A DNA stretch of 64,000 bases from Acidimicrobiaceae bacterium (GTDB lineage: Bacteria > Actinomycetota > Acidimicrobiia > Acidimicrobiales > RAAP-2): positions 1 through 64,000 of the forward strand of contig PMLJ01000009.1 in the NCBI GenBank assembly GCA_003158855.1, given 5' to 3'. Positions 1-64,000 of the stretch are shown here, one piece after another. Position numbers and translations under genes: made by a program. A model generated the notes under the pieces. That model made no database searches, was not told the DNA's origin, and saw nothing but the letters and a program-made list of their open reading frames with translations. Numbering within the stretch: position 1 is the stretch's first letter; each line of letters opens with the position of its first letter.

Positions 1-755
1 GGGGCCACGGTGATCGAGTCGCCCGTGTGCACGCCCATGGGATCGAAGTTCTCGATGCTGCATATGACGACGCAGTTGTCCGCGACGTCGCGCATGACCT
101 CCAGTTCGTACTCTTTCCATCCGGCGATCGACTTTTCGACGAGGATCTCGGCGATGGGTGACGCCGCGATTCCCTCGCCGGCGAGCCGGCGAAAGTCAGC
201 CTCGTTGTCCGCGATGCCGGTTCCGGCGCCGCCGAGGATGAAACTCGGACGGACGATGATCGGCCAGCCAATGCGAGCTGCGATTCGAACTGCCTCATCC
301 ACGTCGCGGGCGAATCCCGACTCAGGTACCGCCAGTCCGATGTCCGCCATCGCGGCCTTGAAGAGCTCGCGGTCCTCGGCGGTGGAGATCGCCTCGGGTC
401 GAGCGCCGATCACCTCCACACCGAGCCGGTCCGTCACGCCGCGTCGGACGAGCTCCATCGTGAGGTTGAGCGCCGTCTGGCCGCCCAAGGTCGGCAGCAG
501 CGCATCGGGGCGCTCGCGCTCCATGATGTCGGTGAGGACATCGACATCGAGGGGCTCGACGTAGGTGACGTCCGCCGTGGCGGGGTCGGTCATGATCGTC
601 GCGGGATTCGAGTTCACCAGGATGACCTTGAAGCCTTCGCTACGCAGCACTTGGCAGGCCTGGGTTCCGGAGTAGTCGAACTCGCAGGCCTGGCCGATCA
701 CGATCGGGCCGGATCCAATCACCATGATCGAGTGAATGTCATTTCGACGGGGCAT
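1..755 (-). CDS. carB: Carbamoyl-phosphate synthase large subunit, N-terminal part (cut by window edge)
   Basis: CarB makes carbamoyl phosphate from bicarbonate, ATP and ammonia delivered by CarA, feeding pyrimidine and arginine synthesis. Only about 251 N-terminal residues lie in the window; the gene runs off the left edge, and the family is about 1,070 residues. The translation starts [20 protein letters not shown] and continues with a typical CarB opening: a nucleotide-binding [10 protein letters not shown] stretch, then [10 protein letters not shown], then the first ATP-grasp domain ([13 protein letters not shown]). The ATG at 755 overlaps the TGA of carA by one base (TGATG), so the two subunits are translationally coupled. 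Last gene of the pyrR-pyrB-pyrC-carA-carB unit. Confidence 0.96.
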
Positions 756-1846
756 CAAACACTCTCCAGGGTGCCGCGTCGAAGCAGCGATTCGAAGCGG
801 TCGAAAAGGTAGCGCGCGTCGTGGGGGCCGGGGCCCGCTTCGGGGTGGTACTGCACCGAGAAGCAGCGGTCGCCCTTCGACGAAACCCCTTCGATCACCC
901 CGTCATTCAGGTTCACGTGGCTCACGACTCCGCGAACAAGCGAGTCGGGCGTAACGGCGTAGTTGTGGTTCTGGGCCGTGATCTCGATACGGCCGGTCGC
1001 GAGATCCTGGACGGGGTGGTTGCTGCCGTGGTGACCGAAGGGCAGTTTGTAGGTGGATCCCCCGAGCGCGGTTGAAAGCAGTTGATGGCCCAGACAGATG
1101 CCGAAGATCGGCACCGTGCCGACGAGCTCGCTGACGACCGCTACGTTGTCCGCGAGCGCCGCGGGGTCACCCGGTCCGTTGGAGAGGAACACGCCGTCGG
1201 GACGAAGGTCACGGACCTCCCGCACCGAGGTGGAGGAAGGAACGACGGTCAACCGGAACCGGCTGCCGAGCTGTTGGACCATGGTGGTCTTGATGCCGTA
1301 GTCGAAGGCAACCACGTGCAAGTCGCCCTCGCCGCGAGTGTAGGGCGTCCTCGTCGAAACCTTGGACACCAGGTCGGTGTCGTCGGTGCCCCGCGCTCGA
1401 GACGCGACATCTCGCACGACGTCGGGGCTGGCGTGCCCGAAGGCCCCGGGCAGGGCCCCGTGCGCGCGCAGGTGGCGAGTGAGCCGACGAGTGTCGACGC
1501 CGACGATCGCGGGGACCCGGTGCTGGCGCAGGAAGCCTTCGAGCGGACCGGCCGAGCGCCAGCTCGAAGGAACCGGCGACAGGTCGCGCACGACGATTCC
1601 GTGGCACCACGGGTGCAGCGCCTCGTCGTCGAGCGGCGTCACGCCGCAGTTCCCGATGTGCGGATAGGTGAAGGCGATGACCTGACCGGCGTAACTCGGG
1701 TCGGTGATCACCTCTTGGTATCCGCTCAGCGCGGTGTTGAACACGAATTCACCAGTGGTGAACCCTTCTTCGGGCAGGTGACCGGCGGCGTAACCCTCGA
1801 AGGTCGTCCCGTCTGCGAGCACCAGCACTGAGGGGGTGCGCGTCAC
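755..1846 (-). CDS. carA: Carbamoyl-phosphate synthase small subunit (glutamine amidotransferase)
   Basis: CarA hydrolyses glutamine and passes ammonia to CarB. At 363 residues it has the usual length. The N-terminal CarA domain begins [15 protein letters not shown]. The C-terminal class I amidotransferase domain has the nucleophile Cys in [10 protein letters not shown] and the His-Glu pair in [10 protein letters not shown]. The start is a GTG at 1846, which forms a GTGA overlap with the pyrC stop; the stop overlaps the carB start. Placement inside a pyr operon suggests a pyrimidine-regulated enzyme shared with arginine synthesis. Confidence 0.97.
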
Positions 1847-3156
1847 ACCAGCACCCCTTCGTTCACCACGAGTCGGCCCTTCGCGATCGTCGCGCGGACT
1901 TTGCCGACCAGTTCCCGTCCATCGTAGGGGGAATTGGTCGCTCGGCTGTGCAGTTCGCCGCTGCGCGCGGTCCAGCGCGTCTCGGTATCAAAAACCACGA
2001 GATTGGCGTCTTCGCCCGCCGCGAGCGCGCCGCCGTGGCCACTGTGACGGATCCGGAGGTCCGAATTGCGGAGTTGCGCTATTCGGGCGGGCCCGCGGCT
2101 CAAGAGCGCGAAGAATCGGAGAGGACTTGCGTCCTCGGACCCGAGCGCCTCAAAAGTGAGCGACGCCGCGTGCTCCAACCCGAGCATCCCCGCGGGCGCC
2201 TCGTCAAACGGCAGATCCTTGAGCTCCGGGGCGTGCGGGGCGTGATCGGTCGCCACCGCGTCGACCTGGCCCGAGCGCATTGCTTCACGCAGGGCGTTCA
2301 CGTCACGTCGCGGGCGAAGCGGCGGGTGCACCTTGAACAAGGGGTCGAACTGTCCGCACGCCGTCTCGTCGAGCGTGAAATGGTGCGGCGCGACCTCGAA
2401 GGTGACCGGAAGGCCCTCGTTACGCGCACTGACCACCATTTCGAGCGACCGCTTGGTCGAGAGGTGCAAGAAGTGCACCGCTCCCCCGGTCAGTCGTACG
2501 AGTTCGATGTCGCGAAGAACCATCAGTTCCTCGGCGAGGGCGGGACGTCCGACCAGTCCAAGCCGGCTGCTCACCGCCCCTTCGTTCATCGATCCGCCGC
2601 CCGCAAGCAGTTCATCCTCGCAGTGCTGGGCCAGGCGGACCCCCAAGGGTTTGGCGTACGTGAGTGCCCGGCGCATCAGCGACGGATCCTGCACACCCAT
2701 GCCGTCATCGGTGAAGAGACGGACGCCGAGTTCGGCCATCTCCGCGAGGGGCGCGAGCATCTCGCCGCGCCGGCCCCGGGTGATGGCCCCGGCGACCGCT
2801 ATGTCGAGGGGCGTCCGTGCGCCTCGGTCGAGCACGTAGGACACCAAAGCTACGCTGTCAAGTGCGGGCTCGGTATTGGGCATGGCCACCAGGGCCGTGA
2901 ATCCCCCAAGAGCGCCCGCCGCGGCGCCGCTTTCAATTGTCTCGGCCTCTTCGCGGCCGGGCTCACGCAGATGCGTGTGCAGATCGACGAAGCCGGGACC
3001 GACCCAGCAGCCCGAGGCGTCGACTTCGACGGATTTAACCGGGACATCAGCGACGACGCCGACGGCCGCGATCCGTCCGTCGACGATTAGCACGTCGCCC
3101 ACCTCGGCCGACAATTCACCAACCACGAGGCCACCACGCAGGATGATCGAACTCAC
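1843..3156 (-). CDS. pyrC: Dihydroorotase
   Basis: Cyclises carbamoyl aspartate to dihydroorotate, step 3 of de novo pyrimidine synthesis. It belongs to the amidohydrolase family, class I type, with 437 residues. The metal-binding HxH is in DLHTHLREPG and the C-terminal catalytic Asp is in ATDHAPH. The open frame extends about 100 codons upstream into pyrB. I chose the GTG at 3156 (protein starts MSSIILRGGLVVGE) because an AGGAGG sequence lies just before it and it overlaps the pyrB stop as GTGA; the upstream extension has no family resemblance. Confidence 0.96.
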   Translation of the reverse strand: MSSIILRGGLVVGELSAEVGDVLIVDGRIAAVGVVADVPVKSVEVDASGCWVGPGFVDLHTHLREPGREEAETIESGAAAGALGGFTALVAMPNTEPALDSVALVSYVLDRGARTPLDIAVAGAITRGRRGEMLAPLAEMAELGVRLFTDDGMGVQDPSLMRRALTYAKPLGVRLAQHCEDELLAGGGSMNEGAVSSRLGLVGRPALAEELMVLRDIELVRLTGGAVHFLHLSTKRSLEMVVSARNEGLPVTFEVAPHHFTLDETACGQFDPLFKVHPPLRPRRDVNALREAMRSGQVDAVATDHAPHAPELKDLPFDEAPAGMLGLEHAASLTFEALGSEDASPLRFFALLSRGPARIAQLRNSDLRIRHSGHGGALAAGEDANLVVFDTETRWTARSGELHSRATNSPYDGRELVGKVRATIAKGRLVVNEGVLV

Positions 3157-4139
3157 GAGACCACCTCCTCTTTGGATCCAGCGACGGTCAGGTACAGCAC
3201 CGCCATACGGATTGGAACACCATTGGCTACCTGGCGTTCGATGACCGCTTCGGGCAGGTCGGCGACGCGCGAGTCGATCTCGACGCCGCGGTTCATGGGC
3301 CCCGGGTGCATGATGATCGCTGAAGGACGCAACTTCTTCGCCCTTTCGACAGTCAGGCCGAAAGTCTGCGTGAACTCCCCGAGCGACGGTACGAACGAGC
3401 CGCTGCCGCGCTCGCGCTGCAAGCGAAGAAGGCCCACAACGTCGGCCCATTCGAGTGCTTCGTCAAAACTGTCCACGACGGTCACCGGCCAGTTCTCGAT
3501 GTCAGCGGGCAGTAGGGTCCCGGGGGCCGCCACTCGAACTTGCGCGCCGAGCGTCACGTAGGCCGCGATGTCACTTCGGGCGACCCGGCTATGGCGGATG
3601 TCGCCCACGATCAGGATACGAAGACCATGGAAGAGTTCACTCCCCGACTCCACCCCCGAGGCGCCCATCCTCTCCGCGAGCACCTGGCGAATGGTGAAGG
3701 CGTCGAGCAGACCCTGCGTCGGGTGCTGGTGCAGCCCGTCGCCCGCGTTGATCACGTGCACGTGCGGAACGTACCGGCTGACCTGGAGTGCGGCTCCGCT
3801 CGACTGATGGCGCATCACCACCGCGTCGATGCCGAGCGCATCAATCGTCGCGATCGTGTCGCGCAGCGACTCACCCTTCTTCACGCTGCTCGACGCCACC
3901 GCAAGAGAGAGCACGTCGGCGCTGAGCCTCTTCGCGGCGGTCTCGAAGCTCAGGCGCGTCCGCGTCGACTCCTCGAAGAAGAGCGAAGCAACGACGCGAC
4001 CCTTGAGAGCAGGTACTTTCTTGATGGAGCGTCGGTTGACTTCGACGAAGGATTCCGCGGTATCGAGAACCTCGACGATTGCCTCACGCGACACGTTGTC
4101 GAGCGAGAGAAGATTCTGTCCCCTGATCGTCTGGATCAC
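3153..4139 (-). CDS. pyrB: Aspartate carbamoyltransferase catalytic subunit
   Basis: Condenses carbamoyl phosphate and aspartate, the committed step of pyrimidine synthesis. The carbamoyl phosphate loop STRTR is in FFEESTRTRLSFE, and HQHPTQGLLD and HPGPMNRGVEI are also present. The predicted length is 328 residues. I placed the start at GTG 4139 (MIQTIRGQNLLSL) because it makes a GTGA overlap with the pyrR stop and follows an AAGAGGGAG ribosome binding site. An ATG at 4163 would add eight residues. No pyrI regulatory subunit is nearby, as expected outside enterobacteria. Confidence 0.96.
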   Translation of the reverse strand: MIQTIRGQNLLSLDNVSREAIVEVLDTAESFVEVNRRSIKKVPALKGRVVASLFFEESTRTRLSFETAAKRLSADVLSLAVASSSVKKGESLRDTIATIDALGIDAVVMRHQSSGAALQVSRYVPHVHVINAGDGLHQHPTQGLLDAFTIRQVLAERMGASGVESGSELFHGLRILIVGDIRHSRVARSDIAAYVTLGAQVRVAAPGTLLPADIENWPVTVVDSFDEALEWADVVGLLRLQRERGSGSFVPSLGEFTQTFGLTVERAKKLRPSAIIMHPGPMNRGVEIDSRVADLPEAVIERQVANGVPIRMAVLYLTVAGSKEEVVS

Positions 4140-4705
4140 GATGGCTCCCTCTTGCTGATCCACACGCCATCCAGATTCGCCGTGATCGCCTCATCCAGCG
4201 ACGTCGGCAAGTTCTTTCCCACGTAATCAGGACGAATCGGAAGTTCACGATGACCGCGGTCGACCATCACCGCGAGTTGCACCGACCTGGGCCGGCCCCA
4301 GTCCGAGAGCGCATTGAGAGCGGCCCGGATGGTCCTCCCAGTGAAGAGCACGTCATCGACGAGCACCACGGCGCGATCGGTCAGGTCGTGGTCGATCGTG
4401 GTCGCGGCGGACCGTGGCACGGGATTACGCGAAAGGTCGTCGCGGTAGAAGGACACGTCGAGCAGGCCGAACGGGACCTTCACTCCGGAAATCTCGTCGA
4501 GGATATCTGCCAACTTCGTGGCAAAAGGTTCTCCACCGGTCTGAAGGCCGATGATGGACACCTTCTCAGCAGAGTGGTTGCGCTCGACGATCTCGTGCGC
4601 CATGCGCTTCAGGGCGCGCGCCACGTCGTCGTGACTCAAGAGTTGATTCTTAGAAGAAAATGCCAGATCATTCCGCGGCGTCTGGGGTTTGTCGTTACTG
4701 CTCAT
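4136..4705 (-). CDS. pyrR: PyrR, pyrimidine operon RNA-binding regulator / uracil phosphoribosyltransferase
   Basis: PyrR senses UMP/UTP, binds pyr mRNA and lowers expression of the operon; many homologues also have weak uracil phosphoribosyltransferase activity. It has 189 residues. The PRPP-binding motif is VVLVDDVLFTGRTIRAAL, and the C-terminal part (VMVDRGHRELPIRPDYVGKN) is typical of PyrR. The ATG at 4705 is preceded by AGGAG at 4710-4714. That site is partly inside a hairpin matching the PyrR target, so PyrR probably represses its own translation. First gene of the pyr unit. Confidence 0.97.
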   Translation of the reverse strand: MSSNDKPQTPRNDLAFSSKNQLLSHDDVARALKRMAHEIVERNHSAEKVSIIGLQTGGEPFATKLADILDEISGVKVPFGLLDVSFYRDDLSRNPVPRSAATTIDHDLTDRAVVLVDDVLFTGRTIRAALNALSDWGRPRSVQLAVMVDRGHRELPIRPDYVGKNLPTSLDEAITANLDGVWISKREPS

Positions 4706-4709
4706 ATGT

Positions 4710-4749
4710 CTCCTGTCGTACGAGCCTCACGGGACCCGCTTCACGACAG
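4710..4749 (-). promoter_or_regulatory. PyrR-type RNA hairpin overlapping the pyrR ribosome binding site
   Basis: On the transcript, CUGUCGU (4743-4749) pairs perfectly with ACGACAG (4713-4719). The loop carries GGUCCCGUGAGGCU, resembling the known PyrR recognition element (U-C-C-x-G-x-GAGG-Y-U). The 3' arm runs into the AGGAG of pyrR, so binding would hide the Shine-Dalgarno sequence. Mycobacterial PyrR is known to act this way, by blocking translation rather than by transcription attenuation. No U-rich terminator follows, which supports the translational model. Confidence 0.75.
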
Positions 4750-4751
4750 AC

Positions 4752-4784
4752 CTTCGGGGCGCCCCATCACGAGGTACCCCGAAG
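4752..4784 (-). terminator. Hairpin between coxIII and pyrR; terminator or leader stem
   Basis: CTTCGGGG and CCCCGAAG form a perfect 8-bp stem with a 17-nt loop, 12 nt after the subunit III stop codon. There is no run of U after it, so it is either a U-less terminator for the oxidase genes or an outer stem of the pyrR leader. Confidence 0.35.
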
Positions 4785-4795
4785 AGCTGTTGGTG

Positions 4796-5542
4796 TTAAT
4801 GAATTGTATTGATTGTAGTCGTTACCGCGGAGATAATCACGCTGGCCACAGCGACCCAAACCCAGAAGAAGCGTACCAGGCGAGCCTGGTACCACTTGGT
4901 TCCATTGATTGCGCCCCGTGCCGAACGAATCGTCAATCCCAGCCCCAGAAAGGCCAGGACGATTAAGTGGATCAGGGTCGATCCGACAATGGCCATCATG
5001 GCTGAGTCGTACGCGGTGTAGGCCATCGTCAAGCTGTCGTTGTGCGCGGAAAAGATCTGCGGAATGTGACGGAGCTGGATGACCGTGAAGACAATGGCAA
5101 CAACGGTGACCACTGTCGAAGCGGCTGCCAACGTCGAGTAGGACTTCGCATTCTTCGTGGCGCGAAGCCCACGCTCCGCTGCCCAGATGATTCCTGCGCT
5201 GACCACCGTCAAGACCGTCACCAACCAGTTGAGCCCGGCGGACAACGTCCCGACGTGAATCAGCTTCGGATTAGGTATCGAACCACCCTTGACGTCCAGG
5301 ATGTTGTAGTAGTACGAATACGGGTGGCCGGTGTAGCCCCACATGCTCATCCAGTGGCCGCCGCTATTCACACCACGCAGGTACAGATAGGTGAACAGCA
5401 GCGCGCCGAGTCCGATCATGTCACCGCCAATGAAGAGCCATACGCCCATGCGTTGACGGCCGTCGACTACCTCGGGCGGCTCGTGATGCCCTCCGTCGTG
5501 CGCACCGTGGGCATCGAGCTCTGAGTGGGTGTCGATACTCAT
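4796..5542 (-). CDS. ctaE: Cytochrome c oxidase subunit III-like protein
   Basis: Membrane subunit of the haem-copper oxidase encoded by the next genes upstream. It has 248 residues: a His-rich N-terminus, then RMGVWLFIGGDMIGLGALLFTYLYLR (residues about 31-56), which matches the conserved subunit III helix MGLWLFLASE...FGALFAAYLYLR, followed by four or more hydrophobic segments. It is divergent: the usual helix with FHGLHV is not obvious. The start overlaps the end of subunit I as ATGA. Assignment as subunit III rests on that one conserved helix and on the operon. Confidence 0.78.
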   Translation of the reverse strand: MSIDTHSELDAHGAHDGGHHEPPEVVDGRQRMGVWLFIGGDMIGLGALLFTYLYLRGVNSGGHWMSMWGYTGHPYSYYYNILDVKGGSIPNPKLIHVGTLSAGLNWLVTVLTVVSAGIIWAAERGLRATKNAKSYSTLAAASTVVTVVAIVFTVIQLRHIPQIFSAHNDSLTMAYTAYDSAMMAIVGSTLIHLIVLAFLGLGLTIRSARGAINGTKWYQARLVRFFWVWVAVASVIISAVTTTINTIH

Positions 5543-7404
5543 GAACGCACCAATTCCTCTCCGTAGTTGTAGGGGTCTTCAGTGATTACCGGCAGTACTT
5601 CGAAGTTCTCCAGGGGCACCGGCGTTGGAACCATCCACTCGAGCGAGTTGGCGTGCCACGGGTTGGGACCGGCGGGCTCGCCCTTGTTCCACGAGGTGAT
5701 CACCGCACCCAGCAGAACGAGCATGCCGGCCATGATGATGTATGCCCCGATGGTAGTCATCAAGTTCGTGTGCTCGAAGATGAAGGCGTACGAGGAGTAG
5801 CGGCGAGGCATGCCCCTGAGTCCCGAGGCGAACATAGCGAGGAACGTCACCTGGACCCCAATGAAAGTGAGCCAGAACGAGATACGACCCATGAATTCGT
5901 TGAGGAATCGACCCGTAACTTTCGGGTACCAGAAGGCCAAGGCCGAGACCGCGCCGAAGAGCACCGAGCCAACGAACACGTAGTGGAAATGGGCTGTCAC
6001 GAACATCGTCCCGTGCAACTGGTCATCGAGCGGGATGTCCGAGAGGTAGATACCCGTCACGCCAGCAATGATGAAGTTGGCGATGAAGCCAAACATCCAG
6101 ATCGTCGGCAACTTCATCCATATGTTTCCCCGCCATAGGGTGCCGATAAGCACCAGAAAGAACAGACCCGTCGGAATCGAGATGAGCTCCGTGGTGAGCA
6201 TGAAGGGGCCGCCAAGCGTCGGCGCCCAGCCCGTGGTGAACATGTGGTGGGCCCACACCAAGATGCTGAGTCCCGCGAGACCGGTCATGCCGGCGACAGC
6301 ACTTCGGTAACTGAAGACTGGCTTCCTCGACATGACTGCAGCGATCTCGAAGAGCGCGGCCACCGCAGGCAGCAGAATTACGTACACCTCGGGGTGTCCC
6401 ATGAGCCAGAAGAGGTTCGCCTGAAGCCATCCGGTGCCTCCGGCATTCGCAACGAAGAAGCTCGTGCTGAAGGTGCGGTCCATCAGTGTCTGCGCCTCGA
6501 CCAATGAGAAATAGGGGAAGGCGTAAAGACCCAATGCAGCTGCGATGATCGCACCCCACACGAAGATGGGCAGACGCGCAAGGGTCATTCCCTTGGTTCG
6601 CATGGTGAGGATCGTACAGATCGTGTTGACGCCGGCCACGGTCGTCGACACAGTGAAGACAATGATCGCCATCGCGAAGAAGTCCATTCCGACTCCGGCC
6701 TGGTCCGCGATCGGCTCCAGCACCACCCATCCCATCGTCAAGCTGCCGACGGCCAACGTCGTGAGAAGAAGACCGGCCGCGCCAACGAGGGTCCAGAGGC
6801 TCAGGGCATTCAGTCGTGGAAACGCCATGTCGCGCGCTCCGCACATGATGGGCACAACGAAGTTGCCCCACGGTCCGGCGACCGCGACGATGAGCGCCAG
6901 GATCATCAGCATGCCGTGCACCGCGATGAAGCCGTTGTAGACCTGCTGGTTCACGAAATGGTTGCCCGGTACGATCAACTCGGTACGGATGGCCATGGCC
7001 AGGATCCCACCAGCGCCCAAGAGCACCATCGTCATGATGATGTACTGGACACCGACCACTTTGTGGTCGGTGGTGAACTTCCAGTAGCGCGACGTTCCCT
7101 GGCCTTGTCCGGCCAGGTAGAGGTCGTCAGCGCGGGTGTTGTCGCGACCGATCAGCCATCGCAGCGGCGCAACGAATGCGCCAATGCCCAGCCAAAAGCC
7201 AACAATCCAACCGATGGTCAGCGAGCCAGCCACTTCGTCGCTGTAGGTTCGGCTTGTCGCGTCAAGGAAGTGGTGCGCGAGGTACCAGAAGAGCGACGCG
7301 AATACGATTCCCCCGATCATCGCGGTTGCCATGTTCAAACGACGATGCAACCCGCCACCCTGAGGTATCGCTGCGGTCTTCGCCTGTTCCAATGTTGTTG
7401 TCAT
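5539..7404 (-). CDS. ctaD: Cytochrome c oxidase subunit I, K-channel Lys replaced
   Basis: Catalytic subunit of a haem-copper oxygen reductase; 621 residues, longer than usual through an N-terminal extension (about 1-105) with two extra hydrophobic segments. Family core starts at KFTTDHKVVGVQ. Haem a ligands are H163 and H474; haem a3 ligand H472 (AHFHY); CuB ligands H337 with the cross-linked Y341 (GHPEVY), H386 and H387 (WAHHMF). D-channel residues D192 and N199 (RDMAFPRLN) and E339 are present, so it is A-type. In helix VIII the PTGIK motif reads PTGLF: the K-channel Lys is Phe415, and an unusual acidic residue, E406, lies one helix face earlier. The ATG is preceded by AGGAGGT. Confidence 0.95.
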   Translation of the reverse strand: MTTTLEQAKTAAIPQGGGLHRRLNMATAMIGGIVFASLFWYLAHHFLDATSRTYSDEVAGSLTIGWIVGFWLGIGAFVAPLRWLIGRDNTRADDLYLAGQGQGTSRYWKFTTDHKVVGVQYIIMTMVLLGAGGILAMAIRTELIVPGNHFVNQQVYNGFIAVHGMLMILALIVAVAGPWGNFVVPIMCGARDMAFPRLNALSLWTLVGAAGLLLTTLAVGSLTMGWVVLEPIADQAGVGMDFFAMAIIVFTVSTTVAGVNTICTILTMRTKGMTLARLPIFVWGAIIAAALGLYAFPYFSLVEAQTLMDRTFSTSFFVANAGGTGWLQANLFWLMGHPEVYVILLPAVAALFEIAAVMSRKPVFSYRSAVAGMTGLAGLSILVWAHHMFTTGWAPTLGGPFMLTTELISIPTGLFFLVLIGTLWRGNIWMKLPTIWMFGFIANFIIAGVTGIYLSDIPLDDQLHGTMFVTAHFHYVFVGSVLFGAVSALAFWYPKVTGRFLNEFMGRISFWLTFIGVQVTFLAMFASGLRGMPRRYSSYAFIFEHTNLMTTIGAYIIMAGMLVLLGAVITSWNKGEPAGPNPWHANSLEWMVPTPVPLENFEVLPVITEDPYNYGEELVRS

Positions 7405-7413
7405 GCCGACCTC

Positions 7414-8148
7414 CTAGGCTCGCTGTGGCTGTGAAGCGAGCCAACTCGTGAATTGTTGTGCTGTCAGAACGTGTCCCTCGGTGACCATGAACGCGTGATT
7501 GAGGCCGCAGAACTGGGTGCATCGAATGTCGAAGGTTCCCAACTTGTCCGGAGTCGTGTGGATGGTCGTAATGGTGCCGACATTGGCGTCGACCTGGACA
7601 CCCATGTTGGCGATCCAGAAGCCGTGGGTGACATCGAGTGCAGTGACTCGGAACTCGACCTCACGGTTGAGTGGGAGATAGAGGTCAGGAGACGAGACGT
7701 GCGTGCCCGGGTACGAGAATGACCAGACCCACTGCTGACCGGTTACGTCCACTACCAGGGGGTTCTTTCCGGTGGAGCCATTGTCAACCGCCAAAGCACC
7801 CAAGCCCCAAATGAGGAGGAACACCGTCAGCAGCGTAGAGACGACCAGCCACGTGGTGACGACCATCGCGTTCTCGCGAACTGCCGGACCCGCCGAGGGA
7901 ACATCGTTACCCTTGTGCGTCCATCGGGTTAGTGCGAAGAGCGCCGTGGCGTATACGCCGGCCGCCACTGGCGCCGCGGCGACGGTGAAGACGACCATCG
8001 TGAGGATCGTCAGGTGCATGTTGTTGCTCATCGATTTTGGCATGATCCACGCCGGCGCGTAGAGGCCAATGATCACGCCGATAACCGTGAGCGCCGCCCA
8101 GGTCCAGAGCATCCCCTTCAGGGACTGCTTGTTTGTAGAGGTAGACAC
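7414..8148 (-). CDS. ctaC: Cytochrome c oxidase subunit II with intact CuA site
   Basis: Receives electrons from the soluble donor through a binuclear CuA centre and passes them to subunit I. It has 244 residues: a cytoplasmic N-terminus, three hydrophobic stretches in the first 125 residues, then the external cupredoxin domain with DVTGQQWVWSFSYPG. The CuA ligands are complete: the upstream His in DVTHGFW and C-x3-C-x3-H-x2-M in CTQFCGLNHAFM. The start is GTG 8148 with AAGGAG, and this ribosome binding site overlaps the stop codon of the upstream cupredoxin gene. Confidence 0.93.
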   Translation of the reverse strand: MSTSTNKQSLKGMLWTWAALTVIGVIIGLYAPAWIMPKSMSNNMHLTILTMVVFTVAAAPVAAGVYATALFALTRWTHKGNDVPSAGPAVRENAMVVTTWLVVSTLLTVFLLIWGLGALAVDNGSTGKNPLVVDVTGQQWVWSFSYPGTHVSSPDLYLPLNREVEFRVTALDVTHGFWIANMGVQVDANVGTITTIHTTPDKLGTFDIRCTQFCGLNHAFMVTEGHVLTAQQFTSWLASQPQRA

Positions 8149-8156
8149 GATTCTCC

Positions 8157-8831
8157 TTAGTTGACCGTCAGGGTGCCGGACATGTAGCCGTACGCCGACA
8201 TTGCTTCACCGAACTGGCCTTCACGCGTGCTCCCGCATGGGAACTCACAGTTCCACTCGTAGACGCCCTTGGCGCCGGTCTTGAACGAGAATTGGACGAC
8301 CACAGGCTTTGTGTACTGGCCTTGGCCGATATTCACTGATTGCGTGTTCGAGTCCGCAGGGAGCGGAACAGACACGAACATGGTCTTGCCGCTTCCGGGA
8401 ATGCCACGCAGCGTGAACGTGTGACCGACGTTCGTGGGGTCGACGCTCGACACCGTCTTGCCGTCAATCGTGGCGGTTCCACCTACGGTGCCCATCACCT
8501 GGTCGAAAAAGGCGTTGTTCAGTGACCCACCCGAGTCGTACTGGTCGATCGTGACGTTTACCGTCGTGTTCGCGGGTACCACCAGGTTGTCGTTCGAGTA
8601 GGAGACCCAGTCAGGATGAACGCCACCATCCTTCCCCTGCTCGCCAGCCATGGAGTCAGGGAACGTGCTGAGATTCAGGTTGCAGGTATTTGGTGCGGAC
8701 TGGCTTGGAACGCAGTTCAATGCCGCCTGGTGAGGAGTCGCGCTGGCCAGGGCAAACCCTGCCAGGGCCAACGCACCGCCACCAAGGAGCACCGAAGCCA
8801 AGGCTACGCCGAGTGACTTCGACCGATTCAT
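8157..8831 (-). CDS. Secreted CuA-like cupredoxin
   Basis: First gene of the oxidase transcript. It has 224 residues with a Sec signal peptide (MNRSKSLGVALASVLLGGGA, then a small-residue cleavage zone near 30). The rest looks like a single cupredoxin barrel: paired beta-rich stretches, H137 in VGHTFTLRG, and a C-terminal copper loop WNCEFPCG with C195 and C199 in CuA spacing (C-x3-C). The His and Met that follow in CuA (x3-H-x2-M) are missing; M211 and M217 are possible replacements. It is likely an electron carrier or copper donor for the oxidase. Ribosome binding site AAAGGAG. No known family name can be given safely. Confidence 0.72.
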   Translation of the reverse strand: MNRSKSLGVALASVLLGGGALALAGFALASATPHQAALNCVPSQSAPNTCNLNLSTFPDSMAGEQGKDGGVHPDWVSYSNDNLVVPANTTVNVTIDQYDSGGSLNNAFFDQVMGTVGGTATIDGKTVSSVDPTNVGHTFTLRGIPGSGKTMFVSVPLPADSNTQSVNIGQGQYTKPVVVQFSFKTGAKGVYEWNCEFPCGSTREGQFGEAMSAYGYMSGTLTVN

Positions 8832-8845
8832 TCGCTCTCCTTTGA

Positions 8846-8878
8846 TCTTTTCGAAACTCTTACGAAACTCTCACGAAA
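8846..8878. repeat. Three 11-bp direct repeats upstream of the oxidase operon
   Basis: Plus-strand units TCTTTTCGAAA, CTCTTACGAAA and CTCTCACGAAA follow each other without gaps. The 11-bp period places them on one face of the helix. They lie 15-47 bp before the cupredoxin start, in the only intergenic space between the oxidase operon and the divergent small membrane protein gene. They could be a binding array for a response regulator or redox sensor; this is inference. Confidence 0.6.
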
Positions 8879-8918
8879 TAATTCGCGTAGGTTCACGTAG
8901 ACGAAAGTAGCGGAGTAG

Positions 8919-9275
8919 ATGAGTCTAAATACGGTTAAAGTCCGTGAGGTGGCGCCTGTTGCTAAGAATACATTCAGAATCTATCTTGGCCTGTTCCTCG
9001 CAGAACTCATCTGCATCCCCGCGTTCATCTTCGAAACCAGCCGCGCGCTGAGCGGCAACACGCTGTCGTGGGCCTACGTCGTGGAGTGGCCGCTCCTTGG
9101 CGGTTACGCCGTGTACATGTGGCGGAAAATGCTGCGGGAGGAAAAAGGGCTGGATGATCGGCCAGTGGTCGAGAGCACCGAGGAGGACGACCCGCAGTTG
9201 AAGGCCTGGAACGACTATCTCAAGTCAGTCCATGAGCCAGCTCAGACTGACGAACCCGACATCCGCGCCGACTGA
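8919..9275 (+). CDS. Small two-helix membrane protein of unknown function
   Basis: 118 residues. Two hydrophobic segments (about 18-40 and 47-68) are followed by a charged tail ending in acidic residues. The start ATG at 8919 has GCGGAG a few bases before it. The gene is divergent from the cupredoxin-oxidase operon and convergent with ctaG, whose 3' end it overlaps by 34 bp. Context suggests a small accessory or assembly protein of the respiratory chain, but no family motif is recognised. Confidence 0.7.
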   Translation: MSLNTVKVREVAPVAKNTFRIYLGLFLAELICIPAFIFETSRALSGNTLSWAYVVEWPLLGGYAVYMWRKMLREEKGLDDRPVVESTEEDDPQLKAWNDYLKSVHEPAQTDEPDIRAD

Positions 9276-10102
9276 CGGTCGAGGGCGGCGAAGAGCGACC
9301 CATCTCGCATCACCAGCCTTCGCGTAATCAGCACGAGGCACGGTACTGCCCAGAAATCGCCGCACACCCACAAGATCGCCGCGGCCAACTGCTGCTGGTG
9401 GAATGCCTGGGCGACCGTGACCGCCGGTCCCGACATGTTCATTCCCGTCATGGCGCCCGAGCCGCGGAACATCACCGAATACCACGCGGCTTTGGTGAAG
9501 ATCGACATCGCCATGGCCATGATGAGCATCTCGAGCATCGTGAGGAGCACCATGAAGAGCTGCAACCTGAGGCGGATACGGATCCCTCGAGGCGGCGCCG
9601 GAATGAGGTAATGAAAGAAGAAGAGTCCGGAAAGCAGGAACGCCGGCTCCATCAGCCAGTCCATGGCCCAGGTGTGCTCCATCACCGAATCGAAGACCCT
9701 GGGCACGTGGGCAGCAACCATCACCGCGTTGAGCAGCCCCGCCGCGAGGATCGGGCTCGCCAGCCACTTCGGGGTTCGCCAATGGCGTCCTACGTACCAC
9801 CAGCGAAGAACCTGGCGACGTTGCGTTGTTCCAAGCACCCACCAACACGACCGGCTCGACGCCGACCCGATGAGGCCCATAGGTACGAGGAACATCACGA
9901 TAACGTGGCCAATCATGTGGTCCGGCAGATTCGTCATGCCATCCTTCGCGAACGACGAGGCCGTGGCGAACCACAGCAGCGCCCACGACGCCAGGGCCAG
10001 CACGTACTGGAGCGTCACGCGCTTCGATCGAGCCCCTCTACGAACGTACGCCACCGTCGCCACCGTCGCACCGAGAACAGCGACGACTCCTAGCGGGGCC
10101 AC
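9242..10102 (-). CDS. ctaG: CtaG-like cytochrome c oxidase assembly protein
   Basis: 286-residue polytopic protein resembling the caa3-type CtaG family, which is needed for assembly of haem-copper oxidases. The family pattern is visible: LPDHMIGHVIVMFLVPMGLIG, then a TTQRRQVLRW cytoplasmic turn, then LMEPAFLLSGLFFFHYLIP and FHQQQLAAAILWVCGDFW near the end. The conserved His residues in these helices may bind copper. I chose GTG 10102, two bases after the stop of the membrane-SCO gene; the upstream ATG at 10171 would overlap that gene by 67 bp, and no other start codon exists between them. Confidence 0.8.
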   Translation of the reverse strand: MAPLGVVAVLGATVATVAYVRRGARSKRVTLQYVLALASWALLWFATASSFAKDGMTNLPDHMIGHVIVMFLVPMGLIGSASSRSCWWVLGTTQRRQVLRWWYVGRHWRTPKWLASPILAAGLLNAVMVAAHVPRVFDSVMEHTWAMDWLMEPAFLLSGLFFFHYLIPAPPRGIRIRLRLQLFMVLLTMLEMLIMAMAMSIFTKAAWYSVMFRGSGAMTGMNMSGPAVTVAQAFHQQQLAAAILWVCGDFWAVPCLVLITRRLVMRDGSLFAALDRQSARMSGSSV

Positions 10103-10104
10103 CG

Positions 10105-11841
10105 TTAGGCCAATCCCGACTTGTGCAAGAGGGTCAACAGTTCTGACTCCGAAGAGTTCTCGATGGCCCAAGAGTTGGCAGGGTCGTCAGGAATGATCCA
10201 CTTCAGTCGACCGTGGGAATTGATGATGAACATGTAGTCGGAGTGGATACTCATCTTGTCAGTTGGCTTCATTTCGACCGTGATGCCGTACGAGTTCCAG
10301 ACTGCCCTCGTCTTCGCCAACTTTCCAGTCACGAAGTAGAAATCCTGCACATTCTCCATTTCGTGGGCCGTGATGAAGTGCTTTACGTTGGCGAGGGTCT
10401 CGTGGTAGGGATCCGCGGCAACCGCGACAATGTCCACCTTGGCGCTCGGTCCGAGTTCCTGGCGAATCCGGGCAAGCTGTTGGCCGATCAGCGGGCAGTC
10501 GGTCCAGCACGTGGGATCGAGGAACGTGAGGAGCGTGTACCTGCCAGCGTGCTCGCCAAGCGTGTAGCTCTTGTGAAACTGGTCAGTCAACGTGAATGTT
10601 GGAGCTATCGTGTTCGCCTCGATCGCCGAGCCATTGCGCGCCGTGAAGAATGTGCTCTCCGCCGCCGACACCGATGCCACTCCCATGGAGAAGATCGAGA
10701 AGATCACCATCGCGGCGGCGAACGAAGCCAGGACCGACCCGGAGCTCGAGCGCATCTCCCTTGGAAGATGCCTCGCGAGCGGAGCGTTGCCGACGAGCTG
10801 TGGTCCGGCTGCCCAAGTGAGCGCGGCCATTGGTATCAGTGAGTTGAGGTCGGTCGCGAGACCGCCGAAGATCGCTGCGTCCTGCGCCACGATCCAAAAA
10901 GCCAAGCAGCCAACGACGAATGTCCATACCGGCCAGCGCCAACCGCGACTGCTCGCCATCCAGAGTCCCACAGCGCAAATGAATAACCACAGGATGATGA
11001 TGATATTGAATCCCCCACCCATCGAGCCCGCAATCTCTCCCCCATGACGCGCAATCGATACGAGCAGGTGCGGCTGCGGGGTCGCGGTCATGGACTGGGT
11101 CATGGCCGTCAGCGCGTTGGTGTTGCCTCCGTGCCAAAAACCTCGTGATGGGAGCAACTGCAGCGCAGCGGCGACTCCGATGATCACGCTCAGACCCCGT
11201 AGCGTGTACCGGGAAAACCTCTCGGGAAATGACCTCGGCGACATCGCCAGCCACACGCCGGCTACGACATAGAAGAGCGTGGCTCCGGGCCATCCGAAGA
11301 GAATGGAGCTTGAAGACTGGAAGATGCCGCCAGCCCCGTTGCCGATCAGCCAAATCATTGCCGCCCACGCGGCCGATACGCCCCCGGCGAAGCGTCCAAC
11401 GGTCGAGTTCGACACCAACAGCAGAATCCCGAGGCCGACCTGAATCCATGCGGTGCCTACGGCGAGGGCGATCGGATGGTTGTTCCAGACACCGATTCCG
11501 TCGTTCATCAGGAGGTGAAGCCAGTGGGGCGTCCCGCTCGCCATGGGCGCAACGACGTTGTTCGCGAGACCGAGCGGCATCGAAACCTGAAATTGGAGGA
11601 TTCCGTCGATCAGCCAGATCGCGCCAAAGGCCATTCGAAGAAGACTGCGATTGCGCGGCTCATTGAGCCCCGGCGCCGAAAGGTTGAACGTGCTGACCTT
11701 GCGAAGAAGGACCGCGCCGAGCAGTATGGCCAGACCAATCGCGATGATCCACAACACCGCCGCGACGTAGACACTGTGGCGAAAGAGTGCCACAACGAGC
11801 GGATTCGTCAGGTCAATTGGCGAAGGGTTGCCCATTGGCAC
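10105..11841 (-). CDS. Fusion of a multi-pass membrane domain and a SCO1/SenC copper chaperone
   Basis: 578 residues. Residues 1-390 hold about nine or ten hydrophobic helices with several His, Trp and Met residues (for example HPHLLVSIARHGGE-like stretches near 258-270) and belong to no family I can name. Residues 405-578 are a thioredoxin-fold SCO1/SenC domain with the copper ligands C445 and C449 (DPTCWTDCPL) and H533 (SIHSDYMF). SCO proteins load CuA of subunit II. Anchoring the chaperone to a large membrane domain is unusual, since SCO normally has one anchor helix. GTG 11841 follows AGGAG. Probably cotranscribed with ctaG. Confidence 0.85.
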   Translation of the reverse strand: MPMGNPSPIDLTNPLVVALFRHSVYVAAVLWIIAIGLAILLGAVLLRKVSTFNLSAPGLNEPRNRSLLRMAFGAIWLIDGILQFQVSMPLGLANNVVAPMASGTPHWLHLLMNDGIGVWNNHPIALAVGTAWIQVGLGILLLVSNSTVGRFAGGVSAAWAAMIWLIGNGAGGIFQSSSSILFGWPGATLFYVVAGVWLAMSPRSFPERFSRYTLRGLSVIIGVAAALQLLPSRGFWHGGNTNALTAMTQSMTATPQPHLLVSIARHGGEIAGSMGGGFNIIIILWLFICAVGLWMASSRGWRWPVWTFVVGCLAFWIVAQDAAIFGGLATDLNSLIPMAALTWAAGPQLVGNAPLARHLPREMRSSSGSVLASFAAAMVIFSIFSMGVASVSAAESTFFTARNGSAIEANTIAPTFTLTDQFHKSYTLGEHAGRYTLLTFLDPTCWTDCPLIGQQLARIRQELGPSAKVDIVAVAADPYHETLANVKHFITAHEMENVQDFYFVTGKLAKTRAVWNSYGITVEMKPTDKMSIHSDYMFIINSHGRLKWIIPDDPANSWAIENSSESELLTLLHKSGLA

Positions 11842-11858
11842 GGTGATTGCTCCTGCGG

Positions 11859-12260
11859 TTAATTGAGAATATTCTCAGAAATCGAAGATAACACGCCGTT
11901 GACGAACGACGGTGAACTGTCGGTTGAATAGACCTTCGCAAGTTCCACAGCTTCGTCCAAGATGACGGCCATGGGAGGTGCATCCTCCATCAGCATCTCC
12001 CCGATTGCCAGAGTCATCACCAATCGGTCGACCATCGCAATCCTCTCAAGTGGCCAGTCAATTGCGAACTGCGAGATCAGCGAGTTGGCCCGCTCCTGAT
12101 TCCGGTCGACGGACATCAAGATCTCTACCGTGTAGGGGTCGGGTCGAACGTTCAGTTGGTTGAGCACCTCCGCGATTGGCCGAGCCTTGATGGTCGCCTC
12201 GTAGAAGATCTCGAGGGCGCGTTCGCGCGCCTGGTGACGCTTGGCGCCGAGGTCGCTCAC
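11859..12260 (-). CDS. nusB: Transcription antitermination factor NusB
   Basis: All-helical RNA-binding protein that joins NusE/S10 on boxA of rRNA leaders. It has 133 residues and starts SDLGAKRHQARERALEIFYE, matching the NusB N-terminus. The C-terminal signature PMAVILDEAVELAKVY...SFVNGVL is complete. GTG 12260 lies two bases after the efp stop codon. In actinobacteria nusB normally closes the aro-efp block, as here. Confidence 0.95.
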   Translation of the reverse strand: MSDLGAKRHQARERALEIFYEATIKARPIAEVLNQLNVRPDPYTVEILMSVDRNQERANSLISQFAIDWPLERIAMVDRLVMTLAIGEMLMEDAPPMAVILDEAVELAKVYSTDSSPSFVNGVLSSISENILN

Positions 12261-12261
12261 C

Positions 12262-12825
12262 CTAGGCCCGCGTCATGTATTCGCCGGTACGGGTATCGAC
12301 CTTGATGGTCTCTCCCGGGCCCACGAACAATGGCACCTGCACGACGAAGCCCGTTTCCAGGGTCGCGGGCTTGCGCGCGCCCGACACCCGGTCGCCCTGA
12401 ATCCCCGGTTCGGTCTCGGCGATGGTGAGCTCGACCGACGCTGGAAGCTCGACGCCGATTATCTCATCGTCGTGCAGGATGAGCATCGCCTTACCGGTCT
12501 CCTTCAAGTAATTGACGGCGTCGCCGAGGTTCTTCGACGAGACCGGCACCTGGTCGTACGTGGACTGGTCCATGAAGATGTAGTCGTCGCCGTCACGGTA
12601 GAGGTACTGCGTGTCACGCTTGTCAATGATGGCCTGCTCGAGTCTCTCGTCGGCGCGGTAGGTCCGCTCGATGACGGCGCCCGAGCGGGCGTTGCGCAGC
12701 TTGGTGCGAACGAACGCCCCTCCCTTGCCGGGCTTCACGTGCTGGAACTCGATGACCTGGAAGAGGCCGTCGTCGATCTTCAGGGTGATGCCGTTCTTGA
12801 TGTCAGAGGTTGAAATTACGGCCAT
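12262..12825 (-). CDS. efp: Translation elongation factor P
   Basis: Binds between the ribosomal P and E sites and relieves stalling at polyproline. It has 187 residues, the standard length, with KOW-like domain I (SDIKNGITLKIDDGLFQVIE), the tip loop KPGKGGAF with its Lys, and two OB domains ending in VDTRTGEYMTRA. The start ATG at 12825 matches the family N-terminus; the open frame continues upstream through a non-coding leader. A TAGAAT box lies about 35 nt upstream. Confidence 0.97.
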   Translation of the reverse strand: MAVISTSDIKNGITLKIDDGLFQVIEFQHVKPGKGGAFVRTKLRNARSGAVIERTYRADERLEQAIIDKRDTQYLYRDGDDYIFMDQSTYDQVPVSSKNLGDAVNYLKETGKAMLILHDDEIIGVELPASVELTIAETEPGIQGDRVSGARKPATLETGFVVQVPLFVGPGETIKVDTRTGEYMTRA

Positions 12826-12860
12826 GAGGCTCGGGACCTTTCGCGAAAGCAGCGTTGCCC

Positions 12861-12866
12861 ATTCTA
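12861..12866 (-). promoter_or_regulatory. -10 box of efp
   Basis: TAGAAT on the minus strand in the 64-bp gap between aroQ and efp. The upstream -35 region is weak. The leader that follows contains a 12-bp palindrome CTTTCGCGAAAG (12838-12849) near the efp ribosome binding site. Confidence 0.5.
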
Positions 12867-12889
12867 GGCAGTCCCGATGGAACCAGGAA

Positions 12890-13333
12890 CTAAGCGAGTT
12901 CCAGGAGCCGCCGCACGGCGTCAAGGGCGAGCTCGTAACTGGTCGCGCCGAAACCGGCGATCGAGCCATTCACGACTCCCGCCAAAGTGCTCACGTGGCG
13001 AAAAGGCTCCCTCGCGGCCGGATTCGAGAGGTGAACCTCAACCTTGACACCGTCGAACATGGCCAAGGCGTCCGCCAACGCCCACGACGAATGCGTCAGG
13101 GCCCCCGCGTTTATGACGATCGCGGCCGAAGTGCCCCGAGCGGCGTGCACCGCTTCGATGAGATCACCTTCGAAGTTCGACTGCAGGTGGCGAACGCTGA
13201 ACCCGTCCTTCCCGGCGCGCGCGGTGAAACGTTCGACGTGCTCGGCCAAGGTCGTCGAGCCGTATATCGCAGGGCTCCGCGTCCCCAACTGATCCAGATT
13301 GGGACCGGACAACAACAGAATCTCTTTGCTCAC
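12890..13333 (-). CDS. aroQ: 3-dehydroquinate dehydratase, type II
   Basis: Third step of the shikimate pathway; 147 residues as expected for the dodecameric type II enzyme. The motif GPNLDQLGTR is present, followed by a catalytic Tyr in AIYG. INAGALTHSSWAL and VHLSNPAAREPFRHVS form the active site with the catalytic His. GTG 13333 overlaps the aroB stop as GTGA. Confidence 0.96.
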   Translation of the reverse strand: MSKEILLLSGPNLDQLGTRSPAIYGSTTLAEHVERFTARAGKDGFSVRHLQSNFEGDLIEAVHAARGTSAAIVINAGALTHSSWALADALAMFDGVKVEVHLSNPAAREPFRHVSTLAGVVNGSIAGFGATSYELALDAVRRLLELA

Positions 13334-14379
13334 TGTTCACCTCGGAAACTTTCTAGTACTTGGGTGACGATCCCCGGCTCGACGCCACGAACCACCTCGA
13401 AGCCATTCGGGCCATCGAGCACGAACGTTAAGTCGTGATGCGCCTTCTTGTCGTGTCCCATTGCCCGAACGATGTCCGAGGTCGCGAGGTCCGCAGGCAC
13501 CCCCTGGTGCAGCCCGAGGACACGAAGGACTTCGTCGTGGTTGATGATCCGGTCGGCGTCGACCCGGTCGAGTCCGTGCGCCAGCCGCACCGCAAAGGCC
13601 AGTCCAATGGCGACCGCCTCGCCGTGGCGAAGTTCGTCGGGATCACGGGCGAGGGCCAGGACCTCGAGTGCGTGTCCCAGTGTGTGTCCGTAGTTCAAGA
13701 GGGCTCGTTTGCCGCCTTCGAATTCATCGGCCGCGACAATGGAGGCCTTCAAGTTCACCGACATCGAGACCAGATCGCCCAACGAAGCGTCATCAAGTTC
13801 GTTTGCGGGTCGGCCTTCGAGCAGCCAGCACTTGGCTATCTCGCCAAGGCCGCTCAGGCGCTCGCGCTCGGGCAGCGTCTCGAGCGTCTCGAAGTCGCAG
13901 AAAACCGCGAGGGGCTGGTGGAAAGCACCTACCAGATTCTTTCCGGCCTTCAGGTTGATTGCGGTCTTACCTCCGATGGCGGCGTCCACCTGACCGACCA
14001 GCGTCGTGGGCACCTGCACGACGGCAATGCCCCGCAGGTAGACGGCTGCGGCGAAGCCCGCGAGATCGGTCACCGCTCCCCCGCCGACGGCGATCACCAC
14101 ATCGCTGCGGGAAAGCTCCAACGCCGCCAACCGTTCGCACAGGTACTCCAGTGTCGCGAACGTCTTGGCTGATTCGCCCTCGGGCACCTCAATCACCTGC
14201 GCCCCGAGCTCGGACGCGAAGTCGAACCACAGCTCGGAGCGCAGTGAACCCGAGGTGATGATGACCTTTGACTTCGCGTTCGGACAGTGCTCGCGGATGA
14301 AGCCGTCGACCAGATGGCGCGCGCCTTCTTGCAGCACCACGTCGTACGAGCGGCTCTCGAGATCGACTGTTATGTTCAC
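13330..14379 (-). CDS. aroB: 3-dehydroquinate synthase
   Basis: Converts DAHP to 3-dehydroquinate using NAD and a metal ion. It has 349 residues. The NAD-binding GGGAVTDLAGFAAA and the substrate stretches VPTTLVGQVDAAIGGKTAIN and LLNYGHTLGHALE (metal-binding His) are all present. GTG 14379 overlaps the aroK stop as GTGA. Part of the coupled aroC-aroK-aroB-aroQ chain. Confidence 0.97.
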   Translation of the reverse strand: MNITVDLESRSYDVVLQEGARHLVDGFIREHCPNAKSKVIITSGSLRSELWFDFASELGAQVIEVPEGESAKTFATLEYLCERLAALELSRSDVVIAVGGGAVTDLAGFAAAVYLRGIAVVQVPTTLVGQVDAAIGGKTAINLKAGKNLVGAFHQPLAVFCDFETLETLPERERLSGLGEIAKCWLLEGRPANELDDASLGDLVSMSVNLKASIVAADEFEGGKRALLNYGHTLGHALEVLALARDPDELRHGEAVAIGLAFAVRLAHGLDRVDADRIINHDEVLRVLGLHQGVPADLATSDIVRAMGHDKKAHHDLTFVLDGPNGFEVVRGVEPGIVTQVLESFRGEQ

Positions 14380-14876
14380 TGCCCCACTCCTTGCGCCTCG
14401 CTCAGCACCCGGTCAACCACGTCGTCAAGTGTCCCCGACGCGTCGACGCAAACCCGTGATACCTCTCGGTACCACTGCTCGCGTTGCTCGCGAAGACGGA
14501 CGAGGGCGCCACGGGGATCGCCGCCGAGCAGCGGACGATCGCCGTCACCCACCCGTTCGAGAATCTCGTCATCACTGCAGTCCAGCCAGAAGGTCCGCTC
14601 CCCGGCCAGAAGTTCACGGGCCGATCGGGTGGTCACGATGCCTCCACCGGTCGCCACGATCGCGTCCTCCACGAGCGCCTCCTCGAGGGCGCGAAGTTCG
14701 GCCGCTCGAAACGCTTCCTCGCCGGCACTTCGCAGGTACTCGGCGGCCGTGCAGCCAACGGAAGCGGCGAGCAGGTCGTCGGTGTCGATGAACGCGCGGT
14801 TCCAGTTGCTCGCGATCTCCCGGCCCACGGTGGTCTTGCCGGTTCCGGGAAGGCCAACGAGGACGAGAAGCGCCAC
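14376..14876 (-). CDS. aroK: Shikimate kinase
   Basis: Phosphorylates shikimate at O3. It has 166 residues. Walker A is GLPGTGKTT, followed by the shikimate-binding Asp pair in FIDTDDLL. ATGGGIV and the lid region with DRPLL are also present. GTG 14876 lies two bases after the aroC stop codon, and the 3' end overlaps aroB. Confidence 0.96.
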   Translation of the reverse strand: MALLVLVGLPGTGKTTVGREIASNWNRAFIDTDDLLAASVGCTAAEYLRSAGEEAFRAAELRALEEALVEDAIVATGGGIVTTRSARELLAGERTFWLDCSDDEILERVGDGDRPLLGGDPRGALVRLREQREQWYREVSRVCVDASGTLDDVVDRVLSEAQGVGQ

Positions 14877-14878
14877 TG

Positions 14879-16069
14879 CTATTCGGGGCGAGAGGCCGAA
14901 GCCGTCGAACCCAGGTTGGCCACGTAGGCGTCGTGATTACGCACGAACTCCGCGACCGAGTCTCCACCGAACTTGCGCAGGGCCTCGTTCGCCAGCACCA
15001 GCGCCATCATGGCCTCGGTGACCACGCCGAGCGCGGGCACCGCGGTGACGTCGGTGCGCTCCTTGAAGGAGACCGTCGACTCGCCCGTCGCCACATCCAC
15101 CGTTTCAAGGACGGGTCGATTGAGGGTCGCGAGGGGCTTCATCGCGACTTTGGCGATGACCGGAGACCCGGATGTCATCCCGCCCTCGAGGCCGCCCGCG
15201 TGGTCGCTGCGTCGCACGTAGCCGCCACCGCTCTTGAAAGTTTCGTCCACCGCTATGGCGTCGTGGGCCGCGCTTCCGCGCTGGGAGGCCTGTTGCATGC
15301 CGTCGCCGATCTCCACGGCCTTCACCGCCTGGATGCTCATCAGGGCCCCGGCGATCAGGCCGTCAAGCTTGCGGTCCCAGTGCACGTACGAACCGAGTCC
15401 CACGGGCAGGCCGTAGGCGATGACTTCGACGATGCCGCCGAGCGAGTCGCCCTCCTTCGCCGCGGCCTTGATCTCGACGATCATGGCCTCTGCGGTCTCG
15501 GCGTCGAAGCATCGGACCTCGTTCTCGTCGACGATGGCGAGCTCACCCGGCAACGGGCGATGATCGCCCGTTGACGCCACTCGTCCGATGCGCACGACGT
15601 GGCTGAGCACCTCAACGCCAATGGTGGCGAGAAGGGCCTTCGCGAGAGCGCCCGCGACGACGCGGGCCGCCGTTTCGCGCGCACTCGCCCGCTCGAGGAC
15701 ATCGCGGGCGTCATCAAAGCCGTACTTCTGCATGCCCGCCAGGTCGGCGTGGCCGGGCCGGGGTTTGGTGAGCTTGTCGCTCGGCGTTCCCGGGGCGGCG
15801 GACATTTCCTGCTCCCACTTGGGCCACTCGGAGTTGAGAATCTCGATGGCGACCGGCGAGCCGAGGGTTCGACCGTGACGTATCCCGCCGGTCAGGCGCA
15901 ACTCGTCGCGCTCGAAACGCATCCGGGGTCCGCGGCCGTAGCCGAGGCGTCGTCGAGCGAGTTCATCGCCGATCTGTTCCGCCGTTACCGGCAGACCCGC
16001 TGGCAGACCCTCCACGATGACGGTCAGTGATGGTCCGTGGCTTTCGCCAGCAGTGAGGAAGCGCAACAT
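14879..16069 (-). CDS. aroC: Chorismate synthase
   Basis: Last shikimate-pathway enzyme, FMN-dependent; 396 residues. Signatures are GESHGPSLTVIVEGLPAG at the N-terminus, RRLGYGRGPRM, and GGLEGGMTSG with the catalytic His and Arg residues nearby. Only GGGGG stands before the ATG, but a TAGAAT box ends six bases upstream of it, so the transcript is probably leaderless. First gene of the aro chain. Confidence 0.97.
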   Translation of the reverse strand: MLRFLTAGESHGPSLTVIVEGLPAGLPVTAEQIGDELARRRLGYGRGPRMRFERDELRLTGGIRHGRTLGSPVAIEILNSEWPKWEQEMSAAPGTPSDKLTKPRPGHADLAGMQKYGFDDARDVLERASARETAARVVAGALAKALLATIGVEVLSHVVRIGRVASTGDHRPLPGELAIVDENEVRCFDAETAEAMIVEIKAAAKEGDSLGGIVEVIAYGLPVGLGSYVHWDRKLDGLIAGALMSIQAVKAVEIGDGMQQASQRGSAAHDAIAVDETFKSGGGYVRRSDHAGGLEGGMTSGSPVIAKVAMKPLATLNRPVLETVDVATGESTVSFKERTDVTAVPALGVVTEAMMALVLANEALRKFGGDSVAEFVRNHDAYVANLGSTASASRPE

Positions 16070-16075
16070 CCCCCA

Positions 16076-16081
16076 ATTCTA
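16076..16081 (-). promoter_or_regulatory. -10 box of aroC, leaderless type
   Basis: TAGAAT, six bases before the aroC ATG. The spacing implies transcription starting at or next to the start codon. Confidence 0.6.
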
Positions 16082-16097
16082 GGGCGCGCGCTGAGGC

Positions 16098-16751
16098 CTA
16101 CTGTTCGTTGGCGTAGAAAGGATTCACGCCCGAGGCGTGGTCGGTGACATCGATAACGCCCGTCAGTTCCGGGATCGCGTCGCGGAGCGTCGCTTCGATT
16201 CCCTGGGTCAATGTCAGGCGGCTCATCGCGCATCCTTGGCATCCACCGGACATCTTGACGTAGGCGACCTTCTTCTCCTCGTCGAGCGCCACAAGGTCGC
16301 AGTGCCCGCCGTGCGAGGCGATCGAAGGGTTCACCTGCTCCTCGAGCACGCTGACGGCGAACAACGCCATCGGTCCCTCGATGCCGAGCGCCAGGATGTC
16401 CGCGGGGACACCGGGGTTCACTTCCTCGGGGGTCGGCATGTTCGGATTCACGAGCACGAGTCCACCGCCGCCATCGCTCGCGAACTCCAGACGACTGCCG
16501 CGAAGTCGATCGATGCTGTTCGCCGGTATGACGATCGTCACCTCGCCATCAACGCCAATGGCCGAATCCTGCGGGGCGTCGGCTCGATCCGAAAAGTAGA
16601 GATCGTACGCGTAGCCCGCGCCACGGGTTCCTGTGACTTCCACCCAGAGCGCCAGGCCTTCGCTGTTGTCTTCATTGCCCAGCGCATCGAGCACAACGTT
16701 GCGGGCCTCGTCGGTGAGGGTCAGGATGTCAGAAGTCTCGACGGTAGTCAT
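16098..16751 (-). CDS. nfuA: NfuA-like iron-sulfur carrier
   Basis: Scaffold or carrier for Fe-S clusters; 217 residues. The N-terminal half resembles a degenerate A-type (HesB/IscA) domain without its cysteines, as in E. coli NfuA. The C-terminal NifU domain carries the cluster-binding C171-x2-C174 in MSGGCQGCAMS. I chose ATG 16751 (MTTVETSD) over an in-frame codon at 16778 because a TAGACT box lies seven bases before it. Function is inferred from the domain pair. Confidence 0.87.
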   Translation of the reverse strand: MTTVETSDILTLTDEARNVVLDALGNEDNSEGLALWVEVTGTRGAGYAYDLYFSDRADAPQDSAIGVDGEVTIVIPANSIDRLRGSRLEFASDGGGGLVLVNPNMPTPEEVNPGVPADILALGIEGPMALFAVSVLEEQVNPSIASHGGHCDLVALDEEKKVAYVKMSGGCQGCAMSRLTLTQGIEATLRDAIPELTGVIDVTDHASGVNPFYANEQ

Positions 16752-16758
16752 GCGGATG

Positions 16759-16764
16759 AGTCTA
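16759..16764 (-). promoter_or_regulatory. -10 box of nfuA, leaderless type
   Basis: TAGACT, seven bases before the nfuA ATG, in the divergent gap with the next gene on the plus strand. No Shine-Dalgarno sequence is present. Confidence 0.55.
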
Positions 16765-16794
16765 GAGGTGACTCGCAAGATCGATCACGCGAAC

Positions 16795-16800
16795 TAGGTT
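16795..16800 (+). promoter_or_regulatory. -10 box of the Cys-rich protein gene, leaderless type
   Basis: TAGGTT, six bases before GTG 16807, with no ribosome binding site. Confidence 0.5.
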
Positions 16801-16806
16801 CTATCT

Positions 16807-17547
16807 GTGACTTCAATACCGGGTGACGCCCATGAATGGGTGAGTTTCGAGGACGACAAGGACCAGCGAACATGGATGTTCGACGTCACGTTCCTCGAGA
16901 GCAACTGGACGTGCATCTTCGGTAACGGCTGCCAGGGCGTCCTCACCGGTCCCACGCCCGAATTGGTGCAAGGCTGCTGCAGTTACGGGGCGCACTTCAC
17001 CGACGAGAAGGATCGACGGCGAGTCGAGAAGGCGGCCAAGCGCCTGACCGATGACCAGTGGCAGTTCAAGGCCAAGGGCAAGGCGGGCACCACCCGGGTG
17101 AAGAGGAACGGGGAGATCGTCACCAAGCTGGTGCAGGACGCCTGCATATTCCTCAATCGTCCCGACTTTCACCGCGGGCCCGGCTGCGCGCTGCACGTGA
17201 TGTCGATTGACAACAACGAGAGCTACATCCCCTTGAAGCCCGAGGTCTGCTGGCAGTTGCCGTTGCGCCGTGACGACGAGGTTCAAGAGAGTGGCCACGT
17301 CATCACCCGAATCGCGCAATGGAACCGCAGCGACTGGGGCGCCGGTGGCGACGAGTTTCACTGGTGGTGCACCGAAGACGCGCGGGCCTTCGTCGGGAAG
17401 AGTCGCGTCGTCGATTCCATGGCGGAGGAACTCACCGCCATGGTGGGAAGGGTCGTCTACGGTGAACTGCTCGCCTACATGGACAAGCGGGCGACGCAAC
17501 CAAAGGGGACATTGCTGCCCCACCCGGTACTTCGGCGCAAGGCTTAA
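16807..17547 (+). CDS. Conserved cysteine-rich protein of unknown function
   Basis: 246 residues with clustered cysteines: CIFGNGCQG (about residues 36-42), QGCCSYGAHF (56-58), then ACIFLN and GPGCALH in the middle and PEVCWQLPLRR. The pattern of a CC pair followed by G and F recalls Cys-rich metal-binding proteins of the YkgJ/DUF3109 kind, but I cannot confirm membership. A metal or Fe-S cluster site is plausible. It is divergent from nfuA, which adds weak support for an Fe-S link. Its TAA shares TTAA with the stop of the next, convergent gene. Confidence 0.75.
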   Translation: MTSIPGDAHEWVSFEDDKDQRTWMFDVTFLESNWTCIFGNGCQGVLTGPTPELVQGCCSYGAHFTDEKDRRRVEKAAKRLTDDQWQFKAKGKAGTTRVKRNGEIVTKLVQDACIFLNRPDFHRGPGCALHVMSIDNNESYIPLKPEVCWQLPLRRDDEVQESGHVITRIAQWNRSDWGAGGDEFHWWCTEDARAFVGKSRVVDSMAEELTAMVGRVVYGELLAYMDKRATQPKGTLLPHPVLRRKA

Positions 17548-17756
17548 CTCTCTGCGGCGAGCGGGTCTTCTTCGTTGAATGACGTGCGCGGCAGAGAACC
17601 AAGAATCTCGTCGTAGCGGTCCTCTTCGGCGAGGCACCACTCTGCGTGCACGTCCTCGGGCGCCGCACCGCACTCATCGCACGTGGTCGCGCGGGGTCCG
17701 GTATTGCGCTTGAGTTCGCGAGCTTCAACAAACCGACGATGGCGGCCCTTTTTCAC
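17544..17756 (-). CDS. Small zinc-ribbon-like protein
   Basis: 70 residues. The basic N-terminus (KKGRHRRFVEARELKR) is followed by CDECG and a later Cys in HAEWC, giving a C-x2-C...H-x3-C arrangement able to bind zinc, then an acidic tail. GTG 17756 has a strong GAGGAG six bases upstream, which makes a real gene likely. It is convergent with the Cys-rich gene through a shared TTAA. Function unknown. Confidence 0.72.
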   Translation of the reverse strand: MKKGRHRRFVEARELKRNTGPRATTCDECGAAPEDVHAEWCLAEEDRYDEILGSLPRTSFNEEDPLAAES

Positions 17757-17860
17757 GTCAACTCCTCACTGGTCGCAGTCCATAACTGGCGGCGACCGCG
17801 GTTCAGTAGAACTGAGCCGAGTAGCCATGATACCAACTTGAGCATCGACTCACGCCCCTC

Positions 17861-17866
17861 TAACAT
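17861..17866 (+). promoter_or_regulatory. -10 box of the 75-residue protein gene, leaderless type
   Basis: TAACAT, six bases before GTG 17873, with no ribosome binding site. Confidence 0.5.
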
Positions 17867-17872
17867 TCAGTC

Positions 17873-18100
17873 GTGAGCGAACCCTTTAATCCAAACGAGA
17901 TGATCATGAGATTCCGAGAGAGGGCCGAGGCGGTCAAGCGCCGAGGACTACCCCCCGTCGAGGGCCCGGAGCGCCAGCTCTTCCTCGAGGCGGCCAAGAT
18001 CGACTTCCAGGACTACGCCATGCTGGGCGACGCCACGGCGACACTAGAGGACGGCATCTTGAGGCTCGAGATAGACCTTCGGCCTCGCGACGTTGGATAA
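17873..18100 (+). CDS. Small soluble protein of unknown function
   Basis: 75 residues with a basic helical middle (MIMRFRERAEAVKRRGLPPVEGP) and a C-terminal part containing FQDYAMLGDATATLEDGILRL-like strand-forming sequence. No Cys and no membrane segment. GTG start; the leaderless-type box supports it. No homologous family recognised. Confidence 0.65.
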   Translation: MSEPFNPNEMIMRFRERAEAVKRRGLPPVEGPERQLFLEAAKIDFQDYAMLGDATATLEDGILRLEIDLRPRDVG

Positions 18101-18109
18101 AGTCCGGAG

Positions 18110-18547
18110 TTACTTGGAAGCCGTGGCGACGTCGATCCGCGCCGCGGCTTCAGAGAGGGCGGCGAGTCCCTTCGACGTGGAGAGAAGGGCCCGCGCGCGC
18201 TTCGCGGGGCTTCCGGCGGCGTTGTAGCACTCATTGGCCGCCGCACCCAGGTTGGTGTAGGCGCTCGACAGGAGCGTCGTGGACTGACTGTCCGGCGTTG
18301 GCAGCGACGCATTGGCCGACTCGGTGTCGACCAGCAGCACCCCGCAGACCGTGTGAAGGTTGGCACTGCTCATCGAGGGGATTTCCAACGCCTTCGCCGA
18401 ATTGTGGGCATCGCTCGAAAGGACGGCCAGTGAGCTTCGAAAGCTGCTCTGCGTGACCCAGGTGCGCATCGCCGTCACCGTACTCTCAGTGCCGCACGCG
18501 CTGAAGATGAGGCCCGCCAAGAGCAACGCCGTCAACCGACGAATCAC
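18110..18547 (-). CDS. Putative lipoprotein
   Basis: 145 residues. The N-terminus MIRRLTALLLAGLIFSACGT is a lipoprotein signal with lipobox FSAC, so the mature protein would start at Cys18 and be membrane-anchored. The rest is Ala/Ser-rich and probably helical, with two further cysteines. GTG 18547 overlaps the tyrS stop as GTGA, so it is the downstream partner of tyrS. Function unknown. Confidence 0.8.
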   Translation of the reverse strand: MIRRLTALLLAGLIFSACGTESTVTAMRTWVTQSSFRSSLAVLSSDAHNSAKALEIPSMSSANLHTVCGVLLVDTESANASLPTPDSQSTTLLSSAYTNLGAAANECYNAAGSPAKRARALLSTSKGLAALSEAAARIDVATASK

Positions 18548-19827
18548 GCGATGACCATGAGGTGCAGCTCACGACGTCCTCGTCGAACGACGAGGTAGCG
18601 ATCGTGCAATGCGCGAGAAGCGTCGATCCGCGTTGATCCGTCCACACGGAGATTGTTGACGTAGACGCCACCCTGCTCGAGAAACCGCCGAGCCTCACCC
18701 TTTGATTTCGCGAGCTCGCACCGAACCAGGAGGTCAGCCGGCTCGACCCCCTCGAGCAGCTCATGGCGCGACCACGTCGATGACGGGGCGTCCGCCACCA
18801 CCTGCAGAAGCGTCGACTCGTCCAGGCCGGCGATGTCTTCGCTGAAGAGCGCTTCGCCGGCCATTTCGGCCTTTCCTGCTGCTTCTTCGCCGTGCACGAG
18901 GGTCACCACCGCGTTCGCCAATGCCCGCTGGGCCCGTCGCTCCTGGGGTTTCGCACGCGTGGCCTCGTCGAGTTCGAGGATTTCCTCGTGATCGAGGAAC
19001 GTGAAGAATCGAAGCAACGTGGGGCACGTGGCGTCGTCGGCGTTCAAGAGGAACTGATGGAAAGCGAACGGCGAGGTCAGCGTAGCGTCGAGCCAGACCC
19101 TGTCGTTGCCACCTTCCGACTTGCCGAACTTCTGTCCATCCGCGCGTAGCAGCAGGGGCGACGTCAGCCCGTGCGCCTGGTGCCCCGTGACCTTACGCAC
19201 CAGTTCAGTTCCCACCGTGATGTTTCCCCACTGGTCGGAGCCTCCGAGCTGCAGGGTGCAGTCGTGGTCCAGATTCAGGCGCAGGAAGTCGTAGGCCTGC
19301 AGGAGCATGTACGAGAACTCGGTGAAGGAGAGCCCGACATCATCGCGGTCAAGTCGGCTCTTCACCGATTCCTTCGCGACCATCTGGTTCACCGTGAAAT
19401 GCTTGCCCACGTCACGCAAGAAGTCGGTGAGGGGAATGGTGCTGAGCCAGTCGGCATTGTTGAGCAGCAACGCCCGCGAGCTGCCGGCGTCGGAGGTGAA
19501 GTCCAGAAAACGGCTCAACTGCTCCCTGATGCCTTCGACGTTGGCGGCCAACTGCTCGCTCGTCAACAGCGGTCGCTCGACCGCCTTAAAGCTCGGATCA
19601 CCGATGAGCCCGGTGCCCCCGCCAGCGAGGGCGATGGGGCGGTTCCCGGCCAATTGGAGACGGCGGAGATTGCAGAGTTGCAGCAGGCTTCCCAGGTGCA
19701 GCGACGGCGCCGTTGGGTCGAATCCGATGTAAGCGGTGACCCCGCCCGCACTCAGTCGGTCGAGGATGTTCTCGTCGGTGGTCTGGTGGACCAGCCCACG
19801 GAACTGCCAGTCTTCGCGAAGATTCAT
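18544..19827 (-). CDS. tyrS: Tyrosyl-tRNA synthetase
   Basis: Charges tRNA-Tyr; 427 residues. The class I signatures are HLGS (HIGH motif, in PSLHLGSLLQL) and KFGKS (KMSKS motif). Between them is the tyrosine-binding YMLLQAYDF...LGGSDQWGNI. The C-terminal S4 domain covers about the last 70 residues and ends near VVRRGRRELHLM. The ATG has no Shine-Dalgarno sequence but follows a TAGACT box by six bases. Confidence 0.97.
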   Translation of the reverse strand: MNLREDWQFRGLVHQTTDENILDRLSAGGVTAYIGFDPTAPSLHLGSLLQLCNLRRLQLAGNRPIALAGGGTGLIGDPSFKAVERPLLTSEQLAANVEGIREQLSRFLDFTSDAGSSRALLLNNADWLSTIPLTDFLRDVGKHFTVNQMVAKESVKSRLDRDDVGLSFTEFSYMLLQAYDFLRLNLDHDCTLQLGGSDQWGNITVGTELVRKVTGHQAHGLTSPLLLRADGQKFGKSEGGNDRVWLDATLTSPFAFHQFLLNADDATCPTLLRFFTFLDHEEILELDEATRAKPQERRAQRALANAVVTLVHGEEAAGKAEMAGEALFSEDIAGLDESTLLQVVADAPSSTWSRHELLEGVEPADLLVRCELAKSKGEARRFLEQGGVYVNNLRVDGSTRIDASRALHDRYLVVRRGRRELHLMVIA

Positions 19828-19833
19828 AGGCGG

Positions 19834-19839
19834 AGTCTA
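19834..19839 (-). promoter_or_regulatory. -10 box of tyrS, leaderless type
   Basis: TAGACT, six bases before the tyrS ATG. The same hexamer precedes nfuA and the rrf2-like gene. Confidence 0.55.
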
Positions 19840-19853
19840 CGAGAACCCTCGAT

Positions 19854-20594
19854 CTACAAGAGTGCGTACGACGGCAAATGAACCTGGAGCCACAGCACCA
19901 AGGCGTTCCACGCGCCGGTAATCTCGGCGATTCCGATGAGCATGAGCAGGACCCCGCCGATGAGTCCCAGCGTCCTGCTGTGGCGACGAAGCCACGTCGA
20001 GGCCGTGGCCATCCACTCGGTGGCGAGGGCGGCGACGACGAAGGGAACCCCGAGCCCGAGGCAGTACACGAAGGCCAGCGTCGACCCGCGAAGCGCCGTG
20101 GCCCCCGACGAAGACGCCGCGAGACCGAGAATCGATCCGAGCGTCGGCCCAATGCACGGCGTCCAGCCCAGTCCAAAGGTGATGCCGAGCAGCCCGGCGC
20201 CGACGACGGACACTCGGGGCAGGCGGTGTATGCGCCGATCGCGCTGAAGCCACGAAGACGGCCACAGTCCCGCGAAGAACATCCCGAGGAGAATCGTCAC
20301 GACGCCGAACGCGATGTCGAGCGGGCGCTCGTGCGTGCGCAGGTGGGCGCCGAACTCGCCGAAGAGGGCTCCGAAACTCACGAAGACGAGGGCGAAGCCG
20401 AGCACGAACGCGATGGAGCCAAGCAGCGCCCGTCCCTTTGCGGCCTCGCCCTCGACGCGCCCCGACGCTCCGCTCAGAAACGCAACGTACCCGGGGAGCA
20501 GCGGCAGGACGCACGGCGAGACGAATGAGACGAGACCCGCGGCGAACGCCAAGGGGAACGCCGCCAGCAGGGACGCCGGGAGCGTGGCGACCAT
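19854..20594 (-). CDS. ccdA: CcdA-type thiol-disulfide membrane transporter
   Basis: Moves reducing power across the membrane for cytochrome c maturation or for other extracytoplasmic thioredoxins. It has 246 residues and about six helices. The redox cysteines are in VSFVSPCVLPLLPGY and GWTPCIGPTLGSIL, the DsbD/CcdA signature. The ATG at 20594 overlaps the menD stop (TGATG), so it follows menD in one transcript. Possible partners are the SCO domain and subunit II of the oxidase encoded upstream in the window. Confidence 0.92.
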   Translation of the reverse strand: MVATLPASLLAAFPLAFAAGLVSFVSPCVLPLLPGYVAFLSGASGRVEGEAAKGRALLGSIAFVLGFALVFVSFGALFGEFGAHLRTHERPLDIAFGVVTILLGMFFAGLWPSSWLQRDRRIHRLPRVSVVGAGLLGITFGLGWTPCIGPTLGSILGLAASSSGATALRGSTLAFVYCLGLGVPFVVAALATEWMATASTWLRRHSRTLGLIGGVLLMLIGIAEITGAWNALVLWLQVHLPSYALL

Positions 20595-22264
20595 CAGGAG
20601 CGACCTCGACGATTCTGTATGACCTGGTTCAGCGAAACATGGATCGCCACGTTGTCCCTGCGGCTCGGGACGCGGGCTACCACCACGGTGACCCCTTCGA
20701 CGCTGAGCCCGTGTGTCACGGCGAGCTGCAGTTCGAGTCGCGAGTGAACCGTCGTGCTGAAATGCCCGAACGCTCTGGCGATCGCTTCCACGTCGTGGTT
20801 GCGGGGAGTTCCAAACAGCTGCTCGAAGCGGTCCTCGCTGAGCGACGTGGCTTGGGGCAGGAAGGAGAAGATTCCTCCGCCCTGGTTGTCGGTCACGACC
20901 AGCACGCACGTGCCACCGGCGTCGCCCAGGCCATCCACCAGGCCCGACACGTCGTGCAGCAGGGTCACGTCGCCGATCAGACCGATTCCCCTTCGGGCGG
21001 CGCTCACACCAAGAATGGTTGACACCACGCCGTCGATTCCGTTTACGCCGCGGTTGGCGAACGTGTCAGCACGCCGCGACGCCGACCACCATTCAACGTC
21101 GCGAACGGGCATGGAAGAACCCACGACGAGCGGAACTTCGAAGTCGCCGCTCAGTTCCACGACAATTCGGGCGACCGCCGGCTCATCGAGTGCGTCGTCG
21201 TCGGACTCCTTGGCCCGTAGGTAGTCGCCCACCGACTGCGACGCGGCGTGCCAACGGCGCGCGTAGCCGGGATCGGCGCGAAGCAGGGCCGCGTCGCCGC
21301 TCGGAAGTCCCGCGATGAATTCGCTGATAGACCCGTCCGGGTCGTCCACCGGACCGGCCCCGAGCAAGCCCACCGTTCGCACCTTCCAGAGGCGCATCTG
21401 CTCCTGCAGGACCTTCGAAGCGGGAAGTCCTCCCATGCGCACAATCACGTCCGGCTTCGATCCATCAACAAAGGATCCGTCACGAAGGAGCGGATCGAAA
21501 TACGCGAGTGAACCCTGTGCCGTGGTGTCGCCAAGAACCACCCAATCAAGCTCTCGACACTGGGCGATGACGTCGGCGTCAACGCCTCGTCCCACGACGG
21601 CGAGCACCCTCTGGCCGTTCACGTCCAGCAGGGGCGTGCTGATATGGGGCTTGGCGAAGATGCGCCACGCGGCTCCACCCTCTCGGCCGCTTGGCAGGTC
21701 TAGCGCGGTTCCGATGAGGGGCTCGATGAACGCGGCGTTCAAGTGCACCGGTCCAGGGGCGCCCGAAGTGCCGACCGCGTCGCACCAGAGCCGGCTGGCG
21801 AGGGCCCGCCAAGAGGTGGATGCCTCGACTCGCGCGACGCCCGGCTCCTCAAAGCGGCGCACCATCGGGCCGTAGAGGTTGCGTTGCACGATCGTCTGCG
21901 GCGCTCCGACGCCGTGGAGTTCGGGCGGCCGATCCGCGGTAAGGACGAGCAGCGCCACGTTGGCGAGGTCCGCCTCGGCGACGGCGGCGTGCAGCTCGGC
22001 GGCGGCCGTGCCGCTGGTGACGAGGATCGCGACCGGTCGCCTCGTCGCGAGCGAACGGCCAAGGCCGAAGAACCCGGCGCTTCGTTCGTCGATCCTCACG
22101 TGGATCGCTAGTTCTCCCCGCTCGGCGAACGCCAGCGCGAGGGGCGTGGAGCGTGACCCGGGACAGACAACGACGTCACGTAGCCCGCTGCGGCACCACT
22201 CGTCAACGACGGTGGCTACGAACGTCGCCTGGACGTCGGCCGCGCTCGGTACGCTCTGTTGCAA
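20594..22264 (-). CDS. menD: MenD, SEPHCHC synthase (menaquinone pathway)
   Basis: ThDP enzyme joining isochorismate and 2-oxoglutarate. It has 556 residues. Family features are VVCPGSRSTPLALAFAER, the ThDP Glu in RIDERSAGFFGLG, TSGTAAAELHAAV, and the ThDP-binding LIGDVTLLHDVSGL...TDNQGGGIF. The start is TTG 22264, chosen because GAGGAG stands five bases before it; GTG 22270 is the alternative. The first base is also the first base of the divergent menH ATG. Confidence 0.94.
   Translation of the reverse strand: MQQSVPSAADVQATFVATVVDEWCRSGLRDVVVCPGSRSTPLALAFAERGELAIHVRIDERSAGFFGLGRSLATRRPVAILVTSGTAAAELHAAVAEADLANVALLVLTADRPPELHGVGAPQTIVQRNLYGPMVRRFEEPGVARVEASTSWRALASRLWCDAVGTSGAPGPVHLNAAFIEPLIGTALDLPSGREGGAAWRIFAKPHISTPLLDVNGQRVLAVVGRGVDADVIAQCRELDWVVLGDTTAQGSLAYFDPLLRDGSFVDGSKPDVIVRMGGLPASKVLQEQMRLWKVRTVGLLGAGPVDDPDGSISEFIAGLPSGDAALLRADPGYARRWHAASQSVGDYLRAKESDDDALDEPAVARIVVELSGDFEVPLVVGSSMPVRDVEWWSASRRADTFANRGVNGIDGVVSTILGVSAARRGIGLIGDVTLLHDVSGLVDGLGDAGGTCVLVVTDNQGGGIFSFLPQATSLSEDRFEQLFGTPRNHDVEAIARAFGHFSTTVHSRLELQLAVTHGLSVEGVTVVVARVPSRRDNVAIHVSLNQVIQNRRGRS
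22250..22255 (+). promoter_or_regulatory. -10 box of menH, leaderless type
   Basis: TACGCT, eight bases before the menH ATG, lying inside the first codons of the divergent menD gene. Confidence 0.4.
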
Positions 22265-23013
22265 TGCCACTCCTCAGTTACGATCGACAAGGGTCGGGAC
22301 CAGCCCTCATTTGGCTGCACGGATTCACTCAAACGAGGTCGTCGGCACACCGGTTCCGTTCCATTCTGGCAGGAACCAACGAACTGCTGACGCTGGACCT
22401 GCCGGGCCACGGTTCGGCGGCGGCAATCAGCGCCACGCTCAATGAAACGGCCGACCTGCTCGCTAGGACGCTTCCCCGCGAGCCGGTCGCCCTCGGGGGT
22501 TACTCCTTTGGGGCGCGGGTGGCCCTTCACCTCGCCCTTCGACATCCCGATCGATTCTCCCGCCTGGTGTTGCTGGGCGCTTCTCGCGGGATAGAAGACC
22601 TCGACGAGCGCGCGGCGCGCAAGCGGCGTGATGACGACTTGGCCCGGCGAATCGAAGAAATCGGCGTACGACGATTCCTCGACGAGTGGCTGAGCCAGCC
22701 GATGTTCGCGGCGCTCGCGAACGATGACTTCGAACGGGCCGCCAGAAGCTCCGATCCCCACGGTCTCGCCGCTTCGCTGCGCACGTCGGGCACGGGGACC
22801 CAAGAGTGGCTCGGGTCGAGACTCCACGAAATCGAAGTACCCACGCTCTCATTGGCGGGAGCGAACGACGCCAAGTTCTCCCTTGAAGCCGAGGCGATCG
22901 CGAGCGGCGTCAACAACGGCGCCTGGCTGCTCATTGGAGGGGCCGGGCACGCCGCCCATCTTGAGCAGCCTCAGCGCGCAGCACAGGCCGTGCGGCAATT
23001 CCTCAACGGGTGA
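22264..23013 (+). CDS. menH: MenH-like alpha/beta hydrolase (SHCHC synthase)
   Basis: Eliminates pyruvate from SEPHCHC in menaquinone synthesis. It has 249 residues. The alpha/beta hydrolase features are LIWLHGFTQTRSS (oxyanion loop), the nucleophile elbow GYSFGARVALHLAL, and a C-terminal GAGHAAHLEQP with the catalytic His. The MenH assignment relies on the family pattern and on lying head-to-head with menD. The open frame extends upstream but ATG 22264 fits the family. The 3' end overlaps menA by 11 bp. Confidence 0.87.
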   Translation: MPLLSYDRQGSGPALIWLHGFTQTRSSAHRFRSILAGTNELLTLDLPGHGSAAAISATLNETADLLARTLPREPVALGGYSFGARVALHLALRHPDRFSRLVLLGASRGIEDLDERAARKRRDDDLARRIEEIGVRRFLDEWLSQPMFAALANDDFERAARSSDPHGLAASLRTSGTGTQEWLGSRLHEIEVPTLSLAGANDAKFSLEAEAIASGVNNGAWLLIGGAGHAAHLEQPQRAAQAVRQFLNG

Positions 23014-23872
23014 CGAGAAAGGTCGCGACAAGCAGTCCACCGAGCACCAGTTGGGTCCTCGCCGTCGCTTGGAGGAGGGCCAGCAACTCCCGCCCGTTTC
23101 GAGATGAAAAGGCCATCCGCAGAGCGGGGATGTAGAGGGCGATGGCGACGGCGCCGACGAGTCCTTCGCCACCCATGACAACCCCGATGACGACCCCCGC
23201 GACGCAGACCGCGTACAACCACGACGCGCGCGCGCGCCCCAGCCGGGCGGCGAGCGTCTTCTTTCCCGACATCTGATCGCCCTCGACGTCGCGCAGGTTG
23301 TTGGCTTCGAGCAATGCGCACGCCATGGAGCCGGTCGCCAGGCCGAACCACCAGGAGGAACCGGGAAAGCTCAGGTGCTGCACGTAGCTCGTGCCGACCG
23401 TGGCGACGAAGCCGAAATAGGTCAGGACGAACAGCTCGCCGAAGCCGTAGTAGCCGTAGGGTATCGGGCCGCCGGTGTAAAACCAGCCCGCGAGGATGGC
23501 GGTCAGCCCGACGAGCAACAGCCACCACGACGTCCTCGACGCCAACAGCAGACCGGCCACGGCGGCGAACGCGAAGAAGGCCCACGCAACGTACTTCACC
23601 CGCGATGGCTCAACGAGCGATGAAGCGGTCAGTCGAAACGGACCCACGCGAACCGCGTCCGTGCCGCGAACCCCGTCCGAGTAGTCGTTGGCGTAGTTGG
23701 TGCCGATCTGCAGCGCGAGGGCCACCAACACGCACAAGGCCGAGTTCAGCCACTCAATGGGCGCGGGACGCACGAGCGAGGCGCCGACCAGGACCGGCAC
23801 CAGCGCGGCCGGCAGCGTGCGGGGACGAGCCGCCAGCACCCATCGACGAAGAGGCCCGGGAGCCCCGGTCAT
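23003..23872 (-). CDS. menA: 1,4-dihydroxy-2-naphthoate polyprenyltransferase
   Basis: UbiA-family membrane prenyltransferase that attaches the isoprenoid chain of menaquinone. It has 289 residues and about eight helices. The two Asp-rich motifs are [14 protein letters not shown] and [16 protein letters not shown]. The start is ATG 23872 ([10 protein letters not shown]), overlapping the menB stop as ATGA; the longer upstream frame is part of menB. Confidence 0.95.
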
Positions 23873-24762
23873 GGACGCTTCGGGAACTTCGAAAAATCCG
23901 GCTTTCGATGCTCGACGAATGCGTTGCGACCTTCTTGACCTTCTTCTGACATGTAGAACAGCATCGTGGCGTCTCCGGCGAGTTGCTGGACGCCGGCGAG
24001 GCCGTCTTCGGCGGCGTTGAATCCGGCCTTCAACATTCGAAGCGCGAGCGGCGAGAGCGTCAGCATTTGACGGCACCAGGCAACGGTCTCGCTCTCCAAC
24101 TGCGCGAGCGGCACCACCGCGTTGACGAGTCCCCAGTCGAGCGCCTGCTGCGCGTCATACTGGCGGCAGAGGAACCAGACTTCCTTCGCGCGCTTCAGGC
24201 CAATGCTGCGCGCGAGCAGTGACGAACCGTAGCCCCCGTCGAAGGAGCCAACGCGCGGGCCAGTCTGGCCGAAGCGGGCATTGTCCGCCGCGAGGGAGAG
24301 ATCGCACACGAGGTGCAGGATGTGCCCGCCGCCGATGGCGTAGCCCGCGATCTGGGCGATGACGGGCTTGGGAAGCCGCCGAATCTGAATCTGGAGATCG
24401 AGCACATTGAGGCGTCCGACTCCTTGGCGTGCGACCTCGTCATCGCCGATGTAGCCGTCGTCGCCCCGGATCTTCTGGTCGCCCCCCGAGCAGAAGGCGT
24501 CGGGCCCCGCGCCGGTCAGGATGATGGTGCCGACTGTGGTGTCGTCGCGCGCGCACTCGAAGGCGTGCGACAGTTCAAACAGCGTCTGGGGTCGAAACGC
24601 GTTGCGGCGTTCGGGCCGGTTGATGGTGATTCGCGCGATCCCCTCGCCCACCTCGTAGATGATGTCGCCATACTCGCCGCGTTGCTCCCACGCGGGCAGC
24701 GGCCACGAGCGGAACTCCTCGACGGGGTCAATCGGTGAGCCTTGAATAACGGTGTCGGACAT
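23869..24762 (-). CDS. menB: 1,4-dihydroxy-2-naphthoyl-CoA synthase
   Basis: Crotonase-fold enzyme closing the second ring of menaquinone. It has 297 residues, with [14 protein letters not shown], the oxyanion region [17 protein letters not shown], and the C-terminal [18 protein letters not shown] typical of MenB. ATG 24762 is favoured over GTG 24771 because of a TAGCGT box seven bases before it. It is translationally coupled to menA. Confidence 0.96.
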
Positions 24763-24769
24763 GCCGACC

Positions 24770-24775
24770 ACGCTA
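24770..24775 (-). promoter_or_regulatory. -10 box of menB, leaderless type
   Basis: TAGCGT, seven bases before the menB ATG, in the short gap after the sulfatase gene. Confidence 0.45.
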
Positions 24776-24783
24776 CCGCTCGT

Positions 24784-26358
24784 TCAGACGGGGGCCATCA
24801 CCACGCCGGGCTCGGCCCGTTCACCCGGGCGATCCTCGTGCTCGACAAGGCGCTCGTGGAGGTCTTCGCGGACGCTGGCGAACGAGGGGTCGTTGAAGCG
24901 GTTCACGCGTTGCCACGGGTCGTCCGCCAGATCGTACAGCTCGCCCTCGCTGCCGTCATGAAGCGTCCCGGGACGGTACTCGCTGTAGAGGTGACCGCGA
25001 GTCACGACCGATCGGACGTGCACGTCGACTCCGAACAGGGCCGAATCCCACTCGGTGACCGTCGATTCGAACGAGCGGGCGTGGGCATCGTCGTCATCGA
25101 CCGGCAACGAGGCGCCTTCGACCCACGCCGGCGCAGGCTGGCCGGCCACCGCCAAGAACGTCGCCGCTAGCGACACCAAGCTCACGGGTGCCGTCACCAC
25201 GCTGGCGCGCGATTCGGTGGAGCGCGCCGGACGCCAGATCAGGGGCAGCCGCATCAACGCATCGACGTGGTAAGGGCCCTTGAACAAGAAGCCGAAATCA
25301 CCTTGAAACTCTCCGTGGTCGGTCGTAAAGATGACATCGACGTCATCGCCCCATCCCTTCGCCTCGATGGCCTTCATGACCTTGCCGATCGCTTCGTCAA
25401 TCAGCTCGACCTCGACCGCGTTCAGCGCGTTCACCTCTCGCACCTGATCTGCGGTGAGCGTTGCGGGAACCCACTTCGCGGGCGCTTCGTAGTTCGACAC
25501 GAGTGTCCCGTCGTACCAGGCACGCCAGTGCCGGGCCTTGGCGTCGATCAGCTCTTCGCGTTCGCTGGGCCTTTCTGGATAGTTCGCCGGCAACGGAACC
25601 TCCCTCCAGGGCACGCGACCAATCTCTGACTTCGGCGGATCCCACGGGTGATGAGGGTCGGGGAAACTCATCCAACAGAACCAGTCCTTGTCGTCGTCCT
25701 GGCGGTCGAGCCACGAGATCGTTCGCTGCGCCACCCAGTCGGTGTGGTACCAGTCACGCTGTACGCCGTTGAACTTCACCTGGGGCGCTCCGGTGTCGCC
25801 GCCACCCGCCGCATTCACGTTGAGTTCCGCATCGAGCACCGGGTAGAAACCCGGCGCAGCCTCCGGATGATTTGCGTTGATCCACTTTGCATAGTGCAAG
25901 GGGCCCATGACGCCGTGGGCCGCAAACTCCAGGTAGTCAAACCCGCGGTGAACACCACGCCGGCCGTCGAACCAGTCCTGCTCGATCGTGGGGATTCCGA
26001 GGCTGGCGAGCGAGTTTTCGGCGAAACGCCCAAAGGGATCCATCATGGGCTCGAAGTGCGCCTTGCCAATGAGCGCCGTCGCGTAGCCGGCATCGTGCAG
26101 ACTCTCCGCTACCGACGGAGCGTCGACCGCGAGCGCGACCCCGTTCATCCATGCCCCGTGCGTGCTAGGAAACTGCCCGGTCAGCATCGATGCTCGCGAG
26201 GGCATACAAACGACGGACGTCGGCTGGCAACGCTCGTAACGGATACCTTCGCCGGCGAGACCGTCGAGCACCGGGGTGCGAGCGAGGATGCCTCCGTTCA
26301 CGCCCAGGGTGTCGTAACGCTGCTGATCAGTTGTTATGAAGAGGATCTTTCGTCCCAT
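24784..26358 (-). CDS. Sulfatase (formylglycine-dependent)
   Basis: Hydrolyses a sulfate ester; substrate unknown. It has 524 residues. The N-terminal metal site is in FITTDQQRYDTLG. The maturation motif C51-M-P-S-R55 followed by ASMLTGQFPSTHG is the signature that a formylglycine-generating enzyme converts. Further metal-site residues are in IFTTDHGEFQGDFG. No signal peptide is seen, so it is cytoplasmic unless exported another way. It sits four bases downstream of an SRPBCC gene, within the menaquinone region, with no obvious link to it. Confidence 0.9.
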   Translation of the reverse strand: MGRKILFITTDQQRYDTLGVNGGILARTPVLDGLAGEGIRYERCQPTSVVCMPSRASMLTGQFPSTHGAWMNGVALAVDAPSVAESLHDAGYATALIGKAHFEPMMDPFGRFAENSLASLGIPTIEQDWFDGRRGVHRGFDYLEFAAHGVMGPLHYAKWINANHPEAAPGFYPVLDAELNVNAAGGGDTGAPQVKFNGVQRDWYHTDWVAQRTISWLDRQDDDKDWFCWMSFPDPHHPWDPPKSEIGRVPWREVPLPANYPERPSEREELIDAKARHWRAWYDGTLVSNYEAPAKWVPATLTADQVREVNALNAVEVELIDEAIGKVMKAIEAKGWGDDVDVIFTTDHGEFQGDFGFLFKGPYHVDALMRLPLIWRPARSTESRASVVTAPVSLVSLAATFLAVAGQPAPAWVEGASLPVDDDDAHARSFESTVTEWDSALFGVDVHVRSVVTRGHLYSEYRPGTLHDGSEGELYDLADDPWQRVNRFNDPSFASVREDLHERLVEHEDRPGERAEPGVVMAPV

Positions 26359-26361
26359 CGA

Positions 26362-26757
26362 TCACCCCGCCAGTTCCTCGCCGAGGCGCTTGATTTCCGC
26401 CAGGGCGTACTTGGTGCCTCCGGCGATGATCAGCGCCAGCACGTCGGGCTCGGCGGTCGTTGAGTACACGCAGAGCGAGTCGTTGACGCCGAGCGCAATG
26501 AGGTCGATGACCCCCAAGTGGAACTTATACATGGGTGCGGTTATGCGGTAGGCGAACCTGCGGAGCAGGGGATCATTGGTCAGGATCTCCTCGGGCATCT
26601 CGAGACCAGTCTTGGTCCTGATGACGCGATGGTTGCCGTCGACCGTGCACGAATCGATTCCGGGGAACCATTGAGGTATTGATTCAGGACGGGTGATGAC
26701 CCCCCACACCACATTCGCCGGAGCTGAAATTCGAATCTCGTGCCGAAGCGACGCCAC
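26362..26757 (-). CDS. SRPBCC family protein
   Basis: 131 residues with the START/polyketide-cyclase pattern: IRISAPANVVWGVITRPESIPQWFPGIDSC at the N-terminus and a long C-terminal helix (IIAGGTKYALAEIKRLGEEL). Such proteins bind hydrophobic ligands in a deep cavity. GTG start. It is followed after only three bases by the sulfatase, so the two may work together; the ligand is unknown. Confidence 0.8.
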   Translation of the reverse strand: MASLRHEIRISAPANVVWGVITRPESIPQWFPGIDSCTVDGNHRVIRTKTGLEMPEEILTNDPLLRRFAYRITAPMYKFHLGVIDLIALGVNDSLCVYSTTAEPDVLALIIAGGTKYALAEIKRLGEELAG

Positions 26758-26801
26758 TGTCCACCCACGCTTTCCCCCAGCAAACCTACTTCGAAGCGGC
26801 G

Positions 26802-26807
26802 TAGTGT
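26802..26807 (+). promoter_or_regulatory. -10 box of menE, leaderless type
   Basis: TAGTGT, six bases before GTG 26814, in the divergent gap with the SRPBCC gene. Confidence 0.5.
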
Positions 26808-26813
26808 CACAGG

Positions 26814-27923
26814 GTGAATTCGTTGCTGGCTCTCGACTTTCCCCTCGGCCCGGGCCTGGAAGCCTCCCTGCGGCAGTGCGTGGAAGATCGAGTCGCCTTT
26901 TGCGTGCTCGATCAGCGAGTTTCGCAGAGGCGGCGCGAGGAGGAGCTCGATCTTCTCGGGGCCACCGCTGTACTGGACCCGAGCGGACGCCACTCGCGTC
27001 GCAGCGGTCGACAAGTCGATGACGAGATCGGCCTGGTCATGTTGACGTCGGGTTCGAGCGGCACCGCGAAGGCCGCGGAGCTGACGTGGAGTGCACTTAG
27101 AGCGAGCGCCGTACTCACCCAAGCGACGCTGCGAGGCGACCACGACCCCGTCTGGTACCCGTGCCTTCCGGCCAATCACATTGGAGGACTCGCGGTGCTC
27201 CTGAGGACGATCTTCGACGATGCCACCCTCGTGTGGGGCGCGCCCGACGACCTCTCCTCGGCGGTGCGCCGCGGCGCAACCCACGTGTCAGTCGTTCGAG
27301 CGCAGCTGGCCCGCTACGACCTGAGCGGCTTCGAGAAGGTCCTGCTCGGCGGCGCGCGGCCGCCGAGCGCCTTGCCCGAAAACGTCATAACCACCTGGGG
27401 AATGACCGAGACCGGATCCGGCGTCGTCTACGACCGCATCGCGCTTCCAGGAGTCGAAGTGGCGAGCGTCGAGGGTCAGATCATTGTTCGAAGCCCGACA
27501 CTCTTTCGTTCGTACCGGACCTCGCCGCGTCCATCTATCGCCGGACCCGACGGCAAGGATGACTGGTTTCCCACCGGTGACGCCGGTGACGTCGTTGACG
27601 GAATGGTCTCCGTGCGAGGGCGCCTCGACTACGTGATCAACACGGGAGGCGAGAAGCTCTGGCCCGAGGACCTCGAAGCGCTGCTCATGTCGCTCGATCA
27701 AGTGAACGATGTAGCCGTGCTGGGCCAACCAGACTCCGAATGGGGCGAGCGCGTTGTCGCGCTGATCGTGAGCGAACACCGTGACCTCACCCAGGAGATA
27801 TTCGACGTCGCCAGTGAGCGAATTGGTCCATGGGCCAAGCCCAAGACAATCATCTTCGTCGATCGTATTCCGCGCACCGCCAACGGGAAGATTCGCCGGA
27901 GCGAACTGGCGGGACTTCTCTAG
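26814..27923 (+). CDS. menE: MenE-like o-succinylbenzoate-CoA ligase
   Basis: Acyl-adenylate-forming enzyme; 369 residues, shorter than most family members (about 450), mainly in the N-terminal region. The P-loop is LVMLTSGSSGTAKAAELTW. TTWGMTETGSGVVYD, WFPTGDAGDVVDGMVSVRGRLDYVINTGGEKLWPEDLE and the catalytic Lys in TANGKIRRSEL follow in order. The MenE assignment comes from the compact form and the men genes around it. GTG 26814 has a leaderless-type box. Its TAG shares CTAG with the convergent SDR gene. Confidence 0.85.
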   Translation: MNSLLALDFPLGPGLEASLRQCVEDRVAFCVLDQRVSQRRREEELDLLGATAVLDPSGRHSRRSGRQVDDEIGLVMLTSGSSGTAKAAELTWSALRASAVLTQATLRGDHDPVWYPCLPANHIGGLAVLLRTIFDDATLVWGAPDDLSSAVRRGATHVSVVRAQLARYDLSGFEKVLLGGARPPSALPENVITTWGMTETGSGVVYDRIALPGVEVASVEGQIIVRSPTLFRSYRTSPRPSIAGPDGKDDWFPTGDAGDVVDGMVSVRGRLDYVINTGGEKLWPEDLEALLMSLDQVNDVAVLGQPDSEWGERVVALIVSEHRDLTQEIFDVASERIGPWAKPKTIIFVDRIPRTANGKIRRSELAGLL

Positions 27924-28690
27924 CCGACGCCACCCGATGGCTGGTTGGTGGTGCCGCCGTCGATGACGATCGTCTGACCCGTTATCCAGGAAGACGAATC
28001 ACTCACGAGCATCAATGCCATCTCAGCGATGTCATCGGGCTCGCCGAGTCGCCTCATCGGGATGTGTCCGGTGAGGAGGTCCTCGTTCTTTTCCCAGAGA
28101 CCGCGGGCCAGATCCGATCGAACGACTCCCGGCGCGATGGCGTTGACGCGCACCTTGGGAGCGAGCTCCCAGGCGAACTGCTTCGTCAGATGAATGACCG
28201 CGGCTTTCGTGACGTTGTACCATCCGAGCCCCGGCTCGGGTCCCAGCCCGCCGACCGAAGCGATGTTGAGCACCACGCCACCGTGCTCGCCCATCCACTG
28301 GTGCCAGGCCGCAGCGGTGTGGATGACGATCGACGCCTGATTGACTTCGTAGGTCTTCTGCATTCTTGCGTCATCAATGTCGACCAACGGTCCGTAGTAC
28401 GGATTGGTCGCAGCGTTGTTCACCAAGATGTCGATCCGTCCAAACCTCTCAATGGTCTCGGCGACGAGTCGGTCGGCGTCTTGGCGTGACCCCACGTGCG
28501 CAACGACCGCGTGCACGGAACGGGCGTCGCTGAATGTCGAGAGCGCCTCTGCAAGATTCGACTCGTTCCGAGACGAGATGACGGCGCGGCCTCCACGCTC
28601 GACGACGCCCCGGGCAATGGCCAAGCCGATTCCCCGACTGGCGCCGGTCACCAGGGCCACCCGGCCCTCAAGGCACGCTTCCGTGGTCAA
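27920..28690 (-). CDS. Short-chain dehydrogenase/reductase
   Basis: 256 residues, classical SDR. The nucleotide site is TGASRGIG, followed by NNAAT, the catalytic Tyr-x3-Lys in WYNVTKAA with the Ser in NIASVGG, and a C-terminal SSWITGQTIVIDGGTTNQ. It could be a sugar or polyol dehydrogenase, because it is the last gene after an ABC sugar transporter. The start is TTG 28690 with AGGA nearby. The 3' end shares CTAG with menE. Confidence 0.9.
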   Translation of the reverse strand: MTTEACLEGRVALVTGASRGIGLAIARGVVERGGRAVISSRNESNLAEALSTFSDARSVHAVVAHVGSRQDADRLVAETIERFGRIDILVNNAATNPYYGPLVDIDDARMQKTYEVNQASIVIHTAAAWHQWMGEHGGVVLNIASVGGLGPEPGLGWYNVTKAAVIHLTKQFAWELAPKVRVNAIAPGVVRSDLARGLWEKNEDLLTGHIPMRRLGEPDDIAEMALMLVSDSSSWITGQTIVIDGGTTNQPSGGVG

Positions 28691-28718
28691 GTCCTGGTTC
28701 CTTTTGCCGCGACCCGGA

Positions 28719-29972
28719 TCAACTGGTCGCGCTACGTCGGCGCGCTATCGCGTCCACGGTGACCGCGGCGAGAAGCACCACGCCGGTCACGATGTACTGG
28801 GTCGAGGCGCTCATGCTGAGCAGCGCCATCCCGTTGTAGATGGTGGCGATGATGATTCCGCCGACGACGGCGTGGATCATCTTGCCGCGTCCACCGAAGA
28901 GGCTGGTGCCGCCGATAACGGCTGCCGCAATCGCGTAGAGAGTCAGGGTGCTCGGCGGTCCGTCATTGACCCCATTGAGGTTCGACACGTACAAGAGGCC
29001 GCCGACTCCACCCGTGAGGCCAGCCAGACAGAACGCGAGAAGGCGGTAGCGCTCCACCCTCACGCCAGCGCGACGAGCGGCTTCGGTGTTTCCGCCGATC
29101 GCGTAGATGTAACGTCCCGCCTTCGTCTTGGTGAGGATGAGTGTCCCGAACGACAAGACACCCAGGTCAACTGGAATGGCGAAGGGCATGCCGCTCAGCG
29201 GAACGAAGGTGCCTCGGTTGGCGTTAAACACCATCGCGAGGATGATGCCCGCCGCCGCAAGCAGCGCAACCTTTCCAATGACGAACGACAGGGGGTCGGT
29301 CGCGAGCCCACTCGATCGACGGCTCACGTCCGTCCTGATCATCCGGTAACCCAGGAACGCGACGCCGGCGACAATCAATATCCAAGTCCACAACGGCGTC
29401 AGGTAGCCGTAGACGAGGTCGTACAGCACCTTCTCGTGGACCGGGATTGTGCCACCGGTGCCCTGGGCATCCACCAGGTAGATAAGCACGCCTTGGAAGG
29501 CCAGGAAACCGGCCAGGGTGACGATGAATGAGGGGACCTTAAGTCTGACCACAATCAGTCCGTAGAGCGCACCGATGGCCGTAACGACGAGCACCCCAGC
29601 GGGCAGGGCCAGGAACCAGGACAAGTTGAACTGGGGATCGACGAGGATCACCGCGACAGCTCCACCGAGCACCGAAGTAATCCCAATCGAAAGGTCGATC
29701 TCTCCGAGCAGCAGCAGCCAGATCTCGGCCATTCCGAGCAGGATGAAGATAGTCGCCTGCACGAAGAGATTCACCAGGTTCCCGGAAGAAAGGAACGCGG
29801 CATTCCTTATCTGGAAATAGACGACCAGTACGAGAAGGCCGACGAGGACCGGCAGCATCCCGCTGTCGCCTTGTCGCATGCGCTTGACCAGTAATCCAAT
29901 CGAATTCGGATTGGGAATCGAAAGGTCTTCTTCCACATGCAGCGTGGGGTCTTCTTGGTGAGGGGCAGACAA
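28719..29972 (-). CDS. Sugar ABC transporter permease (XylH/RbsC family)
   Basis: 417 residues, about ten to twelve membrane helices. The family motif is seen in LLLGEIDLSIG near the N-terminus, and AIGGNTEAARRAGVRVERYR is the cytoplasmic loop that contacts the ATPase. YAIAAAVIGGTSLFGGRGK and the C-terminal helices complete the fold. The start is a TTG. It lies between the ATPase and the SDR gene in a substrate-binding protein - ATPase - permease order. Confidence 0.92.
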   Translation of the reverse strand: MSAPHQEDPTLHVEEDLSIPNPNSIGLLVKRMRQGDSGMLPVLVGLLVLVVYFQIRNAAFLSSGNLVNLFVQATIFILLGMAEIWLLLLGEIDLSIGITSVLGGAVAVILVDPQFNLSWFLALPAGVLVVTAIGALYGLIVVRLKVPSFIVTLAGFLAFQGVLIYLVDAQGTGGTIPVHEKVLYDLVYGYLTPLWTWILIVAGVAFLGYRMIRTDVSRRSSGLATDPLSFVIGKVALLAAAGIILAMVFNANRGTFVPLSGMPFAIPVDLGVLSFGTLILTKTKAGRYIYAIGGNTEAARRAGVRVERYRLLAFCLAGLTGGVGGLLYVSNLNGVNDGPPSTLTLYAIAAAVIGGTSLFGGRGKMIHAVVGGIIIATIYNGMALLSMSASTQYIVTGVVLLAAVTVDAIARRRSATS

Positions 29973-29990
29973 GATCCGGCTACCTTTCGA

Positions 29991-30836
29991 TTACGAGCTT
30001 GGAGTAAGCGTGGATGGCACACGACTGGAGTGGCCGGTCGTGATGAGTTCTACCGCACTCGCGGTGTCGTAGTTCGAAGCCGGACCTTCGCTGCACAGCG
30101 TTCCCAGGTGCATGACGGCAATGCGGTCAGCGACGGTGAACACATCGTTCAGGTTGTGCGAAATGACGAGCACCGCCATCCCGCGCGACGAAAGCGTGCG
30201 GATCAACTGGAGAACCTGGGCGGTCTGGGTCACGCCGAGCGCGGCAGTGGGTTCGTCCATGATCACCAACTGCGATTCGCGCATGACTGCACGCGCAACC
30301 GCGATGGCTTGGCGTTGACCACCCGACAGCGATGCGACTAGTTGGCGTACCGACTTCACGGTGGACACCGAGAGGTCCCTTAGAAGCTGATTGGTGGCCA
30401 ACTCCATCTTGATCTCGTCAAGCATCTCGAACTTGGTCTCCTCACGCCCCAGATACATGTTCTGGACGATGTCGAGATTGTCGCAGAGGGCCAGGTCCTG
30501 GTACACCGTTGCGATGCCCAGATCGGTGGCGTTTCGCGGCGTGTGAACGTGGATCTCGTCGCCCTTCCAGTAGATATGGCCGCCGGAGGGCTCCCAAATC
30601 CCAGAAATGGTCTTAATGAGAACCGATTTTCCCGCGCCGTTGTCGCCAATGAGTGCGGTGACTTGGCCCACCGGAACGTCGAGGTTGACTCCTTGAATGG
30701 CTTGCACGGGACCGAAATTCTTCGATATGCCGCGCAGGCGCAGCAACACAGGTTCTGAGCCTGCCCCCGAGCCGTCTTGTCCGGAAGGTCCGTTGGAGGA
30801 CGATGAGGGGTTTGACGACTCGGGGGTTGTGCTCAT
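29991..30836 (-). CDS. Sugar ABC transporter ATP-binding protein, single domain
   Basis: 281 residues with a Ser/Gly-rich N-terminal tail of about 28 residues. Walker A is GDNGAGKS, the Q-loop is in ATVYQDLALCDNL, the signature is SLSGGQRQAIAVA, Walker B is LVIMDEPTAALG, and the switch His is in VLVISHNL. Many ribose/xylose-type systems have two ATPase domains in tandem; here there is one, so it probably dimerises. Placed between the binding protein and the permease. Confidence 0.93.
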   Translation of the reverse strand: MSTTPESSNPSSSSNGPSGQDGSGAGSEPVLLRLRGISKNFGPVQAIQGVNLDVPVGQVTALIGDNGAGKSVLIKTISGIWEPSGGHIYWKGDEIHVHTPRNATDLGIATVYQDLALCDNLDIVQNMYLGREETKFEMLDEIKMELATNQLLRDLSVSTVKSVRQLVASLSGGQRQAIAVARAVMRESQLVIMDEPTAALGVTQTAQVLQLIRTLSSRGMAVLVISHNLNDVFTVADRIAVMHLGTLCSEGPASNYDTASAVELITTGHSSRVPSTLTPSS

Positions 30837-30846
30837 TTCCTATCGA

Positions 30847-32070
30847 CTACTTGATGCCGTAGGTGGTGCAGTCAGCCGCGTAGGTTGGCTGAACTGCGTT
30901 CAGAACCGTAGGCGCAGATGAGGTGCACAGGTCCGAAACCTTGATGACCTTGTCCTTGATCACGGTGCTCTCAACCTTCGTAGGAGTAACCCACGTTGCA
31001 ACCAGCAGAACCGATGGAACGTGCTTCAGGCTGTTGATGAGTGCAGCGGAGTCGGTCGACTTGCCGTTGACCAGGCCCGATGGTGGCTTGACGCCAGCAC
31101 GCAGGTAGATCGCCAAGGCAGCCGCGGCCTGGGCCTCAAGCCAGATCGGCTTGTAGACGGTGCCGCACTGGTAGCCCGAAATGACGTTCTGGAAACCGGT
31201 CAAACTTGCATCTTGACCCGTGAACGGGATGGTCTTAGGAGTCAGACCCTTGCTCTGCAGGTAGCCGATGATTGGCGCGGCGTTGGCGTCGTTAGGCGTC
31301 ACAACCGCATTGATCTTCGGATTGGCTGCGTACGCACCTTGGAAGTCACCCAAGGCGACTGTTGGGGTCCAGGTACCGGTGTTCTCGTTGACGACGTTCC
31401 CTGCTGCGGTGGTGAAACCGGCTGCGCTCAACACTGCGTTGTAGCCCTGAGCGAACAACGTCGCGTTGTTGTCGGTCGGAGCACCCTTCATCACGTAAAT
31501 GAGTGGGGTCTTGACGCCCCAATCGGTGATGCAGCTTGTTTCGCCCTTGCCAATCAGGGTACCGACTGCCACGTTGTCGAAGCTGACGTAGTAGCTACGC
31601 GCTCCACCAAGTGTCAGACGGTCGTAGTCAATCACCTTGACGCCGCGAGCCTTGGCGTAAGCCTCGATGATGGCGCCGGTTGTCGAGTCAAGCGGGTCCA
31701 GCAGAAGCACCTTGGCTCCCTTGGCAATGGCTGCCTGGGCGTCGGTGTACTGCGTGGTGTCACTTCCCTGGGCGTTCTGAACCGTGTACTGCTTGGTGGT
31801 CAGGCCGGCAGCCTTGAATGCCTGCTTCAGGTACGGAGCGTCAAACTCCGTGTATCGAGCTGAAGTAACCGTGTCGGGCAGGATAACGGCAATGCTGCCC
31901 CTGCCCTTGTGCACGATGGACTTCAGGTACTTCATGGTCGAAAAGCTCGTGTTAAACGTGCTGTCCTTCACCGTTGGTGTGCTAGCGGAACTCACGGCCG
32001 GCAACATTGCGACGACAAAACTGCCGACCAATGCCACCGACGCAAGCGCCTTCGCTGTCTTGAACTTCAT
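30847..32070 (-). CDS. Sugar ABC transporter substrate-binding protein (XylF-like)
   Basis: 407 residues. The signal peptide is MKFKTAKALASVALVGSFVV with cleavage near SSA-STP. The mature protein has the periplasmic binding protein type I fold: SIAVILPDTVTSARYTEFD, LLLDPLDSTTGA, VNENTGTWTP and AVVTPNDANAAPIIGYLQ match the XylF group. The exact sugar cannot be read from the sequence. ATG 32070 follows GGGGA. A perfect palindrome (32216-32227) about 150 bp upstream is a likely control site. Confidence 0.9.
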   Translation of the reverse strand: MKFKTAKALASVALVGSFVVAMLPAVSSASTPTVKDSTFNTSFSTMKYLKSIVHKGRGSIAVILPDTVTSARYTEFDAPYLKQAFKAAGLTTKQYTVQNAQGSDTTQYTDAQAAIAKGAKVLLLDPLDSTTGAIIEAYAKARGVKVIDYDRLTLGGARSYYVSFDNVAVGTLIGKGETSCITDWGVKTPLIYVMKGAPTDNNATLFAQGYNAVLSAAGFTTAAGNVVNENTGTWTPTVALGDFQGAYAANPKINAVVTPNDANAAPIIGYLQSKGLTPKTIPFTGQDASLTGFQNVISGYQCGTVYKPIWLEAQAAAALAIYLRAGVKPPSGLVNGKSTDSAALINSLKHVPSVLLVATWVTPTKVESTVIKDKVIKVSDLCTSSAPTVLNAVQPTYAADCTTYGIK

Positions 32071-32138
32071 TGTCCCCAACCCTTCTTTGGAGCCTTGCGG
32101 CCCCGATAGTTTGTCAACTTCCGAGCAATAGGTGAAAA

Positions 32139-32150
32139 CACTGCTCAGTG
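32139..32150. promoter_or_regulatory. Palindrome CACTGCTCAGTG in the binding-protein leader
   Basis: An imperfect-centre inverted repeat, CACTG-CT-CAGTG, about 70 bp before the XylF-like start. It may be a second regulator site or an RNA hairpin; no partner copy was found nearby. Confidence 0.3.
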
Positions 32151-32215
32151 GCTGAAACTAGCACGAAGAAACTTAGGAAAAATTCACATTCCGTTCATTG
32201 ACACGCCATTGAAAC

Positions 32216-32227
32216 GACAACGTTGTC
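32216..32227. promoter_or_regulatory. Putative LacI-family operator, perfect palindrome
   Basis: GACAACGTTGTC, a perfect 12-bp palindrome with the central CG typical of LacI-family operators. It lies upstream of the XylF-like gene. One-mismatch copies are found at 32701-32712 and 33974-33985, the latter next to the lacI-like gene. Confidence 0.55.
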
Positions 32228-32307
32228 ACATGGCGATCCGAACTGACTCCTCGATCATCCACGAATGCTCATCCCGCTGCGGAACTCGATCGCAACCCAC
32301 CAAATGG

Positions 32308-32705
32308 TTAGTTAATGCAACGCACAAGAAGTGCGGTGCGTGACTTCTCCGCAACCGGGAACGACTCCTTCGCGACGTGAAGTCCCGAGATGGTTCCGAG
32401 CATTGATTCGGCGGTGAACTCCAATGCAGGAGTTTCGCGCATGATCGTTCCAAGACGCCGCACCACTACGCGATTGGTCGCTCCGAGCGCGTTGGGCAAC
32501 TCGTGCGAGATGAAGATCACGCCGAAGCGTCGCACCTTGGCGGTCGCCATCGCCGCCAGCACCTCACCAGCTTGACGGGCCCCGAGGTGCTTCGTGGCCT
32601 GTCCAAGATGATGACATTCTTCGCCCACGCCATGCGCCCGAGGTGAGTGGCTATTTGTTCATGACGCTTCATCGTCTTGAAGATCACCTCAGAGTCTTCA
32701 GACAA
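32308..32705 (-). pseudogene. Decayed sugar ABC ATPase gene, C-terminal remnant
   Basis: Two overlapping frames together resemble the second half of a sugar ABC ATPase. Upstream frame: HEQIATHLGRMAWAKNVIILDRP, equivalent to the signature region and Walker B. Downstream frame: LGARQAGEVLAAMATAKVRR, then FGVIFISHELPNALGATNRV, equivalent to the D-loop, switch His and C-terminal helices. A one-base loss near the expected DEPT (GACAGGCCACG) links the frames, and the Walker B Glu is gone. No Walker A part is found upstream. The 789 bp from 32071 to 32859 hold no intact gene; apart from this remnant and the palindromes I see nothing there. Confidence 0.7.
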
Positions 32706-32712
32706 CGTTGGC
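32701..32712. promoter_or_regulatory. LacI operator-like site with one mismatch
   Basis: GACAACGTTGGC, 11 of 12 bases identical to the palindrome at 32216-32227. It lies at the upstream edge of the ATPase remnant. Confidence 0.35.
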
Positions 32713-32859
32713 GCGACACTGGCAACCTACGACCGCATTGCGAACACCATGGCCACAAGTCACGGAAATCCCCCACCACATGAAGCTTGACCAGCGGTTT
32801 TGAGTGACATGAAGCAGCGACGCCCTCTCTTCTTCAGCGAGCCAGCGCGACGGGTGATC

Positions 32860-33903
32860 CTAGCGCGCAGGAGGTATCTCTCCCGAGCCTCTCGTGATGA
32901 GTTCAGTGGGGATGACGACGCGATACGGCTCACTCCGATCGCCGTCAATCCGCTGAAAGAGAATCCGTGCGGCTTCTCGACCCATGGCGGCGACGTCTTG
33001 GGCCACAACCGTTACCGCCGGCTCGAGAAGATCGGCCATGAGAAAGTCGTCGAAGCCAACGAGCGCGATCTCGTGCTGCATCGCGGCTCCTCGAAGAGCT
33101 CGAACCGCGCCCATCGTGAGGAGGTTCTGCCCGGTGAAGAACGCCGTGGGTGGATTCTTTGACCTGAGGATCCTTGAGACCGTGTCGCAGGCCGCGTCAA
33201 TCGTCCTAAGGTCCTGCACGACAATCGCATCATCGGCGGAGATCCCCGCACGTTCCAAGGCGTCAAGGTATCCCCAGCGGCGCTCCTGCGCCGTGAAGAT
33301 CGTGGATGCGTCGCCCAAGTAGCCAATTCGCCGGTGTCCTACCTCGATGAGATGGCGAACGGCGACTGCTGTCCCCTCGCGTGAGTTGCTTCGAACCTGG
33401 TCCGCCCGCAACAATGAAGGCGGACGGTCGACGAAAACAAAGGGAGTTCCAGCCTCCTGCTCTTGTCGCAAGTACTGATGATCATGGCTGGCCGGCACGA
33501 TGATCACACCATCAACACGATGACGTGAGAGCGACGTGGTGAGTTGGCGTTCACGCCCGGGACTCTCGTCAAGGCTCCCGCCGAGCACCGATACCGAGCG
33601 CTGGTTCGCGACCTCTTCGACCGTCCGAAAGATGGTTGCCGAGAAGGGGTTTGAGAGGTCCTCGAGCAGGACGCCGATCGTCGACGAGCGCCCGTCGCGC
33701 CTGCGAAGGGCGCTCGCGCCGAAGTTCGGCTGATATCGGAGCTGCTCGGCGGCCTGGCGCACCCGCGCGGCCAACTCGACGTTCACGGTTGGTTCGTCGT
33801 TGATGACGCGCGAGACCGTCTTCAAGCTCACCCTCGCCAGCGCCGCGACATCTTTCATCGTCGCTCGAACTGACGCCGGCCCTTCGGTCATCTTTTCGCT
33901 CAC
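32860..33903 (-). CDS. LacI family transcriptional regulator
   Basis: 347 residues. The N-terminal HTH is MKDVAALARVSLKTVSRVIN, followed by the hinge (VRQAAEQLRYQPNFGASALR), then a sugar-binding core with IGVLLEDLSNPFSATIFR and a C-terminal LVGFDDFLMADLLEPAVTVV. I chose GTG 33903; upstream codons have no family match. It is divergent from a PfkB kinase gene, with operator-like repeats between them. It likely represses the transporter and kinase until a sugar inducer binds. Confidence 0.92.
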   Translation of the reverse strand: MSEKMTEGPASVRATMKDVAALARVSLKTVSRVINDEPTVNVELAARVRQAAEQLRYQPNFGASALRRRDGRSSTIGVLLEDLSNPFSATIFRTVEEVANQRSVSVLGGSLDESPGRERQLTTSLSRHRVDGVIIVPASHDHQYLRQEQEAGTPFVFVDRPPSLLRADQVRSNSREGTAVAVRHLIEVGHRRIGYLGDASTIFTAQERRWGYLDALERAGISADDAIVVQDLRTIDAACDTVSRILRSKNPPTAFFTGQNLLTMGAVRALRGAAMQHEIALVGFDDFLMADLLEPAVTVVAQDVAAMGREAARILFQRIDGDRSEPYRVVIPTELITRGSGEIPPAR

Positions 33904-33917
33904 GCCTCGTTCCCCAA

Positions 33918-33993
33918 CTTGACAACAGTCAGCCAAAGAATCCCTCTGACTGGGTTGACTCGATGGTAGGTGAGATAACGTTGTCTTGACAAC
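33918..33993. promoter_or_regulatory. Operator region between the lacI-like and pfkB-like genes
   Basis: It contains GATAACGTTGTC (33974-33985, 11 of 12 of the palindrome), the inverted repeat GTTGTC-TT-GACAAC (33980-33993), and a second CTTGACAAC at 33918-33926 repeating 33985-33993. A perfect -35 TTGACA for the kinase gene (33986-33991) lies inside the repeat, so a bound repressor would block RNA polymerase. The matching -10 is not clear. Confidence 0.55.
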
Positions 33994-34081
33994 ATTTCAT
34001 CTACTCAGCTGATCAATTGCGAGAAGTTGCGAGGAATCTCGAAATGCTCAATGCCAACGCCGCTCCAAGGTCCTGCTGACC

Positions 34082-35032
34082 ATGCGCAGAGGGACCATTG
34101 CCGTGGTCGGTGAGAATCTCATCGATATCTTCGTCGATGTGTCCGGAGCCCTCACGCCGGTGCCCGGCGGCGGCCCGTTCAATGTGGCGCGCACCATCTC
34201 TCGCCTGGGTCAGAAAGCCGTTCTCTTCAGCGCCATCTCCACCGACGGATTCGGACGCACCCTCCAGTCGGTGCTCGACGCCGACGGAGTGCAGCTCGCC
34301 CTGCCCGGACCCTTGGACTACCCCACCTCGCTCGCGATCATCGAAATGGGCAGCACCGGTCCCCACTACGGATTCCATCTGAACGGCACTGCGGCCTTCC
34401 AGCTCGACGAACCCGGGGCGATCGCGGCGTACAACTCGCTGGGCGATGACGCCGCTGCTCTCTACATCGGAACCCTGGGTCTGCTCGTGGAGCCAATGGC
34501 CTCGACGAGCGAGTCTCTCGTGAACATGGCTTCGCCAAACACGCTCGTGGTGCTCGACCCGAACTGCCGGCCATCTGCGATCACCAACCACGATGACTAT
34601 CGCCGCCGGCTCATCCGGCTCTTTTCTCGCAGCGACATCGTCAAGGTCAGCACCGAGGACCTCGCCTATCTCTCTCCCGATACCTCTTCGGCCCAAGCGG
34701 CGGGTGCAATGACCGATCGGGGTGTGAAATGGGTCGTCGTCACCGACGGACCCGGCGAGGTCCGCCTGCTCGGCGCGAACAGCTCCTTCAGCATCGACGT
34801 GCCCGTGGTCAAGGTCGTGGACTCGGTGGGCGCGGGCGACGCGTTCGTCGGCGGTTTTCTCGCGTGGTGGATCGGCCACGGTCTCGGCCGCTCGGAGCTG
34901 GCGGACAGTGGTCTGGTTCGATGCGCCATCAGCGCGGCAATAGCCATCGCGTCGAACACGTGCACCCGTCAAGGCGCCCAACCGCCCTGGGCTGAGGAAA
35001 TGAGACAGACTCCCGGCTGGGGCTGGCTCTAG
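34082..35032 (+). CDS. PfkB family carbohydrate kinase
   Basis: 316 residues, ribokinase fold. The N-terminal motif is PVPGGGPFNVARTISRLG, and the C-terminal ATP/catalytic motif VDSVGAGDAFVGGFLAWW carries the catalytic base Asp. Fructokinase-like in overall pattern, but the sugar is not determined. It is transcribed divergently from the LacI-type regulator and is probably controlled by it. Its TAG shares CTAG with the convergent dehydrogenase gene. Confidence 0.92.
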   Translation: MRRGTIAVVGENLIDIFVDVSGALTPVPGGGPFNVARTISRLGQKAVLFSAISTDGFGRTLQSVLDADGVQLALPGPLDYPTSLAIIEMGSTGPHYGFHLNGTAAFQLDEPGAIAAYNSLGDDAAALYIGTLGLLVEPMASTSESLVNMASPNTLVVLDPNCRPSAITNHDDYRRRLIRLFSRSDIVKVSTEDLAYLSPDTSSAQAAGAMTDRGVKWVVVTDGPGEVRLLGANSSFSIDVPVVKVVDSVGAGDAFVGGFLAWWIGHGLGRSELADSGLVRCAISAAIAIASNTCTRQGAQPPWAEEMRQTPGWGWL

Positions 35033-35991
35033 AGGAAGCTGAGAACCTTCTCCATCGTCTCAATGATCGCTACCGTCTCATCGAGCGGCATCATCGGACT
35101 CTCGAGTAGGCCTTCGCCGATGCAGCGCGCCACCTCAACCGCCTCGTGATGAAGCCCACGTCCCCGATGGGCGAACTCGAAACGCTGCTCTTCGCCGTCT
35201 CGCTTGATCAACGTAAACGACGTGGGCGCGTAGAAGTCGCCGTCGATCTCGATGCGCGCCTTCACGCCAGTAATGCAGGCCCGCGTTGCGCTCCTCGCGC
35301 CCGACGTGCAGGTGAGAACGGCGTGCGCGCCGCTCTCGTAGCCGAACAACATCGACGCTTGGCCATCCACGCCGCTGAACGCGGGGTCCACGAGAGCAGT
35401 GAGCCGGTTGGGCTCACCCAGAATCATCGAGGCGAAGGAGACGGGATAAACGCCCAGGTCAAAGAGCGCGCCGCCACCGAGTCCAGGAGCAAAAAGACGC
35501 GACATCGGATCCTCCTCGAACCACTGGCCATGGTCAGCTTCGAACGTCACGATCTTTCCGAGCTCACCGTGGGCGATGATCTCTCTGATTGCCACGACGT
35601 GGGGCAGAAATCGTGTCCACATCGCCTCCATCATGAAGAGCCGATTCTCTCGCGCCACCCGCACGAGGTCACGCGCCTCGGCTTCGGTCATCGTAAAGGC
35701 CTTCTCCACGAGCACGGGCTTGGCGTGCTCGAGGGCGAGCAGCGCGTTGTGGTGGTGCATGGGGTGCGGGGTGCCGACGTAGACGGCGTCCACGCTGGGA
35801 TCACTGACCAGCTCCTCATAGGAGGAGTGACGATGAGGGATGTTGAACTCATCCGCAAAAGCGTCCGCCGATTCCTTCGAACGAGACCCCACCGCGGCGA
35901 TGACGCCCTCGTCGATAAGCGCAAGGTCGCTCGCGAACGTGTGGGCGATTCGACCGGTCCCGATCACCCCCCAGCGAAGCGGTGCGGTCAC
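35029..35991 (-). CDS. Gfo/Idh/MocA family oxidoreductase
   Basis: 320 residues. The N-terminal Rossmann domain starts WGVIGTGRIAHTFASDL. VYVGTPHPMHHHNALLALEHAKPVLVEKAF carries the family EKP-like motif (here EKA), and GGGALFDLGVYPVSFAS contains the catalytic region. The start is GTG 35991, because GGGGAGGG stands five bases before it; the longer frame upstream lacks family sequence. Likely oxidises a sugar or inositol-like substrate of this locus. Confidence 0.92.
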   Translation of the reverse strand: MTAPLRWGVIGTGRIAHTFASDLALIDEGVIAAVGSRSKESADAFADEFNIPHRHSSYEELVSDPSVDAVYVGTPHPMHHHNALLALEHAKPVLVEKAFTMTEAEARDLVRVARENRLFMMEAMWTRFLPHVVAIREIIAHGELGKIVTFEADHGQWFEEDPMSRLFAPGLGGGALFDLGVYPVSFASMILGEPNRLTALVDPAFSGVDGQASMLFGYESGAHAVLTCTSGARSATRACITGVKARIEIDGDFYAPTSFTLIKRDGEEQRFEFAHRGRGLHHEAVEVARCIGEGLLESPMMPLDETVAIIETMEKVLSFL

Positions 35992-36095
35992 TGTTCCCTC
36001 CCCGAGCTTCTCGATCACCTCAATGACGTCAGTGTACTCATCGCCAGTGTCATCGCACTTATCAAGACACCCTCTGAAGGCGAAGCATCGCACGC

Positions 36096-36576
36096 ATGAC
36101 CACGGACGAGTCCCAGCACATCGCGGTCGCCAGCGGCTTTGGGCGGGTGCTTCGAGCCGTGAGGCCCGATGAGTGGGAGTTCGCCACCCCTTGTGACGAA
36201 GGGAACACAACGGCATTGGTCGAGCACGTCATAACGACCCATCGTCGTGTCGCGGCGATGCTCGATCCTCGCGCACCGATGGAGAGCAGCGGGAGTTCGA
36301 ACCATCTCAATGGGTGGATCCCACGCAACCACCGTTGTCGGGGACGCCCTTCACGACCCCGCGAAAGCCCGGACACTCTGCCACACGTGGGACCTGGCGC
36401 GCGCAATCGGCTTCGGTGAGAAGCTCGACGTTGACGCGGTGACGCGCTGTGACGCCGCGCTTCGCGCGGTTGGCAACGCGATCAGGTTTCCAGGAGGCAT
36501 CGCCGCCGAGGTCAAGTCGAGCGATGACGCCAGCGAACAGACTCGACTTCCCAACTTCAATGGGCGCGTGGTGTGA
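36096..36576 (+). pseudogene. Frameshifted TIGR03086-like (mycothiol-dependent enzyme fold) gene
   Basis: The first frame (from ATG 36096) reads FGRVLRAVRPDEWEFATPCD and TTALVEHVITTHRRVAAML, like the N-terminus of TIGR03086/maleylpyruvate isomerase-type proteins. After about 36,300 the match continues in another frame: HATTVVGDALHDPAKARTLC, HTWDLARAIGFGEKLD, and ends QTRLPNFNGRVV. The total of about 160 codons is shorter than the usual 190-200, so a frameshift and probably a small deletion are present. A sequencing error is the alternative. The expected metal-ligand His of the DinB fold in the lost section may be missing. Confidence 0.7.
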
Positions 36577-36578
36577 AC

Positions 36579-36584
36579 TAGAAA
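36579..36584 (+). promoter_or_regulatory. Possible -10 box of the GNAT gene, leaderless type
   Basis: TAGAAA, six bases before GTG 36591; five of six bases fit the TANNNT pattern. It lies just after the stop of the frameshifted gene. Confidence 0.35.
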
Positions 36585-36590
36585 CATTGC

Positions 36591-37196
36591 GTGGCACAAC
36601 TCTCAGCACCTCGCCAGACCAGCCGACTGACCCTTCGCCAACCGCAGCTCTCCGACCTTGACGACCTGGCGCTCATCTACGCAGATGAGGCGGTCAACCG
36701 ATACCTCTACTCCGATCCTCGCGACCGCATGCAGGCCCTGGCTTCGCTCGAGCGAACCGTCGCTCGGCCCCTCGAGATCACCGACGAGAACATCTTGATA
36801 GCCGCGGTGGTGCTGCGCGACACCGGCCGCGTGATCGGGGACTTCATCTTGCAATGGACGCGCAACGAGCACCGTCAGGGCGAAATCGGTGGATCACTGC
36901 ATCCCGATTTTCACGGCAAGGGGTTCGCCACCGAGGTGTACCACGAGCTGATCGACATCGCATTCTCGGAGTTCTCCTTGCACCGAGTGATCGGCCGCTG
37001 CGACGCACGAAACGCCGCGTCGATCCGATCGTTGGAGAAGGCTGGGCTCCGCCAGGAGGCCCACTTCATCGAGAATGAGTTCGTCAAAGGTGAGTGGACC
37101 GACGAAGTGGTCCTCGCGATTCGAAGAGACCAGTGGGCGCAGCTTCGCATCACCCGCACCTTCGTCGGCGGCGGACCGGCGGCTCCAATCCCGTAG
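36591..37196 (+). CDS. GNAT family acetyltransferase (RimJ/RimL type)
   Basis: 201 residues. TSRLTLRQPQLSDLDDLALIYAD is the typical RimJ/RimL opening, GEIGGSLHPDFHGKGFATEV is the acetyl-CoA binding motif A, and LHRVIGRCDARNAASIRSLEKAGLRQEAHF follows as in N-terminal acetyltransferases of ribosomal proteins. Substrate unknown. GTG start. Confidence 0.88.
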   Translation: MAQLSAPRQTSRLTLRQPQLSDLDDLALIYADEAVNRYLYSDPRDRMQALASLERTVARPLEITDENILIAAVVLRDTGRVIGDFILQWTRNEHRQGEIGGSLHPDFHGKGFATEVYHELIDIAFSEFSLHRVIGRCDARNAASIRSLEKAGLRQEAHFIENEFVKGEWTDEVVLAIRRDQWAQLRITRTFVGGGPAAPIP

Positions 37197-37199
37197 GGT
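37194..37199 (+). promoter_or_regulatory. -10 box of the YyaL-like gene, leaderless type
   Basis: TAGGGT, six bases before GTG 37206; it overlaps the stop codon of the GNAT gene. Confidence 0.45.
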
Positions 37200-37205
37200 C
37201 GTTGC

Positions 37206-39209
37206 GTGCCACTACTTCGCGATATCAAGGACCGACTCGGCTCGCCGTATCTCGTCGATCACGCTGACAATCCGGTCGATTGGTGGGCCTGGGACAACGA
37301 GGCCCTCGCCGAGGCTGCTCGCCTGGATCGACCGATCTTTCTCAGCGTCGGCTACGCCGCGTGCCATTGGTGCCACGTCATGGCCCATGAATCATTCGAG
37401 AACACCGACGTCGCTCGGCTCCTCAACGACTCGTTCATCTCGATCAAGGTAGACCGGGAGGAGCGCCCTGACGTCGACGCGCTCTACATGGCCGCCACCC
37501 AACTGCTGAGCGGCCACGGTGGATGGCCGATGTCGGTCTTCTTGCTCCCCGACGGCCGGCCCTTCATGGCCGGCACCTACTACCCGCCAACGGACCGCCA
37601 CGGTCAAGTCGGATTCTCTCGCCTACTGCACGCCATGGCCGACGCGTGGATGAACCAACGCGAGGCCGTGGTCGCCCAAGCGGCGCAGCTTCGGGTGGCC
37701 CTCGATCGCGAGATCGCGTTCATCGACCACCTGGGGGCGCACGACGCGGCGCTCGACCTTCAAGTGTCGCGACGCGCCCTTCGCGACGAGCTCGTGGCGC
37801 GTGTCGACAGTCACGGCGGCTTCGGGGACGCACCGAAGTTCCCTCGCCCGAGTTACGTGGAGGCCCTGCTCGACTTCACCGACGCCGAGGCGACCGAGGC
37901 GGTGACGCGCACCCTCGACGCGATGGCACGACGGGGTCTCTACGACCACGTCCGCGGCGGTTTCGCGCGCTACAGCGTCGACGCCGAATGGCACGTCCCG
38001 CACTTCGAGAAGATGCTGAGCGATCAGGCCTTGCTCGCGAGGGCCTACTTGCGCGCGAGCAAGGCCGTTGGCGGCCGCCCCGAGTGGCGTGATGTCGCGA
38101 TCCACGCGCTTCACTTCGTCTTGAATGACCTGAAGGTGGAGTCCGGCTACGGCTCGTCGCTCGACGCGGACGCGGGCGGCGTCGAGGGCTCCCACGTGAC
38201 GTGGACGCCCGACGAGGTCGCCGCGGCCCTCGAGCGCGAGGGACTGGGCGGGGACCTGAGCCGCGTGCTGTCCAGATGGTCGATCTCCTCCCCCGGTCTC
38301 TTCGAGGGTCGGTCCATCCCCAGTCTCGCGACCGATGAGCCTTTCACCACGCCTGACGACCTTCAAGAGGCGCTTGGCGCCCTTCGAGACGCGCGGTCCC
38401 TGCGACCACAGCCGGCGCGCGACCAGAAGGTTATCCTCGAATGGAACGCAATGTTCGCGTCGGCCCTGCTCATGACCGGCGAGAACGCACTGGTCGAACG
38501 GGCGCTCGAACTTCTTGACTCGCTCTCGCGCTCCCACTTCGCCGACGGAGCGTGGTGGCGCACCGAGCACCACAACGCCTACGCGACGGCGAGCGACGTG
38601 GCGTGGTTCATTGACGCCCTGGTGGACGCCTTTGAGGCGACCGGCGACGATGTCTGGCTCGAGCGGGCCAACGGCGCCGCGGCCTTTCTGCTCGGTCACT
38701 TCTGGGACGGCGAAGTGCCGACGGTGCAATCGCCGCGGGCGGGCAACGGCCTCTTCGCCCAGTGCGACCTGGTGAGCGACCTTCCGGCGAGGCCGAAGGA
38801 GATATTCGACGGCGCGACGCCCTCGAGCCACGCGGTGGGCTGTCGCTCTCTGGCCCGTCTTGCGCTCTGTCAGGGAGACGCCAACCTGCTTGCGACGGCC
38901 GAGAGGCTCGTGGAACTCGCCGCCAGCCTGATCTCCTCGCACCCGGGAGCCATCCCCGATCTCGTGGCGGCTGCGGGGTTCGTCGGCGAGGGAATCGAGG
39001 TGGTGATTCCCGGAGTCCCCAATGAACTCACGAGCCACGTACGATCGTTACCAATGTCGCGCACAGTCTTGATCACCGGGAACGGCTCTTCCGGACTGCT
39101 CGAAGGGCGAACTCCGGGCTGGGCCTACGTTTGCCGCGCCGGGGCGTGCCAACTGCCGGTCGCGACCATCGACGACCTTGACGAGCAGTTGCAACGGGCG
39201 GCACACTGA
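37206..39209 (+). CDS. YyaL-type protein: thioredoxin-like domain plus (alpha/alpha)6 barrel
   Basis: 667 residues. The N-terminal DUF255 thioredoxin-like domain has NPVDWWAWDNEAL, then the C-x2-C in YAACHWCHVMAHESFEN and the cis-Pro region GGWPMSVFLLPDGRPF. The remainder is a helical barrel resembling glycosidase or epimerase folds (VRGGFARYSVDAEWHVPHFEKMLSDQ). The family is widespread but its biochemical role is not settled. The stop overlaps the next gene as TGATG. Confidence 0.92.
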   Translation: MPLLRDIKDRLGSPYLVDHADNPVDWWAWDNEALAEAARLDRPIFLSVGYAACHWCHVMAHESFENTDVARLLNDSFISIKVDREERPDVDALYMAATQLLSGHGGWPMSVFLLPDGRPFMAGTYYPPTDRHGQVGFSRLLHAMADAWMNQREAVVAQAAQLRVALDREIAFIDHLGAHDAALDLQVSRRALRDELVARVDSHGGFGDAPKFPRPSYVEALLDFTDAEATEAVTRTLDAMARRGLYDHVRGGFARYSVDAEWHVPHFEKMLSDQALLARAYLRASKAVGGRPEWRDVAIHALHFVLNDLKVESGYGSSLDADAGGVEGSHVTWTPDEVAAALEREGLGGDLSRVLSRWSISSPGLFEGRSIPSLATDEPFTTPDDLQEALGALRDARSLRPQPARDQKVILEWNAMFASALLMTGENALVERALELLDSLSRSHFADGAWWRTEHHNAYATASDVAWFIDALVDAFEATGDDVWLERANGAAAFLLGHFWDGEVPTVQSPRAGNGLFAQCDLVSDLPARPKEIFDGATPSSHAVGCRSLARLALCQGDANLLATAERLVELAASLISSHPGAIPDLVAAAGFVGEGIEVVIPGVPNELTSHVRSLPMSRTVLITGNGSSGLLEGRTPGWAYVCRAGACQLPVATIDDLDEQLQRAAH

Positions 39210-39928
39210 TGCCCCTCTTTGGACGCGACCCCGCGGCGAAGGCCATCAAGCGTCTGGTCGAGCGGATGCCCCAGCGCCCGAGCGTGGATCTCACGCCCGG
39301 CACCACGGTCTTCGGATTGGTCCTGGGCTCGACCAACGAGACCACCACGGTCGTTGATTTGGCCTCGCAGACCATCGTGCGATGGCGAATTCCGTGGCCA
39401 GCAGACTTCGTCACCGATCTCGCGGTCTTCGACGTCGTCGAGGGTCAGTTGGCTCACGACATCGAGCGCAATGATCTCGCTCAACCAGAGGCCGTAAGCC
39501 TCGCCGCTCTTCCTCGGCGGCTCGGCACCTACCGCGGGCGGCGCGTTCGCAAGTGGCTGGCGCAGCTCGCCAGTCCCGCCGACGGCCCGCTGTTCGGTTT
39601 TCGTGGTCCGAGCGCACCGTACTGGGAGTTCCGCGGCGAACGTCCGAGCGTGGCCTTGATCGCCGCCGACCGCGGTCCCCAACTGCTTCGAAGGAACGAT
39701 GACGGATCCACCTGGGTGCGCTTCGGATGGTTTGGCGATGACGTGTGGCTGCTCTGCGAGGACGCCCACGCAATTCGTACGATGGAGGCGACTCGACGAT
39801 CATCGCTCGCGGGCAAGGACCTCGCCACGTCGCTGGGGTTCCGCCCGACCTACGTGCTGACGACGCTCTCCCAGCCACTCGATGGACACTGCTACAAGAG
39901 CTGCACCGGGCTTCTTCCGCGCGGTTGA
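39209..39928 (+). CDS. Conserved protein of unknown function, coupled to the YyaL-like gene
   Basis: 239 residues, soluble. Basic N-terminus (MPLFGRDPAAKAIKRLVERM), then mixed strand-rich sequence with TPGTTVFGLVLGSTNETTTVVDLAS; the C-terminus has two Cys in GHCYKSCTG. No signal peptide or membrane helix. The ATG overlaps the TGA of the upstream gene, so the two are translated together. No family recognised. Confidence 0.75.
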   Translation: MPLFGRDPAAKAIKRLVERMPQRPSVDLTPGTTVFGLVLGSTNETTTVVDLASQTIVRWRIPWPADFVTDLAVFDVVEGQLAHDIERNDLAQPEAVSLAALPRRLGTYRGRRVRKWLAQLASPADGPLFGFRGPSAPYWEFRGERPSVALIAADRGPQLLRRNDDGSTWVRFGWFGDDVWLLCEDAHAIRTMEATRRSSLAGKDLATSLGFRPTYVLTTLSQPLDGHCYKSCTGLLPRG

Positions 39929-39929
39929 G

Positions 39930-40601
39930 CTATTTGGGCAGCTTGCCCGAGGCCAAGGACTCAGCCATGGCCCATCCAAAGACCACCAGTCGTTGCCCGT
40001 TCTCCGGGTTGATTTCCTGGAAGAAGATCTCCACCCCTTCCGGGATGGCGCCCTTCGCCGCGCTGTAGTCAAGTCCGCCGACTGGTCCGGGGCTGACGGT
40101 CATGATGAAAGTGTGGTCGTCGATCGACTTCTCCGAGCCGAAACGCTTCGCGAGGCGCCGGCCCCAGGCGCGGTCTTCACCGGTTGGCTTGTAGCCCAGT
40201 CGCGGTACGACATCTTCCAGCCCGGCGAAGGCCCGAAAGCCATCTGGCGTGGTGAGACGCGAGCCCAGCAAGACGTCCTCATCGGGAAACGCGAGCAGGG
40301 CGCGCCGGAACTGGTCGTGCAATATCGACTTCAACGTCTGGTCTGACTTGGCGTTGCGGTCGACGAGCAGGAGCCCTACGAGCAGCGAAGGCGTCCCGCC
40401 AATGCGCTCGAGCGTGCAGAATGAGTAGCCCCGCAACTTGTTGCCCTCGCGGACGTGCGTGACGAGAACCCACTCCTCGCGTTGCTTGGACAAGAAGCCA
40501 ATATCAAAATTGGGCTCGCGGTCAACACAAAGATCGGCCATCTCGGCCAGTTCTGCGTCGCTGAGTGCGGTGGTGTCCTTCGTGGTGACGGTCATTGCCA
40601 T
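39930..40601 (-). CDS. Protein of unknown function
   Basis: 223 residues, soluble, mixed alpha/beta. It starts MAMTVTTKDTTALSDAELAE. The middle section (VLVTHVREGNKLRGYSFCTL, then LLVGLLLVDRNAKSD) has the feel of an acetyltransferase-like fold but lacks a clear acetyl-CoA motif. Start ATG 40601 is supported by a TAGAAT box eight bases upstream; the longer frame is unlikely. Convergent with the preceding gene with one base between the stops. Confidence 0.7.
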   Translation of the reverse strand: MAMTVTTKDTTALSDAELAEMADLCVDREPNFDIGFLSKQREEWVLVTHVREGNKLRGYSFCTLERIGGTPSLLVGLLLVDRNAKSDQTLKSILHDQFRRALLAFPDEDVLLGSRLTTPDGFRAFAGLEDVVPRLGYKPTGEDRAWGRRLAKRFGSEKSIDDHTFIMTVSPGPVGGLDYSAAKGAIPEGVEIFFQEINPENGQRLVVFGWAMAESLASGKLPK

Positions 40602-40609
40602 AGGCAACC

Positions 40610-40615
40610 ATTCTA
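40610..40615 (-). promoter_or_regulatory. -10 box of the unknown gene at 40601, leaderless type
   Basis: TAGAAT, eight bases before ATG 40601, in the 41-bp gap after dnaE. Confidence 0.45.
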
Positions 40616-40642
40616 CGGGAGTTCTCGACCCGCTCAAACCGA

Positions 40643-43600
40643 TCAGGCTTTTATGACGTTTCTCCCGAACTCGGAGCGCAAATCCGCTACCACGCCGGCG
40701 ATATTCACGTTGAATTCGGGCGCCAGCTTGAAGACCTTGCCGTCCTGGCCGGTTTCGACTATGACAGGGGACTTGCCCGGGTAGCGCGAGATGATCTCTC
40801 GAAGGACCGCGATCGAGTTTGACGTCAGGTCCTCGGGGCGAAGCATCAGGCGCAACTCGTCCACGCTGCGGTCAACCATCAGCAACTCGACTTCGAGCGC
40901 GCTGAAGCGCAGCTCGTCATCGCGGCTGTCGATGCGGATCTTCATGAGCACGATGTTGTCCTTCGCGAGGAACCCGCTGCATCTCTCGAAATTCCGCGCC
41001 GAGAAGTTGATCTCGATGGAGCCGCCCAGATCCTCGAGAACGGTCCGGGCGTACTGCTGTCCCGCTTTGGTGGTGCGAATCTGCACCTCGGCGAGGATGC
41101 CGCCGACGGTCACCGCGCGCCCCGTCTTGGCGAGTTCGTCCCCCCGCTCCCTGATAGACATCAGCGAGCCATCGGTCTTGGCGGCGAGCGCGCTCTCCAC
41201 CTCGTAGAGCGGGTGGTCGGAGATGTAGGTGCCGAGCATCTCTCGCTCGAAGTCCAATTTCACCGACTTCTCGAACTCGATGTCGGACAGGGCGATCTCG
41301 GTGCCCTCCCAGTCGTTGTCGTCCTCGCCGGCACCCATTGACGCGAACAGCGTCGTGATGCCGAGCGAGAGATCCTTGCGGCGGCTGAGCGTCACGTCGA
41401 TGATTTCGTCCACCTTCAGCAGGAATCCGAGCCGGGGCACCCCGAGCGAGTCGAACGCCCCCGCCTTGATGAGCGACTCCATCGATCGGCGGTTCAACAC
41501 CGCCGGATCCACACGTCGGACGAAGTCGTAGACCGAGGTGAACGGGCCGCCCGCTTCGCGCTCGCTCACGATCTTGTCCACGAGGGCCTCGCCGACGTTG
41601 CGCACCGCGGCCATTCCGAAGAGGATGGTCTTCTCCTGGCTGAGGCTGGGGGCGTATTCCCCAAACGACTCATTGACGTCGGGCACGCCGACCGTGATGC
41701 CCATCTGGCGCGCCTCATTCAAGTAGATCGATGCCTTGTCCTTGTCGTCTCGAAACGACGTGAGTAGCGCCGACATGTACTCAACTGGGTAGTTGGCCTT
41801 CAGCCACGCGTTCTGGTAAGCAATCAACGCGTAGCCGTACGCGTGACTCTTGTTGAACGCGTAGTCCGCGAACGGCTCGATCTTGTTGAAGATAGTTTCG
41901 CCCAGCTCGCGCCCGTAGCCCTCTCGCTCCGAGCCGTCGACGAACTTGGCCCGCTGCGCTTGAATCATCTCTCGAATCTTCTTCGAGCAGGCCTTTCGAA
42001 GGTCATCGGCCTCGGTCATCGAGAAGCCGGCGATCTTCGTCGCCACCCGCATGATGTCTTCCTGGTAGATCATCAGCCCGTAGGTCTCGCCCAGGATGGT
42101 TTCGAGATCATCGTGGTCGTAGCTGACGATCTGACGCTGGTTCTTGCGGTCGGCGTAGTCGTTGTGAACGTTCTCGCTCAACGGGCCCGGACGGTAGAGA
42201 GCGACGAGGGCGGCGATGTCATCGAAGCTGGTCGGAGCGAGCCGACGCATGAGTTGGCGCATCTTGTCGCCCTCGAGCTGGAAGATCCCGATCGAGTTTC
42301 CCAGCTTGAGCATCTCGAACACCTTGACGTCGTCAAGGGGTACGTGGTCGATGTCGACGGGGCTGGCGTGGCGCCGCTTGATGTGCTCGAGGGTCCGCTC
42401 GATGATCGCGAGATTGCGCAGCCCGAGGAAGTCCATCTTCAACAGGCCGAGCTTCTCGATGGCGGTGGCTTCGTACTGGGTGACGATGGGCGCGTCGTCG
42501 ATCGAGCCGTTGGGGCCGGACTTTCGCTGCACCGGCACGTACTCGAGGACCGGCTCCTTCGTGATCACCACGGCCGCGGCGTGGATGCCGTCCTGGCGGC
42601 GCTTGTCGACGAAGCCCTTCGCCACGTCGACCGCGTGCTTCACCTCGGGGTCCGTGTCGTAGAGGGCGCGCAACTCCGTCGCCTCGGCGTAGCGGGCCTC
42701 GTAGCCGGGCATCGGCGTGAAGCAGGCTTCGAGCGGCAGGTCCTGGCCCATCACCAGCGGCGGCATGGCCTTCGCGATCTTGTCGCCGAGCTGGGGCGGA
42801 TATCCGAGGACCCGCGCGGCGTCGCGCACCGCGGCGCGCGCCTTGATCGTCGAGAATGTGACGATCTGAGCGACGTGGTCGGAGCCGTAGCGTTCGGCGG
42901 CGTAACGGATCATGTCGCCGCGGTACCGCTCGTCGAAGTCCATGTCGATGTCGGGCATCTGCTTGCGCCCCGGGTTGAGGAAGCGCTCGAAGATCAAACC
43001 GTAGTGGATCGGGTCAAGGTCCACGATCCGTAGGCAGAAGGCAATGCAGCATCCCGCCGCCGAGCCTCGACCCGGTCCGACCCGGATGCCCTTTTCGCGG
43101 GCGTGGCGAATGAGGTCCCACACGACGAGGAAGTAGTCCGAGAACCCCATGTCCGCGACGACACCCAGCTCGTATTCGAGGCGCTCGCGGACCTCGTCGT
43201 TGAGCGAGTCGCCGTAGCGATCTCGGGCCCCTTGGTAGCTGAGCTCACGAAGCAGCCGATTCGCCCCGTCCTTGTGCGATGCCCCCTGGTACTCCACGGG
43301 GATGGGAAACTCGGGCAACGCATCGTTGTCGAATTGAATGGTGACATCCGCGCGCTCAGCGATCGCCAGGGTGTTGTCGCAGGCCTCGGGAAGGTCGCGA
43401 AAGAGGTAGCGCATTTCGGCCGAAGACTTGAGGTAGTGCTGGTCGCTCTGGAAGCGGAACCGGTTCGGATCGGCAACGAGCGAGCCGGTTCCAATGCACA
43501 GCAGCGCGTCGTGCATCTCGGCGTCACTGTGGCGCACGTAGTGAAGATCGTTCGTCGCGAGCAGCGGAGCGCGCAAGTCCTTCGCTATCTGCAGCAGGTG

Positions 43601-44206
43601 CGGGTTCGTGCGGATCTGTTCGGGGATCCCGTGGTCCTGCATCTCGATGAAGAAGTTCTCCGGACCGAAGATGGTCTGAAGGCGGCCAGCGAGTTCGAGG
43701 GCTTTGGCGTAGTTGTCCTGCAAGAGCGCCTGCAGCACGACGCCACCAAGACAGCCCGAGGTCGCGATCAACCCTTCGCAGTGGCGCTCCAGCAACTCCC
43801 AGTCCAAGCGGGGCTTGTAGTAGTAACCCTCGAGAAAGGCCTTCGAGGAGAGTTCGCGAAGATTCCGGTAACCCTGATTCGACTCGGCGAGCAGCGTCAG
43901 GTGGTGGTAGAGCTTTTGTCCGCCCTCGGTATCGCCTCCAGTGTCGTCGATCTTTCCCCGACGAGGCGGACGATCGAAGCGCGAGTTGGCGGCCATGTAG
44001 GCCTCCAGTCCGATGATGGGAGTTATCCCGTGCTTGCGACAAGCCTCATAGAAATCAATGACGCCGTAGAGGTTCCCGTGATCGGTGATGCCGATCGCCG
44101 TCTGCCCGTCGGCCTTCGCGGCGAGGACCATCTCTTCCACGCGTGCGGCGCCGTCGAGCATTGAGTACTCGGTGTGGTTATGGAGATGGACGAAGTTCTC
44201 AGCCAT
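40643..44206 (-). CDS. dnaE: DNA polymerase III alpha subunit
   Basis: Replicative polymerase; 1,187 residues. The N-terminal PHP domain begins FVHLHNHTEYSMLDGAAR. The polymerase core has VGPGRGSAAG and the catalytic Asp pair in MPDIDMDF, with a third acidic residue further on. The helix-hairpin-helix and C-terminal OB-fold regions (TVGGILAEVQIRTTKAGQQYA) follow. The ATG has AAGGAAGAG upstream. Length and domains match the DnaE1 type used as the main replicase in actinobacteria. Upstream, 44207-44299 contains only a weak GTGGCA/TGCCAC hairpin. Confidence 0.98.
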   Translation of the reverse strand: MAENFVHLHNHTEYSMLDGAARVEEMVLAAKADGQTAIGITDHGNLYGVIDFYEACRKHGITPIIGLEAYMAANSRFDRPPRRGKIDDTGGDTEGGQKLYHHLTLLAESNQGYRNLRELSSKAFLEGYYYKPRLDWELLERHCEGLIATSGCLGGVVLQALLQDNYAKALELAGRLQTIFGPENFFIEMQDHGIPEQIRTNPHLLQIAKDLRAPLLATNDLHYVRHSDAEMHDALLCIGTGSLVADPNRFRFQSDQHYLKSSAEMRYLFRDLPEACDNTLAIAERADVTIQFDNDALPEFPIPVEYQGASHKDGANRLLRELSYQGARDRYGDSLNDEVRERLEYELGVVADMGFSDYFLVVWDLIRHAREKGIRVGPGRGSAAGCCIAFCLRIVDLDPIHYGLIFERFLNPGRKQMPDIDMDFDERYRGDMIRYAAERYGSDHVAQIVTFSTIKARAAVRDAARVLGYPPQLGDKIAKAMPPLVMGQDLPLEACFTPMPGYEARYAEATELRALYDTDPEVKHAVDVAKGFVDKRRQDGIHAAAVVITKEPVLEYVPVQRKSGPNGSIDDAPIVTQYEATAIEKLGLLKMDFLGLRNLAIIERTLEHIKRRHASPVDIDHVPLDDVKVFEMLKLGNSIGIFQLEGDKMRQLMRRLAPTSFDDIAALVALYRPGPLSENVHNDYADRKNQRQIVSYDHDDLETILGETYGLMIYQEDIMRVATKIAGFSMTEADDLRKACSKKIREMIQAQRAKFVDGSEREGYGRELGETIFNKIEPFADYAFNKSHAYGYALIAYQNAWLKANYPVEYMSALLTSFRDDKDKASIYLNEARQMGITVGVPDVNESFGEYAPSLSQEKTILFGMAAVRNVGEALVDKIVSEREAGGPFTSVYDFVRRVDPAVLNRRSMESLIKAGAFDSLGVPRLGFLLKVDEIIDVTLSRRKDLSLGITTLFASMGAGEDDNDWEGTEIALSDIEFEKSVKLDFEREMLGTYISDHPLYEVESALAAKTDGSLMSIRERGDELAKTGRAVTVGGILAEVQIRTTKAGQQYARTVLEDLGGSIEINFSARNFERCSGFLAKDNIVLMKIRIDSRDDELRFSALEVELLMVDRSVDELRLMLRPEDLTSNSIAVLREIISRYPGKSPVIVETGQDGKVFKLAPEFNVNIAGVVADLRSEFGRNVIKA

Positions 44207-44299
44207 TAGCTGATCTCTTCCTTTCGACTGCTCGGGCGTGAATTACAAACGTGGCATTTGGAGGTTAGTACCAGTGTGCCACGGCCCATGGTGAATCAC

Positions 44300-44788
44300 C
44301 TAAAGGTACGTTCCGGCGCGAGGTTCGCCGCTCCCGGGATTGAGCGAACGGTCACGCATCTTCTCCAACTGGGCCGCAGCCGCGGCCTGTTGGGCGAAGA
44401 GGGACGCCTGGATGCCGTGGAAGAGGCCCTCGAGCCAGCCCACAAGCTGGGCTTGGGCGATGCGCAACTCCGATTCGCTCGGAAGTTCAGCGCTGAACGG
44501 CGGCGCCATCCGGGCAAGTTCGCCACCCAGGTCCGGCGAGAGGGCTCCAGAGAGTTCCGTGATCGAGATCTGGTAGATCTCTCGAAGCCGCGCCCGTCCA
44601 GCCTCGTCGATCGGGGCGCTTCGCGCCTCGTCGAGCAGCGACTTCACCATTGAGCCGATTCGCATCACTTTCGCGGGCTGACTGATGTAGTCGGTTTCCG
44701 TATCTTCGGCCGGTTTGGCCTCCTCCTCGCCAGGCGCGAGGACCTCATCGGGGTTCACTTTTACGTTTTCGTTTTGCTCTTGTTCCAC
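44300..44788 (-). CDS. bpa: Bacterial proteasome activator Bpa (DUF2587)
   Basis: ATP-independent ring that opens the 20S proteasome gate in actinobacteria. It has 162 residues. An acidic disordered N-terminus of about 35 residues is followed by KVMRIGSMVKSLLDEARSAP and SELRIAQAQLVGWLEGLFHGIQASLFAQQ, the helical core typical of the family. The protein ends AGTYL, resembling the C-terminal GQYL that docks in the proteasome. The core proteasome genes are outside this window. GTG 44788; divergent from the rrf2-like gene. Confidence 0.93.
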   Translation of the reverse strand: MEQEQNENVKVNPDEVLAPGEEEAKPAEDTETDYISQPAKVMRIGSMVKSLLDEARSAPIDEAGRARLREIYQISITELSGALSPDLGGELARMAPPFSAELPSESELRIAQAQLVGWLEGLFHGIQASLFAQQAAAAAQLEKMRDRSLNPGSGEPRAGTYL

Positions 44789-44850
44789 CTACGCAGTGTG
44801 CCAGAAATTACGACCCCCTCGGCGCACGCTCCTTGGAATAGGCCCGTAGG

Positions 44851-44856
44851 TAGACT
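44851..44856 (+). promoter_or_regulatory. -10 box of the rrf2-like gene, leaderless type
   Basis: TAGACT, seven bases before ATG 44864, with no ribosome binding site. Confidence 0.55.
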
Positions 44857-44863
44857 TGAGTCC

Positions 44864-45313
44864 ATGAGGGTTTCAACACGTGGCGACTACGCAAGCAGGG
44901 CGTTGCTCAGTTTGGCCCTCCGAGACGACCAATCGACGCCAACCTCGGTACGCGACCTCGCCGAGCGCACCGGACTCCCCCAGCCGTACCTCGAGCAGAT
45001 CCTGCTCAGTCTCAAGGGCGTGGGACTGGTCCGGTCCAAGCGCGGTGTCGGAGGCGGTTACGTCCTCGCTCGAAGCGCCGAATCAATCACGCTCGCCGAG
45101 ATCGTGGCCGCGGTTGACGGTCCGATCGTCGCTGGTGATTTTGGCGAGCCCCACCGTGACGGCGCCTGTGACCACGAGGGACAGTGCGTGCTTCTGGGCG
45201 TATGGGCCGATGTTGGCAATCACATGCGAGAGCACCTGTCCAGCTTCACCCTGGAAGACATGGTGGTCCAGGCTCGTGGTGGCCGGCCGGTCAAGCGAAC
45301 TCACAGTTCTTAA
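44864..45313 (+). CDS. Rrf2 family transcriptional regulator
   Basis: 149 residues. The N-terminal winged helix is MRVSTRGDYASRALLSLAL...LPQPYLEQILLSLKGVGLVRSKRGVGGGYVLAR, the Rrf2 signature. C102 and C108 (ACDHEGQC) match the second and third cluster cysteines of IscR, while the first is absent, so it may bind an Fe-S cluster with another ligand or act as a thiol sensor. ATG 44864 is set by the family N-terminus; the frame is open further upstream. Confidence 0.92.
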   Translation: MRVSTRGDYASRALLSLALRDDQSTPTSVRDLAERTGLPQPYLEQILLSLKGVGLVRSKRGVGGGYVLARSAESITLAEIVAAVDGPIVAGDFGEPHRDGACDHEGQCVLLGVWADVGNHMREHLSSFTLEDMVVQARGGRPVKRTHSS

Positions 45314-45344
45314 CAAGTTTTCAACTTCGCTTATTAGTATTGGC

Positions 45345-45373
45345 TTGAACTCCCATTTACGACGTGGTAAATT
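45345..45373 (+). promoter_or_regulatory. Promoter of the sigma factor gene
   Basis: -35 TTGAAC (45345-45350), 17-bp spacer, -10 TAAATT (45368-45373). The leader to the GTG at 45446 is about 65 nt and contains an AAGGAG ribosome binding site. Confidence 0.65.
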
Positions 45374-45445
45374 AGTAAGGTGTCCATAGGAGAAATAGCA
45401 AGGCCTGGACGCATCGCCCCCCGCAGTCACGATTAAGGAGATGCA

Positions 45446-46297
45446 GTGAACACCACCCCCCGCCGTTCATCAGTGAACACCAACGACATGCTGGGCCTCC
45501 TTATGCGCGACCTCGATCGCTACCCGATGCCCAACTACGACGAGCAGGTCGAACTCGCCAAGCGAGTCACCGCCGGTGACGATGAGGCCAAGAAGCAGAT
45601 GGTCGCCGCCAACCTGCGCCTCGTCCTGCACTGGGCGCGCCGCTATCAGGACCGTGGCGTCGAAATGGTCGACCTCGTCCAGGAGGGGACCTTCGGTCTG
45701 CTTCGTGCCGTGGAGAAGTTCGACTGGGAGCGCGGCTTCAAGTTCTCCACCTACGCAACCTGGTGGATCCGCCAGGCGCTCCAGCGCGCCGTCCAGCAGC
45801 ACGGACGCACGATTCGAATCCCCTTGGAGGTCGGCGAGCAGCTCCAGCGACTCGAGGCCACAGCCGCCGAATTGACGTCGATCTTTGGACGCAAGCCCAC
45901 CGACGACGAGCTCACCGAGGCGACCGGGATGACAAAAGAGGTCCGCCAGGGCCTTCGCGGGCTCGCGGGGGTCACCGCCAGCCTCGACCAGCCGGCATCG
46001 TCGGATTCGGCGACCACGCTGGGCGACCTCGTGGCGCCAAGTCAGCTGGACTGGGTCGGTGAGATCGAACAGTCAATGATGGATGAGCAACTTCACGGTG
46101 CGCTCGCCAAGTTGACCGACATTCAGCGCGAGGTGCTGAGCCTGCGCTTCGGACTGAACGGGGCCACTCCCCTCTCGCTGCAGGCCACAGCCACCAAGAT
46201 GGACATCGGCGTTCGCCGGGTCCGTCGGGCTGAGGAAGAGGCGTTGGAGACGCTGCGCGGCGATACTGCGGTGCTGGCGACGCGAGAGAACGCCTAG
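45446..46297 (+). CDS. RNA polymerase sigma factor, sigma-70 group 2-like
   Basis: 283 residues. Region 1.2 (TNDMLGLLMRDLDRYPMPNYDEQVELAKRV), region 2 (ANLRLVLHWARRYQDRGVEMVDLVQEGTFGLLRAVEKFDWERGFKFSTYATWWIRQAL), region 3, and region 4 (LTDIQREVLSLRFGLNG...) are all present. There is no long N-terminal region 1.1, so it looks like a group 2 (SigB/HrdB-paralogue) factor rather than the essential one. GTG with AAGGAG. Its TAG shares CTAG with rluD. Confidence 0.92.
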   Translation: MNTTPRRSSVNTNDMLGLLMRDLDRYPMPNYDEQVELAKRVTAGDDEAKKQMVAANLRLVLHWARRYQDRGVEMVDLVQEGTFGLLRAVEKFDWERGFKFSTYATWWIRQALQRAVQQHGRTIRIPLEVGEQLQRLEATAAELTSIFGRKPTDDELTEATGMTKEVRQGLRGLAGVTASLDQPASSDSATTLGDLVAPSQLDWVGEIEQSMMDEQLHGALAKLTDIQREVLSLRFGLNGATPLSLQATATKMDIGVRRVRRAEEEALETLRGDTAVLATRENA

Positions 46298-47268
46298 AGT
46301 TCCACCGAATCCGGTACCAGAGGTCGCAAGTCATCGGGCAGCGGCACAGTCGTCGTGAGCCACTCGTCCGTTCGCGGGTGTGCGAAAGCGAGTGTTGTCG
46401 AGTGGAGGAAGAATCGGTCCTCGGGCAGGCGTCGTTCACGACGATGCCCGTAGCGCGGATCGTTCACGACAGGATGGCCAATCGTCGCCATGTGCACCCG
46501 GATCTGATGGGTGCGTCCCGTGTCGAGCTGCAGTCGCAGCAACGTCATGGCGTGAGGCTTGTCAATGCGGGCAAGGACTTCGTAACCGGTTCGAGCGGCC
46601 CGTCCATCGGCGCGTACCGCCATCATGGTCGGCGTGCGTGTCGAACGTCCGATCGGCGCGTCAACGACACCGCGCTCTTCGGCAACGTGTCCCTCAACCA
46701 TGCCCAGGTACGTGCGCTCCATGAGCCGTTCAGCCAGCTGGGCGCTCAGGTTCAAGAACCCCTCGGGCGTCTTTGCGACCACCAGCACGCCCGACGTGCC
46801 CTTGTCGAGCCGATGCACGATTCCGGGACGTAGCGGGTCGCACAGACCCTCAGCGCTGAGTTCCCTCATCTGGGGATAGAGGGCGAGCAGTCCGGCGACC
46901 AGGGTGCCAGTGCGCTGGCCGGCTCCGGGATGGACCACCTGTCCCGGCGCCTTGTTCACGACCGCGAAGTCGGCATCGTCGAGCACCACGTCGACCTGGA
47001 CGGAAGGATCCGCCTCGACGACGCCGGAATCGGGAGGAGGGATTATCGCCACCAGACGCTGTCCTTCACTCACCGACACCGAGGATTTCAGGACGACCTT
47101 GTCGTTGAGCGTGACGCCGCCGCCGCCCAGTATGGCGCTGGTCTCGGAACGCGAGAGCCCGGTGAGCATGGAGAGCACGCGGTCGATCCGAATTTCGGCG
47201 AGCGACGCGGGGACGACCAGATCGAGGATTTCGCCATCGAACGCGTCGATCGTCGATTCATCGCTCAT
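46294..47268 (-). CDS. rluD: RluD-family 23S rRNA pseudouridine synthase
   Basis: 324 residues. S4 RNA-binding domain in the first 80 residues (RIDRVLSMLTGLSRSETSAILGGGGVTLND), then the catalytic core with VVNKAPGQVVHPGAG, the catalytic Asp in VHRLDKGTSGVLVVAKT and LDTGRTHQIRVHMATIGHPV. Start ATG 47268 overlaps the lspA stop as ATGA; the frame is open further upstream, but that part lies inside lspA. The lspA-rluD order is common in actinobacteria. Confidence 0.94.
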   Translation of the reverse strand: MSDESTIDAFDGEILDLVVPASLAEIRIDRVLSMLTGLSRSETSAILGGGGVTLNDKVVLKSSVSVSEGQRLVAIIPPPDSGVVEADPSVQVDVVLDDADFAVVNKAPGQVVHPGAGQRTGTLVAGLLALYPQMRELSAEGLCDPLRPGIVHRLDKGTSGVLVVAKTPEGFLNLSAQLAERLMERTYLGMVEGHVAEERGVVDAPIGRSTRTPTMMAVRADGRAARTGYEVLARIDKPHAMTLLRLQLDTGRTHQIRVHMATIGHPVVNDPRYGHRRERRLPEDRFFLHSTTLAFAHPRTDEWLTTTVPLPDDLRPLVPDSVEL

Positions 47269-47738
47269 CGTGCTAGCAACCGTTCTCCGCGAAGCGCCGC
47301 CACCATCAGTACCACGAAACCCGCCGTGATGCAGACGTCCGCGAGATTGAAGACCGGAAACGACCCGAGGGCGATGAAGTCGGTCACCTGGTGGGGATTC
47401 GCGGCCAGGCGGTCCACCACGTTCGCGAGCCCGCCTCCGATCAGGAGTCCGAAGCCGATCGCCGGGGCTCCGGGCCGGGCTCGAAGCCCCACCACGACAA
47501 CGACGATGGCAATCACCACGGTGAGCACTGTCGTCACAAGAGGTCCAGACTGATTGATGGAAAAGGAGATTCCCGAGTTGTACTGCAGGCGCAGCCACAC
47601 CGCTCCGCCTATATGAACACTATGGGCCGCGAGGGCGTTTCGAGCCCAGGCCTTCGTGACTGCATCAAGGGCGGTGACCACGAGTGCCACCACCACGACG
47701 GTGGTATTGACGTTGAGGGCTAGACGCTTGCGCGGCAC
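47265..47738 (-). CDS. lspA: Lipoprotein signal peptidase
   Basis: Cleaves prolipoprotein signal peptides, as the putative lipoprotein in this window would require. It has 157 residues and four helices. The catalytic Asp residues are D109 (GGLANVVDRL) and D134 (FNLADVCITAG), and the conserved N-x-G is in YNSGISFS. I chose GTG 47738, which gives the usual basic N-terminus (PRKRLALN) and overlaps the upstream gene by 19 bp; GTG 47696 would give a 143-residue protein. Coupled to rluD. Confidence 0.9.
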   Translation of the reverse strand: MPRKRLALNVNTTVVVVALVVTALDAVTKAWARNALAAHSVHIGGAVWLRLQYNSGISFSINQSGPLVTTVLTVVIAIVVVVVGLRARPGAPAIGFGLLIGGGLANVVDRLAANPHQVTDFIALGSFPVFNLADVCITAGFVVLMVAALRGERLLAR

Positions 47739-48757
47739 GACACACACGTGAAGACCGGCAACTGCGCCAAGAGCCGGGGCTTGGAGATCGCCTCGTAGCA
47801 CTCATCGCAGCGTCCGTAACTGCCGTCATCAATGCGCGACAGGGCGACGTCGATTTCGTCGACCTTCAGTCGAAGCGCCGCGGCGAAGTCCTTCAGTTGG
47901 TCGCGCTGGATGTCCGACGCGACGCTGCTGCCGTCCTCGTCGTCGTACTCGAGACGTTCCCGGTCAACGAGCATTTCGTTCGCCTCGGACTCGCTGATGG
48001 CGATCTGGTTGTTGGTCGACTCGCGTGCTTCGATGAGCAGGACCCGCAGCTCCTCGAGGAACTCGAGATCGTTTCCGTACGGCTTCGAGTGCATCTTTCG
48101 CTCGAGGGCCTCGACGCGCTTGCGCTCCTCGGCGTCGCGGCGCTCTTGGCGCTTCAACTCCTCGAGGTTACGTCGTTCGATCTCACGCTGCTTTCGAAGC
48201 TTCTCGGCCTCGATTGCCTTGCGTTTGGCTTCGATCTCTCGCTGCTTCTTCGCCTCGGCGGCGGCCTTTTCGCGGGCCTTGCGCTGGACTTCTCGCTCCT
48301 TGGCGGCGGCCTTGGCCTTCGCCTCGCGCTCCTTCAGGGCCTTGGCGGTGGCGACGGCCTTGGCCTTGTCGTGAGCGGCCTTCGCCTTGGCGGCGACCTT
48401 GGCCTTCGCCTCGCGCTCCTTCAGAGCCTTGGCGGTGGCGACGGCCTTGGCCTTGGCGGCGGCGGCCTTTCGGGCCACAACGGCCTTCTGGTCGGAGCTC
48501 AGCGCAACTGTCTTCTTCACCGTATTCTTGGCGACAACTTTGGTGATCGGGGCTTTCCTCGCGGGGGCCTTTTTCACGAGGGCCTTGGCGGGAACTGTGT
48601 TCTTTGCGGTCTTCTTCACGATGACTTTCTTGGCCGGAGCCTTTTTTGTGGGGGCCTTGGCGGCCTTTGAATGCGAACCGATGGCCTTCTTGGCGGCCTT
48701 TTTTGCCGAAGCCTTCTTCGCGGGGGCCTTGGCGGCGTTCTTGGCGTTGGACGGCAT
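47720..48757 (-). CDS. DksA/TraR zinc-finger protein with histone H1-like N-terminal tail
   Basis: 345 residues. Residues about 1-110 are Ala/Lys/Pro-rich with PAKKA- and KKAP-type repeats like the tails of histone H1. Residues about 110-225 form a charged coiled coil (KEREAKAK, EAEKLRKQREIERR) with a 29-residue internal repeat. The C-terminal 110 residues are DksA/TraR-like with a C4 zinc site, CDECY and CVSC, and DDGSYGRCDEC. DksA modulates RNA polymerase; the tail suggests that it also binds DNA. ATG 48757 follows GAGGAG. The usual DksA is about 150 residues. Confidence 0.85.
   Translation of the reverse strand: MPSNAKNAAKAPAKKASAKKAAKKAIGSHSKAAKAPTKKAPAKKVIVKKTAKNTVPAKALVKKAPARKAPITKVVAKNTVKKTVALSSDQKAVVARKAAAAKAKAVATAKALKEREAKAKVAAKAKAAHDKAKAVATAKALKEREAKAKAAAKEREVQRKAREKAAAEAKKQREIEAKRKAIEAEKLRKQREIERRNLEELKRQERRDAEERKRVEALERKMHSKPYGNDLEFLEELRVLLIEARESTNNQIAISESEANEMLVDRERLEYDDEDGSSVASDIQRDQLKDFAAALRLKVDEIDVALSRIDDGSYGRCDECYEAISKPRLLAQLPVFTCVSCRASV
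48302..48455. repeat. Two copies of an 87-bp-period repeat inside the DksA/TraR gene
   Basis: Segments 48302-48368 and 48389-48455 (67 bp each) differ at two positions. The offset is 87 bp, encoding a 29-residue period (KAKAVATAKALKEREAKAK plus ten more). Recent duplication within the coiled coil is likely. Confidence 0.85.
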
Positions 48758-48817
48758 GGTTAACTCCTCAAGTTGCGATGAACAAGTGCGCGCCGACCCT
48801 AGCAGCAAGTGCGAGGT

Positions 48818-49585
48818 TTAGGAACGATCGTCGTGCGAAGGCTGCTCAAAGTTGAGAACTTGGCCAATGGTCTGCTGGTGGGGTGCGGGGGCGGGGGGCG
48901 GCGACTCGGGCCGGGCCAGGTCGGCAACCGACGACGGGGCGCTCCTTGGAGGAGGCGGCGACTGCGACGGACCAGGTCCGGCCGGACGCACCCCACCCAC
49001 GTGCAAGGAGCTCTCAAGCCAGCGCGAGAACTCCGCGAGCACGCCGCTGAGTCGGGTGCGCTCGGTCTCCAACTGACGAGCCAGGGTGTCGACATCCTCG
49101 CTCAGACGCTGCTTCAGGCCATTCAGACGGTTGACCTCGTCCTCGGCGCGGCTTCGAGCCTCGGAAACGATCTCGCGGGCGCGCTCTTGAGCGGCCGTGG
49201 TGAGCTCTCGCGCCTTGGATTCGGCCTCTTGCTGGGCCTGTTCGATGAACTGTTGGGCCATCACGATCATCGCCGTGACCTGTTCGGCGCCCGAACCCGA
49301 GACGACCACGCGCGGAGCTGGCGCGGGGGCGGGAACTGGGGCCTGCACCGGGGTTTGACCGGTCGCTGCAAAGTCCGAGCCACTCTGCAATTGATTGATC
49401 CGCTCGCCCGCCTGACGCAACTGCTGGCGCATCTGGTGAAGCTGGTCCTTTAGCTGACGAGTCTCGGCCGAAACTCGCTCGAGGAATTCATCAACCTCAT
49501 CGACGTTGTAGCCCTTGAGGCCCACTTTGAAGGCCACCGTGTCGATGGCGTCGAGAGCTGAGAGAGCGTTATCCGAACTTTCCAT
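48818..49585 (-). CDS. divIVA: DivIVA/Wag31 family polar growth and septum protein
   Basis: 255 residues. N-terminal DivIVA domain (AFKVGLKGYNVDEVDEFLERV) that binds curved membrane, then a coiled coil, a Pro/Ala linker, a second long coiled coil (about 110-205) and a Pro-rich tail. In actinobacteria this protein organises polar wall growth. It sits downstream of sepF-yggT as usual. A TAGGGT box six bases before the ATG indicates its own leaderless-type promoter. Confidence 0.93.
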   Translation of the reverse strand: MESSDNALSALDAIDTVAFKVGLKGYNVDEVDEFLERVSAETRQLKDQLHQMRQQLRQAGERINQLQSGSDFAATGQTPVQAPVPAPAPAPRVVVSGSGAEQVTAMIVMAQQFIEQAQQEAESKARELTTAAQERAREIVSEARSRAEDEVNRLNGLKQRLSEDVDTLARQLETERTRLSGVLAEFSRWLESSLHVGGVRPAGPGPSQSPPPPRSAPSSVADLARPESPPPAPAPHQQTIGQVLNFEQPSHDDRS

Positions 49586-49591
49586 GTTGCC

Positions 49592-49597
49592 ACCCTA
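49592..49597 (-). promoter_or_regulatory. -10 box of divIVA, leaderless type
   Basis: TAGGGT, six bases before the divIVA ATG, in the 46-bp gap after yggT. Confidence 0.45.
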
Positions 49598-49631
49598 CCG
49601 CCCCACTAAGGCTAAGTAGTGACTTCCGGCG

Positions 49632-49883
49632 TCAGATAACTGCGTTTATGACCTCGAGCACAACGACCGCGATGAGCACGGAGAAGTCAATCCCCACGCC
49701 TCCGATCCGGGGTCGAGGCATGATCTGGCGAATCGGACGCAGGACCGGCTCAGTCAGTCGCGCGAGAACCCGCTTGGTGGAGGCCAGCCCGCCGCTCTGA
49801 TTGGTCGTCGGGAACCAACTGAGCAATGCGGAGATGATCAGCACCCAGATGTAGAGTCCAAGGATCTCGTGTACGAGAACCAT
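49632..49883 (-). CDS. yggT: YggT family membrane protein
   Basis: 83 residues, two hydrophobic helices (about 8-23 and 62-82). Between them is LARLTEPVLRPIRQIMPRPRIGGVGIDFS, the family signature. It is always found near sepF in this kind of cluster, and its function is probably linked to division or osmotic response. ATG 49883 overlaps the sepF stop as TGATG. Confidence 0.92.
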   Translation of the reverse strand: MVLVHEILGLYIWVLIISALLSWFPTTNQSGGLASTKRVLARLTEPVLRPIRQIMPRPRIGGVGIDFSVLIAVVVLEVINAVI

Positions 49884-50485
49884 CAATAGCCTGTGGACTG
49901 GTAGTTCGAAGCTCGAAGTCGCTCACGAACTTCAGGGCTCAGGTGTGTGCCTTGAGGGCTCACCAGGTACACGGCGCCCTTTTCCAGGATTTCCATCTTC
50001 GCGTTGAGCGCGTACGCCGTTCCCGATGCGAAGTCCACCAATCGACGACCGAGACCCGGATCGACCTGGGTGACGAGCATCACGACAGCCCGGTTGCTAC
50101 GAAGCAGATCAGTGATGCGTCGTGACTCGTTGTAGTTCGTCGGGGTAAAGATCGCGACGTCGCGGTCCTGGGAGAGCGGCGTAATACCCCGCACGCCGCT
50201 GCTCTGCACGGGTCGGATCCGAGGGGACTGACCCTGGGATTCAAGAACCGAGATCGAAGAGGTGTGGCTGGCCAGCGGCGCCGGGTTGGCGCGCACGTTC
50301 GACGGGCCGCTCGACACCGTCGGAAACTGCCGTGGGGCGCTCGGGGCGGTGCGCGACCACTCGGGCTCTTCCTCAGTCGCGGGCTGGTCGGAGAATGGGC
50401 GGGTGGGCGTGGTCGAGGCGTACTCGCCGTACTCGTCTTCGATGAGGCCTAGGAACCCCAAAGCCTTGCGCATCTTTTCTTTCAT
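49883..50485 (-). CDS. sepF: Cell division protein SepF
   Basis: 200 residues. The N-terminal amphipathic membrane-binding helix is MKEKMRKALGFLGLIED, followed by an acidic and Pro/Ser-rich linker of about 100 residues. The C-terminal SepF domain reads DVAIFTPTNYNESRRITDLLRSNRAVVML to the end. It anchors FtsZ to the membrane, taking over the role of the missing FtsA. The start is ATG 50485, six bases after GGAG; ATG 50491 would leave no spacing. Confidence 0.94.
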   Translation of the reverse strand: MKEKMRKALGFLGLIEDEYGEYASTTPTRPFSDQPATEEEPEWSRTAPSAPRQFPTVSSGPSNVRANPAPLASHTSSISVLESQGQSPRIRPVQSSGVRGITPLSQDRDVAIFTPTNYNESRRITDLLRSNRAVVMLVTQVDPGLGRRLVDFASGTAYALNAKMEILEKGAVYLVSPQGTHLSPEVRERLRASNYQSTGY

Positions 50486-50520
50486 CAACATCTCCTTGCG
50501 GTAACACCGCCCCGACCATG

Positions 50521-51213
50521 TTAGGTCAGGGCAGTGCTCGCCATCCGAGGGCCGAAGAGGGCCCGGCCAATACGAACTTCGCTCGCTCCCAGCGCGCAGG
50601 CGATTTCCAGGTCGTCGCTCATGCCCATGGAGCGTTCCCTTAGCCCCAGATCGTCCGCCAGGCCCGCGGTGCCCGCGAAGGCCCGGTGGGCGCCTTCTGC
50701 GCCCACTGGAGCCACGGTCATCAGGCCCTGAACGTCGAGACCCGCCTCCCTGGCCCTCGCCACGAGGCCGATCACCTCCGAGGGATCAGCGCCGTTTCGG
50801 CCCTGGGCGCCGGTGAAGTCGACCTGCACGTAGATCGCCATGCCCGGGCGCGAATCAGCGATCTTCTCGATCTCCTTCACGCGCGACACACCGCAGAGCA
50901 GATCAGCGGCCTTGGACACGCGCGCGATCTTGTTGGTCTGCAAGGCGCCCAAGTAGTGCCAGCGCACGTCGACGTCACTCGCCTCGTTGTGCTTCGCCTC
51001 GAGCTCGTCGACGTAGTTCTCCCCCACTGCGCGCAGCCCGGCCGCGCACGCCGCGCGCACTGCGTCTGCACCGAAGGTCTTGGTGACCGCGACGATGCGA
51101 ACGCTCGAAGGATCCCGGCCCGTGGAGGCGATCCGCGCCCGGACGCCGGCCAGGTTGGCCGCGACGCGCTGGACGAGTTCGTTGCTAGCGGAGGAAGCTG
51201 GGAAGGTCGTCAT
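50521..51213 (-). CDS. yggS: YggS-family PLP homeostasis protein
   Basis: 230 residues, alanine racemase-like TIM barrel that binds pyridoxal phosphate. The PLP Lys is in [45 protein letters not shown] and [27 protein letters not shown] are the family markers. The ATG at 51213 overlaps ftsZ by 29 bp and is the only start that keeps the N-terminus. The ftsZ-yggS-sepF order is common in Gram-positive bacteria. Confidence 0.95.
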
Positions 51214-52273
51214 CGCCACCGACGTCAAAGAAGTCGTCGTTGGTCGTGCTCGTGAAGATGTCGCTGCGTGGACCTTCGGTCATCACTGGTTCGCTCAGCG
51301 TCTGCGAAGGCGGCTTCGGCGCCGCGACCTGGTCGAAGCCGGCGGCGATGACGGTCACCCGTACGGCTTCTCCGATGGACTCGTCGATCACGCTGCCGAA
51401 GATGATATTGGCGTCGGCGTGCGCCACCGAGTGAATGATGTTCGCCGCGTCGGTAACCTCGCTCAGGGTGACGTTCGGTCCGCCCACGATATTCATCAAG
51501 ATGCCCCGTGCGCCGTCAATCGAGGCTTCGAGCAGCGGCGAGGTGATGGCGGCGCGGGCGGCATTGACGGCGCGTCCCTCACCCGTCGACGTTCCCACGC
51601 CCATGATGGCCGTGCCGGCGTTGCGCATGATGGTGTTCACGTCGGCGAAGTCTGTGTTGATGAGTCCGGGAACGGTGATGAGGTCCGTGACGCCGCGAAC
51701 GGCCGACAGCAGGACGTCATCAGCGATCTTGAAGGCGTCGAGCATGGAGGTGTCGGCCGCGGTGACCGAGAGCAGGCGGTCATTGGGGATGACGATCAGC
51801 GTGTCGACCTTCTCGCGCAGGGCTTGGATGCCCTTCTCCGCCTGCGTGGCCCGGCGCTTGCCCTCGAAGGAGAACGGTCGCGTGACGACGCCGATGGTCA
51901 GCACGCCGAGCGCACGCGCGATTTCCGCGACGACCGGAGCCGCACCAGTACCGGTGCCGCCACCCTCGCCCGCGGTGATGAAGACCATGTCGGTATCCTT
52001 CAGGGCCTCCTCGATTTCGGCACGGTGATCTTCGGCGGCCTGGCGACCCACTTCGGGATCGCTGCCGGCTCCGAGTCCGCGTGTGAGTTGGCGCCCGATG
52101 TCGAGCTTCAGGTCGGCCTCGCTGAGCAGCAGGGCCTGGGCGTCGGTGTTCGCCGCGATGAACTCAATGTTTCGAAGACCCGAGGTGATCATGCGGTTCA
52201 CCGCATTCACACCGCCGCCACCCACGCCGATGACTTTGATAACAGCGTGATAGTTGCTTTGGTTGAGACTCAT
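51185..52273 (-). CDS. ftsZ: Cell division GTPase FtsZ
   Basis: 362 residues. The GTP-binding tubulin signature is [27 protein letters not shown] is at the N-terminus, and [11 protein letters not shown] carries the T7 loop region. The short linker ends with the C-terminal peptide DDLPSFLR that binds SepF and others. The ATG has GGGGAG five bases upstream and its own promoter in the preceding gap. Confidence 0.98.
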
Positions 52274-52348
52274 GTACTCCCCTTGGGTTAACTCTTCTTG
52301 TGCGTTCCCTCTACGAGGGTCACTTCATTGGCGAACAAATGTCACCGA

Positions 52349-52377
52349 AGGCTAGTCAGCCCTTCGTTTTTGGTCAA
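52349..52377 (-). promoter_or_regulatory. Promoter of ftsZ
   Basis: Minus strand: -35 TTGACC (52372-52377), 17-bp spacer, -10 TAGCCT (52349-52354), in the 113-bp gap between ftsQ and ftsZ. Extra transcription of ftsZ from this gap is common in division clusters. Confidence 0.55.
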
Positions 52378-52386
52378 ATGCCATGC

Positions 52387-53229
52387 TCACGAAGGCGCGG
52401 GGCCGGTGACCGCCAACTCGTCGGGAACACTGACGTCAACTACGTCGCCGGGCTTGAGGGTCGTGTGGGCGATGACCGAGGCGATCGCCACGAACTTAGC
52501 GCGAAGTTCGGTCGGCGGGCCGAGGATGAAACTCACCGGCGTCGTCATCTTGAGGGTGACGTCGCCCGCCGCGCCCACCGTTATCTGCGAGACTTGCGCC
52601 GAAAAGGCCTTCGGAAGTTTGCTGGCGACCAGCGCCGCGGCGACGCCCGCGCGCCCGTAGGGCCAGATTGCATCCTTCGGGCTCAGGTAGACCAGCGTCG
52701 GATAGTTTGCCTTGAGCGGCGCCGGACCCAAGTCGCGTCCGCGGGCGTCGACGAACTGCAGCTCGTGCTTGGCATCGAAGGCCACCGCGACCGGGGTGGC
52801 CTCATGGACCTTCACGACGATCGAGTTTGGCCAGTGCTTGGAGACGCTGACGCTGTCTATCCACGCGAACGACGAGAGGCTCATCTCGAGCGAGCCCGAC
52901 GAGACCCCCACCATGGTCGGGTGGTTCTCGAGACCCGCGGCCGCGAGAATCGCACCCGCAGTCTCGTGATGCAGCCCGAGAAGCGTGACGTGCTGAACTC
53001 GAAAGATCGACTGCTGGAGCACCCACTGCCCCCCGAGTGCCACCGTCGTGACCATCAAGCCAAGGCCCACCAAAATCTTCGCGAGGCGATGGGACCTTGA
53101 ACGCGTGTCACGACCCGGGGTTGGCGCGTTGGCCGGACGAGCGCTCAGGGTTCCGCGACGCCGGGCCTTGACGGGTCGTTCGAGCGTGACCGCGCGGGCC
53201 CCGCTCGACGGTTTGCGTCGGCGGCTCAT
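52387..53229 (-). CDS. ftsQ: Cell division protein FtsQ
   Basis: 280 residues. Basic cytoplasmic N-terminus of about 50 residues (RRRKPSSGARAV), one membrane helix (about 51-70), then a POTRA domain (FRVQHVTLLGLHHETAGAIL) and the FtsQ beta domain (SSFAWIDSVSVSKHWPNSIVVKVHEATPVAV). Links the cytoplasmic ring to the septal wall enzymes. The ATG overlaps the murB stop as ATGA. Confidence 0.94.
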   Translation of the reverse strand: MSRRRKPSSGARAVTLERPVKARRRGTLSARPANAPTPGRDTRSRSHRLAKILVGLGLMVTTVALGGQWVLQQSIFRVQHVTLLGLHHETAGAILAAAGLENHPTMVGVSSGSLEMSLSSFAWIDSVSVSKHWPNSIVVKVHEATPVAVAFDAKHELQFVDARGRDLGPAPLKANYPTLVYLSPKDAIWPYGRAGVAAALVASKLPKAFSAQVSQITVGAAGDVTLKMTTPVSFILGPPTELRAKFVAIASVIAHTTLKPGDVVDVSVPDELAVTGPAPS

Positions 53230-54137
53230 GGTCGCTCTCCAAAACCCACGAAACGATGCTCGGTAACCAGGAGGATCCCGGTGGCTTCCAGGACTCGGTC
53301 GCGGACCTCGATCAGGAGCTCGTAGACGTCGTTGGCGCTCCCCCCGGGCTCGGCGACGATGAAGTTCGAGTGCTTCTCGCTCACGACCGCGCTGCCCACC
53401 CGCAGGCCTTTGCAGCCGGCGACCTCAATCAGCCTTCCGGCGTGGTCTCCCTCAGGATTTCGAAATACGCTTCCGGCGTTGGCACCCCCAGGTTGATGTT
53501 CTCGTCGCCACCGGACAATCTCCTTGATCTGCGCCAGCGATGCCTGGGCATCGCCGCGGGCCAGCCGCAGCGTCACCCGGGTGACCAGATCGGAGCGCTC
53601 TATCGCGCTCGAGCGGTACTCAAAGCCGAGATCGACGGCGTCCCACTCCCGGAGCCCATTCACCGAGATCGTGCGCACCTTGGTCACCGAAGCCGCCATG
53701 TCCGATCCGTGGCCGCCCGCGTTCATCACTACGGCCCCGCCAAACGTTCCCGGCACGCCAACGGCCCATTCGAAGCCGGCTACCCCCTCGCCCGACAGTC
53801 GCCGCGCGGCGATGGGCAGGTCGAGCCCTGCGCCCGCCTCGACGACCACCGCCCCGTGGCTTTCGCTCCACCCCAACTGCGCGAACTCGCCGCTCAGGTG
53901 AATACCGATGACCTCGTGCTCGCCGTCGGCGACCAGCAGGTTCGACCCGTTGCCGATCGGCACGAGCGAAAGACCGCTCGCGAAGATCAAGGGGCCAAGT
54001 TCATCGAGGTCGCGCTGCGTCGACAGCGTGACGAACGCGCGAACCGTACCGCCGACTCGATACGTCGTTCGCGCACCGAAGGCTGCGTGTTCCTCGACCC
54101 GGTCGCCGCCGAGCTCAACGAGCTCACGCAGACTCAT
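53226..54137 (-). CDS. murB: UDP-N-acetylenolpyruvoylglucosamine reductase
   Basis: FAD enzyme making UDP-MurNAc; 303 residues. FAD-binding part: RVGGTVRAFVTLST and VPIGNGSNLLVADGE; then GVAGFEWAVGVPGTFGGAVVMNAG; substrate domain with NAGSVFRNPEGDHAGRLIE (catalytic Ser) and SEKHSNFIV. Type IIb-like short form. ATGA overlap with murC. Confidence 0.96.
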   Translation of the reverse strand: MSLRELVELGGDRVEEHAAFGARTTYRVGGTVRAFVTLSTQRDLDELGPLIFASGLSLVPIGNGSNLLVADGEHEVIGIHLSGEFAQLGWSESHGAVVVEAGAGLDLPIAARRLSGEGVAGFEWAVGVPGTFGGAVVMNAGGHGSDMAASVTKVRTISVNGLREWDAVDLGFEYRSSAIERSDLVTRVTLRLARGDAQASLAQIKEIVRWRREHQPGGANAGSVFRNPEGDHAGRLIEVAGCKGLRVGSAVVSEKHSNFIVAEPGGSANDVYELLIEVRDRVLEATGILLVTEHRFVGFGERP

Positions 54138-55498
54138 GCGTCAAGTCCTCCACGCAGGTCGCGAGCGATGGTGGCGATGTCGCCCGCTCCGAGCAGGAGC
54201 ACCACGTCGCATTGATCGTGCAGCGCCTCGAGGTCGGCCAGGACGTCGTCGAAGGTGGGCGCGTACTGCACGCTCTGGTTCGCAGCGTGCCGGCGAATCC
54301 CCGGCACCAGCAGCTCTCCGGTCACGCCGGCCGGATTTGCCTCGCCGGCGTCATAGATGTCGGACACCACTACGTACGAGGCGAGCTCGAACGCCGTCGC
54401 GAACGACGCGGCGAGATTGACCGTGCGCGTCACCCGGTGAGGCTGGAAGACGGCGACGATCCGCTCGTATCCCGTCGCCCGCGTCGCCCGCAGCGTGGCC
54501 GAAATCTCCCCGGGCAGATGTGCGTAGTCCTCGTAAACATCGACCCCGCGCCACGAACCGAGGTACTGAAACCGTCGAGGGGCACCGGCGAAGTTGTGCA
54601 GTCCCCGTACGACCGACTCGTCAGCCACCCCCAGCAAAAGGGCCAGCGTGGCGACGACCGCAGCGTTGGCGACGTTGTGCAGACCGGTCACGCACAAGTG
54701 GATGGAGAGTTCACGACCGGGACCGCTCAGGCGAAACGACGCCCCTCGTCGACCTATCTCTACGCCGCTGACCTTCCACGTCGAGGCGGAGGTCGTCCCC
54801 ACGGCAACGACCTCGCGATTCGAGCGCGAACGCACGCGTTGGACTCCTTCGTCGTCGCCCCACACCACAACCAATCCCGTGGTGCGCTCGATCAGGTCAA
54901 CGAACGCCGTCTCCAGCGTGGCGAGGTCGCCGTAGTGATCAAGGTGGTCAGCTTCGACGTTCAAGACGCCGAGCGCGTAGGGCCGCAGCAGGGCAAAGGT
55001 CCCGTAACTCTCGTCAACCTCCAACAGCAGGTCGTCGTCTCCGAAGTGACCGTTCGCGCCGACCCCCAAGACGGGCGCTCCGACGAGGCGCGAGTCGTCG
55101 CGCCCGTCGGCGAGCATCACGTGGACCATCATCGAGGTGGCGGTGGTCTTGCCGTGCGTCCCCGTGAGCCCTACTACGCGCTGCTGTCCGGCGAGCGCTT
55201 CGAGCACCTCGCTACGACTGAGGAGAAGCGCCCCGCGCCGCGAGGCGTCGACGAGTTCGACGTTGTCCGGCTGAACCGCCGGGGACCACAGGACGATCCT
55301 CGCGTCGGCGCCGTTTCCAACATCGTGGCCGGCGCTCACGCGAACGCCGGACGCCCTCAACTCATCAAGCACCGGCGACTCCTTGGCGTCGCTGCCGCTC
55401 ACCTCGCAGCCCATCTCGGTCAACAGACGAGCGACGCCGCTCATTCCGGCTCCGCCCACACCGATAATGTGCACTCGCTGCCCGGGCTCGAACCTCAC
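54134..55498 (-). CDS. murC: UDP-N-acetylmuramate-L-alanine ligase
   Basis: Adds the first amino acid to UDP-MurNAc; 454 residues. N-terminal VHIIGVGGAGMSGVARLL, the ATP loop TGTHGKTTATSM, LEVDESYGTF, and VEADHLDHYGD are family motifs, and the C-terminal domain has YEDYAHLPGEI and VVFQPHR-like sequence (AVFQPHRVTRT). GTG 55498 overlaps the murG stop as GTGA. Confidence 0.97.
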   Translation of the reverse strand: MRFEPGQRVHIIGVGGAGMSGVARLLTEMGCEVSGSDAKESPVLDELRASGVRVSAGHDVGNGADARIVLWSPAVQPDNVELVDASRRGALLLSRSEVLEALAGQQRVVGLTGTHGKTTATSMMVHVMLADGRDDSRLVGAPVLGVGANGHFGDDDLLLEVDESYGTFALLRPYALGVLNVEADHLDHYGDLATLETAFVDLIERTTGLVVVWGDDEGVQRVRSRSNREVVAVGTTSASTWKVSGVEIGRRGASFRLSGPGRELSIHLCVTGLHNVANAAVVATLALLLGVADESVVRGLHNFAGAPRRFQYLGSWRGVDVYEDYAHLPGEISATLRATRATGYERIVAVFQPHRVTRTVNLAASFATAFELASYVVVSDIYDAGEANPAGVTGELLVPGIRRHAANQSVQYAPTFDDVLADLEALHDQCDVVLLLGAGDIATIARDLRGGLDA

Positions 55499-56613
55499 GA
55501 CCAGCCGCCGACTTCCAAGACCACCCGGGCGATTTCCTGCGAGGCGTGGCGACGCCCGATGGTGAGCGCCGCCTCGGACATCGCAGCGAGCGCTGCGGGC
55601 TGAAGCAGCTCATCGAGTACCTGGCCGAGCGCTCGGGCGCTGCACTGGCGATCCGGGAGCAACCGCGCTCCCCCCGCGTCGACGACGGCCTTGGCGTTCT
55701 TCGACTGGTGGTCGCCCGGCGCGTTGGGCAGCGGCACCAGCACCGAGCAGATTCCGAGCGCCGTCAACTCAGCCACGGTGGTTGCTCCCGCGCGACACAC
55801 TGCCACGTCGCAGACGGACCACAGTTCGGCCATGTCCCCAAAGGCGACCACCCGATAGTCCAGCCCGGAGAGTACGGGCCGCGTGCGTGCGATCTGCTCG
55901 TAGTCTCGCCGGCCGGTCACGTGAATCAAGGTCCGATCTGTTCTTGTGGACCACTCGCCCGCCAGCTCGCTGACGGCGCGGTTGACGCTCGCCGCGCCGA
56001 GCGATCCGGTCATCACGACGACAACCCGACGACCCGCTTCGATGGGCGGCGACTGAAGCCCGCGGGCTCGCTCGCGCGCTTCGAGCGAACGGTCCACGTT
56101 GACGATGGCGTCACGAAGGGGCGCTCCGGTAAAAATTGCGCGTGCCTCGCTCGAGGGGAATGCGCTGCAGTGGGCTTGGGAGAAGCGTCCGAGGAGACGA
56201 TGGGCCGCGCCCGGCGTGGCATCGAGTTCGACCAGAACCAGTGGTCTCCTCCAGAGCACCGTGGCGAGCGCTACGGCGAATGAGGCGTAACCCCCAACCG
56301 ACACCACCACCGATGGCCGCCACCGTGCGACTTTGATCAACGCGATGGCGATCGCGCCCATCAGCCCCAGCACCGCTCCCACATTGTCGAGCGTCGCCCT
56401 TGGCGTCAGCGATCGCCGAATTCCGCGTCCCGGCAGCAATGTCAGCCCGATGGACGATCCGCCGAGCAGGGCCTTCTCCTGACCGCGGCGACTCCCGACG
56501 AAATGAAGTTGCGATGCCTCGATACCGCGGGCCTCCAGCTGTTCGGCGACCGCCTGCATCGGGAAGATATGTCCGCCCGTGCCTCCGCCCGTGATGACTA
56601 TGGGCCCCCTCAT
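55495..56613 (-). CDS. murG: Lipid II synthase MurG (GlcNAc transferase)
   Basis: Peripheral membrane glycosyltransferase adding GlcNAc to lipid I; 372 residues. The N-terminal G-loop is ITGGGTGGHIFPMQAVAE, with HFVGSRRGQE. The C-terminal UDP-GlcNAc site is VCRAGATTVAELTALGICSVLVPLPNAPGDHQSKNA. The ATG overlaps the ftsW stop as TAATG. Confidence 0.96.
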   Translation of the reverse strand: MRGPIVITGGGTGGHIFPMQAVAEQLEARGIEASQLHFVGSRRGQEKALLGGSSIGLTLLPGRGIRRSLTPRATLDNVGAVLGLMGAIAIALIKVARWRPSVVVSVGGYASFAVALATVLWRRPLVLVELDATPGAAHRLLGRFSQAHCSAFPSSEARAIFTGAPLRDAIVNVDRSLEARERARGLQSPPIEAGRRVVVVMTGSLGAASVNRAVSELAGEWSTRTDRTLIHVTGRRDYEQIARTRPVLSGLDYRVVAFGDMAELWSVCDVAVCRAGATTVAELTALGICSVLVPLPNAPGDHQSKNAKAVVDAGGARLLPDRQCSARALGQVLDELLQPAALAAMSEAALTIGRRHASQEIARVVLEVGGWS

Positions 56614-57860
56614 TAGCGTCGCTGACGTTGACCATGGCGGCGCTGGGACGCGCTTCGCGGCCGAGTCAGGGTTCGGCTTTCGAGGGACTCACGGAAATTC
56701 GTCACTTCGTACCCTCGAATCTCCACGTCGCCCGCGCGGCTCTTGTCGTGGGCGATGTTGTACAGCAGCCCGACCGCCGCCAGCTCGGTGATCAAGGCAG
56801 TGCCCCCGTAAGAGAAGAACGGTAGTGGGATTCCCGTCACCGCCCATCCACCGACCACCGAGGCGATGTTGATCAGCGCTTCGACCATGATCCAGGCCGT
56901 GACGCCAACGACGATCAGCCGGTAGACCTCGTTCGTGCACTGCTGGGCGATGCGGGTCGCCACGAACAAGAACCAGACGAAGAGGCCGATCACCACGAGG
57001 GTGCCGAGCAGGCCCATCTCCTCGCCGATGATGGTGAAGATGAAGTCCGTGTGCGGATTGGGAAGCAACCCCCACTTCGAACGGCTGTTGCCGAGACCAA
57101 GCCCCGTGAGTCCTCCCGCGCCGAGGGCGATCTTCGACTCGAGCAACTGGTAGCCGCTACCGAGCAGGTCCCGGTTCGGGTGAAGGAACGAGAAGAACCG
57201 AGCGGCCGAGTACGGCCTCAGCTTCATGTAGATCAGGAACGCGACTATGCCGAGACCCGCGATACGAACGAGCAGCTTGCGCGAAAGCCCCGCGACGGCC
57301 AGCATCACGAACGCGATCGCCAAGACCACCGACGTGGTGCCGATATCGGGTTCGATGACGATGAGGCCCGCTCCCAGCCAAATCGGCGACGTCCAGATGA
57401 CCAGCTGCTTCCAGTTGCCGAGTTCGTCGTGGTGGTGCTGAACCAGCCAGGCGACGAGGATCACCGTGACGAACTTGAAGATCTCCGAGGGCTGGAGGTA
57501 GATGACGTGCAGGTTCAGCCAGCGCTTGCCGCCATTCGACGTCACACCCACCAACTTGACGGCCGCCAAGAGACCGAGCCCGCCGAGCGCCAGCAGGGGC
57601 GCCTTTCGCACGAGCTGGTCCAGGCGGATACGGGCCACCACGTAGAGCGCGAAGATACCGAAGCCCAGATAGATGACGTCGCGCAGGACGATGCTCAGCG
57701 ACGAAGCTCCGTTCGCCGCCGACTGTCCCTCACTCGCCGTGGCGACAGCGATGGTGCCGAAGGTGATAAGGAACGTGGTGACCACCAGGAGCATGCGCGC
57801 GTTGAAGCTCCCTCGTGGGAGCGGCTGCAGGAGCCCGAGGGATGCGCGCGCCTTCGCCAC
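56613..57860 (-). CDS. ftsW: FtsW/RodA family peptidoglycan glycosyltransferase
   Basis: 415 residues, about ten helices. SEDS family motifs are NGGKRWLNL, QPSEIFKFVTVI, LIVIEPDIGTTSVVL (catalytic Asp), GNSRSKWGLLPNPHTDFIFTIIGEE and TGIPLPFFSYGGTALI. Partner of FtsI in septal wall synthesis. In the usual cluster murD would lie between mraY and this gene; here GTG 57860 follows the mraY stop directly. Confidence 0.96.
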   Translation of the reverse strand: MAKARASLGLLQPLPRGSFNARMLLVVTTFLITFGTIAVATASEGQSAANGASSLSIVLRDVIYLGFGIFALYVVARIRLDQLVRKAPLLALGGLGLLAAVKLVGVTSNGGKRWLNLHVIYLQPSEIFKFVTVILVAWLVQHHHDELGNWKQLVIWTSPIWLGAGLIVIEPDIGTTSVVLAIAFVMLAVAGLSRKLLVRIAGLGIVAFLIYMKLRPYSAARFFSFLHPNRDLLGSGYQLLESKIALGAGGLTGLGLGNSRSKWGLLPNPHTDFIFTIIGEEMGLLGTLVVIGLFVWFLFVATRIAQQCTNEVYRLIVVGVTAWIMVEALINIASVVGGWAVTGIPLPFFSYGGTALITELAAVGLLYNIAHDKSRAGDVEIRGYEVTNFRESLESRTLTRPRSASQRRHGQRQRR

Positions 57861-58895
57861 CTAGACGACCTTCCCAATCTTCAGGAAATCGCCGTAGAAG
57901 ATGCCCAGACCGAGCATGGCGAGAAGGCCGGCGAGTATCCAGAATCGGATGATGACGGTTATCTCGGGCCAGCCACGCAGTTCGAAGTGATGGTGGAAGG
58001 GCGCCATGCGAAACACCCGACGACCAAAGATGCGGAAGCTCAGAACCTGCAGAATGACCGACGCCGTCTCGGCGACGAAGAGCCCACCGATGATGACGAG
58101 GAGAAGATCCAGATTCATCAAGAGACACAACGCGCCCAGTCCGGTGCCGATGGCCAGTGAGCCCGTGTCGCCCATCATGATCCGAGCGGGAGCGGCGTTC
58201 CACCAGAGAAAACCAAGACACGACCCCACCAGGGCGACGGCCACCAGCCCGAGATCCAGCGCCGAATGAAGGTGGTAGATGGCGAAATGGCGGAACTGCC
58301 AATAGCCGATGATCGACAACACGCCGAAGCAAAAGGTCGCCGAGCCCGCGGCGAGTCCGTCGAGTCCATCGGTGAGGTTCACGGCGTTGGAGGTGGCAAT
58401 GATGACGAACACGGCCAGCAGCATCCATCCCCCCGTAGTCAGGTTCCATCCGGGCAGGGAGAAGCGCGTGAAGGACAGGTCGGTCGAGGTGTGCACCCAG
58501 TAGATCGAGAAGGCGGCAAACGCCGCGGCGATCATCAGTTGGCCGACGAGTTTTCCACGCTTGTTGAGTCCCAGGTTCCGGGCGTTGCGAATTGCAAGGT
58601 AGTCATCGAGAAAACCGAGCACTCCCGACGCCACCGTCACGCAGAGCGCCAGAACGCCGGCGCGGGTGAAGTCGATCGACGTGCCGACGTGCCCCATGAG
58701 ATAGCCGAGGACCGCGGCGAAGACGATGATGACCCCGCCCATGGTGGGTGTTCCCGCCTTGGCGTGGTGCGTCGACGGCACCTCCTCACGAATCTGCTGG
58801 CCGAGCGATCGCTCCTGCAAGAAACGTATCCACAGGGGCGTCACCAGCAGCGAGATGAGGAAACCGAAGCCGCCCGACTCCATCAAACTCAACAT
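57861..58895 (-). CDS. mraY: Phospho-N-acetylmuramoyl-pentapeptide transferase
   Basis: Makes lipid I on undecaprenyl phosphate; 344 residues, ten helices. Motifs are THHAKAGTPTMGGVIIVFA, the Asp pair in GFLDDYLAIR, NAVNLTDGLDGLAAG, MMGDTGSLAIGTGLG and the His-rich loop MAPFHHHFELRGWPE. The ribosome binding site GAGGTGAGG overlaps the murE stop codon. In the usual order murF would precede it; here it follows murE after seven bases. Confidence 0.97.
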   Translation of the reverse strand: MLSLMESGGFGFLISLLVTPLWIRFLQERSLGQQIREEVPSTHHAKAGTPTMGGVIIVFAAVLGYLMGHVGTSIDFTRAGVLALCVTVASGVLGFLDDYLAIRNARNLGLNKRGKLVGQLMIAAAFAAFSIYWVHTSTDLSFTRFSLPGWNLTTGGWMLLAVFVIIATSNAVNLTDGLDGLAAGSATFCFGVLSIIGYWQFRHFAIYHLHSALDLGLVAVALVGSCLGFLWWNAAPARIMMGDTGSLAIGTGLGALCLLMNLDLLLVIIGGLFVAETASVILQVLSFRIFGRRVFRMAPFHHHFELRGWPEITVIIRFWILAGLLAMLGLGIFYGDFLKIGKVV

Positions 58896-58902
58896 TGCGT
58901 CC

Positions 58903-60300
58903 TCACCTCAGGAACTCTCTCGCTACAACTCGATCATCGAACGGCAGGACAACGTCACCGATCTCTTGGGTGGTCTCGTGACCCTTGCCCGCCAGCACCA
59001 CCACGTCGCCGGGTTCGCCGAGACGGATCGCCTCGGCGATGGCGCTGCGTCGATCAGCCATGCGAAGCACGGTCGCGCCGGCCACTGTTCCTTCAATGAT
59101 GGAATCAATAATGGCATCAGGCTCCTCGGAACGCGGGTTATCCGAGGTCACGATGGTGATTTGCGAGAGCGATGAGGCGACTTCCCCCATCTGTCGGCGC
59201 TTGGCCCGGTCACGGTCTCCCCCGCAACCGAACACCGTGATGATCCGCCCGCCGTTCATGAGTCGACGGACATCCTCAAGAAGGCGGCGAAGCCCCTCGG
59301 GGGTGTGCGCGTAGTCGACAATCACGATGAGGCCCTCGGCGCTCACCACTTGGAAACGGCCCGGCACGCCGTCGACATCAGCCATCGACGCCGCGATGTC
59401 GGACTCACTCGCCCCGAGTGAACGAAGGATCTCCATGGCCATCAAGGCGTTGTCGACGTTGTAGCCGCCGATGAGCGGCGTGTTCACCAGATGGCCGCGC
59501 CAGAAGAAGACGGTTCCCCGCATCGATTCGGTGACGTCGGCCGCGTCGCTTCGGCGGACTCTCGTCACGGGAAGCGACGTCATGTCCGCCAGGCGCACAC
59601 CGTAGGAATCATCGCACCAGATAACGGCCCGCTTGGCGTGTTCCAGCGTGAAGAGTTGGGACTTGACCGCGAAATACTCTTCCATGGTGCGGTGGTAGTC
59701 GAGATGGTCATGGCCCAGGTTGGTGAAGGCCGTCACCGTGAAGCGAAGCCCCTCCACCCGATGTTGGTGGAGCGCGTGGCTGGAGACCTCAAGGGCGACT
59801 ACCGAACGCGGGCGTTCGACGTCGAAACCCCGGGCGAGATGAGCGAGCGAGCGAAAGAGCTCCGGCGACGCCGGCGTCGTGCGCTCGTTGGTTAGGGTTC
59901 CGATGCTCGCGCCGTTCCACCCGAGCGCTCGAGCCAGCGAACCCACGAGCGATGTCACGCTGGTCTTACCGTTGGTGCCGGTGACGCCCACCAGGTCCAC
60001 CTCCTGCCCGGGATGACCCACGACCGCCGAACTCGCGTGAGCCATGAGCGCATACAACTGCGACTCGGGGACGACGACCACCGGTATGACCGCTCCGAAT
60101 GGTTCGCTCGACACCGCGGCGACCGCGCCGTGCCGCGCGGCGTCGTCGATGAAACTGACTCCATGGACCTTCGTGCCGGGCATCGCGAAGAACAACGTGC
60201 CCGGGACGCACTCACGCGAGTCGATTTCCACGTACGTCACCTCGATCGAGCTCGTCGCCACATCGAGAGTGACATTGTCAAGTACGTCGCCCAGTTGCAT
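58903..60300 (-). CDS. murE: UDP-MurNAc-tripeptide synthetase MurE
   Basis: Adds the third amino acid of the stem peptide; 465 residues. ATP loop VTGTNGKTSVTS, EVSSHALHQHRVEG, and the Lys expected to be carbamylated in FAVKSQLF are present. The specificity motif reads DNPR (TSDNPRSEEP), the form linked to meso-diaminopimelate. ATG 60300 makes a TGATG overlap with ftsI; GTG 60303 is one codon upstream. Confidence 0.96.
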   Translation of the reverse strand: MQLGDVLDNVTLDVATSSIEVTYVEIDSRECVPGTLFFAMPGTKVHGVSFIDDAARHGAVAAVSSEPFGAVIPVVVVPESQLYALMAHASSAVVGHPGQEVDLVGVTGTNGKTSVTSLVGSLARALGWNGASIGTLTNERTTPASPELFRSLAHLARGFDVERPRSVVALEVSSHALHQHRVEGLRFTVTAFTNLGHDHLDYHRTMEEYFAVKSQLFTLEHAKRAVIWCDDSYGVRLADMTSLPVTRVRRSDAADVTESMRGTVFFWRGHLVNTPLIGGYNVDNALMAMEILRSLGASESDIAASMADVDGVPGRFQVVSAEGLIVIVDYAHTPEGLRRLLEDVRRLMNGGRIITVFGCGGDRDRAKRRQMGEVASSLSQITIVTSDNPRSEEPDAIIDSIIEGTVAGATVLRMADRRSAIAEAIRLGEPGDVVVLAGKGHETTQEIGDVVLPFDDRVVAREFLR

Positions 60301-62144
60301 CACGTCACGTCCGATCCGATAGTCGCGCCCGCGCCCTTCAGGGGCTTCACCATCGTGCCGTTGGACGGGATGCCGAAGTGGTGCAGGGCGTACGACATCA
60401 CCTGTTGAAACACTGGCGCCGCAACCGCGCCGCCGAAGATCGTGGTCTGGGGTCGTTCCACCACAACGATCATGGACAAGACCGGATTGTTTGCCGGAGC
60501 GAAGCCGACGAAACTGGCGTTGTAGTCGCCTATCAGAAGGGAGTCCCGACCCGGATAGGGCATCGTGGCGGTGCCGGTCTTTCCGGCCACGCTGTAACCC
60601 GGGATGATCGCGTTCGTACCCGTTCCCGCGAGCACGACCTGCTGAAGCATCTTGTTCATCGTCGCCGCCACCGTTGGCGAGAGCGCCTGGCGCTTGACGC
60701 TGGGCGGTGCGGACTTGGTGGAACCATTTGCGTAGACATAACCACGAACCAATCTTGGTTCAACGAACGCCCCCCCATTGGCGATTGTGTTGTACGCGTC
60801 GAGAACCTGCAACGGTGGGACGGCGTCCACCTGGCCAATAGGCAGCGCCACCTGGTCACTCGCGTACCAGTTGGCGGCGCTCACCAGGAGTCCAGATGTC
60901 TCGCCCGGGAAGTTGACCGAAGTCATTTGACCGAACCCCAGTCGTTCGACTTGCGCCAGAAGCCCGGCCTCACCCACCAGTTTGCCGATTTCGTACGTAC
61001 CGATGTTGGATGACTGCGCCAGTACCTCGGTCGCGGTGAGGTGCTCGAGCCCGTGATTCTCGGCGTCGTGGAAGTAGCGCCCGCCAACATTCACCGAATT
61101 GGGAACGGTGAATACCTTGCTCGGGGTGATGAGACCCGCCTGGAGCGCCGCGGAGAAGGTCACGACCTTGAAAACTGATCCTGGTTCGTAGGCCTGGCTG
61201 AACGCGAGATTGTTGATTGTCTGGTCGATGCCCGGCACTCCGACCGCGGTGCCCCACGACGCAACGGGACCGAGCACTCCCGCCGCGGTCTTGGTGTTTA
61301 CGAGCGAGGCGTCAGCGAGAATCTCACCGGTCTTCACGTCCATCACGACCGCGACGCCGGTGAGCCCGCCCACCGCTTTCAGCTGGGTGGCGAGCGCTCG
61401 TTCGGTGACGAACTGCAGCGAAGAGTCGATCGTCAACTCGAGGCCGACGCCCGGTGTGGCCTTGCGAATGATGGTGCTGTGCGAACTCGGAAGATTCACG
61501 CCTGACGCGGAGACGAATTCCCGGGTAACGCCGGTCTGACCGGCCAGCTGCTTCTGGTACTCGTATTCCAGCCCCGAGTTGCCGGCACCCGCGGAGTTTG
61601 TGCCTCCGAGCAGCGACTCGGCGAGCGTGCCATTGGGATAGTTGCGCACCGACGAGTTCTGGACAACGATGCCCGGGAAGGCCGCACTCGCGAGCTTGCG
61701 CCCGTCGTTGAGGTCGAGCTTGTTGTTGACGATCACGTAACCGTCCTTCTTCTTCGAGAGAAGCGCCGTGAGATGGTTGACGGGAACCTGCACGAGTGGG
61801 GACATCGCCTCAGCCTCACGTACGGGGTTGGAGATTTGGATGTCGTCCGCGATCACCAACGAGGTTGGTCGCGATATCGCCAGAATCTGGCCGCGGCGGT
61901 CGTAGATCCCTGCTCGCAACGCGGTGGTGGTCAGGTCCTCTCGCACCTGGGCCACCGAGAGTCGTTCGTAGTGGGCGTGCTCGAAGATCTGGACCTGGAA
62001 GAGTCGCAGCGCCAACAGGAGGAACCCGAGAATGAAGCTCGCGCGAACTATCTTCAGTCGCCGGGCGGATTTCGACCCGTTGCGGCGTACGGGTCTGCTC
62101 TGCGCGCGGGTTCGATTATGGGTCGACGTGCTGTGCGAGCTCAC
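60300..62144 (-). CDS. ftsI: Septal peptidoglycan transpeptidase FtsI (PBP3)
   Basis: 614 residues. Basic Ser-rich N-terminus, one membrane helix (about 31-50), PBP dimerisation domain (GIYDRRGQILAIS), then the transpeptidase domain with SxxK in YEPGSVFKVV, SxN in AQSSNIG and KTGT in VAGKTGTATM. No C-terminal PASTA domain is seen. GTG 62144 overlaps the ftsL stop as GTGA. Confidence 0.96.
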   Translation of the reverse strand: MSSHSTSTHNRTRAQSRPVRRNGSKSARRLKIVRASFILGFLLLALRLFQVQIFEHAHYERLSVAQVREDLTTTALRAGIYDRRGQILAISRPTSLVIADDIQISNPVREAEAMSPLVQVPVNHLTALLSKKKDGYVIVNNKLDLNDGRKLASAAFPGIVVQNSSVRNYPNGTLAESLLGGTNSAGAGNSGLEYEYQKQLAGQTGVTREFVSASGVNLPSSHSTIIRKATPGVGLELTIDSSLQFVTERALATQLKAVGGLTGVAVVMDVKTGEILADASLVNTKTAAGVLGPVASWGTAVGVPGIDQTINNLAFSQAYEPGSVFKVVTFSAALQAGLITPSKVFTVPNSVNVGGRYFHDAENHGLEHLTATEVLAQSSNIGTYEIGKLVGEAGLLAQVERLGFGQMTSVNFPGETSGLLVSAANWYASDQVALPIGQVDAVPPLQVLDAYNTIANGGAFVEPRLVRGYVYANGSTKSAPPSVKRQALSPTVAATMNKMLQQVVLAGTGTNAIIPGYSVAGKTGTATMPYPGRDSLLIGDYNASFVGFAPANNPVLSMIVVVERPQTTIFGGAVAAPVFQQVMSYALHHFGIPSNGTMVKPLKGAGATIGSDVT

Positions 62145-62596
62145 CGAATCGTCCTTGATGTGACCGGTGCGTAACCCGAGAACTTCGGTAGCGGCAGGAT
62201 CGCATCAAGCGACGTAGACGGAACTTGCGTCACTGACACGGGATCAACCAAATGGAGAGCTCCGGCCTGCGAGGCGATTTGGCTGGGCGCCGACAAGTTG
62301 GTCAAGGTTCCAACTTGGACGGCGTAGGTTGATTGGTCCTGCAGCAGCTGACTCTGCAACTGGTGGATCTCGATTTGACGGTTGGCAACGAGAATGCTGC
62401 CCGCGATCGAAAGCACCAAGGCGAAGACAATGATGGTGGCTGATTTACGCGCCGACGAGGCACCTCGCCAGAGTGAGGTGACGGCCGCTCTTCTCGGGGC
62501 GCTCTGTTGATGTGATGGGCGCCGGGTCGCCGGTCGAGCGACCGGGCGAACCGGACGACGGGTGTCGACCCTACGCGGAAAGCTGATGACGCTCAT
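62141..62596 (-). CDS. ftsL: FtsL-like cell division protein
   Basis: 151 residues. Basic Arg/Pro-rich cytoplasmic part of about 50 residues, one membrane helix (about 52-72), and a short coiled coil (RQIEIHQLQSQLLQDQSTYA) followed by an extended external tail. FtsL is poorly conserved; the call rests on topology and the position between rsmH and ftsI. ATGA overlap with rsmH and GTGA with ftsI. Confidence 0.85.
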   Translation of the reverse strand: MSVISFPRRVDTRRPVRPVARPATRRPSHQQSAPRRAAVTSLWRGASSARKSATIIVFALVLSIAGSILVANRQIEIHQLQSQLLQDQSTYAVQVGTLTNLSAPSQIASQAGALHLVDPVSVTQVPSTSLDAILPLPKFSGYAPVTSRTIR

Positions 62597-63534
62597 GAGA
62601 TGACCTTGCGAGCGATACGCAGACGGGCCGAGCGAGCCCGTGGATTACGCTCTATCTCACCCGCGCTCGCCAACCGGGCGCTGGCCTTGAAGACGGTGAC
62701 GCGCGGTACCGCGCCGCAGACGCACCCGAGCTCGACTGGACACTTGCAGCCGCCGGTGGCCGCCTCGTGGAGAACGGACTTTACGACTCGATCCTCGCCC
62801 GAGTGATAGGAGATCACGGCCAGGATCCCACCGGGGGCGAGCACGTCAAGTGCCGCGTCCAGACCTTCATTGAGCTGCTCTTCCTCGCCGTTCACCGCGA
62901 TGCGAAGTGCTTGGAAGACCCGGGTGGCGACGTGGCCACGGCGTCGGGCCGCCATGGGCACCGCGCGCTCGACGGCCTCAGTGAGCTCGTTGGTCGTCTG
63001 GGGTTGGCGCTCCAGCACGGATTTCGCAATGGACCCGGCGAATCGGTTCTCGCCGTTGGCGCGCAGCAGACGGGCGAACTCATGCTGGTCGATGTGACTC
63101 AGGAACTGCGCGGCGGTCTCACCCTTGGTCGGATCCATGCGCATGTCGAGCGGAGCGTCCGAGCGGAATGAGAATCCGCGACTGGATTCGTCGAGCTGGT
63201 GCGACGAGACGCCGAGGTCCATGAGAACGCCAACAACGTCCTCTCCATGGAGAAAATCGGTGTTGTTTCGAACGACGGCCGCAAGCTCAGCGAACGTGGC
63301 GTCGACGATCAGCACTCGTGAAGCGAACGGGGCGAGACGCTCGCCCGCCGCGGCACGGGCATCTGGATCACGGTCAATACCGAGCACACGAAGCCGCGGA
63401 GCGCTCGAAAGGATCGCCGCCGCGTGGCCTCCCCCGCCCAACGTGGCGTCGACGATCACCCCAGCCGGCTGGCTGGTAAACAACTCGACGATTTCTCGTT
63501 CGAGCACTGGTTGGTGGTAGTTGTCCTGGGCCAT
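62593..63534 (-). CDS. rsmH: 16S rRNA m4C1402 methyltransferase
   Basis: 313 residues. Begins MAQDNYHQPVLEREIVELF; the SAM site is VDATLGGGGHAAAIL and GIDRDPDA. GVLMDLGVSSHQLD and RGFSFRSDAPLDMRMDP follow, and the C-terminal VISYHSGEDRVVK is family typical. The ATG 63534 has AAAGG upstream; a longer frame runs upstream through a non-coding hairpin region. Confidence 0.97.
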   Translation of the reverse strand: MAQDNYHQPVLEREIVELFTSQPAGVIVDATLGGGGHAAAILSSAPRLRVLGIDRDPDARAAAGERLAPFASRVLIVDATFAELAAVVRNNTDFLHGEDVVGVLMDLGVSSHQLDESSRGFSFRSDAPLDMRMDPTKGETAAQFLSHIDQHEFARLLRANGENRFAGSIAKSVLERQPQTTNELTEAVERAVPMAARRRGHVATRVFQALRIAVNGEEEQLNEGLDAALDVLAPGGILAVISYHSGEDRVVKSVLHEAATGGCKCPVELGCVCGAVPRVTVFKASARLASAGEIERNPRARSARLRIARKVIS

Positions 63535-63545
63535 CTGCAGCCTTT

Positions 63546-63602
63546 CAATCGTGAAGACGGAAGAGACGGCGGAGGAGGAATCCCAATCCGTCTTCACGAT
63601 TG
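63546..63602. repeat. 16-bp perfect inverted repeat between mraZ and rsmH
   Basis: CAATCGTGAAGACGGA (63546-63561) and TCCGTCTTCACGATTG (63587-63602) are exact reverse complements with a 25-nt loop. In the mRNA this would be a long stable hairpin ending 11 nt before the rsmH start and touching its ribosome binding site. The loop contains a CCUCCUCC run. No U tract follows, so it is not a standard terminator. Confidence 0.85.
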
Positions 63603-63650
63603 CCAGGCTGCGCATGGTCCGCGGCCGGTACTGCTGATGAACTCCCGTCA

Positions 63651-64000
63651 CTAGTTACTGCCTTGTTTGAATATCTCCTCGGCGGAGTTGACCTGCTCGG
63701 CGTAGATCGCCGGATTCCACAGCTCAATGTGGTCGAGCATTCCGACGACCAAGACATCGCCGACGAGCTGCCCGTAATCGCGAATGACCGCGGAGAGAGC
63801 GAAACGGCCTTGCTTGTCGAATTCGACGTCCGACGAGTTAGCGGCCCAGTAGCGGGCTTGCCTTCGCCCTCGAGCACCGCCGCTGCGGCTTTCAGCTAGG
63901 TACTCGTCGGACTTGCGCGCGAACTCACCGGGAGTCCATAGCGCGACGCAGCCCTCGGTGTTGGGGCTCATGTGACCACCCCGTTCGAACTCGGGTCGGA
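63651..64000 (-). CDS. mraZ: MraZ, division cluster transcription regulator (N-terminus beyond window)
   Basis: DNA-binding regulator that represses its own division cluster. Reading the minus strand to the edge gives an open frame of about 116 codons: RPEFERGGHMSPNTEGCVAL and onward, with the second SpoVT/AbrB-like half containing the D-x3-R motif in EFDKQGRFALSAVIRDYGQL and MLDHIELWNPAIY. Because MSPNTEG aligns to the middle of MraZ, the ATG at 63971 is internal and the gene continues past 64,000. MraZ binding boxes would be outside the window. Confidence 0.92.
   Translation of the reverse strand, partial: RPEFERGGHMSPNTEGCVALWTPGEFARKSDEYLAESRSGGARGRRQARYWAANSSDVEFDKQGRFALSAVIRDYGQLVGDVLVVGMLDHIELWNPAIYAEQVNSAEEIFKQGSN

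Follow-up and report, generated by a model that had tools for sequence, protein, structure and literature searches.

Within the 64,000-nt stretch of DNA analysed here (the window; contig PMLJ01000009.1 of Acidimicrobiaceae bacterium, GCA_003158855.1, to which all coordinates refer), a single gene at 10105–11841 on the minus strand encodes a protein of 578 amino acids in which a membrane platform is fused to a SCO domain, and this fusion protein very probably serves the assembly of the CuA centre of cytochrome c oxidase. This role in CuA assembly has good support, because the copper ligands of the SCO domain are intact, the domain is the sole SCO match in the genome, and cox genes adjoin. Judged by its sequence, the membrane part is a tandemly doubled four-helix DoxX-like unit, and it is likely to work together with SCO, since the fusion is old and has been kept. 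As our best reading, which we put forward tentatively and at somewhat less than an even chance, the protein would be a one-piece CuA assembly factor, in which the platform acts as a redox module with quinol and one of its loops possibly holds Cu(I).

The fused SCO gene, its surroundings and its distribution

The reading frame starts with GTG and is stop-free throughout. Its SCO domain (residues 410–578; 10108–10614, minus strand) matches Pfam SCO1-SenC at residues 415–545 (E 1.3e-13, 51.5 bits, cut-off 22.8), and the copper ligands C445, C449 and H533 are all present in the translation, whereby both the CxxxC motif with C445 and C449 (10495–10509, minus strand) and H533 (10243–10245, minus strand) are invariant in 16 aligned fusion sequences. 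The predicted SCO domain has a thioredoxin-like fold, with Z values against solved Sco structures of up to 17.3 (yeast Sco1, 155 residues, rmsd 2.4); taken by itself, it is ordinary and canonical. The stop-free frame and the Pfam match bear out the first-pass annotation, which had described about 390 membrane residues joined in frame to a complete SCO domain with these three ligands. SCO1/SenC chaperones such as BsSco/YpmQ, ScoI and SCO1 likewise have a thioredoxin-like domain with CxxxC and His, lie outside and are encoded near cox genes, but according to their description (PMC9145763) they are anchored by a single membrane helix or by a lipid, a trait which is usual and perhaps not defining, in line with the single anchor helix that the same annotation had named as usual, whereas the fusion has ten predicted helices. 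AlphaFold models were calculated from 16 sequences (pLDDT 67.7 for the full length and 70.5 for the membrane part, which was also folded alone; the fold search with the full-length model had tested SCO only). They contain ten long hydrophobic helices, namely residues 14–45 (11707–11802, minus strand), eight within residues 63–344, and residues 366–389 (10675–10746, minus strand), which adjoin SCO at the usual place of an SCO anchor. The layout of the membrane part is that of a first helix, two four-helix repeats and a last helix before SCO. The charges of the loops suggest that the N-terminus lies outside, that both repeats start and end inside, and that SCO is located outside.

In the window, aroQ, efp and nusB are followed by the fusion, and this in turn by ctaG, the gene of a cupredoxin-like protein, cox2, cox1 and a subunit III-like gene, whereby the names aroQ, efp and nusB were given by reading the sequence, without family assignment. 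The next gene downstream of the fusion is the ctaG-like gene (9242–10102, minus strand; Caa3_CtaG 81.1 bits, cut-off 27.7), whose start codon is uncertain, the frame being open to 10171; its position next to the fusion had already been noticed from the sequence and was confirmed by the family match. It is followed by the gene of a secreted cupredoxin-like protein with C-x3-C (8157–8831, minus strand), which has no Pfam match and was recognised from its family alignment, by the cytochrome oxidase subunit II gene (7414–8148, minus strand; PF00116, 52.1 bits), in which the CuA motif was seen in the sequence, and by the subunit I gene (5539–7404, minus strand; PF00115, 396 bits). The subunit III-like gene gave no Pfam match. 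Among 43 fused-SCO loci, of which L014 and L082 are one contig, the stretch includes nusB in 19 cases, cox2 in 20 cases and ctaG in 17, counts that are limited by contig ends and flank lengths. Most members of the cupredoxin-like family with a complete C-terminus have W-x-C-x3-C-(G/A) and a later Met, a motif which resembles the CuA loop minus its second His, and genes of this family occur in two or three tandem copies near unfused DoxX-like genes (L034, L035, L039, L081).

The first-pass annotation had raised the possibility of a frameshift or an assembly artefact at the joint. A frameshift, chimera or artefact has a negligible probability, and although single relatives are indeed broken (an unread base divides the frame of L016 in two, and in L068 the SCO part lies in another frame), this explanation was rejected because the open frame is conserved across relatives. 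All 16 confirmed loci in GTDB contigs, L016 among them, match the fusion over at least residues 14–568, and the same open joint occurs in independent assemblies with 38–90% identity; by title, 14 of these loci belong to Acidimicrobiaceae, one to Saccharibacteria (L014) and one to an uncultured actinobacterium (L018). The comparison with related genomes that the annotation had proposed found the same fusion there and, in places, its halves as separate genes. Of 61 genomes, 37 belong to one genus and 24 to other families of the order; a match to the membrane part was obtained in 39 of them, and the intact fusion is present in 32 of the 37 congeneric genomes, the window's genome included, and in two of the 24 others. 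As for the five remaining congeners, the fusion is cut by a contig end in one (G024), two have a separate SCO gene and separate membrane genes of the unfused kind (G021, G027), one has a separate SCO only (G030), and one has neither (G022). With a profile of the membrane domain, 74 of 248 genomes of the order and 14 of 396 of the phylum gave a match, the window's genome being counted in both, and a search of viral contigs found no relative. In a tree of 72 rows, the 49 fused rows lie on one side of a branch with an SH-aLRT of 99, where L081 is found too. Since these rows share one side of the branch, a single fusion event suffices, and the fusion probably arose once.

In the window's genome, which is 96.5% complete, the fused SCO is the only match to PF02630, and it is the only SCO in eight of the 37 congeners, this genome among them. 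In 24 of the 32 fusion-bearing congeners there is at least one further separate SCO gene, in several cases about 7 kb off on the same contig. Regarding other copper and redox genes, PCuAC has no match in the window's genome, CopD has one match under the cut-off, and a CcdA/DsbD-like gene lies at 19854–20594 (63.4 bits). The metagenome-assembled genomes with L006 and L007 have two fused copies each. The second copies (L010, L011) stand beside cox genes; the L006 and L007 copies have nusB on one side and pyrB on the other, and the stretch fetched around them contains no cox gene.

The doubled DoxX-like unit and its possible likeness to gamma-glutamyl carboxylase

Residues 1–388 gave no Pfam match better than E 0.12, and a search of NCBIfam with the whole protein gave no match to the membrane part. 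The profile search proposed by the first-pass annotation for the first 390 or so residues thus yields no Pfam or NCBIfam model, and the named, common family which it had considered is not named in either collection. Neither the architecture of the fusion nor the doubled DoxX-like domain has a model in these collections. Among the matches listed by a literature search, made without preprints and most subscription papers, there was no account of the fusion, and DoxX and SCO1 came together in a single paper, in which SCO1 begins Streptomyces locus tags. Eight sequence matches of the membrane part in the PDB (E 0.04–0.6), which are EmrE and a connexin, were taken as chance.

The doubling is apparent from comparing the membrane part with itself and with single-unit proteins by hhalign. 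Unit 1 (residues 61–200; 11242–11661, minus strand) matches unit 2 (residues 202–350; 10792–11238, minus strand) with a probability of 98.9 and an E value of 1.1e-17, based on 74 sequences (69 after filtering), compared to a probability of 0.5 and E 0.12 for the reversed control. Half-length single-unit proteins of about 220 aa from the same phylum match both units (E 2.4e-17 for unit 1 and 2.6e-11 for unit 2). Six of the ten single-unit proteins were scanned, and all six match Pfam DoxX (E 4e-5 to 5e-3, one above the cut-off), whereby one also matches HTTM (E 0.0017); a six-frame search yielded two further single units above the DoxX cut-off (G084, G075). None of 18 double-unit domains matches Pfam DoxX or HTTM. 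In direct comparison with actinobacterial profile sets, the double unit reached E 0.0023 for HTTM, 0.018 for MauE and 0.25 for DoxX, with reversed controls at 0.1, 0.35 and 0.35, respectively. The four-helix unit is shared with the DoxX family (PF07681; together with DoxD and MauE) and the link runs via the single-unit proteins, whereas the fusion differs in its tandem units, in the lack of a Pfam DoxX match of its own, and at the end of the first helix, where Lys stands in ten of ten single units but Gln in double units (72/75 in unit 1, 52/75 in unit 2).

In a fold search of the PDB with the membrane part, all 15 chains with Z of at least 8 are gamma-glutamyl carboxylase (GGCX), and the next row has Z 7.7. 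The GGCX matches reach Z 9.9–11.5 with 218–239 residues aligned, an rmsd of 3.9–4.9 and 8–11% identity, and the alignment is colinear (residues 59–362 on 58–335). Among helical proteins, values of Z below about 13 can come about by chance, so that the GGCX values may reflect a common helical arrangement, and Foldseek alone gave E 0.068. Nevertheless, we consider the predicted fold match to be probably genuine, because a gap in Z sets these chains apart from the rows that follow, the cover is colinear, and there are hints from DoxX and HTTM. GGCX is described as binding menaquinone-4 hydroquinone amid TM5–TM8 and the TM5–TM6 loop, which caps the quinone site on the lumen side, with K218 as the base (PMC12589487). 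Going by helix order, unit 2 would be the counterpart of TM5–TM8, and residues 229–275 that of the cap. With GGCX/HTTM (PF05090) the membrane part would share a predicted fold in which eight helices precede one more helix and a large domain outside, whereby the place of the GGCX propeptide-binding domain is taken by SCO; it differs in having no base Lys at the aligned place and no Pfam HTTM match. Since Gln stands at the Lys place in double units, the membrane part is unlikely to be a carboxylase, but it may have retained a site for a ligand. W76, D79, Q83, Q85, M88, P105, H122, Q134, W159, W164, a GxPGA motif, W316, T330, D331 and N333 are conserved at 83–97% or more in 75 sequences, some with SCO and others lacking it, and most of these residues are close to what is predicted to be the outer side.

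No Cys of the membrane part is conserved. The fused members have zero to five Cys there, so that none is common to all of them, and those of the window protein are C289 and C312 alone. On this ground, a thiol relay running within the membrane part was rejected.

The MxxxM loop and the unfused relatives

An MxxxM motif (M247, M251; 11089–11103, minus strand) is located in unit 2, in a loop that is predicted to lie outside and whose model is poor (pLDDT under 50). Among 112 distinct double-unit proteins it is present in 48 of 58 that are linked to SCO versus three of 54 without SCO, a count for which three of 115 rows were dropped, belonging to L016 (in two pieces) and L049 (truncated where its contig ends). 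Regarding the three non-SCO proteins with the motif, two keep a stub past the anchor helix (L203, L225) and one has another outer domain (L199). In L081, which has an SCO remnant without CxxxC, the MxxxM is gone too. Six SCO-linked proteins retain CxxxC and His without MxxxM (L069, L070, L073, L190, L192, L193), and L189 shows the reverse, with MxxxM present and CxxxC absent. Since the fused proteins form nearly one clade in the tree, the link between MxxxM and SCO rests on about two independent pairs.

It might be that the platform is a Cu(I) capture device without any redox role, in which M88, M247, M251 and perhaps H122 pass copper to SCO, the metal being taken from outside or from a neighbouring cupredoxin in place of the missing PCuAC. 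We regard this as unlikely, albeit as the strongest of the alternatives. The distribution of MxxxM with SCO is in its favour, as are the conservation of M88 (93%) and H122 (83%) in 75 sequences, the absence of a PCuAC match from the genome and the cupredoxins near unfused relatives. Against it, MxxxM is missing in the six proteins with an intact CxxxC and His, M88 and H122 are kept also without SCO, and the loop is modelled with the low confidence given above.

Unfused relatives in part stand alone, and in part are fused to different domains or lie near cupredoxins. A cupredoxin gene was found in the fetched stretch of 16 of 51 unfused loci, with L081 counted in, versus none of 90 HTTM/DoxX/MauE loci, a contrast that is indicative, as the profile was partly built from counted loci and the loci used for comparison are shorter, most of them being taken from other genomes. 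Four proteins (L042, L071, L072, L074) combine the double DoxX-like domain with a Met/Ser-rich stretch and an outer domain without a name, which has conserved HYVNPAY and HxHTNLC-like motifs; scanned in L042 and L072, it gave no Pfam match. In L191 and L199 the platform bears a different outer domain with an LxCGQGCF motif, likewise without a Pfam match. In L036 the unfused double unit stands beside a DUF5134 gene (44.7 bits). On contig C25 of the window's own genome (L002, L048), and also in L036 and L041, a 226-aa membrane protein, which belongs to the DUF5134 family in L036, is encoded directly after the unfused double unit, amid genes that were read as molybdenum cofactor genes. In L081, L189 and L196 the protein is fused, and the membrane platform is retained with an SCO part that lacks CxxxC.

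Readings of the platform in CuA assembly

In our preferred reading of a one-piece assembly factor, the SCO domain would hang outside the membrane, and the platform would bind menaquinol much as GGCX binds its hydroquinone, close to the outer face, where the majority of the conserved residues are expected to lie. With this menaquinol, the platform would adjust the redox state either of the pair of cysteines in SCO, of the copper of SCO or of the cysteines of CuA, and copper could then be loaded. In the outer loop of unit 2, located by helix order at the place of the GGCX cap, the MxxxM of most fused members may hold Cu(I) for SCO. That the platform sets the SCO redox state with a quinone might be so, at a chance that falls a little short of even, whereas the holding of Cu(I) for SCO, which is compatible with the quinone role, is a more doubtful proposal. 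The quinone part is suggested by the kinship to DoxX and HTTM together with the GGCX-like predicted fold and its quinone site, and by the mycobacterial DoxX, which is described as acting in a thiol-redox complex for thiol recycling (PMC7662651). The copper part is suggested by MxxxM and by the cupredoxin neighbours. However, several observations weigh against the best reading. None of the 18 double units matches the Pfam DoxX or HTTM models, and even the direct profile comparison stays at a best E of 0.0023; the Foldseek E value for GGCX, the pLDDT of 70.5 and a Z under about 13 set limits to the fold argument; the base Lys of GGCX is replaced by Gln at unit 1 in 72 of 75 double units, and there is no conserved Cys for a relay. 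Furthermore, six SCO-linked proteins with CxxxC and His are without MxxxM, L189 being the reverse case, and 24 of the 32 fusion-bearing congeners have a separate SCO as well.

The presence of these separate SCO genes alongside the fusion could also mean that the platform is a scaffold or dock, which fixes SCO at the oxidase or at CtaG during assembly and has no redox or metal cofactor. The retention of the platform in L081, L189 and L196, whose SCO part has lost CxxxC, points in the same direction. We nevertheless hold this to be rather improbable, as polar and aromatic residues of the outer loops are strongly conserved in fused and unfused forms, which seems to be more than a plain anchor would need, and as unfused forms occur without SCO.

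Both SCO and CuA have their site of action outside, so that import would carry copper the wrong way and is unlikely, and the proposal of the first-pass annotation that the membrane part imports copper or binds haem is very improbable as a whole: MxxxM is a motif of the CcoA copper importers, but no transporter or haem protein family was matched, HxxxM occurs in only two of 57 fused membrane parts, and H122 is the only His among the residues that are at least 80% conserved in the 75 aligned membrane parts, which leaves haem binding without support. From the annotation's idea that the membrane part hands copper directly to SCO for CuA assembly, the CuA role stands as well supported and a joint action of the two parts as likely, whereas import is unlikely. 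In the CcoA/CalT importers, as they are described, MxxxM is located in helices and occurs together with HxxxM as their mark (PMC6362234), whereas in the fusion it lies in a loop of a protein of another fold. The nearest multi-pass fusion proposed for CuA is CtiP of Corynebacterium glutamicum, which is built on a Caa3_CtaG domain, and an SCO domain is not among the parts named in the description of CtiP on which we draw (PMC9145763).

A broader version of the preferred reading, which we offer as speculation and consider improbable in its full extent, would have the quinone pool drive the maturation of copper centres. Menaquinol electrons would pass to the attached SCO, the outer MxxxM loop would present Cu(I) in most members, and the route would do without a thiol relay of the TlpA or CcdA type, while the unfused forms would serve the C-x3-C cupredoxins.

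The redox upkeep of the Sco and CuA cysteines and of their copper varies among bacteria and is still debated. With an SCO domain on a platform that resembles a quinone site, one could test directly whether the quinone pool is linked to the assembly of copper centres. The fusion also gives a lead to the function of DoxX-like proteins, and its membrane domain is one for which Pfam and NCBIfam have no profile. Copper delivery to the respiratory oxidase may thus be tied to the redox chemistry of the membrane.
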